The notes beneath the pieces were generated by a model, which saw only the letters and a program-made list of their open reading frames with translations, did no database searches and was not told the origin of the DNA. Of a stretch of DNA of 29,175 nt, positions 1 to 29,175 are shown in pieces. The position numbers and the translations under genes were made by a program. How positions within the stretch are numbered: position 1 is the stretch's first letter; each line of letters begins with the position of its first letter. Source of the stretch: a virus; the IMG/VR virus record IMGVR_UViG_3300049489_000361, positions 1 through 29,175 of that record; one strand, written 5' to 3'.

Positions 1-216
1 TTGTCTGAGTTTCTTCGTAGGCATACCGCAGAAATAAACCGCGCTGTGTATACTATCCATCAGAAAGACGCAGAAATCTCCCGCCTCACCGCCGCGCTGG
101 AGTGGTACGCGGATGCGCGTCACTATGACGGTGACGGATCAGCATATACCAGAACCGAAGCCGGGTGCGTTCTCGATTTTGGGCAGCGCGCCAGTCGCGC
201 ATTGGGGCGCGAATGA
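1..216 (+). CDS. small phage protein, possibly 5'-truncated
   Basis: The frame is open from the first base of the window (TTG) to TGA at 214-216, giving up to 71 aa. The true start may lie outside the window, because no ribosome binding site can be inspected. The N-terminal half looks helical and coiled-coil-like (repeated DAEISRLTAALEWY pattern). The C-terminal half contains a D/G-rich turn and an ...ASRALGRE tail, a layout common in small accessory proteins of tailed phages. Its stop overlaps the next start as ATGA, so it is the first visible cistron of a coupled four-gene plus-strand operon. No function can be assigned. Confidence 0.6.
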   Translation: MSEFLRRHTAEINRAVYTIHQKDAEISRLTAALEWYADARHYDGDGSAYTRTEAGCVLDFGQRASRALGRE

Positions 217-512
217 CCACGCCAAACGGTTACACCTGCCGTATCTGCGGGGTTGCCCTGACCGGCCTCCGGCGCAAACTCTGCCCGTCCCGCGAGTGCG
301 CTAACACGGCGCGCCACGAACTGCGCGCGCGGTTCGCACCCGGCGGCGCGAGGGGCAAGGTGGGACGGCCCGTGTTTTATTACCTTGTCGTGCGCGAGAA
401 TGACCAATTCCCGGTTGGCAAGATTTTCGCCGCCGCACAAATCAACGCAGAGATACGCGCGGGGCGGTTGGATAAGGACTGTTTCAAGGCATATCAGGAG
501 GTTAGGCAATGA
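213..512 (+). CDS. small zinc-finger-like protein
   Basis: The gene encodes 99 aa. The ATG at 213 is chosen because it forms an ATGA overlap with the previous stop; an upstream in-frame ATG at 165 would overlap that gene much more. The N-terminus carries CRIC, then CPSREC about 15 residues later, a likely four-cysteine zinc-binding knuckle. The rest is basic and contains GRPVFYYLV, which looks like a small beta-rich domain. Proteins of this kind in phages may bind nucleic acid or act as adaptors, but no specific family is recognised. It is translationally coupled to both neighbours. Confidence 0.7.
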   Translation: MTTPNGYTCRICGVALTGLRRKLCPSRECANTARHELRARFAPGGARGKVGRPVFYYLVVRENDQFPVGKIFAAAQINAEIRAGRLDKDCFKAYQEVRQ

Positions 513-637
513 ACGAACCCGACAACCCCGACCAACTTGCCGCCGCGCGCGGCTGTATCAATGGCGTTCTCGGTAGCGCGCCGATATGGGTATTTATTTT
601 TGTCGTGATTGGCGTTCTGCTGCGGTGGTTCCAATGA
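509..637 (+). CDS. small single-pass membrane protein (42 aa)
   Basis: The ATG at 509 overlaps the previous stop as ATGA and is preceded by AGGAGG about 8 nt upstream. The polar N-terminus (MNEPDNPDQLAAARGC) is followed by one hydrophobic segment, roughly residues 24-40 (PIWVFIFVVIGVLLRW). The gene is short, but the coupling, ribosome binding site and clean membrane segment make it credible. It could be a minor lysis or membrane accessory protein; that is a guess from topology and from the similar gene that follows. Confidence 0.65.
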   Translation: MNEPDNPDQLAAARGCINGVLGSAPIWVFIFVVIGVLLRWFQ

Positions 638-798
638 GCGACCACCTTGACCCCAGGCGCGGGCCTCGCATGCTTGCCAGGGCTATCATAATCATGGCTA
701 TGGTAATAATAGCGCTTGTTGTTGTCTCACAACTTATCCATCCCAACAGCGCCAGCGGTAATCCGCTATTGCTAATCGTGCTTATGCTACTGCGATAA
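634..798 (+). CDS. small membrane protein (54 aa)
   Basis: The ATG at 634 overlaps the previous stop as ATGA, so this start is preferred over the in-frame ATG at 586 that lies inside the upstream gene. A basic N-terminus (DPRRGPRM) is followed by a strongly hydrophobic segment near residues 14-36 (ARAIIIMAMVIIALVVVSQL) and a second hydrophobic stretch at the extreme C-terminus (LLLIVLMLL). This suggests one or two membrane passes with the positive end inside. It is the last gene before the terminator at 827-848. Role unknown; two adjacent tiny membrane proteins would fit a lysis or host-membrane function. Confidence 0.65.
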   Translation: MSDHLDPRRGPRMLARAIIIMAMVIIALVVVSQLIHPNSASGNPLLLIVLMLLR

Positions 799-826
799 TG
801 AGCACGGTTGTAACCTACGCAGTAAG

Positions 827-848
827 CCCCGCCAGCCGGCGGGGTTTT
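827..848 (+). terminator. intrinsic terminator of the plus-strand operon
   Basis: A perfect 7-bp stem (CCCCGCC at 827-833, GGCGGGG at 838-844) with a 4-nt loop is followed by TTTT. It lies 28 nt after the last plus-strand stop and directly beside the stop of the convergent minus-strand gene. Read on the minus strand the hairpin is not followed by a good T-run, so it mainly serves the plus-strand genes. Confidence 0.8.
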
Positions 849-849
849 G

Positions 850-1743
850 CTATCTGCCCAGCCAGTACGCCCAATCGGTCAGCGCCGCGTCGAACAGGTA
901 GGGGTATCCCTCGCGGATGACCGCAAACGCGTTAGCCATGTTCGGCTTTTTGCTCTCATCCATCGTGACATAGGCGAGGTGATCCTGGTTGACAAGAGAA
1001 CCGTTATCGACCACGCAGTAGCGCTTATACCTGTCCCGGCCAACCGCGGCATGGTGCTGGTGGTGCGAGATAATATGGCATTGGTGCTTGAGCGCAAGCT
1101 CTGCTCCTACCGTCAATTGGTTGACGCTGTACTCGCGCCCATGTGATACCCGCCACTCGCGCCCGCCGCTGGATAGGCGGCAGTAGCCAAAGTTTGAAGT
1201 TGTCACCTTTGCGGAGGTGGTCAACGTTGCAAATATATCCGCGTTCTCGAACGCGCCTTCGTTGGCCTTCTGCATCATGCGTTCGTGGTTCCCAGCCAGG
1301 ATGTACACGCGCTGGAATGTCTCCATCCAATCATCCAGCAGCAACCGCCCCGCGTCCCGTTCTTGCGCCCATGTGGGCGGGTTGGTGATGTGGGGAAAGC
1401 GGCTGTAGTGATCCATGTTGAAATAATCACCCGCGATTATTAGGGTGGTGATACCTAACTTTTCGCCTATTCTGCTCACAAGGTGCGCAAAATCCCAGTT
1501 TGTCGCCGGCACATGCACGTCACCGACAATCACAGCATCCCCGACAATCTCAAGCGGCGCGCCCAGGTCAATGACCTGAAACTCGCGCGGCGTGCCTTTG
1601 CGCTGGTGGTGATAGATCATCCCTTTTGCCGCGTCCAGCGTCATGCCGTACATTTTGCCAATCTGCGAATAGGATAGACCGCCCGCGTGGAGTGCTGCAA
1701 GCTCCCGCGCGAGTTTTAGCCTCTCAGGTGTTTGGTTATTCAT
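850..1743 (-). CDS. calcineurin-like metallophosphoesterase with N-terminal helix-turn-helix
   Basis: The protein is 297 aa. Residues 1-50 resemble a helix-turn-helix (GLSYSQIGKMYGMTLDAAKG). Residues 70-235 carry the metallophosphoesterase metal-site blocks in order: GDVH (D75, H77), AGDYFN (D106), GNHE (N152, H153), SHGR (H201) and a terminal H-Q-H block (H228, H230). Such enzymes hydrolyse phosphoesters at a two-metal centre; phage members may act on nucleic acid or nucleotides, but the substrate cannot be read from sequence. An AGGAGGG lies upstream of the ATG, though rather far away. It is the last gene of the minus-strand late operon and converges with the plus-strand operon. Confidence 0.88.
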   Translation of the reverse strand: MNNQTPERLKLARELAALHAGGLSYSQIGKMYGMTLDAAKGMIYHHQRKGTPREFQVIDLGAPLEIVGDAVIVGDVHVPATNWDFAHLVSRIGEKLGITTLIIAGDYFNMDHYSRFPHITNPPTWAQERDAGRLLLDDWMETFQRVYILAGNHERMMQKANEGAFENADIFATLTTSAKVTTSNFGYCRLSSGGREWRVSHGREYSVNQLTVGAELALKHQCHIISHHQHHAAVGRDRYKRYCVVDNGSLVNQDHLAYVTMDESKKPNMANAFAVIREGYPYLFDAALTDWAYWLGR

Positions 1744-1776
1744 CCGGTTTGTTGCCCTCCTACCGGCTATCGTGTG

Positions 1777-3066
1777 TTAGTATGCTATCGGCGTCCCGCT
1801 GTATACTCCCCCGCCCGTGAATTGGTGGATATAGGCCGCTGCAGTCGCGGCAATCTCGATATCCGTTGCGCTCCCGCTTGACCGGCAGGTGTCCAGCCAC
1901 ATTTTAGCGGTGTCGCTCCCGCCCGTGCCTACTGCCCAATTGGCGTCATTGACCGCGCTTGCGCTGTCGTAGGCGTTACAGCCCATGTTCCAAGACGTTG
2001 TGCCGCTGGTCACGTCATGGATATTGCGCCCGACGTTGCGCGCGTAATCGCCCATGAGACGGACAATCGAGCCGCCGTCGTGGATGCTGGAGCCGTTATC
2101 GATGTCCCCCGCAAGCCCGTTATCGCGCCCGGTACAGGTGATCTCCACAGACCGGCCCAAGAACGTGCCGGCTAGATAGTGGTAGTTGAACCCATCATCG
2201 ATATTGCGCGCCGCCGTGCAATCCTGGCAGTAGACCGTCGCCCCAACCGCCGTCAGGCCGTTGGCGTTGGAATACTTGAAAGTACAATCATTGAAATAAC
2301 CGGTTGGGCTTGCGCCAGCGGTCGCCAGCAGGTAGAACCCGCCGACCGTCCACCCGCCGACAAAATCCACGCCCTCGATATAGACCGTGCCAGAGCCCGA
2401 AAACTTGCCGGACGCCTGTACGTTGTTGAACATGCACAGTACATTGGCATCCGCCGCGCGGTCATCGGACAATCTAACCCACACATAGGTATTGTCGGTG
2501 TACCAACTGCCCGGCGTTGTGTCAACCGTCGCGGCATCGGCTACCAGGGTAAGCTTCTCATAATCCCCTTCAGCATCGACTACCCCCCGATCCCACACAG
2601 AGCCGATCAATGACCGCGATGTCCGGTAAGTGTTGGCCAGCCCCGCCCCCGACTGATTAGCCCAGGTGAGCGCCTCGGCAAAATTGCCGTTCACCACCCG
2701 CCCGCCGGTTGCAATCACCGACACGCTGCGCGTCTGGTTGGCAGTCCCCCAACCGTTCGTCAGGCCGTACAGCCCGGCGGCAACGTAGATCACATCAACG
2801 TCAGCCTTCGCCAGCGCAGTCGCAATCTTGCGCAAGGGTGCGCCTACCGTCAACCCATCGTTGCTATCACTCCCAGCTGTGGACACATAGTAGGCTTTGC
2901 CCGTCGGCCTATCTGCGTCAATTGTCCAATCCGGGCGCGCGCGGAATTGCCCTCCGTTCATCTGCGGGGTGAAGGCAAGCCAGCTAAACGCGGTATCGGG
3001 TGCGGTCACGTCCTGCCATGTACCTGCGATAATGCCGGGAATGATGTTGCGTATGGTGGTGCTCAT
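1777..3066 (-). CDS. right-handed beta-helix protein, probable tail fibre or tailspike
   Basis: The protein is 429 aa from the ATG at 3066, which overlaps the upstream stop as TAATG; an in-frame ATG at 3078 is less likely. After an N-terminal segment of about 55 residues comes YYVSTAGSDSNDG...APLRKI, the typical first rung of DUF1565/pectate-lyase-like right-handed beta-helices, followed by repeated short strands rich in G, N, D, A and T with Asn-ladder-like spacing. Parallel beta-helices at the end of a tail operon commonly form trimeric receptor-binding or polysaccharide-degrading spikes. Catalytic residues cannot be assigned. Its place after other distal tail genes supports a virion role. 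Confidence 0.75.
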   Translation of the reverse strand: MSTTIRNIIPGIIAGTWQDVTAPDTAFSWLAFTPQMNGGQFRARPDWTIDADRPTGKAYYVSTAGSDSNDGLTVGAPLRKIATALAKADVDVIYVAAGLYGLTNGWGTANQTRSVSVIATGGRVVNGNFAEALTWANQSGAGLANTYRTSRSLIGSVWDRGVVDAEGDYEKLTLVADAATVDTTPGSWYTDNTYVWVRLSDDRAADANVLCMFNNVQASGKFSGSGTVYIEGVDFVGGWTVGGFYLLATAGASPTGYFNDCTFKYSNANGLTAVGATVYCQDCTAARNIDDGFNYHYLAGTFLGRSVEITCTGRDNGLAGDIDNGSSIHDGGSIVRLMGDYARNVGRNIHDVTSGTTSWNMGCNAYDSASAVNDANWAVGTGGSDTAKMWLDTCRSSGSATDIEIAATAAAYIHQFTGGGVYSGTPIAY

Positions 3067-3677
3067 TACGCGCTCCACGCCCCGGTGGCAATCGGGATAA
3101 ACGCGCGCCGGTCGCCCGGGTAGAGGGTGAGGGTAGCCGCGCCGTTGACCGTCTCGGACCCTGAGCCGTCAACCGTGACATTACCTGAGCAACGGTTTTC
3201 GATGATCAGCGGTTTTGTCGTGCCTAAGGTACAGGCGGCGAGGGTGACTGTGTAAGTTGTCCCGGTACAGTAGATGTACTCATCTGTGGCAAGCGCCTGG
3301 TACAAGGCATTGACCGCCGTGATGGCGTACACTTCCGCCGCGTCAATGAGCGTTTGCAGGTCATCCTGCGCCACGCTCGACCCGTCAATGGTCTCAAGCG
3401 TAACAAGGTCAACTGCCGCGCCCGCCGCGAGGTAGACGCGGAAGTTCGTGCCGTTGGGTTTGGTGATCTTGTAGTAGGCCGTGCCGCTGTCGGGTACGCC
3501 AAGCGCGGAGCCTGCCGGGTTTGTGCCGTCGGCGTCGCTGGTAAACGTTGTCGTTGTCGCGGGGTAGACCTCGGTAGCCGTGGTAAACCCTTGCAATAAC
3601 TCAGCCGTCACCACCCCGTTACTCCACGGCTCGCCGCTGGGATAGTTGATTGTCCAGGTAATAGCCCTTGTGCCCAT
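3066..3677 (-). CDS. putative tail fibre/baseplate protein
   Basis: The protein is 203 aa with a strong AGGAGGG 4 nt before the ATG. Residues 1-90 are beta-rich and Thr-rich with a pattern seen in phage fibre N-terminal domains (NYPSGEPWSNGVV, then repeated VYPATTTTFTSD). A helical linker follows (ALYQALATDEYIYC), then a beta-sandwich ending in a G/T-rich tail. It lies between the M14-lectin gene and the beta-helix gene and is coupled to the latter, suggesting an adapter or fibre component. No specific family recognised. Confidence 0.6.
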   Translation of the reverse strand: MGTRAITWTINYPSGEPWSNGVVTAELLQGFTTATEVYPATTTTFTSDADGTNPAGSALGVPDSGTAYYKITKPNGTNFRVYLAAGAAVDLVTLETIDGSSVAQDDLQTLIDAAEVYAITAVNALYQALATDEYIYCTGTTYTVTLAACTLGTTKPLIIENRCSGNVTVDGSGSETVNGAATLTLYPGDRRAFIPIATGAWSA

Positions 3678-3686
3678 ATTTCCCTC

Positions 3687-5567
3687 CTATGCGTAATAAA
3701 TCGCCGGGCCTGTCCCCGCCCCGGTTAGTTGTGTCGTGCCGTCTGCCGTGCCATCCCCGCCCGGCGAGGCGGTGAGGCTGGACGTGTTGCCCTTCCAGTA
3801 AAATTGCAAGCCGCTGGAAATGGTATCCGGCGATTGCCCCGCCGCCAGGTTGGCAATATTCCCGGCTGTTAGAACAGTATTCCATACCCCGACCTGCGCC
3901 AGCTTGCCGTTCCAGTTTCGCGCGTCATCTGCTGTGCGGCCACCGAGACAATAGCTCCCCGTGTGGGTATCCTGCGTCGCCCCGTTCGTGGTTACGTCAT
4001 AACCGCTTGCCTCTACTCCATCCAGGTATAAATGGATGCCGGTCGCGTTGTTGAAAACGCCGTCCCATGTGACAAGGGCATGATGCCAACTGTTCGCAAA
4101 GTTGGCAAACACAGACCCAAGCCGTAAAATATCGGTAGCGCCGTTTGCGGTAAAACCAAGCTGGCGGCACGATCCCGCCGAACTATCTCGCGCATAGAAC
4201 ACTAGCCCATATGCGGCATCGCTCGCGTTTTGGATGTTAAGTATGTAGTCTGAGTTAGTGTCGGCTACTCCCTCTGTATATATCCACGCCGATATTGTGG
4301 TGGCGTGTCCGGTTGGGTTATAGGCGTTGGGAAAATCAATCCGGTCGGTCGTGCCATTGAAATCCCGGCTACCCACCCCCGGATTATTGGTAAACCGCCC
4401 CGCCGCCAACATATCCGCCACGGCCTCCATCGTCCGCGCCCCGGCCTGTTTCCACTCCGTCGGCCCCAGCGTCGTCACCCCGCCGTGGTCGGGCGCGCCA
4501 GCCATCTGGGTAGTCAAGCTGCGCCAGTAGTTGAAGATCATCGAAGCGGTTGTATCATCCGTGCGCTGGGTATAGGTCGCGTCCAGGGCTTGTACCGCCG
4601 CGATGTATGCTACCCATAGAGCAGTTGTGCTATCCCCGGTGATGCCTTTATTGCCATCGTTGGACATCCAGGAGTGATAGTCAAACCCTACGCCGATGGT
4701 ATCGGATACGTCCGCCGTCCAGGCTGCTTTGAAAGCGTCGACCGCCTCGTTCGTGCCGGTCGTATTCCATAACCTATTGTTGTCCTCGGTCGGTGTCTCA
4801 GGGGATGACCTAAACCAACCACCGTACACACCCTGCGGGTTGAGGCACGGGTATACGTACAATTCGCACCAATCCATCAGCGTCTTTTGCTTGTAACCGG
4901 TTGTGAGCGCCCAATTGACCGCGCCCTCCAGCATAAACCGCCCGATGTTCTCAGATGGGTGATTGCCGCTGGCAAGCACGACGCTGTTTTTGGTGTTCGC
5001 GGTCGCGTTTGCAAACCGCATCCCATAGTACGGCAGGGCCGGGATCGTCCCCCTCGCGTCGCCGTTATCCCGCGCCGTCGCGTTGCCCAGGATATAGTTG
5101 GTCGTGCTATCCGTCTCCCCCGCCAGGCTCGACGCACCCCACTCGGATACCATCCTCTGCGTGCGCGAGAACGGGTACATCGGCATAGCTGCGATATATA
5201 CCGTCCCGCCAGGAAACGCGGTGTTATGGTAAAACTCCAAATCCGTCGCGCCTATGGTGACGTTATCGAACAGATACCACGTATCCGTATCCGCCGCCGT
5301 CGCCCAACAGGCCAGCCACTCGCCGCTGACCATGTTGAAGTGTGCCGCCTTCGCAATCAAAAAATGCGGCGTCTTCCCCGCAAACTTTCCAGACCGCAAA
5401 GCCCACCAAGCCCATTTGCTATCCCAATGCGCGCGCGGGGTGATGCGGTAAACGTCGGCGGATACCTCCGCAAAAGTGGCATAGCTCCCCTGGTCGAAGT
5501 TGAACCCGGTCGGCGTCACGCCACCACTCAGCGGGCCAGCCGTGAGCAATTTGGATAGTTTCATCAT
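3687..5567 (-). CDS. M14-type zinc carboxypeptidase fused to LamG/concanavalin-like lectin domain
   Basis: The protein is 626 aa. Residues 20-130 resemble the beta-sandwich that precedes the catalytic domain in cytosolic carboxypeptidases (DVYRITPRAHWDSKWAWW). Residues 130-390 match the M14 fold: HPSE (H203, E206) and FDYHSW (H298) as zinc ligands, an NR pair (N264, R265) for substrate binding, and a plausible general base in GPTEW (E371). Residues 400-590 resemble a LamG-type lectin (ISAWIY, WHHALVTWDG, IHLYLDG). It likely sits on the tail tip to bind surface glycan and trim a peptide or polyglutamyl-like polymer; the substrate is unknown. Two adjacent ATGs overlap the lysozyme stop (ATGATGA); AAAGGGGG precedes them, so initiation at the second ATG is equally possible. 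Confidence 0.85.
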   Translation of the reverse strand: MMKLSKLLTAGPLSGGVTPTGFNFDQGSYATFAEVSADVYRITPRAHWDSKWAWWALRSGKFAGKTPHFLIAKAAHFNMVSGEWLACWATAADTDTWYLFDNVTIGATDLEFYHNTAFPGGTVYIAAMPMYPFSRTQRMVSEWGASSLAGETDSTTNYILGNATARDNGDARGTIPALPYYGMRFANATANTKNSVVLASGNHPSENIGRFMLEGAVNWALTTGYKQKTLMDWCELYVYPCLNPQGVYGGWFRSSPETPTEDNNRLWNTTGTNEAVDAFKAAWTADVSDTIGVGFDYHSWMSNDGNKGITGDSTTALWVAYIAAVQALDATYTQRTDDTTASMIFNYWRSLTTQMAGAPDHGGVTTLGPTEWKQAGARTMEAVADMLAAGRFTNNPGVGSRDFNGTTDRIDFPNAYNPTGHATTISAWIYTEGVADTNSDYILNIQNASDAAYGLVFYARDSSAGSCRQLGFTANGATDILRLGSVFANFANSWHHALVTWDGVFNNATGIHLYLDGVEASGYDVTTNGATQDTHTGSYCLGGRTADDARNWNGKLAQVGVWNTVLTAGNIANLAAGQSPDTISSGLQFYWKGNTSSLTASPGGDGTADGTTQLTGAGTGPAIYYA

Positions 5568-6490
5568 GCCCCCTTTACGGTCGCCATGAATTTTTCAAGC
5601 CGGTCAACCCGCGCGGTAAGCGCCGCCAAATCTCCCACGGCGGGAGGCGGCGGGGTGACAGGCGGCGGGGTTGTCTGCCCCATGCCGTATTCCGCGCGCA
5701 GTTCTGCGGGTGTCCCCTCCCATACATTCAGGTCAAGGGCGGACGGCGCGCCGCTCCCACCCAGCACTTCGGGGCAAGAGATAACCGCCGTCGAGGCGCT
5801 TGAGCCGTGATATTGGAAAAACCGGCGGTATTGTTTCGGCTTCGCGGTATTTTCGCCAAACCATAGCGGCTTTTGGATAGGCAGTCTGTCCTTGCGCACT
5901 TGCGCCAGCGGAGCGTGAAGGGCGGGTGTCGCGCTGGAATAATTCGCCGTCCAAATGATGATCTCTGGCCGCTGTTCAAGCCAGGTTTTCACGCTTGCCT
6001 GGTCCTCGATGAACGAGGCGCGCGAGTATAGGCCCAGCGGGATATTTGGAAAGCCGCCGGTCTTGCGCAGATCCGCTATCCGGTTGCGCAAATCCTCAAG
6101 GTAAGTGGCATTCCACACATCGCCGCCCCCCTGCGTCTCAAGGTCGAAGAAAAGCGCCTTGACCGCCTTCCATCCGTTTCCAGCCCTCAGCCCCTCTATG
6201 ATCTTTTGCAGGATGGGGTGTTTGTCGTTTACCTGCCCGGTCACGCCGCCCAGGGTGTAACCGCGCATGGTGTACCAGGAGCTATCGACGTACCAATAGG
6301 CCATGGGGACGGCGCCCGCGTCGTAGATGGATTGAACATGATCGGCGAATTTGCTATCCACGAACGCGCCGTTTTCGCTGCCTCCAAGTTTGGCGATACC
6401 GAAATCAATCACACCCGGCGCGATTTTTACGCTTGCCTGGTATCTGCTTACGTCGATACCCCACGCTTTGCCGTCCCAAATGTTAGCCAT
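5564..6490 (-). CDS. GH25 lysozyme (endolysin or tail lysin)
   Basis: The start at 6490 is chosen because GGAGGG stands 6 nt upstream and the previous gene ends at 6492; a longer frame to 6562 exists but overlaps that gene. Of 308 aa, residues 8-260 form a GH25 muramidase domain: GIDVSRYQ (D13), AYWYVD, FFDLE (D116, E118, the catalytic DxE), PLGLYSR, IWTANYSS, FFQYHG and LDLNVWEG. This family cleaves the beta-1,4 bond after N-acetylmuramic acid. A Pro-rich linker (274-283) leads to a short coiled coil (LTARVDRLEKFM) that could oligomerise or attach it to the virion. Being between the tail hub and fibre genes rather than next to the holin, it may be virion-associated. Confidence 0.9.
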   Translation of the reverse strand: MANIWDGKAWGIDVSRYQASVKIAPGVIDFGIAKLGGSENGAFVDSKFADHVQSIYDAGAVPMAYWYVDSSWYTMRGYTLGGVTGQVNDKHPILQKIIEGLRAGNGWKAVKALFFDLETQGGGDVWNATYLEDLRNRIADLRKTGGFPNIPLGLYSRASFIEDQASVKTWLEQRPEIIIWTANYSSATPALHAPLAQVRKDRLPIQKPLWFGENTAKPKQYRRFFQYHGSSASTAVISCPEVLGGSGAPSALDLNVWEGTPAELRAEYGMGQTTPPPVTPPPPAVGDLAALTARVDRLEKFMATVKGA

Positions 6491-6491
6491 G

Positions 6492-8105
6492 TTATACCCT
6501 CCTGGTATCCAATTCCCGCTGAAGCCTGACCGTGTACACGTCCTGCGTATCAGGCACGCCAAAATCTAAACTCACAGTCTCGCTTGCGTCGTCGTAGGTC
6601 GTGCCTGTGATAAGCAGAGTAAGCCCCGTCCCGCTCAGATCGTTGAGCCAGTTTTCAAACCGGATGCGCTTGCCCGGCGAAACTTCGCAGGCCGGGACAT
6701 ACTGCCAGGATTTTCCGCGTACCCCGCCCGTGATAATCACTTGCCCGTTAGCCTGCCATTGCAGGTCTTTGTGTTGCGCCAGGTAGCGCCGCCCGGCGTT
6801 GGTCGCGGTGGTGAGTGACGTTGTGGGCGCGTCGATCCACGCCTCGCGCCGCCCGTAGGCGGCTACGCTGGTAGCGTCGGTCAGGTTTGCATCATCATCC
6901 GGGGTTACATACAGCTCGCGCCCGTTGGCATCCTGATACCTTACCGCTATCCAATTCCAGACCTCGTCAAGCGACTGGCTAAAACTCAGGTCGCCGCTAA
7001 TCTCCGGCGCGTCAACCCTAATGCTGTAATCGTAGTCAGTTAGCGCGGGGACTTGCTCCAGAACAAGCCGGGGCAGTCCGTCACTTGCGTTTTCGCTCAA
7101 GCCGACATAGACCGCCCAGCGGTTGAAGCTGCTGTCCCCATACCCGGCGGCGCGGGTGAGAAGGTCGGCGTATTTCTCCGCGCCCTCGGCCACGAACGGC
7201 ACAAGGGAGAGGGTCAGCGCGCCTATTTGCGTCTCATCCGCTGAGAGATCCGTAACAATTGCACGGACATCTTTTGTAATCTCCTGCGCGTTGATGCTGC
7301 CCGTCTCGGTGTAGACAACGATGTTTGAAAACTCGCCGTAGACCGTGCCGTCACTAGGCGGGGTAGCGCCGCCAACCGTGCCGCATTGGAAATATAACCA
7401 AACCGTTTGCCTCGGTGTTCCGAGTGTTTCGTCTTTCGTCCCCGTTCCGCTTGCTGTTACGCCCGTGCCAATATCGGCGGCGGCGGTCGGGTCATACGCG
7501 CTAATTTTCCAATTCTGCGCGCCCTCTTGCAAATCATAGCTCCAGGTAATGCGCTTTATCGTCTGCCCGGTAGGGGCGGTGTAGACCACGCGCACATAAT
7601 CATTCTGCGCCCAGCCCGTCTCATTGCCGCTTGCATCCCGCGTGCTGTTTGGCGTGAACCTGATCCGGTTCTGCCGGTCAACCGTAGCCCATTGAAGCAG
7701 GCTTTTATCATTCGCCGCCGCCGCGCTGGTTGGGTTCTGCCAAACGTCCTCGCTCATTCTGGTATCCGCCCACGGCTTGCGGGTGGATCTCCGCTGTAGA
7801 AAGCGGCTCCACGCCCCCTCACACGTTACCGCCATGCCCATACCATCCGCGCGCGCCTGGGGGGTGATGTTGGAGATATAGCCCTCCCATACCATGCGCA
7901 AGCCGTTGTAAGCCGTCACCCGCTGCCCGTTGGTGACGCTCCAGCTTGCGGTGATGTCGCGGGGGACGTAGAACGTCAGTCCTACGCATTGGCCGCCAGG
8001 GTAGCACTTGACAAAGTTGATGTCTTGCGCTTTGTCAAGCCCGGCATTTATGGCAAGGGTTGTGCCGCTGGTGTAGGCTTGCAGGGTGATATTGTTGGCG
8101 TTCAT
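6492..8105 (-). CDS. tail tip/baseplate hub protein (Tal-like)
   Basis: The protein is 537 aa, starting 1 nt after the stop of the Dit gene, consistent with re-initiation. The N-terminal third has the pattern of siphovirus tail hub proteins (YVPRDITASW, AYNGLRMVWEGYISNI, MAVTCEGAWSRFL), that is, beta-barrel domains related to phage gp27/gp44-type hubs. A middle beta domain (about 170-270) and a region including EITKDVRAIVTDLSADETQIG and a C-terminal beta domain with RIRFENWL follow. Position right after Dit and before the lysozyme matches the usual tail-associated gene. It should form the trimeric hub under the distal tail ring. Confidence 0.72.
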   Translation of the reverse strand: MNANNITLQAYTSGTTLAINAGLDKAQDINFVKCYPGGQCVGLTFYVPRDITASWSVTNGQRVTAYNGLRMVWEGYISNITPQARADGMGMAVTCEGAWSRFLQRRSTRKPWADTRMSEDVWQNPTSAAAANDKSLLQWATVDRQNRIRFTPNSTRDASGNETGWAQNDYVRVVYTAPTGQTIKRITWSYDLQEGAQNWKISAYDPTAAADIGTGVTASGTGTKDETLGTPRQTVWLYFQCGTVGGATPPSDGTVYGEFSNIVVYTETGSINAQEITKDVRAIVTDLSADETQIGALTLSLVPFVAEGAEKYADLLTRAAGYGDSSFNRWAVYVGLSENASDGLPRLVLEQVPALTDYDYSIRVDAPEISGDLSFSQSLDEVWNWIAVRYQDANGRELYVTPDDDANLTDATSVAAYGRREAWIDAPTTSLTTATNAGRRYLAQHKDLQWQANGQVIITGGVRGKSWQYVPACEVSPGKRIRFENWLNDLSGTGLTLLITGTTYDDASETVSLDFGVPDTQDVYTVRLQRELDTRRV

Positions 8106-8106
8106 A

Positions 8107-10563
8107 CTATACTAACCCGTACCGGGGGGAGATATAAGTAGTCAGGTTGATATAGTCTGTTATCACATGCGCCTCGCCGTGATCGCCAATGACCACCCAG
8201 AGGAAGTTTAGCCGGTTTGGATGGATTACCAACTCAGTCCCCCAGACTGGTACACGCGCACTCAAAACGCCAGCAACGGTAAATAAATAGGCGTTCTTTC
8301 CGTTGTAGTTGATGTAATCCTGGCTTGCACCAATCGCGTTATTCACCCCCTGATCGATTTTGATTAGATTATCGGGTATGACCATGACAAAATCAACCCG
8401 CGAGGAAATCCCGGTATATTCGCCGTGGAAAACGGCGGAGATATTATCAGCGGGATAAAACAGGTCATTTTCAAACTCACGCTGGTTGTCCAGCGTCATT
8501 GTTCCGATATAGTATAGCGTTTGGGTTGTCGAGACCGTGCAAGCCTTCGGCGTTCCGGTGATAAGACCGGAACCGCTTTGCAGGTATGGCGTAACCGTGA
8601 TTGTTCCGGCCCCGCTCCCTCCCATACGCATGAAAAACGAATAGGTGTTAGCGGTATTCCGGCTCATCGTGACAGCATAGTCAAACGGGCTTGTCCCGTC
8701 CGTCTCATATTCGCCGCCGCTTGAATTCGCGTCAACCGTTCCGCTCTCGTCCTCATACCATTGAACGGAGGGATTATCAAAAGGCCCGCAAGGGATCGAG
8801 TATCCTCCAAGCCAGTAAGCGGTCTTGGTGGTTGTGCTTGACGTGAAATAGTGCGAATACTGCGCTGGAGCAGATCCATCAACCCCGGAAATCACGCTCC
8901 AATTTTTATGCCCAGCTCCGCTGTCGCTGTGGTTGTAAATACTCGCTACTCCCCCGATTGTTCCAATATCAGTCCACAAATACGGGATAGCGGAGACGCG
9001 CCTCCCGGCGGTGACTGCCCCTGATAGCGCGGCGTATATCGCAGACACCTGACTAGAGTTAATTTCTTCGCCGTAAACATCAAAACCCATCACTACACAA
9101 TCGGCGGATTCCGCTATTACAAGCTGAGCTTGTGAAGCCAAATCGGCAGGGGTATAAGTGGCTCCGGTGGCAATATTCGCGCCGTTAAGATACACATTTA
9201 GCCCGCCTGGCCCCCATGTGTATACTAGATGGTTCACATCGCCAGCATCCCAAATAACGGAAGATCCGCTGTCAATGGTGTTGGTTCCGTCAGTAAAGTA
9301 AATGCGTTCGTCCGATTGTTCACGCCAAGCCGCCAGACCGCTCCCACCGTATCCAGTTCCATATAATACAAAGTGGAATTGATCCAAGTCAATATAAATT
9401 GCGTCAAGCCCCGCTTTCATCACAATAGAAACCGCGCCTTCGGCTATACTGACGTTACTATCCTCGCGGGATAGGTCAAGCCAGGGTTGCGACCTTGTGC
9501 TTGTAGATGCGTGAACCGTCCCGTTCCACGAACAACCTAAAAGGTCGCCATGACATAGGTATGTGTGATATTTCAATTCCTCGAATTGATAACCCAGCAG
9601 GTAGACGGTTCTTCCGCTTTTTACCTGGATACCTGTATTGACCGCCGCATTTGTAGCCGTGTAATCGTCGTTATAGGCCATCCACAAGCTACCCCCAATA
9701 TGGAAGAAGGTTGTGGTGATCTCCGTCCCGTAATATAGAACGACATCGGAAGTTGTCGGCGCCCCCCCATCCGGCATGATGATATACGCGCTGAAAGCAT
9801 GATCGTTTGTGTTTCCTGCGTTGATGCTCTGCGTAAATGTATTATTTGTCGCGGCGCGCGCGGTGATTTTCACGCTCTGCGCTACATTTGGGAGGCAGAA
9901 ACGCGGGTCTTGGTTCTTGCTTATAATAAGGTTGCTGCCAGCCGTCCACCCGGTCGAATAAGTGGCGCTCCCGAAAATCGGGTTTGTCATCTTATTCGTT
10001 GTCCCCCGGAACATAGCTACGCCGCGCGGGGTTCCGTCTGGCATCCCATAATTATCCTCAAACACGCCCCCGTTAGCATGGGCCAGCTTCTGCCGGTTGC
10101 CCACGGCGAATGGCTTCACATCCATACTCAATTGCACGAACCACCCGCGCGCGCCCGTCTCGGTGTAGCCGTTCTCCGGCGCTCCCACGTCAGCCGTCAC
10201 AACCTCATAGCGCAATGGAGCGCCCAACTGGCCCCACAACGGAACCGGGATGCTGGTATTCTCGCGGTATTCCAGGTATAACGGGCTTGCGCTGGTAGCC
10301 TTGACAAAGGCGGATACAGCCCGCGCCGCCGCGTGTGCGCCCGTCGATGAGGTGGAGAGGATGCGCAAGCTAAAGGAAAACTGCCGGTTATTGTAGCGGT
10401 CGCTGATTAGCGTTCCGCCGCCGGTGCGGTTGGCGCTTGTGCCAGCGCTGATGTTGTAAGCGGGGTTGACAGCGGGCGGGGCAAAATCCATGCCCACCGA
10501 GTATGGCGCGGCGGTCAGGTCGAGGCTTGTGTTTCCGCGAGTGAGTTTGACTTGTGGTGTCAT
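8107..10563 (-). CDS. distal tail protein (Dit-like) with additional carbohydrate-binding modules
   Basis: The protein is 818 aa, starting in a TAATG overlap with the tape-measure stop. Residues 1-170 have the arrangement of distal tail proteins (LTRGNTSLDL, then ISDRYNNRQFSFSLRI, LYLEYRENTSIPVPLWGQL). The remainder is unusually long for Dit. Residues about 190-360 form a beta-sandwich (FRGTTNKMTNP, SAYIIMPDG). Residues about 375-515 look LamG-like (VNHLVYTWGPGGLNVYLNG), and the C-terminal 280 residues appear to be another beta-rich module. Large Dit proteins with inserted or appended sugar-binding modules ('evolved Dit') contribute to host adsorption. The domain limits are rough. Confidence 0.78.
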   Translation of the reverse strand: MTPQVKLTRGNTSLDLTAAPYSVGMDFAPPAVNPAYNISAGTSANRTGGGTLISDRYNNRQFSFSLRILSTSSTGAHAAARAVSAFVKATSASPLYLEYRENTSIPVPLWGQLGAPLRYEVVTADVGAPENGYTETGARGWFVQLSMDVKPFAVGNRQKLAHANGGVFEDNYGMPDGTPRGVAMFRGTTNKMTNPIFGSATYSTGWTAGSNLIISKNQDPRFCLPNVAQSVKITARAATNNTFTQSINAGNTNDHAFSAYIIMPDGGAPTTSDVVLYYGTEITTTFFHIGGSLWMAYNDDYTATNAAVNTGIQVKSGRTVYLLGYQFEELKYHTYLCHGDLLGCSWNGTVHASTSTRSQPWLDLSREDSNVSIAEGAVSIVMKAGLDAIYIDLDQFHFVLYGTGYGGSGLAAWREQSDERIYFTDGTNTIDSGSSVIWDAGDVNHLVYTWGPGGLNVYLNGANIATGATYTPADLASQAQLVIAESADCVVMGFDVYGEEINSSQVSAIYAALSGAVTAGRRVSAIPYLWTDIGTIGGVASIYNHSDSGAGHKNWSVISGVDGSAPAQYSHYFTSSTTTKTAYWLGGYSIPCGPFDNPSVQWYEDESGTVDANSSGGEYETDGTSPFDYAVTMSRNTANTYSFFMRMGGSGAGTITVTPYLQSGSGLITGTPKACTVSTTQTLYYIGTMTLDNQREFENDLFYPADNISAVFHGEYTGISSRVDFVMVIPDNLIKIDQGVNNAIGASQDYINYNGKNAYLFTVAGVLSARVPVWGTELVIHPNRLNFLWVVIGDHGEAHVITDYINLTTYISPRYGLV

Positions 10564-12134
10564 TATGCTCCCTGATACTGCCGCCCGTATGAGGCGAGTT
10601 TTAGCTGTACCGCGTTGGCTACGGCGGATGGGTTGCCCGCGCCGTTGATATTGATGGTGATTCCGCCCATATTTAGCTGATTGTTTGGAACAATTGCGCC
10701 GCTTCGTCCTGGCACAAACAACTCCGGCCCTTGCTCTCCAACGATGTAAGGCGTATCTTGTCTTACAGGCCCGCCGGACGCGCGCCCGCCGATTGTTCCC
10801 GCGCCCGCGATATTGACCGGGTTGGGATTATTATTGGTCATTGTCCCGCCGCCACTTCCGCTAATAACGTTGACATAGGCGGTTGAAGTCTGACCGTCCA
10901 GTTTTAGCAGTTCTGCGTATAACTCTTGTATGCGCACGCGGGCGAGTACTGCGCTTTCCTGTAACGGTATAAATCCCCCATTTTTTAGCCGTTGCAAGGA
11001 ATTTTCAAACGCGCTAATATCCCCCGTGCGCTTGAACTCATCGACAAGTTTCTGCGTCGCGTCCTTCTGCAATTTTGTGCTGTACTCAGTCGTTCCCATC
11101 GCCTTATCAAGTGCAATCAAGGCGCGGTTCAGGTCGCCCCCGCTCAGTCCAGCCGCCTCCAATTGCCCGGCAATATCGCCGCCAGCCCCGTTTTTCCAAC
11201 TGTTAGCCGCCTCTTGCGCTGATTTGAACGCATTAGCTAAATCGTTATTGATCTTGTCTGCCGTCTCAGCCGCCGCGTTTCCAGTATCGGTTATTGCGGT
11301 GCTTGCCCTGTTCATCGTATCCGGCATCTGCCGCGCCGTTTCTAGCGCCGCCGCGTTTGCATCTCTCAGCTCGTAAAATCTACCGTCAAGCGCCTGGACG
11401 GCCAATCCTACGCCGGGAAGGGCATATACCAACTTTTGCCACCATTGATCGGCTTCTTTGTTGGCTCTGGTGACACCGTTGGTGGTGTTGACAATCCCCG
11501 TTAGCATAGGGATTAGGTCTTTTAGCGCCCCGTTCTTTAGCTCGGTCAGGCTGTCGTTCAGGTTGTCAACTGCCTTGAAATATTCCTCAGCTTCGTCAGC
11601 CGCTTTTCCGGTCACAACAAGCCCATCAGCTACGGCTTCGGTGTTGTCCTTCAGCGCCTGCCCGCCGTCTTTGAGGATCTTGTAAATCTCTTTCCAATTG
11701 CGTCCGAATAGCTCAGATAGCTTCGCCGCGCGTTCGGTGACGCTCATCCCCTTCAATTCGTCAGCCAGCGCCGCCAAGTTTTCAACCGATGGCGCTACGC
11801 CGTTTTTCGCCATCATCTGTAAGGCGGTAGTTAGTTTTTCTTGAGATAGCCGCGCGTCATCAGCGACTTGCACAAGGCGGGTAAAGTCCTCGGTCGCTAT
11901 GCCAAGGCTATCACTCGCGTCTTTGGAGGATAGCGCGTAATTCTGCCACTCATCCACGCCCCGCTTTACGGCATTGACCACGCCTGTAATCGCCCCGACT
12001 GTGCCAATCGAGGCGAGGCTAAAGCCGGTCACGCCGCGCACTACCTCATCCAACTTGCCGCTAAACTGGCCCAGCGCGGTCTTAGCTTGCGTTGTATTCG
12101 CCGTTACCTTGATCTTGACTTCTGGGTCAGCCAT
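10563..12134 (-). CDS. tape measure protein
   Basis: The protein is 523 aa. Its N-terminus (VKIKVTANTTQAKTALGQFSG) is characteristic of phage tape measures. Long helical, Ala-rich and coiled-coil regions follow (ETARQMPDTMNRASTAITD). The C-terminal block GRASGGPVRQDTPYIVGEQG plus ELFVPGRSG is a hallmark of tape-measure proteins. It sets tail length and lies inside the tail tube before ejection. At this size it is short for the family and predicts a comparatively short tail. The start overlaps the end of the chaperone extension by 8 nt. GAGAGG upstream can serve as a ribosome binding site. Confidence 0.92.
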   Translation of the reverse strand: MADPEVKIKVTANTTQAKTALGQFSGKLDEVVRGVTGFSLASIGTVGAITGVVNAVKRGVDEWQNYALSSKDASDSLGIATEDFTRLVQVADDARLSQEKLTTALQMMAKNGVAPSVENLAALADELKGMSVTERAAKLSELFGRNWKEIYKILKDGGQALKDNTEAVADGLVVTGKAADEAEEYFKAVDNLNDSLTELKNGALKDLIPMLTGIVNTTNGVTRANKEADQWWQKLVYALPGVGLAVQALDGRFYELRDANAAALETARQMPDTMNRASTAITDTGNAAAETADKINNDLANAFKSAQEAANSWKNGAGGDIAGQLEAAGLSGGDLNRALIALDKAMGTTEYSTKLQKDATQKLVDEFKRTGDISAFENSLQRLKNGGFIPLQESAVLARVRIQELYAELLKLDGQTSTAYVNVISGSGGGTMTNNNPNPVNIAGAGTIGGRASGGPVRQDTPYIVGEQGPELFVPGRSGAIVPNNQLNMGGITININGAGNPSAVANAVQLKLASYGRQYQGA

Positions 12135-12390
12135 TCGCCTCTCCTACCTTTGTCAACCAGTTTAGCAGTTTCGCCGCGTCTGGGTTTTTCCCGCTCCACG
12201 CCGCCCAATTCTCACTCGCGGCCCTCGCCCCCCATGCCCGCGCGGCCCTCTCGACAAACATCATCCGCGCGCACTCTTGCGCGGCCAAACGCCGCCAGCG
12301 CCCCAAACCTATCTACAACCTGTAACGCCCGCCATTCGGGCGGAGCATCCCCCCCGGCTTTTAGCCATTGGTAGACGCGCCGCCCGACTG
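12127..12390 (-). CDS. tail assembly chaperone extension (gpT-like), reached by -1 frameshift; contains a second frame break
   Basis: This is not an independently started gene. In the -1 frame after the slippery heptamer, the reading runs SVGRRVYQWLKAGG, then PPEWRALQVVDRFG, typical of the C-terminal part of siphovirus tail chaperones. Protein-like sequence then continues only in the original 0 frame (ARMMFVERAARAWG, SGKNPDAAKLLNWL) to TGA at 12127-12129, 8 nt inside the tape-measure gene. A second shift of +1 is therefore needed between 12215 and 12312. The GGGG at 12301-12304 is a natural place: dropping one G gives VVDRFGRWRRLAAQECARMM. It may be a sequence error, a mutation or second recoding. 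Without it the -1 frame stops at 12212. Confidence 0.6.
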
Positions 12391-12693
12391 AGGGTTTACC
12401 GCGTCGGCCCCTTCGATGACGCGCTGGATCTCATCAATCAACCACGTTATCAGCTTGATAGCGGGCACTCGCGGGGTAGCGGGAATAACCCCGTTGGTGA
12501 TGCCGTCAACATGCCATTCTTCGACCATGGGCGTGATAGCCTTTGCCGCGACTTTTGCCCCAACCATGCCGCGCTCGCTCAGGTTTTCCGAGAACGCTTC
12601 ATCCCACGGGATAACGCGGTCGAACAGGTAGTAATCCGGCAGGATGACATAGCCGGGAAATTGCGGTATCGGGCTTTCAATGCGTTTGCTCAT
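12361..12693 (-). CDS. tail assembly chaperone, short form (gpG-like)
   Basis: The protein is 110 aa and lies between the tail tube and tape-measure genes, the fixed place of tail assembly chaperones. GGGAGGA precedes the ATG by about 8 nt and lies in a hairpin loop. It starts SKRIESPIPQFPGYVILPDY and has a helical C-terminal half (IKLITWLIDEIQRVIEG) with a low-complexity tail (NPQSGGASTNG). That tail is replaced when ribosomes slip at the heptamer 12391-12397, giving the gpG-gpT-type long form. The short form is known in siphoviruses to coat the tape measure during assembly. Confidence 0.82.
   Translation of the reverse strand: MSKRIESPIPQFPGYVILPDYYLFDRVIPWDEAFSENLSERGMVGAKVAAKAITPMVEEWHVDGITNGVIPATPRVPAIKLITWLIDEIQRVIEGADAVNPQSGGASTNG
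12391..12397 (-). other. -1 programmed ribosomal frameshift heptamer A_AAC_CCT
   Basis: On the minus strand, in the 0 frame of the chaperone, the codons are GTA AAC CCT. The heptamer A AAC CCT fits X_XXY_YYZ: both tRNAs can re-pair as AAA and CCC after a one-base backward slip. It sits ten codons before the 0-frame stop, and the -1 frame after it encodes conserved-looking protein. No downstream pseudoknot was worked out by eye, though the following region is GC-rich. Confidence 0.65.
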
Positions 12694-12694
12694 G

Positions 12695-12715
12695 TGATTG
12701 ATCCTCCCTCAATCA
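12695..12715 (-). promoter_or_regulatory. ribosome binding site held in a hairpin loop
   Basis: A perfect 7-bp inverted repeat (TGATTGA / TCAATCA) encloses the 7-nt GGGAGGA ribosome binding site of the tail chaperone gene. The stem ends 2 nt before the ATG at 12693. Presentation of the Shine-Dalgarno in a loop could favour or tune initiation. The stem is A+T-rich and weak. Confidence 0.5.
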
Positions 12716-12719
12716 ATGA

Positions 12720-13199
12720 CTAGGATGGGACGGCTTCGGCGGCAGTCCCCCAAGCGGGCGCGGCGGCGCTTCCGGCAATCATGCGGATGGTGGCTGAGTA
12801 TTTCCCGCCGCTTTCGGTGTACTTCGTGACCATGACGCCGCTGTTGGATGCCACAACCCCGGTCACGCCGAACTGTTGCTCGCCGTTTTCCCAAGCGTGC
12901 CTCACGCCCACCTGCACGTCGAAAGACAGGGCGGTCATCTGCCCCACCCATGCGCGGAGCAGGGTCGAAGGGCCAGACGTCGCGGTGTTGTCAATCGGCC
13001 CGCCAAAGTCAAGGGTAAAATCGGGCTTACCCACCAGAACGCCCTTCACGGCGTCGATCCACGCGAACATGTCCTGTTCCTCGTAGGTCAGCCCCAGGTC
13101 GCCCAGGGTATCGATTTTCATGCTGTACATGGAGCCGCCAGCGGCCCCAATCAGCAGGTTGGTGAAGTCCTGTACAGTCCGTCCAGTTTGAACAGCCAT
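12720..13199 (-). CDS. major tail tube protein (smaller paralogue)
   Basis: The protein is 159 aa, with AGGAGG 6-7 nt before the ATG and overlapping the upstream stop. It lies immediately before the tail chaperone gene, as expected for the major tail protein. It shares GR(T/S)V.DF near the N-terminus and YEE......DA.KG.LVGKP....DNTATSG (residues 39-76) with the 256-aa gene upstream, so the two are paralogues. It lacks the C-terminal extension of that protein. The beta-rich composition fits a tube-forming fold of stacked hexameric rings. Confidence 0.72.
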   Translation of the reverse strand: MAVQTGRTVQDFTNLLIGAAGGSMYSMKIDTLGDLGLTYEEQDMFAWIDAVKGVLVGKPDFTLDFGGPIDNTATSGPSTLLRAWVGQMTALSFDVQVGVRHAWENGEQQFGVTGVVASNSGVMVTKYTESGGKYSATIRMIAGSAAAPAWGTAAEAVPS

Positions 13200-13208
13200 T
13201 TATGCCTC

Positions 13209-13979
13209 CTAATATCCCCGCATGAAAGCAAGGGCGAAAGTACACGCGGTCGCGGAACTCCCAAAGGCTAACTGCCAGCGGAGATACTGCCGAACCGTCG
13301 CGGTTGTTCCGAGATTGACAATTCCAGCCACGGGAGCCGATGCCGTTGCAATCGCGCCGCTTGTCGCGCCAGACAGGGCAAGCCAGGTACTACCATTGGC
13401 GCTATCGTCTACCGAGATAGTCACCGTTCCCGTTCCGGTGATGCTGGTGATCTGGTACATCAACCACCCGCCCTTTGTGGTGGCAGCGCCGTTGTCGGCG
13501 TTGGTATTGGCGGTGTTCGCGCCGGTCTCTGCGCCCATGACGTGCAATAACGCGCCGAATGGATTGCCGTAGGCGATGGTAGATGTTGCGTCGTGCGCGA
13601 ATTGCAGGTTTACCGCCGCAATCTCGCCGTTCGTGCCCTGATAGCTCGACTGGATCATCTGCGCGCAGAAAACATCATCCCCGATAGCGGGCGCGGCGCG
13701 TACCCCGCGCAGGTGCATGATATTGCGGCGCGTCCCTTGCGCGGCATTTGCTAAAACATGGATACCGGAAGTAGCGGTATTATCGAAAGCGCCGTTGACC
13801 GGGCCAAAGATCCAATTCGGCTTGCCTACTAACGCGCCCTTACAAGCGTCCGCAAGACAGTAGCTGTTACGTTCCTCGTATTCCACGCCCCGGTCGCCGC
13901 AGTCGATGGTATAGCCGCTCATGTCATAGCCATCGATGTAAAGCCTCTCGAAGTCTGGTACTGATCTTCCTCGCGCCAT
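13209..13979 (-). CDS. tail tube protein paralogue with C-terminal beta-sandwich domain
   Basis: The protein is 256 aa, with AGGAGC before the ATG. Residues 1-150 parallel the 159-aa tube protein (SVPDF, YEERNSYCLADACKGALVGKP at 34-54, DNTATSG at 66-72). Residues about 150-256 form an additional Thr/Ser/Gly-rich beta domain (TVTISVDDSANGSTWLAL, then YLRWQLAF), similar in style to decoration domains on phage tail tubes. Either both proteins build the tube or one is a minor or terminal ring component. It follows the tail terminator gene and precedes the smaller paralogue. Confidence 0.68.
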   Translation of the reverse strand: MARGRSVPDFERLYIDGYDMSGYTIDCGDRGVEYEERNSYCLADACKGALVGKPNWIFGPVNGAFDNTATSGIHVLANAAQGTRRNIMHLRGVRAAPAIGDDVFCAQMIQSSYQGTNGEIAAVNLQFAHDATSTIAYGNPFGALLHVMGAETGANTANTNADNGAATTKGGWLMYQITSITGTGTVTISVDDSANGSTWLALSGATSGAIATASAPVAGIVNLGTTATVRQYLRWQLAFGSSATACTFALAFMRGY

Positions 13980-13988
13980 ATGTTGCTC

Positions 13989-14444
13989 CTACTGGATGAA
14001 GTCCAGCACCTCAACCGAGATATTCCACCCATCCCACGGCCTGCCGGATGGGTCGGTAATAATGACCATGTTATCCAGCCGCGCCTTCCATGTGACGGCC
14101 CCGTCTAAGGTGACGGTGTTCTGGATCGCCTCGACCACATTGACCGCCATCGTGGTTAGACCTGGGATAACGTCTTTTAGCCCGCGCCCGGTTCCGACTG
14201 GCTTGTAAAGCAGCTTGTAATTCAGGCGATAGGTCGCGTTCTGGCCGGCTAGGCTGTGACCGAACGTGACGCGCTCGATCTCAAACTCAGTCACGAACGG
14301 CGGTTCGCCCGGCGAGGGGATGAGATAGGATCGCCGTTCATCCGCGCCGTCGGGGATCTCGTTCAAGTCGCAGACGGTCACGCCGGTAATGCTCAGGTTA
14401 GAGATAGCCGTGATAACGTCCTCGGTGTGGATGGTTACGGTCAC
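13989..14444 (-). CDS. tail terminator/completion-like protein
   Basis: The protein is 151 aa from a GTG at 14444 that overlaps the upstream stop as GTGA. Size, position (between head-tail connector and tail tube genes) and an alpha/beta pattern (EFEIERVTFGHSLAGQNATYRLNYKLLYKP, a helix VNVVEAIQNTV, and C-terminal strands GWNISVEVLDF) fit siphovirus tail terminator proteins that cap the tube and join it to the head. No signature motif is recognised, so the assignment rests on synteny and fold-like pattern. Confidence 0.6.
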   Translation of the reverse strand: MTVTIHTEDVITAISNLSITGVTVCDLNEIPDGADERRSYLIPSPGEPPFVTEFEIERVTFGHSLAGQNATYRLNYKLLYKPVGTGRGLKDVIPGLTTMAVNVVEAIQNTVTLDGAVTWKARLDNMVIITDPSGRPWDGWNISVEVLDFIQ

Positions 14445-15016
14445 GATAGCCTCTTGTAGCGGTCAATGACCATCTTTGCAAACGGGGTAATGTCCTTCGG
14501 GGTGATGACCACGCCGGAGGCGGTGATTGTCGCCACTCCCTCAGCGCCTACGCCATGCCTTGATTTGTACTTGTTGACTACAATATCTTCCACAGCGGCG
14601 GCTACGTCATCCGGCGCGTCATCCGAATACCCCCACAGGCCAACAATCGTGATAGTCTGGACGGTGTTCCCACTGCTGTCCCCGCTCCAATAGTAGGCGG
14701 ATGACGGCTTGATCCGTACCGCCCATTTGGGCGACTTATTACCCGGCAGGTAGACCACCTCGGTAAGCGGGATAGTCGTTCCGTCGCCGTTGGTGATGCT
14801 GGTCAGGCTGGTAAAATCATCGACCTCCAACGTGCTGTTATCGGGTACGTCAAAGTATCGCGTCTCGGACACGGCTACAAACTCGCGGTGTGTCTCGCCA
14901 GCCATAAGCGCGGACGCGGCGCGTACAGCCGTCATAATCACGCGGTCGTCGGCTTCGTCCGATGATGTGATTTCTAGCCGGTCTTTGATACTCGCAAGCG
15001 TGGTGTACTCTGCCAT
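14441..15016 (-). CDS. head-tail connector (gp6/adaptor-like)
   Basis: The start at 15016 is chosen for GAGGG 4-5 nt upstream; a longer frame to 15058 runs through a GC-rich hairpin. The protein is 191 aa. Residues 1-45 are helical (YTTLASIKDRLEIT..DEADDRVI..AVRAAS), the classic opening of HK97 gp6/SPP1 gp15-type adaptors. A beta-rich insertion (ETRYFDVPDNSTLEVDDF, SPKWAVRIKPSSAYYW) and a C-terminal helix (DVAAAVEDIVVNKYKSR) follow. These proteins form the ring beneath the portal on completed heads. Confidence 0.78.
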   Translation of the reverse strand: MAEYTTLASIKDRLEITSSDEADDRVIMTAVRAASALMAGETHREFVAVSETRYFDVPDNSTLEVDDFTSLTSITNGDGTTIPLTEVVYLPGNKSPKWAVRIKPSSAYYWSGDSSGNTVQTITIVGLWGYSDDAPDDVAAAVEDIVVNKYKSRHGVGAEGVATITASGVVITPKDITPFAKMVIDRYKRLS

Positions 15017-15027
15017 TTTCCCTCTAT

Positions 15028-15054
15028 GGGCGGGGTGGACTGCCCACCCCGCCC
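15028..15054 (-). other. GC-rich RNA hairpin upstream of the connector gene
   Basis: A perfect 11-bp inverted repeat (GGGCGGGGTGG / CCACCCCGCCC) with a 5-nt loop lies between two head genes, just before the GAGGGAAA ribosome binding site. On the minus strand it is followed by ATAGAGGG rather than T residues, so it is not a normal terminator. It may stabilise or delimit the mRNA. Confidence 0.7.
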
Positions 15055-15076
15055 CCAACCAGGGAGGATGATTGGT

Positions 15077-15436
15077 TTAGTCGTCGAACCACCAAACGGC
15101 GTATTTCCCGCTGGTGGCGTTCCCGCCTTGGGCAACTGTGATTTTCAACTGCCCAAAAAAGGGGATCATGCCGCTGTTCAGGCCAAGCGCCGTGCCGGTG
15201 TTTCCCACCATATCCACGCGGGGGAGAAGAAGAACGGATGCGTTCACGTTCGTCCCGGTGTACAGCAGGTCGGTCATGTCGCTATTCACCGATGACAGGG
15301 TAAAGTCATGGCCGTCTGCATAGTTTCCCTTGATGTACTCAATCGCGTACAGCAGGCCGCGCGTCGCGGGAGTCAGCGTTGAGCTACCATCCCCGCTTGA
15401 ATTGACCGTTACGGAAAAGACCGCGTTTCGGAGCAT
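15077..15436 (-). CDS. conserved-looking head-region structural protein (unassigned)
   Basis: The protein is 119 aa. The ATG overlaps the upstream stop (TAATG) and has AAGGAGGG 6 nt before it. It looks like a compact beta-rich domain (VFSVTVNSSGDGSSTLT, LKITVAQGGN, KYAVWWFDD) with a short helix (LLYAIEYIKGNYADG). It lies between the capsid and connector genes, where decoration or head-completion proteins are found. No family is recognised. Confidence 0.6.
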   Translation of the reverse strand: MLRNAVFSVTVNSSGDGSSTLTPATRGLLYAIEYIKGNYADGHDFTLSSVNSDMTDLLYTGTNVNASVLLLPRVDMVGNTGTALGLNSGMIPFFGQLKITVAQGGNATSGKYAVWWFDD

Positions 15437-15636
15437 TATTTCCCTCCTTCCAGGGGGATAACCTCGACTGTATCAGCGCCTACGGCCTGTTTCAGATCAT
15501 CCAAAGTGATAGCATCTGGGGCGGCGATCTGCTTTTCTATGATCTCGAGCATTTCTAACGCGCCCTCAATTCGGCGTATTTGTTCGATGAGCTGCGCCCG
15601 TTCGGCGGTGATCCAGTCGAGGGTTATCGTACCCAT
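15436..15636 (-). CDS. small coiled-coil protein (66 aa)
   Basis: The ATG follows the previous stop directly (TAA ATG) and the stop overlaps the next ATG. Residues 10-37 form an amphipathic helix or coiled coil (ERAQLIEQIRRIEGALEMLEII), and the C-terminal half is acidic. It sits among head genes and may be a small chaperone or head accessory. Function not assigned. Confidence 0.6.
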   Translation of the reverse strand: MGTITLDWITAERAQLIEQIRRIEGALEMLEIIEKQIAAPDAITLDDLKQAVGADTVEVIPLEGGK

Positions 15637-16284
15637 TTACGCGCCGCCCGTCCGGTTGGTAGCGGTGGTGGTCGCCATGAGATAAACCACGGTGCTTCCG
15701 GTGATGCAACGGACGCTGTGCGTCATTGCGTCGGTCGTGTGCGCGGCGACCATGCCGCCGCTTGCTACGGCGGGAAGGTTGAGCAGTTTTGCCAGCGAGA
15801 CGGAGCCGGTATTGGTGACGCGGATAAACGAGGCGTCGGCGGGGAGCGTGTTGCCCGTTCCGATGTTGCTATCCACGTTCAGCGCGGCGATGGTTCCGCC
15901 CAGCGTGCGAGACGCGGCGGCCGCTTCCAAAGTAGCCCGGATCGCCTGCCCAGCGCCGGAGATGGCGCTGGAAGTGGCGATACTCATGGTGGCATGGATG
16001 CCGTTGAGCGTGCCGGTAGTGGCAGTCGCGGCGTTCTGCGCAAACGCATACGCGCGGATAGCCTCACCCCCGCCCGCGCCGTATTGGTGCATGCGGGCGT
16101 AGATGATGCGGGCATCTGAGCCGCTCGCGGTGTCGGCCCGGCTGCGGTAGTCGAACATCTGCGCCGCGCCGGTTCCCATTTTGAAAAGCCCGGTCAGGGT
16201 GGAGCCTGAGCCGTTGCCGATGCCCTGGCAGAGCGTTCCCGCCTGGGGCTTGATCGATTTCAAGGGCTGTTTGATAAGAGCCAT
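15637..16284 (-). CDS. head-region structural protein, possible capsid decoration (unassigned)
   Basis: The protein is 215 aa with GGAGG 6 nt before the ATG, and it is the first gene after the major capsid gene. It is Ala/Gly/Thr/Ser-rich and beta-like (ATTGTLNGIHATMSIATSSA, SFIRVTNTGSVSLAKLLNLP), with almost no charged residues in its second half. The composition and position fit an abundant virion protein such as a decoration or cement protein, but this is inference. A GC-rich hairpin separates it from the capsid stop. Confidence 0.62.
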   Translation of the reverse strand: MALIKQPLKSIKPQAGTLCQGIGNGSGSTLTGLFKMGTGAAQMFDYRSRADTASGSDARIIYARMHQYGAGGGEAIRAYAFAQNAATATTGTLNGIHATMSIATSSAISGAGQAIRATLEAAAASRTLGGTIAALNVDSNIGTGNTLPADASFIRVTNTGSVSLAKLLNLPAVASGGMVAAHTTDAMTHSVRCITGSTVVYLMATTTATNRTGGA

Positions 16285-16299
16285 TTCATACCTCCATTT

Positions 16300-16322
16300 G
16301 GGGCGGGTTATTCGCCCGCCCC
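16300..16322 (-). other. GC-rich hairpin after the capsid gene
   Basis: An 8-bp stem (GGGGCGGG / CCCGCCCC) with a 7-nt loop lies 18 nt after the capsid stop and just before the GGAGG of the next gene. It lacks a T-run on the minus strand. Its position after the most highly expressed gene suggests a 3'-stabilising or partial-termination element. Confidence 0.6.
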
Positions 16323-16339
16323 ACTAATCACGGTGAGGG

Positions 16340-18562
16340 TTAGACGCCGACGTAGTAGGTCTCGGCGGCGGCGAGGGTGTCACGCTGCGCCAGGCCCCAG
16401 CGGGTCAGGGCAACGATGCTCCAGCTGTCGCTTTCGGGGCGGCGGGTGACTTCCATCGTCATGCGGCGCTTGTAGCCCAACTTCCATTGGTCGAAGCGCA
16501 CGGCCAGGATCGCGCCGTACAGGTTATTCCCGGCGGTGTCCTGGTCGACCTTGCCAGCGGTGTTCGCCTTGCGCGAGGTGCTGTTTTTGTGCATGAACCA
16601 GGACGGCACGACTTCCACGCCGTAGGCGTATTTGACGGCCCCATCCTGCACGCGCAGAACGGTCTGATTGGCGTCTTTGGCCTCGGGCAACTGCATAGCC
16701 GCGAACCAGGTGTTCGGGTCAACGATGAACGCGCATTGGCGCGGATCTCCAGCGCCGATGCCGTTGGAGCCCAGGAGCTTGAGGGTGGCGATAAAGTCCT
16801 CGACCACGAACCCGCCCGCGGCGCTGCGGCTCTGGGTCGTGGTGGTCACAAGCGGGGACTTGCGGAAGCCGTTCGTGAGCAGGAACAGGCTGGTAGCCGC
16901 GCCCGAGTAAGTCGTGCCGCCAATATCATTGATATTGGAGCTGGTGGCGGTGTCGCCATCGATGACAACATACTCCATCATTTCAGCGCCCGACTTGGCA
17001 AGCTGCATCCGCAACTGCGGGGCAAACCCGATGATGCTGTCCTCGGTCAACTCGCCGGTGTAGTCCACGCGCGCGCCCATTTTCGCCACGGTCAGCTGCT
17101 TGGTGGCGGTCGCCATCTGCGAGACGGTGACGGTGCCAACCGGGATCTTCATGGTGCTGTCATTGGCGGTCGTTTCCGCGACTTTGTACCAGGTGGGATC
17201 GGTGCTTTCAACCGGGAAGTACTCGGACGAATACCCGTCGGGGATAACCACGGTCGGGATGCGTCCAACCACCTGCGCGTTCGCGCGGATGGCTTCCCAG
17301 ATCTGATTGCTGTACGCCGTGCCCACCCAGTCGGAACCGATGAGGGAGCCGGTCGAGTACATGGGGTCAGTCGCGGCTTTGATCGCGGCGTCGGACAGGT
17401 CGCCAAACCCGGCGGCCTTGAGGTTGCCACGGGCATAGCCGTTCTTTTCCTCGCGGGCGGTTTTCAGGGCGATGGCCTTGACCATGCCAACGGGAACCGG
17501 GCGATTAGCGCCGCGCAGAACGTCAGCGGCCAGCGCGGTCTCGGCGGCGTCAAGGCCGTCGTACTTGTCGGTGTCGGCGTACTCGCGCACGAGGGGAGCG
17601 CCGCCCGGCAGGCGGTTGGCTTTGGCGGCGGCGGTCTTCAGTTCCTCATTCTCTTTGCGGAGGGTATCAATCTCCGCGGCCTTCTTGGCCTCGGCATCGG
17701 CGGCGGCTTTCGCGGCGTCGCGTTTGTCCAGCAGTTCAAGCAGTTCTTTCTCGTCCATGTCAATAACTCCTGTAAGGTGTTTGTCTGTATCAGCCGCGCC
17801 GGTTGCTTTGACGCCTGCCGCCGCCTCTGGCTGTGTTACGCTCTTTAGGCTCATGCTCGTGTTGCGCGGTTCTGCCGGGGTGGGGGTGAGACTTGCATCG
17901 ATCCCCAGCGGCCAGGACTTGAGCCATACCGCGCCCTCGCTCTTGCGCACACGCTCCACCAAATGACCGGCGGTGCCGCTTGACCACCCCAGCTTGCCCG
18001 CCTTCGCCATTTCGTAGATCGCTTTTTCATAACGGTCGCGCATGTTCAATTGCGCCTCGACCCATACCCCCACTTCGTCGGCTTTCAACTCGCCAGCGCC
18101 GATAATGCGCTTTCCGATGATCTTGTCCCCGCCGTGGTGGTAGAGGATGGGGGTATTCTTTGCCCCGCCAAAATCAGTCTCAGCCGTGAAAAACTCGCCG
18201 GTGATGTCAGGATCGGCGGCGGTGGAAAATCGCACCAGATACCCGCCTACGCGCCCATCGGGGAGCGCCTTGACCGTGTCACCCATGACCACGATAGAGG
18301 CGGGATCGGCAAGGTATTTCGTTACCATTTCCTCGCGGTCTTCATCGTCCGGCTCCATGGCCATGGTGTGATCGACAATCGCGCGCGCGGCCTTGCGTAC
18401 TTCGCGGATGCGGCCCTTATCCTCTGCGTTATTGCGTGCCCCGATCTTGAGAGCATCTAAAACCGCGCCGCTAACATATCCGCCTTGGGCTGGAATAGTC
18501 GTATTGATAACTACCTTTTGGCTGTCTGCTTTTTGACCAGGGGGGATTACATGTTCCGACAT
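16340..18562 (-). CDS. prohead protease-scaffold-major capsid protein fusion (HK97 type)
   Basis: The ATG at 18562 is chosen because GAGG lies 5 nt upstream; an in-frame GTG at 18568 overlaps that site. The product is 740 aa. Residues about 95-235 form the HK97 prohead protease: GGYLVRFS, ITGEFFTAETDF, a HH pair (H142/H143) and GWSSGTAG (S194/S195) as catalytic His and Ser, then WPLGIDASLTPTPAEPRN. Residues 269-315 are a charged coiled coil (scaffold/delta domain). Residues about 325-740 are the HK97-fold capsid (STGSLIGSDWVG, QLTVAKMGARVDYTGELTEDS, AFIVDPNTWFAAMQ, GAILAVRFDQWKLGYKRR). The protease normally cleaves the delta domain; here both are on one chain. An internal ribosome binding site precedes residue 269. 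Confidence 0.92.
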   Translation of the reverse strand: MSEHVIPPGQKADSQKVVINTTIPAQGGYVSGAVLDALKIGARNNAEDKGRIREVRKAARAIVDHTMAMEPDDEDREEMVTKYLADPASIVVMGDTVKALPDGRVGGYLVRFSTAADPDITGEFFTAETDFGGAKNTPILYHHGGDKIIGKRIIGAGELKADEVGVWVEAQLNMRDRYEKAIYEMAKAGKLGWSSGTAGHLVERVRKSEGAVWLKSWPLGIDASLTPTPAEPRNTSMSLKSVTQPEAAAGVKATGAADTDKHLTGVIDMDEKELLELLDKRDAAKAAADAEAKKAAEIDTLRKENEELKTAAAKANRLPGGAPLVREYADTDKYDGLDAAETALAADVLRGANRPVPVGMVKAIALKTAREEKNGYARGNLKAAGFGDLSDAAIKAATDPMYSTGSLIGSDWVGTAYSNQIWEAIRANAQVVGRIPTVVIPDGYSSEYFPVESTDPTWYKVAETTANDSTMKIPVGTVTVSQMATATKQLTVAKMGARVDYTGELTEDSIIGFAPQLRMQLAKSGAEMMEYVVIDGDTATSSNINDIGGTTYSGAATSLFLLTNGFRKSPLVTTTTQSRSAAGGFVVEDFIATLKLLGSNGIGAGDPRQCAFIVDPNTWFAAMQLPEAKDANQTVLRVQDGAVKYAYGVEVVPSWFMHKNSTSRKANTAGKVDQDTAGNNLYGAILAVRFDQWKLGYKRRMTMEVTRRPESDSWSIVALTRWGLAQRDTLAAAETYYVGV
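17756..17772 (-). promoter_or_regulatory. internal ribosome binding site and start for free scaffold-capsid protein
   Basis: Inside the fusion gene, CAGGAG (17767-17772) stands 8 nt before an in-frame ATG (17756-17758) encoding MDEKELLELLDKRD. This is exactly where a stand-alone HK97-like capsid gene would begin its coiled-coil delta domain. Initiation here would make a protein of about 472 aa without the protease. Confidence 0.65.
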
Positions 18563-18574
18563 ACTCACCTCGAT

Positions 18575-18619
18575 AAACGAAAACGGCGCACTAACCCATG
18601 TTTGGGAATAGTGCGCCGT
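18575..18619 (-). terminator. terminator-like hairpin between the 83-aa gene and the capsid gene
   Basis: A perfect 11-bp stem (ACGGCGCACTA / TAGTGCGCCGT, arms 18583-18593 and 18609-18619), with a further CCCA/TGGG pairing in the apical part, is followed on the minus strand by TTTTCGTTT. The capsid ribosome binding site comes only a few bases later. It would end transcripts entering from the 83-aa gene, or attenuate the late operon. Confidence 0.65.
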
Positions 18620-18710
18620 CTACTGACCTATTGCGCCTCGCCTTACCTGCCTTTTCGCTTCGCCTCGCGGCCCTCGGCTATCCTGCGGGTATGGCTATTC
18701 GGATGTACCC

Positions 18711-18739
18711 ATGATACCACGATTGGAGGGGGATTACAA
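18711..18739 (-). promoter_or_regulatory. candidate promoter upstream of the capsid gene or of a small RNA
   Basis: TTGTAA (18734-18739) and TATCAT (18711-18716) are separated by 17 bp in the gene-free stretch after the 83-aa gene. Predicted transcription starts near 18704, so the terminator-like hairpin would be met after about 100 nt. The stretch 18563-18743 holds no credible ORF. Confidence 0.4.
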
Positions 18740-18743
18740 TAGA

Positions 18744-18995
18744 CTATGCTGTAAATTCTTTCGGCTCAGATAATGCTACCATGTCACTTTCCGCGTTCTG
18801 GAAAACGCGGAAAGAGTAGAGCTGGTCATTGGATCTTATTACAAATCTTCCACGCAACTGGAGAACGATCTGCCTTAGCAGGTCATCATAGCCGACCACG
18901 GAAGATTGTGCGTCACCGGCAGGGATAACTTTGGTAGATGGGGTTATCCCGGTTATATCTTCCTTGATTAGTTCTAGCGCCTCGTGTATGTTCAT
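18744..18995 (-). CDS. 83-aa moron-like gene with its own promoter; unknown function
   Basis: The product is 83 aa: an N-terminal helix (NIHEALELIKEDITG), a middle helix (YDDLLRQIVLQLRG) and C-terminal strands (RFVIRSNDQLYSFRVF). No family is recognised. It is the only gene in the structural block that has a near-consensus promoter directly in front and a terminator-like hairpin behind, and its DNA is visibly more A+T-rich than its neighbours. No Shine-Dalgarno is present, and the predicted +1 is the A of the ATG, so the mRNA may be leaderless. The layout is that of a phage moron, typically a gene expressed from the prophage. Immunity to the MuF-linked toxin or superinfection exclusion are possible roles. 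Confidence 0.7.
   Translation of the reverse strand: MNIHEALELIKEDITGITPSTKVIPAGDAQSSVVGYDDLLRQIVLQLRGRFVIRSNDQLYSFRVFQNAESDMVALSEPKEFTA
18787..18814 (-). repeat. perfect 11-bp inverted repeat inside the 83-aa gene
   Basis: CTTTCCGCGTT and AACGCGGAAAG flank a 6-nt loop within the codons for the C-terminal strands. In RNA this makes a strong hairpin in the coding region, on either strand. Its role is unknown. Confidence 0.7.
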
Positions 18996-19001
18996 ACTAC
19001 T

Positions 19002-19029
19002 ATTATACCCCGTATGATGGGGATTTCAA
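19002..19029 (-). promoter_or_regulatory. near-consensus sigma70-type promoter for the 83-aa gene
   Basis: TTGAAA (19024-19029) and TATAAT (19002-19007) are separated by 16 bp. The -10 box is a perfect match and the -35 matches five of six positions. It fills the gap after the stop of the upstream gene (19033). Only 6 nt separate the -10 box from the ATG at 18995, so the predicted +1 coincides with the start codon. The spacer holds CCCC...GGGG, a small inverted repeat that might affect regulator binding. Confidence 0.8.
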
Positions 19030-19032
19030 TAC

Positions 19033-19515
19033 CTATGACAGGCCCACCCGCCGGATAGCCCGCTTGACCGCGCCATCAAACGCTTTGACAATCGCGGCGG
19101 TGCGCTCCTTGATAATGTCGGTTACTTTCTTCCACCCGACTTTAGCCTCATGCCGCGACTGGTTTTCACCCATTACCCAACCTACGCCCGGCGCGTCGTT
19201 GGCAAGGAATGACAGACGGCCCGTACCCTCTACCCGCCAGTTATTGCGGATACCCTGCGTCCGTTTGTAGGGTACGCTAATCTCCCCATTACGCAATGCG
19301 GCGAAAAACCAGCGGCGCTGCCTCGCGGTGAAAAAAGTCACGCCATACGCGGCCTTCCGGGTGACGTAGTTCTGCGGTGGGTAGGTCTTGACCACGTTGA
19401 GCAGATAGGCGTTCGCCGCTGTAACGCCGTCATCTGCCACGGCATCTGGCAAGCGTTTTAGCTTCGCCTCTAATTCCTTTAGCCCGTCAGCGGATACTAC
19501 GATAAAATCACTCAT
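19033..19515 (-). CDS. phage morphogenesis protein, HK97 gp10-like (tentative)
   Basis: The protein is 160 aa, starting MSDFIVVSADGLKELEAKLKR. The N-terminal helix (LKELEAKLKRLPDAVADDGV) followed by basic and aromatic segments (ARQRRWFFAALRNGEI, PYKRTQGIRNNWRVEG, PGVGWVMGENQSRHEAKVGW) is the style of HK97 gp10/tail-completion-like phage proteins. Here it lies upstream of the capsid gene, beside the MuF gene, so a head or connector role is also possible. It overlaps the end of the frame-broken small gene by 8 nt. The promoter of the 83-aa gene begins directly after its stop. Confidence 0.55.
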   Translation of the reverse strand: MSDFIVVSADGLKELEAKLKRLPDAVADDGVTAANAYLLNVVKTYPPQNYVTRKAAYGVTFFTARQRRWFFAALRNGEISVPYKRTQGIRNNWRVEGTGRLSFLANDAPGVGWVMGENQSRHEAKVGWKKVTDIIKERTAAIVKAFDGAVKRAIRRVGLS

Positions 19516-19658
19516 GGTATACTACCTTCGGCCCCGCGTAAATCCTGCGCGGAAACGACACGACAGAAATGCTGCCAAAGTAAGCGCCGGTAGCGGGGTC
19601 ATCTTATTTTCACTTCGGCGGCATTGTCGAACTCTACGCGGATAATGGGGGCGGTCAT
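19508..19658 (-). CDS. 49-aa protein gene with an apparent +1 frame break
   Basis: The ATG at 19658 overlaps the MuF stop as ATGA. The first frame reads MTAPIIRVEFDNAAEVKIR and stops at TGA (19599-19601). In the +1 frame, open only from just after an overlapping TAA, protein-like sequence continues: DPATGAYFGSISVVSFPRR, then IYAGPKVVYHE, and stops at 19508, 8 nt inside the next gene. The switch must occur within about four bases at ATA AGA TGA C. It is either a one-base insertion (error or mutation) or a +1 recoding site in the poor TGA-C stop context known from prfB. The overlaps at both ends argue that the joined frame was once one gene. Confidence 0.6.
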
Positions 19659-20860
19659 CGTTTATACCACTCGTATGGTAAATCAAGAACCATGTCATCA
19701 TAATTTATTACCGCCGATCCGTTTTGTAATGATTCAAAACCAGATAGTGATCTGTCGGCAAATCCCTCTATTTCAGGGTCTGGGTATATTTTTGATCCTG
19801 GTAAAACGCGGAATGTTTTCACCTTTCCATGCTGGGCCGCTAACTCTCTATCATTAGAGACGAATACATGCCCCTCCTGAGAACTTCCCGCTCTTTCACC
19901 ACGATAAACAACCTGTAGACTTTCGTATTCTTTTTTTGACATATCCCCAGGCATTTTTCTTTGTCCAGGGGTCACACTTGCATACTCCTGAGCGTGTGGG
20001 TCTGACGCGACTGCATTACCATAAGTTCCTCCTTCCGAAACTCCTCCCCCATCCGTCCACCTTCCGGCCTCATCTCGCGGTTGATCGTCGCTATATTTTA
20101 CCGATTTATCGCCCAGGTTTACCGCCGTCATAATGTCAAGGATGCGTGATAACGCACCGGGGCTTCGCCGCGCGTCCGTGCGTTCCAGGCTACACAGGCA
20201 GCGCCAGCCGCCGCATTGTAGCATCTCGCCGCGCGGTAATACTCCGGCTTCCTCCCACTCTTGCGCCCATGCCACGATACCATTTAGCCCGTTGCACGTC
20301 GGGCAGCCTTGCTCAGTCGGCCCGGCTACCCAGATAAGCCGCTGTTTCGTGCCAAAGTGTAGCCGCGCCTGGTTTACCGTGCGCTCATAACCTACGCTCC
20401 ACAAGGATACGCGAGACTGGAAAGCAGCGGAAAACTCGGCATCCGTATGCGGCCCTTCGCTGATAAACTGCTCAATGTCCCCGGCGATACCATCAAGATA
20501 ATTGGTGTTGTCGGTGATGATGCTCTCGATCTGCGCGTCATCCTCAGCGGTAAAATCTTCCGGGTATGCACCCATCTCCGCCGCGCCCTCACGCCATGCC
20601 CGCATGTACTGGTTTTCGATCTCCGCCGCCATCGCGTCAATAAACTGGAAAGCATCATACTCGCCCTTGAAAAAGCGGCGCATATAAGCCCAGACGTGAT
20701 CGGCGTATGTGTCGGCAGTTTTCCACGGCTTGAGCATGACGTATGCTTTCAGCGCCTCTTGCCGCTCATCCCGCGTCAGCATCTTGACCGGGTTATAAGC
20801 GGCTAACACTTCCTCAGCCCGATCCAACAACTCCGCCAGCCTCGCGCGTGCATCAGTCAT
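19655..20860 (-). CDS. MuF-like minor head protein with C-terminal ADP-ribosyltransferase-like domain
   Basis: The protein is 401 aa. Residues 1-230 are a helical MuF/SPP1 gp7-like head morphogenesis domain ending in a cysteine cluster (C186, C189, C216, C221, C223; GCPTCNGL and CGGWRCLCSL). A linker DDQPRDEAGRWTDGG (258-272) is of the kind that precedes variable C-terminal domains. Residues about 300-401 contain VYRGE (R320), FVSND (333-337), then AAQHGKVKTFRVLPGSKIY and an E-rich segment, resembling the R-S-E pattern of ADP-ribosyltransferases; this is a motif-level match. The DNA encoding this last part is clearly more A+T-rich. MuF proteins are packaged in the head, and family members with toxin C-termini are known. 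Confidence 0.75.
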   Translation of the reverse strand: MTDARARLAELLDRAEEVLAAYNPVKMLTRDERQEALKAYVMLKPWKTADTYADHVWAYMRRFFKGEYDAFQFIDAMAAEIENQYMRAWREGAAEMGAYPEDFTAEDDAQIESIITDNTNYLDGIAGDIEQFISEGPHTDAEFSAAFQSRVSLWSVGYERTVNQARLHFGTKQRLIWVAGPTEQGCPTCNGLNGIVAWAQEWEEAGVLPRGEMLQCGGWRCLCSLERTDARRSPGALSRILDIMTAVNLGDKSVKYSDDQPRDEAGRWTDGGGVSEGGTYGNAVASDPHAQEYASVTPGQRKMPGDMSKKEYESLQVVYRGERAGSSQEGHVFVSNDRELAAQHGKVKTFRVLPGSKIYPDPEIEGFADRSLSGFESLQNGSAVINYDDMVLDLPYEWYKR

Positions 20861-21041
20861 CTAGTGCCTCCAACATTGCCAACAATCGCGCCATGTCCCG
20901 CCGCCGCTCGCGGTTGTCGAACTCCAGCCGGTAGTCGATTATCAGCGGCAAGCCCGGCCCATACCCGCGTCCGAATATCAGCGCCGTATACTTTGGCGCG
21001 GGTGTTGCAAGCGGGGGTAGCGCGTTCCACAGTAGGAGCAT
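20853..21041 (-). CDS. small head-region protein (62 aa)
   Basis: The ATG at 21041 overlaps the upstream stop (TAATG) with AGGAG-like sequence absent, so translation is probably coupled; the stop overlaps the MuF start by 8 nt. The protein has a beta-like N-terminal half (KYTALIFGRGYGPGLPLIIDY) and a charged C-terminal helix (NRERRRDMARLLAMLEAL). An alternative frame (20857-21048) gives a less protein-like product. Function unknown. Confidence 0.62.
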   Translation of the reverse strand: MLLLWNALPPLATPAPKYTALIFGRGYGPGLPLIIDYRLEFDNRERRRDMARLLAMLEALDD

Positions 21042-21730
21042 TACACACCGAGATCCTCGTACCAGTTGAGCCGGATAACCACCTTATTAGCGGCGGCGCG
21101 GCTTGTCACGCGCAAGGTGTAGACCTGGTTGACAGACAAATCCCACTCGGCCATCCCACGGTCGCCCCCGCCCGCGCGAACGCCGCTTCCTGATAGCCCG
21201 ATCCATAACGTAGTGCCTACGCCGGTCACGGTTGGGTCTTCCCATATTTCCATCGCCGGGGTTGTAAGACTATTGCGGTTTCGGTTGACCGGCGTTCTTT
21301 GTGAGCCGTTCCCACTGTAGGTGGACGCCTCGTAGAAATAGACCTCCGCCTCTGCCGTACTCAATACCTCAAATTCGAGATGCGGCGTCTCGGTGGTCGG
21401 GTCAAGCCCGGCCGGCACGACAAGCCGAATATCCTTGCTCGATCCGCTTGAAAGTGAGGATACCAACACGCTCCAGATGTGGCTCTCTCCCTCATGCACC
21501 TGGTGGTGGTCGAATTGCATCACAACCGGAATATCCGAGATGGGATCGGTCGGCCCGATAGCCACGGTCAGCGCCCTTACCCCCGTATTCGCGCGCGTCT
21601 CGACAAGGGGCAGCCCAGCCGCATCATCCAGCGCGACGTGTTGCACCTCCGCCCCCGCCGTCTGGGTAGTCTTGACGGTGGTGTTTATCGGCGGCGTCGC
21701 GTATTGTTGGTTCTGGTAGGTTACGCCCAT
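21041..21730 (-). CDS. conserved phage structural protein (beta-rich), portal-MuF interval
   Basis: The protein is 229 aa, coupled to the portal stop by TAATG. Features are FDHHQVHEGESHIWSV, HLEFEVLSTAEAEVYFYEAS, NRNRNS, TVTGVGTTLWIGLSGSG, a Gly-rich RAGGGDRG, and the ending VVIRLNWYEDLG. This combination recurs, as far as I recognise, in a widespread family of beta-rich phage proteins of undefined role encoded near head genes. A virion or head-fibre function is likely, but cannot be shown here. Confidence 0.68.
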   Translation of the reverse strand: MGVTYQNQQYATPPINTTVKTTQTAGAEVQHVALDDAAGLPLVETRANTGVRALTVAIGPTDPISDIPVVMQFDHHQVHEGESHIWSVLVSSLSSGSSKDIRLVVPAGLDPTTETPHLEFEVLSTAEAEVYFYEASTYSGNGSQRTPVNRNRNSLTTPAMEIWEDPTVTGVGTTLWIGLSGSGVRAGGGDRGMAEWDLSVNQVYTLRVTSRAAANKVVIRLNWYEDLGV

Positions 21731-23532
21731 TATTCCTCCTTCACCGAGTAGGAGCCGTCGCCGTTATCTACGATACGCTTATTCGCCCGGTTGACAGTCA
21801 CCACGGGCGCGGGCAGATGCACGTCCCCGGCCTTGACGTTGACTACGGGCGCGGCCTGCTCTGGTACATTGACCGTGATACCCTGCGGCGAGACTGTTAC
21901 CCCGCGCTCGGGCACGTTGACGGTCACGGCGATGGGCTGCGGGGTAGGCTCCACGGCCAGCGCCTTGCGCGCCTCGCGGATTTCGGCGGCGAGGGTGAGT
22001 AGCGCGCTGTTGTCTTGCACGGGCGCGGCGGGTTGTGCCGTGAATACCGCATCCACCTCCGCCAGCGTCTTGCACCCTGCCAGCGCGGCGGATACCCGCG
22101 CGTGTTCGATGGGCGGGATAATCTCGCTCTTGAATTCCTTGACCGCCTGCCCGCGTTCGATGCACTTGCGCGCCACTTTGCGCCAGCGTTTCATCTCGGC
22201 AGCCTGTTCCGCGTCCTCGGCCTCATCCTGGTCGGGCTGTTCGCTCTCGACTGGCGCGGCCTCGGATGGTGGCACAACCGGCGCAACGGGCGCAACGGGC
22301 GCGGGCATGGGGGCTGGTTCCGGCTCTGTGCCGTCGCCTGTCTCAGGGGTAATCTGCGCGGGCATCAACTTATCCCGCTTATCGCCCAGCTTGTCATCCC
22401 GCCAATACTTTTTGCGCACTTCCTCAACCGTGTGCGTTTTGGCGTACTCTGCCATTTCCTGCAATTCCAACACGCGGTCTTTGGTGCGAATGTCATCGAA
22501 CGCGCCGGTAAGGTTTTCGCCGTAGAGCGGTAGCAGGTCATTGGTGATCTTCTCAGCGAACGCGTTGAGCATAGGCCAAACGCAGTATTCGGTAAACGTC
22601 GCCTTGCCGGTTTTGGCGTTCGCCTCAGTCGCGTTGGGGAGCATCATATTCAGATACCCCGGCGCTATAATCTGGAAAAGCTCGTCCCGCGTGAAGGCGC
22701 GTTTCTCGATTACCTGCATCTCGCGGTCGCTCAAGGCGTTGGGCAGCCATTGAACCCCGCCAGCACCTACACCGCGCAAAGGCATGTACTTGAGCATCTT
22801 GCGCGCGGCCTCGGCCAGCTCGCGCTTTAGCCGTTCCCACTCGCTGTCATTGATGGACGCGCCAAATGCGAGTATTCCGGGAGGCGCGCCGTTGTTCTCG
22901 GTCTGTACTGCGGCCTGGTTGCGTAAAGCGCCATAGTCCTGTTGCACCTGGTATTTGACGGTTTCATACAGCCCCTCGCCCCGGAAGGGGTTGTTGGGAT
23001 TGAACCGCTTTACGTGTACAATTTCATCGACCGGGATGCTCAACTCTGTCCCGGTGTAGGGGATGTACTGGTAATGCGAGATAAAAAGCCGTTCGTCACA
23101 GATTGGGGTGATCTGCCCCGGCGGGATGATCCACAACTCGGCGGGCTGGTTGCCTACCTTGTTGATCCACCAATAGCAGTTGTGGGACAACTGGTAATAG
23201 CTAAATGACGCGCCCAAGAACTCGGCCCGGCTCATAAGCGGGTTGGGCTTGCGCAGTAGCACCTCGAACGGATGGTTGGGAATGTCGTTCTCTTCCTCGC
23301 CCGCCATGGAGGACACGCTGAACTTGACGCCCGCGCCGTACTCGGCCACGGCATTGACGGCGGAGAAGATCCACCCGATCTTGCGATATAGCGCATCGTT
23401 TTCCAGCAGCTTGGAAGGGTCAATCTCCCACCTGTAATCGTTCGCCATCGTGAGGGGGACGCGCTCGGTAACCGCGCCGGGCTGCATCTTGGCATAACCA
23501 AAACGTACTAGAAAACGGTCAATAATGTTCAT
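21730..23532 (-). CDS. portal protein (HK97 gp3-type) with long C-terminal extension
   Basis: The ATG at 23532 is chosen for its ATGA overlap with the terminase stop. The protein is 600 aa. Residues 1-400 look like an HK97-type portal: IFSAVNAVAEYGAGVKFSV, HPFEVLLRKPNPLMSRAEFL, YWWINKVGNQPAELWIIPPG, EIVHVKRFNPNNPFRGEG and TFTEYCVWPMLNAFAEKI. The portal forms the dodecameric DNA channel. After EEVRKKYW come a Pro/Ala-rich linker (PAPMPAPVAPVAPVVPP), a charged helical domain (EMKRWRKVARKCIERGQAVKEF) and V/P-rich repeats near the end (ITVNVPEQAAPVVNV). These extensions are common in portals but their role is undefined. Confidence 0.9.
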   Translation of the reverse strand: MNIIDRFLVRFGYAKMQPGAVTERVPLTMANDYRWEIDPSKLLENDALYRKIGWIFSAVNAVAEYGAGVKFSVSSMAGEEENDIPNHPFEVLLRKPNPLMSRAEFLGASFSYYQLSHNCYWWINKVGNQPAELWIIPPGQITPICDERLFISHYQYIPYTGTELSIPVDEIVHVKRFNPNNPFRGEGLYETVKYQVQQDYGALRNQAAVQTENNGAPPGILAFGASINDSEWERLKRELAEAARKMLKYMPLRGVGAGGVQWLPNALSDREMQVIEKRAFTRDELFQIIAPGYLNMMLPNATEANAKTGKATFTEYCVWPMLNAFAEKITNDLLPLYGENLTGAFDDIRTKDRVLELQEMAEYAKTHTVEEVRKKYWRDDKLGDKRDKLMPAQITPETGDGTEPEPAPMPAPVAPVAPVVPPSEAAPVESEQPDQDEAEDAEQAAEMKRWRKVARKCIERGQAVKEFKSEIIPPIEHARVSAALAGCKTLAEVDAVFTAQPAAPVQDNSALLTLAAEIREARKALAVEPTPQPIAVTVNVPERGVTVSPQGITVNVPEQAAPVVNVKAGDVHLPAPVVTVNRANKRIVDNGDGSYSVKEE

Positions 23533-24737
23533 AACCCCGCCCTTCCTGTCCTGGTCATTGCCCACCAACACAGCGCCAGGCTCATCACCCGGTCGTCGTG
23601 TTGGCCCTCCGGGGCCGAGAATTGGTTGTGCCCGCTTGCGGTCACGTTGATTTCATAGCTGCGCAACTCATCCGCATAGTCTGCCGGCACGTCAAACCCG
23701 TCATGCTCCAGCGCGCCCGCAAGCGCCTGGATTAGTTCCGGCTTGGTGGTCGCGGTCGTCGAGAACCCCGGCTTCAGGTCATGCCCCCATAGAACCGGGA
23801 TGCCCGCCGCCGCGAGTAGTTCTATGTTTGGCTGTCCTATGCTGTTACGTTCCGGCAGTAGCCCGGCGATTGCCCAGCGTTGGCAATTGTCGATGATCCG
23901 CGCGCGCTGGTAGGTGTAGTCGATCTGGTTGAACCGATCCCAAAACACCACGCGGTTACATTGCCTGCAACCCAGCGTTAGCACGGTGTAATCCTCGGCC
24001 ATGGCAAAATCCAGCCCGCCGTAGATGCTATGCCCCGTGTGTTGGTCGGGGGTGTCGCAGTCGGTGAGGGTGGCGCGTTCGGACACGCGCTGGAAGTAGC
24101 TGCCGTCGGCTACGAACTCGGCATCGATCTCCTGCTGTACAACCCGCGCGGGCAGGCTTTCGCGCATTGCCCTGATTTCTTCGGGTGGTATATGCGGGTT
24201 CGCGTCCGTTGGGAATTTGAACCGCGTCCAGTCGGGATGATCTTCGGCTATTGCCCACAGCTCATAAAAACCGTTTAGCCCTTTGGGGGTTGAGCCAAAA
24301 TCGGCGCAGCCCTTGTAGTCTGCCAGCGTCGGGCGGATAACCATATTCCACGCATCCATAAGCGCCTTGACCATTGCGGCCTCGTTGATTGCAACATAGC
24401 CGTATTTCCTCCCGCGTGCGCTGTCTGGATTGTCGAGGCTCCAGAAGTCGATAACGTTTCCAGTCAATACCTCGACCCGGTGTTCCGTCTCGCTTGCGCG
24501 GGTGATGACCGGGGCGAGAATGTTTTTTAGCGCGCGGTAGTTCTCCTGCATCATGCGGTACGTCGGGGCGAACCACCCCACGGGGTGAGGTTGCTTCAGC
24601 AGCTTCTTTACCGCGCGGCGTTCAAGCAGAACATCCTTGCCCCACCTGCGCCCACAACACAAGACGTTGAAGCGCCGGGCGGAGGCTTCCACCTGGCGCT
24701 GGGCGGTGTGAGGCGTTGGCAGTCTGACGTCAATCAT
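23529..24737 (-). CDS. terL: terminase large subunit
   Basis: The ATG at 24737 is chosen (402 aa, 8-nt overlap with the small subunit, weak GAG upstream). The ATPase domain has a Walker A-like CGRRWGKD (28-35), adenine-binding region FAPTYRMM, Walker B-like VAINEA (115-120, with Asn where many terminases have Asp) and coupling motif GSTPKGLNGFYELW. The C-terminal nuclease domain begins GGLDFAMAEDY (D243) and ends HDDRVMSLALCWWAM (D381/D382), acidic residues that bind metal. It cuts concatemeric DNA and drives it into the prohead through the portal, encoded next. Confidence 0.92.
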   Translation of the reverse strand: MIDVRLPTPHTAQRQVEASARRFNVLCCGRRWGKDVLLERRAVKKLLKQPHPVGWFAPTYRMMQENYRALKNILAPVITRASETEHRVEVLTGNVIDFWSLDNPDSARGRKYGYVAINEAAMVKALMDAWNMVIRPTLADYKGCADFGSTPKGLNGFYELWAIAEDHPDWTRFKFPTDANPHIPPEEIRAMRESLPARVVQQEIDAEFVADGSYFQRVSERATLTDCDTPDQHTGHSIYGGLDFAMAEDYTVLTLGCRQCNRVVFWDRFNQIDYTYQRARIIDNCQRWAIAGLLPERNSIGQPNIELLAAAGIPVLWGHDLKPGFSTTATTKPELIQALAGALEHDGFDVPADYADELRSYEINVTASGHNQFSAPEGQHDDRVMSLALCWWAMTRTGRAGL

Positions 24738-25044
24738 GTTTCTCGGTTTCGTCAATAATGCGGATAGCGTCCCCATCCGGCCCGCTCATCTCCAACTTAT
24801 CCGGCACCTTCCCAAACGCGACTTCCATAAATCTAATCTGTAAACTCTCTTTTTTCGACTGCGCCCATTGCCGCAAGATCGCCTCCGCCACGGTCAGGGC
24901 GTGCCCGTCTTGCGCGGTTACGTTGGTGCGTTCGTGGGCAATTACCTGCGCCAGCGCCCGTAGTTCGTCGAACGTCTTAGGGCGGCCTTTGCGGTTGATG
25001 CGGGCGTCGCCTTTGGAAAACGTGCCTGGTTTTGGCGCGGTCAT
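24730..25044 (-). CDS. terS: terminase small subunit
   Basis: The ATG at 25044 overlaps the methyltransferase stop as ATGA, giving 104 aa; the longer frame to 25143 would lie inside that gene. The N-terminus GTFSKGDARINRKGRPKTFDEL is typical of small DNA-binding phage proteins adjacent to large terminase. A helical region follows (LTVAEAILRQWAQSKKESLQIRFMEVAFGKVPDKLE). It likely recognises phage DNA and recruits the large subunit. The assignment rests mainly on position and size. Confidence 0.75.
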   Translation of the reverse strand: MTAPKPGTFSKGDARINRKGRPKTFDELRALAQVIAHERTNVTAQDGHALTVAEAILRQWAQSKKESLQIRFMEVAFGKVPDKLEMSGPDGDAIRIIDETEKHD

Positions 25045-26282
25045 CCTGTTTGCTCCAGTAGAACAGGCGTCTGCCCGGTCATGTCTGCCCAGCGTTGGAT
25101 AGCAACCGCGACATAAGCGGGTGAGATTTCCACGGCGCGGCATTTGCGGGATAGTCGCTCGCAGGCGGCTAAAGTCGTACCGCTCCCCGAAAATGGCTCA
25201 AAAACAATCCATCCTATCTGACTGCTATTGGTAATGGCTTTCTCGCACAACTCGATTGGTTTTTGTGTTGGGTGTTCTTTGGCAGAGCGCATCGGCCTGT
25301 CAATTTCCCATACCGTTGTCTGCGTGTGGTCATCACAGAAATAATGAGCCGCGCCTTCCTTCCACCCATACAGGATAGATTCATGTTTCCAATGGTAGTC
25401 TTGCCTTCCAAAAACAGCAGATTGTTTATTCCAAACAATGCATTCGCGCAAAGTGAAAACTTGGTCGATGGCATTTCTAAACTGTGTCTCTGTGCGCCCC
25501 GCCGGGGCGCACACATAGAAAACCGCTCCGTCACGCATAACTATATTTATTGACGTAAACGCATCCAATAAAAACTTATCAAAGTCCTCGTCACTCATGC
25601 TATCGTTTTCAATGCGTGGGCCTTTTCCGTAGTTCTTTTCATCTCGCGGGTCATGCGTACCGCCTACGATAGCCACGTTGTAAGGTGGGTCGGTAAATAC
25701 CAAGTCGGCCTTGCTAGTTTCCATTACGCGATCTAAAACAGACAAATCCGTGCAATCCCCGCAAATCAGCCGATGCTCGCCCAGCTTCCACAACTGCCCC
25801 GACTCTACCCCCCACTTGGCGCGCAATTCCTCGGCCTTGTCAATCTGTGCGCCTGGGTCTTCGCCCTTCGGCTCGTCCAGGTCGAACCCGCCTATCTGTA
25901 ATTCCTTCTCGCTGAACCCCCACTCCAACAACTCGCTTACCTCAAACTCATTCGCCAGCGTGTCGAAGTCCCATTCACCCGCCGCGCCCTTGTGCGCCAG
26001 GATGGTCAGCTTCTCGCGCTCCTTCTCGCTCAGGGCGCGGGATGATACCTTGACCTCTACCACATAATCAGGGCCGAACTTCGCCCCCCATGCCTTCAAA
26101 CGCTGATGGCCGTTATATACCTCATTCCCAGGCCCAATGGCTACAGTCTCAAACTGCCCAAACTCCTCCACGCTCTCTTGCAGGCGTCGCACCTGCTCGC
26201 CCTTGATCTGGCGCGGGTTGCGCGGCCATGGGATAAGCTCGCGGATTTTGCGGTGTTCGGTAGTCCAGGTAATGTTACTCAC
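25041..26282 (-). CDS. ParB/sulfiredoxin-like domain fused to DNA methyltransferase
   Basis: The protein is 413 aa from a GTG at 26282, immediately after the previous stop. Residues 10-100 are a ParB-like nuclease/CTPase-fold domain (LIPWPRNPRQIKGEQ, VRRLQESVEEFGQFETVAIG, NGHQRLKAWG). Residues 160-405 are a beta-class amino-methyltransferase: motif IV DPPYN (198-202) before motif I EPFSGSGTT (362-370), with HPTQKP (337-342). DPPY favours N6-adenine methylation, though N4-cytosine is not excluded. No cognate nuclease is adjacent, so it is an orphan methylase, probably protecting phage DNA or marking it for packaging, as it directly precedes terminase. Confidence 0.9.
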   Translation of the reverse strand: MSNITWTTEHRKIRELIPWPRNPRQIKGEQVRRLQESVEEFGQFETVAIGPGNEVYNGHQRLKAWGAKFGPDYVVEVKVSSRALSEKEREKLTILAHKGAAGEWDFDTLANEFEVSELLEWGFSEKELQIGGFDLDEPKGEDPGAQIDKAEELRAKWGVESGQLWKLGEHRLICGDCTDLSVLDRVMETSKADLVFTDPPYNVAIVGGTHDPRDEKNYGKGPRIENDSMSDEDFDKFLLDAFTSINIVMRDGAVFYVCAPAGRTETQFRNAIDQVFTLRECIVWNKQSAVFGRQDYHWKHESILYGWKEGAAHYFCDDHTQTTVWEIDRPMRSAKEHPTQKPIELCEKAITNSSQIGWIVFEPFSGSGTTLAACERLSRKCRAVEISPAYVAVAIQRWADMTGQTPVLLEQTG

Positions 26283-26564
26283 TCACGGCCCCTTCATCAG
26301 CCAGCCGAACCCGGCGGCGATAGCGGCGAACACGGCTGAAAGTATGCCCGTTGTCGTGTCACGGTCGCGCAACTTCTGGATCTCGTCGCCGTAGGTCTTG
26401 TGCTTCTCGTCCGTAACGGCCTGTTTTCTGTCCAGGTCGTTGATGCGGTCGTCGGCCCTGCATTGGTTACGCTCGATGCGGTCAAGTTTTCCGTCCATCT
26501 CATCCAACCGGCGCAGGATGACCGCTAACGTTATGCGCCCGCTTTCCCCCTCCTGCGTCGCCAT
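26283..26564 (-). CDS. XhlA-like coiled-coil membrane protein (lysis accessory)
   Basis: The protein is 93 aa, coupled to the holin stop by TAATG. Residues 10-65 form a charged coiled coil (LRRLDEMDGKLDRIERNQ, DRINDLDRKQAVTDEKH) and residues about 71-90 a single C-terminal membrane helix (TGILSAVFAAIAAGFGWLM). This topology matches phage haemolysin XhlA-type proteins that accompany holins. It sits directly downstream of the predicted holin. Confidence 0.72.
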   Translation of the reverse strand: MATQEGESGRITLAVILRRLDEMDGKLDRIERNQCRADDRINDLDRKQAVTDEKHKTYGDEIQKLRDRDTTTGILSAVFAAIAAGFGWLMKGP

Positions 26565-26833
26565 TACTGCGCCTTTTTTTGCACAACGTCATAGATGCCG
26601 GACGCAACCAGGCCATAGCCCAGCCCGCCCACGATCAGCGCGAACCACCCGGCAAAGGCTTCCGGCAGTCCCAGCGTTGCAACGTAATTGCCCGCGCCCA
26701 TCAGCAGGCCAACAACCATTGACACGATGATTAGCACGTTGCCTTTCAGCCCCAGCCGCTTGACCAGCTCGACCAGCCCCAGGATAATCGGGATGATCGG
26801 CCAGCCGTTGATGATGACCTCAAAAGGTGACAT
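26564..26833 (-). CDS. holin-like membrane protein
   Basis: The ATG at 26833 is chosen for the strong AGGAGG 8 nt upstream; the longer frame to 26902 crosses the promoter. The protein is 89 aa with three hydrophobic segments, roughly 9-25 (NGWPIIPIILGLVELV), 34-52 (VLIIVSMVVGLLMGAG) and 62-82 (GWFALIVGGLGYGLVASGIY), and a charged C-terminus (VVQKKAQ). Size and topology fit class I holins, which open the membrane to the endolysin. It is the first gene after the promoter at 26869-26897. Confidence 0.72.
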   Translation of the reverse strand: MSPFEVIINGWPIIPIILGLVELVKRLGLKGNVLIIVSMVVGLLMGAGNYVATLGLPEAFAGWFALIVGGLGYGLVASGIYDVVQKKAQ

Positions 26834-26868
26834 ATAGCCCCTCCTAACGACAGTAAGACTGCTATTAC

Positions 26869-26897
26869 AGTATACAACACGCGCGGGGGAAATACAA
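26869..26897 (-). promoter_or_regulatory. promoter of the lysis-packaging-structural operon
   Basis: TTGTAT (26892-26897) and TATACT (26869-26874) are 17 bp apart, between a terminator and the holin ribosome binding site. Predicted start is near 26862, leaving a 5' leader of about 30 nt. The -35 box is weak, so an activator may be needed. The 26834-26997 gap otherwise holds only the terminator. Confidence 0.55.
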
Positions 26898-26919
26898 CAC
26901 ACGGCGGGGCGTAGGCAAC

Positions 26920-26942
26920 AAAAAACCCCGCGCTAGGCGGGG
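26920..26942 (-). terminator. intrinsic terminator of the early/accessory operon
   Basis: A 6-bp GC stem (CCCCGC / GCGGGG) with a 5-nt loop is followed on the minus strand by six T residues. It lies about 55 nt after the RusA-like gene, and separates that operon from the promoter of the late operon. Confidence 0.85.
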
Positions 26943-26997
26943 CCTTCGATGCCCTACGGACATCCACCTCCAGGTTTGCTGAATTGATGTAATTATA

Positions 26998-27375
26998 TCA
27001 CAACCGCGTCACCGTCACCACCACCCGGCCAGGTCGCGTCACCTCGCCCCACTCACCCACCACGCGGCGGACGCAACAGTCATCCAGCCCCCACGCGGCG
27101 AAGATCCCGTCCTGGTGCTTTTTCATCCGGGCGATAAAATTGTCCAAATCGCGCCGCGTTCGGCTGGGCGGGTGGAATGTGTAGACTACCTGATACTCGC
27201 CGTCTGGCATCGCATCCCGCGCCTCTCGCGCCGCCGCCATGCCTTCGAGGTGGCACGCCTCAGCAGCCTGCGCCCGTTTCGCCCAATGGATGCGGGCGTT
27301 GAGCGAGGTATCAGCGGGCCAGGCGAAGGTAAGCACGACTGCGGCGGGCAGGTATTCGGCACGGCGCTCAGTCAT
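26998..27375 (-). CDS. RusA-like Holliday junction resolvase
   Basis: The start at 27375 is chosen for the 8-nt overlap with the upstream stop and GGATGG before the ATG; a longer frame to 27594 is antiparallel to no evidence and lies over another gene. The 125-aa protein matches RusA: an N-terminal strand with N-A-R-IHWAKR, then TFHPPSRTRRDLDNFIARMKK (Asp residues of the DLDN block) and DGIFAAWGLDDCCV (second acidic cluster), ending in V..VTVTRL. RusA enzymes cut four-way junctions arising in recombination and help resolve branched phage DNA before packaging. Confidence 0.88.
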   Translation of the reverse strand: MTERRAEYLPAAVVLTFAWPADTSLNARIHWAKRAQAAEACHLEGMAAAREARDAMPDGEYQVVYTFHPPSRTRRDLDNFIARMKKHQDGIFAAWGLDDCCVRRVVGEWGEVTRPGRVVVTVTRL

Positions 27376-27613
27376 TGCCCATCCAGTCCGGGCGAGGAAA
27401 ACGCGAGGTGAAATTATATTTATCGGTTGTTTCCATAACCTCAACGCCTTGCGCATCCGGCCATAATTGATAAACATCCTCAACAGTATCGGCATACGCG
27501 ACAAGAATACTTCCGCCTTCCGCGTTAGTCCCGGTACACCAATACGGATGCTTGATAGGCCATATGACCGGCCTGTAATCATCATCCTCGACAAAAAAGC
27601 GCGCCCTAATCAT
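27368..27613 (-). CDS. conserved-looking small phage protein (81 aa)
   Basis: The protein starts MIRARFFVEDDDYRPVIWPI and includes HPYWCTG, ILVAYADTVEDVYQLWPDA and a polar C-terminus. It has the look of a compact alpha/beta domain, with aromatic-rich VEDDDYRPV.WPIKHPYW, seen in small phage proteins of unknown role. Both ends overlap neighbours by 8 nt, so it is an integral operon member. Function not assigned. Confidence 0.68.
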   Translation of the reverse strand: MIRARFFVEDDDYRPVIWPIKHPYWCTGTNAEGGSILVAYADTVEDVYQLWPDAQGVEVMETTDKYNFTSRFPRPDWMGND

Positions 27614-27791
27614 TTTTCACCTCACTCTCCCTCACCCACAGAAACACCACCCGCGACTTATACCGCGACTGGAACCACGCCGGGGCAGTCTCGCGCCTGA
27701 CGGCTATTTGCACCTCGCGGCGGTCAGGGTCGCGGCCTGAGAGCGTGCCGGTCAGCGGGCCGGATGCGGTGGCTATGGTGACGTTAGTCAT
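27606..27791 (-). CDS. small beta-rich protein (61 aa), unknown
   Basis: The ATG at 27791 is chosen for its 8-nt overlap with the upstream stop; the longer frame to 27905 is out of keeping with the operon pattern. The sequence alternates strands (NVTIATASGPLTGTLSG, VQIAVRRET, SRVVFLWVRESEV), suggesting a small OB- or SH3-like barrel. No family recognised. Confidence 0.6.
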   Translation of the reverse strand: MTNVTIATASGPLTGTLSGRDPDRREVQIAVRRETAPAWFQSRYKSRVVFLWVRESEVKND

Positions 27792-28089
27792 TTTCCAGCA
27801 TCTCCCATGCGTGCTTTTCGTTGCGCTGGATAAACTCCCAGTCGCGCTTCGTGATCGGGCCATGATCTGGGTCGGTGAAAATCGCAAGCGCCTCACAAAC
27901 GCCACGTAGGGCGATGCGATAGGCGATAACGTGAAAAACGTCGTTTTCGTGAGCTACCAGAAGTTTGGCGTTGATCTCGCCGATCTGGCTCTCGAACGTT
28001 TGAACAATGCGCGACAGCTTTTCAACTAAAGCGGCCGCTTCTTCTGTTGTCGTTATAGTGATCGTTGCGTTTGGTGTTGCGCCCATCAT
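27784..28089 (-). CDS. small helical protein (101 aa), unknown
   Basis: Two adjacent ATGs overlap the upstream stop and follow GGAGG closely, so the second ATG (28086) may be used. Residues 15-60 form a long amphipathic helix (EEAAALVEKLSRIVQTFESQIGEINAKLL), followed by a helical and aromatic C-terminus (WEFIQRNEKHAWEML). It may be a coiled-coil oligomer. Function not assigned. Confidence 0.62.
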   Translation of the reverse strand: MMGATPNATITITTTEEAAALVEKLSRIVQTFESQIGEINAKLLVAHENDVFHVIAYRIALRGVCEALAIFTDPDHGPITKRDWEFIQRNEKHAWEMLEND

Positions 28090-28433
28090 TCCTCCTCGTA
28101 TGGATCTCGCGCCGGGATAATCGCCTCAAAATATGCACCGCAATTGTGGCAGTAGCGCATCTCGTTTTCTTGCGGTGTTCCGTCCTCCAAACACCACGCG
28201 CCGCCGCAATTGGAGCACTCCCATTCGTTGCTTTCAAAGTCCATTTGCTTGAGCGTTGCAAAGTGCGCGGCGGCGCGGTAAGCGTTCATCACGGCGCGGT
28301 ATTCGGCGATGTATGGGTGCGCCTCGAATGCCATTAACAATTTTTCAAACTCATCCGGGGTTATCGGTTTACTCACCTCGGCCTCCTCATCCCATGCTTC
28401 CCCGTGGTCATGCGTGTAAGTGTCATTTGTCAC
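28086..28433 (-). CDS. zinc-ribbon protein (115 aa)
   Basis: A GTG at 28433, inside the HNH gene end and preceded by AGGAAG, is the likely start; a longer frame to 28463 also exists. The N-terminal two thirds is acidic and helical (TPDEFEKLLMAFEAHPYIAEYR). The C-terminal part has CSNC (C73, C76) and CHNC (C95, C98), a four-cysteine zinc ribbon. It probably binds nucleic acid or an RNA polymerase or replication partner. It is the second gene of the early operon. Confidence 0.7.
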   Translation of the reverse strand: MTNDTYTHDHGEAWDEEAEVSKPITPDEFEKLLMAFEAHPYIAEYRAVMNAYRAAAHFATLKQMDFESNEWECSNCGGAWCLEDGTPQENEMRYCHNCGAYFEAIIPARDPYEEE

Positions 28434-29070
28434 CTTCCTGTTCTGGGTATATCGGGTGTGCATCTTCGTGACATTCTGAGCATAGCGTGATTAGGTTCCG
28501 TGAACTATCCGCGCCGCCTTCCTCTTTCGGGGTAACATGGTGGCATTGGAGCCCGTTCATGCCAAAACGGTTATGACATTTGGTACAGGTGAATTTATCC
28601 CGCTGGAAAACGAAGAACCGCAGTTCCTCCCAGTATTCGGGTTCGATCCCCTGTGACCATCCCCACCACCAACCAAGCGCCTCAAATTCCTTGATTTTCT
28701 GCTTGCAATGCGGGCAGGTTCCGTCCCCGTGTTTAGGGCGTCCATCCTTCTGCGTGCGCACATAAACTCGCGGGCTTTTCGCCGCAAGGTCTGCCGTTGC
28801 TAGGTCAGATTTTCCAGCACCCGGAAGCCGTATCAGGTTATCGGGTACGCTTAGGCGGAGATTATCAATCTCATCCTGGCCAAGCAAGTGAGACACAAGA
28901 ACGATACCACTAAGGCCATATTTGCTCGAACGGATTAGACCGGGATGCTTTCCGGTGATCTCGTGCTCTGGCCTTACCAGTAAAACGGTAGGCTCAAAAC
29001 CGGTCTTTTCGGTGTATCTTTCTACCGCTTCTTTGACCGTATTTACCGCGTATCCCTTATAGGTGAGCAT
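28423..29070 (-). CDS. HNH endonuclease with additional N-terminal domain
   Basis: The start at 29070 is chosen for GGGAG about 8 nt upstream; an upstream ATG at 29130 lies in the promoter. The protein is 215 aa. Residues 1-90 form an alpha/beta domain of unknown role (YAVNTVKEAVERYTEKTGFE, PTVLLVRPEHEITG). CPHC at 119-122 starts a zinc site. Residues 150-205 are a classic HNH nuclease: FVFQRDKFTCTKC, CHHV (H177/H178), N192 in SRNLITLC and CSECHEDAH. HNH enzymes nick or cut DNA; near phage operon starts they may be homing-type or packaging-related. Here it is far from terminase. Confidence 0.85.
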   Translation of the reverse strand: MLTYKGYAVNTVKEAVERYTEKTGFEPTVLLVRPEHEITGKHPGLIRSSKYGLSGIVLVSHLLGQDEIDNLRLSVPDNLIRLPGAGKSDLATADLAAKSPRVYVRTQKDGRPKHGDGTCPHCKQKIKEFEALGWWWGWSQGIEPEYWEELRFFVFQRDKFTCTKCHNRFGMNGLQCHHVTPKEEGGADSSRNLITLCSECHEDAHPIYPEQEGDK

Positions 29071-29093
29071 AATTTTCTCCCTGTTTATGCTTG

Positions 29094-29110
29094 ACTTATC
29101 GCCTATAAGT
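29094..29110 (-). promoter_or_regulatory. palindrome overlapping the early promoter start (possible operator)
   Basis: ACTTAT and ATAAGT form a perfect 6-bp inverted repeat with a 5-nt centre, covering the region just downstream of the -10 box and the predicted start. Such a position is typical of repressor operators, but no repressor is encoded in the window. Confidence 0.45.
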
Positions 29111-29137
29111 ATATCACACTTTTGGAACATATGTAAG
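29108..29137 (-). promoter_or_regulatory. promoter of the HNH-to-RusA operon
   Basis: TATACT (29108-29113) with CTTACA (29132-29137) 18 bp upstream lies in A+T-rich DNA before the HNH gene. The predicted start is near 29101, giving a leader of about 30 nt. No gene is seen in 29131-29175. Confidence 0.5.
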
Positions 29138-29175
29138 CCCTCTTATTGTTTTGGGATGATAGATCAATGTAATAC

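Follow-up and report, generated by a model that had tools for sequence, protein, structure and literature searches.

In phage lambda, the protease gene C carries an in-frame internal start from which a shorter assembly protein, Nu3, is made that shares the C-terminus of the longer chain. In HK97 and T5, the capsid precursor consists of a delta-like helical region followed by the HK97 fold, and the protease is supplied by a separate gene. Relatively few protease copies are found in proheads of this type, with about 60 per 415 capsid proteins in HK97 prohead 1 and about 90 per prohead in D3 (PMC12749128). Single genes that unite these parts are also on record: Gifsy-2 and its relatives cdtI, mEp043, and mEp460 use one gene for the protease, a central scaffold-like region, and the capsid, and small-genome siphoviruses among the actinobacteriophages (clusters EE, AN, AX, FE, CW, and DM, and RRH1) carry 'major capsid and protease fusion' genes of protease-scaffold-capsid composition (PMC7302621), which bears out the remark in an earlier note on the DNA analyzed here that fused protease-capsid genes were already known. 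The actinophage genes are described as fusions, the term 'internal' is absent from that paper (PMC7302621), and our search of the open-access literature found no earlier report of an internal capsid start in such fusions.

Here we analyzed a 29,175-nt stretch of viral DNA (the window; IMG/VR record IMGVR_UViG_3300049489_000361), in which protease, scaffold, and capsid lie in one uninterrupted frame and thus form a fused gene of the Gifsy-2 and actinophage kind. A search for the genome from which the window comes turned up this record alone. Its likeness to each described system is partial. With lambda C/Nu3 it has only the nested design in common, since the nested product there is the scaffold alone, with capsid protein E encoded by a separate gene, whereas in the window the nested product would comprise the scaffold plus the major capsid protein. 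The three-part layout is that of Gifsy-2, but the protease there is of the ClpP type rather than S78; the succession of delta-like helices and HK97 fold is that of the HK97 and T5 precursors, the T5 capsid being the best structural match, but in those phages the protease is not fused; and the actinophage fusions belong to tiny 14-18 kb phages with capsid sequences other than that of the window. On the same strand, the terminase large subunit (24776..23529), the portal (23571..21730), and several unassigned genes lie 5' of the protease-capsid gene. The earlier note had placed the frame at 16340-18562, and its coordinates, its residues, and an ACAGGAG-8 nt-ATG arrangement within it all hold; the strand, which is minus, was missing there. 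The features are as follows.

complement(16340..18562), minus strand: single gene for protease, delta region, and major capsid protein (740 aa), running from the ATG at 18562 to the stop codon at 16342-16340
18572..18620, minus strand: strong hairpin (18620-18582) followed by a T-rich tail, abutting the first Shine-Dalgarno (SD) sequence; enriched before the protease or fused genes of relatives
18565..18571, minus strand: first SD, GAGGTGA, of the full-length frame, serving the ATG at 18562
17891..18277, minus strand: S78-type prohead protease domain, residues 96-224, with H143 and S194/S195; from PF04586, PHROG 80, the model, and invariant residues
17759..17890, minus strand: predicted disordered linker holding the internal initiation signal, residues 225-268, variable among relatives
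17767..17771, minus strand: internal SD, AGGAG, 8 nt 5' of the internal ATG; kept at synonymous sites in relatives
17756..17758, minus strand: internal start codon ATG (M269); an ATG at the same column in 44/46 fused relatives and the top internal start of the gene
17336..17758, minus strand: delta-like helical scaffold region, residues 269-409, with a long helix at 271-314; from the model
16343..17335, minus strand: HK97-fold capsid domain, residues 410-740; from the model, structure matches, and PF05065 in the family

The N-terminal part of the protein matches Pfam PF04586 (Peptidase S78; E 4e-6, 27.4 bits against a cut-off of 21) and, as a second match, the head maturation protease of PHROG 80. 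Pfam and PHROGs place the prohead protease at residues about 72-192, and an AlphaFold2 model of the 740-aa protein, built on 52 sequences, has the domain at 96-224 (pLDDT mostly 75-91, lower in a loop at 143-149). These matches bear out the HK97-type prohead protease proposed in the earlier note, and H142/H143 and S194/S195 sit at the residues it had named; the five fused relatives compared all share H143, S194, S195, and G196. With the family cut-off passed and the His and Ser conserved, the sequence assigns this part to Peptidase S78 as a putative protease. The lambda C-type protease family was considered and rejected for this gene, whose protease matches are confined to Peptidase_S78 and PHROG 80.

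Downstream of the protease, the model features a low-confidence segment at 225-269 (pLDDT < 50), the long helix, further helices on to about residue 397, and the shell domain from 410. The helical region 271-397, which the model places ahead of the shell, is a candidate for an HK97-type delta domain, the N-terminal scaffold of the capsid precursor that the protease removes, and M269 falls at the point where predicted disorder stops and the delta helix begins. Comparison of the modelled shell domain with known structures matched it to the T5 capsid (Z 17.9, 258 residues, 5.0 Å) and to HK97 prohead I (Z 16.0 over 250 residues), with mature HK97 and T5 capsids aligning mostly downstream of about residue 330-430, and so succeeded where a phmmer search of the capsid part against PDB sequences gave nothing useful. 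PF05065 (Phage_capsid) is matched by 22 of the 52 members of the family alignment, the window protein's own capsid match being sub-threshold, and NCBIfam gives sub-threshold matches to the HK97 protease and, from residue 270, to the HK97 major capsid protein (TIGR01554). Together, the model and the family-level PF05065 matches assign a predicted HK97 fold to the capsid part, in agreement with what the earlier note had read from the frame.

The internal initiation signal that the note had reported, CAGGAG 8 bases before an ATG at 17758, is found at 17772-17767, within a junction reading ACAGGAG-TTATTGAC-ATG whose ATG encodes M269. Scored by SD pairing and low RNA structure, M269 is the best internal start of the window gene (2.65, the next best reaching 1.48). 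The window's SD taken alone is only suggestive (synonymous-codon p 0.11), so that strong support for the internal start has to come, and does come, from relatives.

Scans of IMG/VR and GTDB genomes yielded 62 loci from viruses and another 6 from bacterial genomes, several of these genomes being of Anaerolineae (Chloroflexota). Removal of near copies left 60 loci, with 46 non-redundant fused genes that have an alignable junction and a dozen loci with separate protease and capsid genes; Salinibacter phages gave a protease match only, their capsid-like gene being separate. Across the 46 fused genes the flanking linker is variable, and the M269 column holds an ATG in all but two. SD-like letters precede this ATG in nearly all of them, in differing codon phases and through different residues: AGGAG is written across x-Gly-x, AAG GAG as Lys-Glu, and GAG GTG as Glu-Val. 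The window reads ACA GGA GTT ATT GAC ATG, L001 reads CAA GGA GTT TTG GAA ATG, L005 reads AAG GAG AAA AAG ATC ATG, L008 reads GAA GGA GAA ATC AAA ATG, and L009, from another capsid family, reads ATG GAG GTT AAG GCT ATG. Exceptions are L063, with CTG at the M269 column, L066, which is without an SD, and L047 and L056, in which the SD is absent at the internal ATG; several relatives carry only AAGGA. In L047 and L056, whose proteases are among the nearest to the window's, the internal ATG is conserved all the same, and the first start of L047 has a strong SD.

SD-like stretches can arise by chance in linkers rich in Lys, Glu, and Gly, which is addressed by synonymous controls that keep the protein and the codon usage of each gene and score pairing against the 16S tail. 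Mean anti-SD pairing at the conserved Met was -7.47 kcal/mol, against -4.85 (sd 0.35) in the synonymous shuffles (z -7.5, n 42), and against -2.64 at 706 other in-frame Met of the same genes; pairing of -6 was reached at 79% of the conserved Met vs 11% of the others. The earlier note had named lack of AGGAG conservation at synonymous sites as a finding that would refute its reading, and the opposite is seen, the AGGAG being kept far beyond codon constraint: the Gly(-4) codon is GGA in 19/21 genes (expected 2.7, p 3e-16), and the third letter of the preceding codon is A in 18/19 (expected 4.6, p 8e-13). Because the relatives share ancestry these p-values overstate independence, and a subset of 27 genes pairwise less than 55% identical gives the same result (GGA in 12/13, expected 1.8, p 3e-10). 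Around the conserved ATG the RNA is more open than at 95% of the positions of its gene, and synonymous shuffles fold more strongly by 2.0 kcal/mol (p 6e-6); by SD and openness the conserved Met ranks first among about 33 in-frame ATG/GTG codons in 33/43 genes. These comparisons establish long-term selection for an internal translation start within the fused architecture. By its sequence, a conserved internal SD with an in-frame start predicted to give a C-terminal product, the gene is of the nested in-frame design. The functional internal start from which, in the note's proposal, capsid would be made as a product of its own is supported by both the synonymous conservation and the low RNA structure, and we infer that it is used in vivo.

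Separate-gene relatives point in the same direction. Their capsid gene begins with an SD-ATG at the homologous point, and in most of them the protease frame ends between -14 and +4 nt from the capsid ATG (in two, the end was not located). L003 reads ACAGGAGTAAATAACATG, with the stop within the spacer, and in L035, which reads TAGGAGTTATTGAAATG, the stop overlaps the SD and the letters are nearly those of the fused L055 (ATAGGAGTAATTGAAATG). As the separate-gene relatives share those letters as SD, spacer, and start, the peptide G-V-I-E/D-M of the fused proteins is best understood as a translated initiation site. Were this stretch instead conserved as a protein motif, for example as a cleavage site for the protease, with its SD likeness a by-product, one would expect what is seen in the residues themselves, Gly at -4 (21/42) and Met being the most conserved of the linker, and the protease must indeed cut somewhere nearby. 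Such a motif would not, however, account for a codon choice strongly biased to SD letters within it, for relatives that write the SD with different residues and in a different phase, or for its equality with the SD, spacer, and start of relatives such as L035, and we regard it as very unlikely.

The same junctions also bear on the history of the gene, since at this shared element a stop or a frame is almost all that distinguishes separate from fused forms, as would be expected if a recent loss of the protease stop had fused two genes and the old capsid start survived by inertia. The unrooted capsid-core tree requires three changes between the fused and separate states; fused genes with the SD-ATG fill the deep and most other branches, and the separate genes are a minority, largely gathered in a single nested group. 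A relic would moreover have lost its synonymous sites to decay without selection. We therefore consider a historical leftover highly improbable, and the word 'retained' in the earlier note, with its suggestion of a relic, does not fit the distribution on the tree. The two parts of the gene differ in their closest kin: the window protease is nearest to those of L056, L047, L068, and L009 (50-55%; 55% to L056), and the capsid part to those of L011 and L001 (76-78%; 78% to L011), neither of which is among the nearest proteases. Such differing nearest relatives indicate that modules have probably been exchanged in the region of the junction while frame and start stayed intact, giving a gene that looks mosaic and joined at the linker; that the start survived such exchange also speaks for the nested reading.

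Further observations concern the 5' side of the gene. Hairpins of at least -18 kcal/mol in strength precede 25/53 protease or fused genes vs 3/368 other frames, one of the three being the window's own gene, counted there through a labelling error; the stems differ in sequence among relatives, and the arrangement of hairpin, T-rich tail, and SD recurs. The roughly 10 nt between T tail and start leave no room for a promoter, so the capsid mRNA must include or read through the hairpin, which could act either as a terminator-like checkpoint or as a 5' stabilizer. An Rfam search of the window returned no match. Two sigma-70-like promoter matches lie upstream of the hairpin on the minus strand, at 18711-18739 (TTGTAA-17-TATCAT with TG) and at 19002-19029 (TTGAAA-16-TATAAT, 11/12). 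Some relatives carry additional N-terminal parts. The protease-capsid frame of L001 has, fused ahead of it at positions 1812-2420, a domain of the 2'-5' RNA ligase superfamily, a 2H phosphoesterase (PF13563, E 7e-13), for which L012 gives a weaker match; the L001 domain shows a weak, sub-threshold likeness to the anti-CBASS protein Acb1; if the internal capsid start is used, this domain would ride only on fused chains, possibly inside the virion. In L015, L038, and L043, about 400-490 aa of fused frame precede the capsid Met, and this stretch has no Pfam match at E 0.01.

These data support a model where ribosomes starting at 18562 would produce a protease-linker-delta-capsid chain, and those starting at the internal SD-ATG (17767-17771 / 17758) would produce just delta-capsid, which corresponds to an ordinary HK97-type capsid precursor. 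Through their shared delta and capsid domains both chains would co-assemble into one procapsid, the fused chains bringing inside the shell the protease, which would go on to cleave the linker and the delta regions. As the delta region is expected to be removed either way, the N-terminus in the mature virion would be uninformative on which start was used. The earlier note had suggested that little fusion and much free capsid could be made; two products are supported, and the ratio does not follow from the signals, since predicted anti-SD pairing is -9.1 at the first start and -6.9 at the internal one, and SD strength by itself gives no ground for expecting free capsid to prevail. That the fusion is nonetheless presumably the minority product is argued from the few proteases carried by HK97 and D3 proheads, where a pure fusion would force a one-to-one ratio.

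The alternative in which all capsid is made as a protease fusion and freed by self-cleavage, the internal SD-ATG being an accident of the linker, has to be weighed at this point. A rough calculation with inner radii of 18-22 nm has 415 proteases taking up a fraction of about 0.33-0.61 of the internal volume, so that full loading may be feasible and stoichiometry alone is no proof of two products; the single open frame, a protease that could cut its own linker, and the comparable three-part gene of Gifsy-2 would equally suit a polyprotein. It leaves unexplained, however, the synonymous GGA/GGAG conservation, the fixed ATG, and the low RNA structure, as well as the capsid start of separate-gene relatives at the homologous element, and proheads of HK97 and D3 hold only about 60-90 proteases (PMC12749128); we find it improbable. 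A nested in-frame protease/capsid gene that makes both protease-delta-capsid and delta-capsid is, in our assessment, very probably the correct reading.

Fused genes also occur in Rhodobacter, Pseudomonas, Vibrio, and Shewanella phages. In most unrelated fused genes, a blind scan singled out a site at the protease/scaffold junction as the best internal start (among them RcMeacham M214, Y8 M224, GMA5 M265, Rahul M307, RRH1 M274), with a likely junction start in the actinophages RRH1, GMA5, Rahul, BlueFeather, Whytu, Decurro, and Adaia; the junction sites of MinM1 and Vibrio 1.055 were unconvincing in that scan, and the best internal sites of EricDab and SallySpecial lay elsewhere. In Gifsy-2, where sequence analysis covered the capsid gene stretch of the record, the best internal start is M221, at the protease/scaffold junction, and the synonymous SD test is not significant. 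When the unrelated fused phages are compared with synonymous shuffles, the low structure is significant (combined p 1e-5) but the SD is not (combined p 0.5). Nesting might be the general condition of fusion genes in tailed phages, with a junction start that sets the protease-to-shell ratio and that persisted or arose repeatedly in unrelated families (the Chloroflexota-associated phages of the window family, Gifsy-2-like phages, Rhodobacter and Pseudomonas phages, and actinophages), a generalization that we judge about equally likely to hold or to fail.

Fusions and nested starts are each known, and as far as open papers show, a conserved start for a whole delta-capsid inside a protease-capsid gene is new. 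A strict one-to-one fusion is puzzling given the scarcity of protease in HK97-type proheads, and a conserved internal start would resolve the puzzle, in that a small number of fused chains would bring the protease into the shell by co-assembly and free delta-capsid would build it. If the internal start is used, genes annotated as fusions would hide a second capsid product, and a single frame could supply protease and shell in different quantities.
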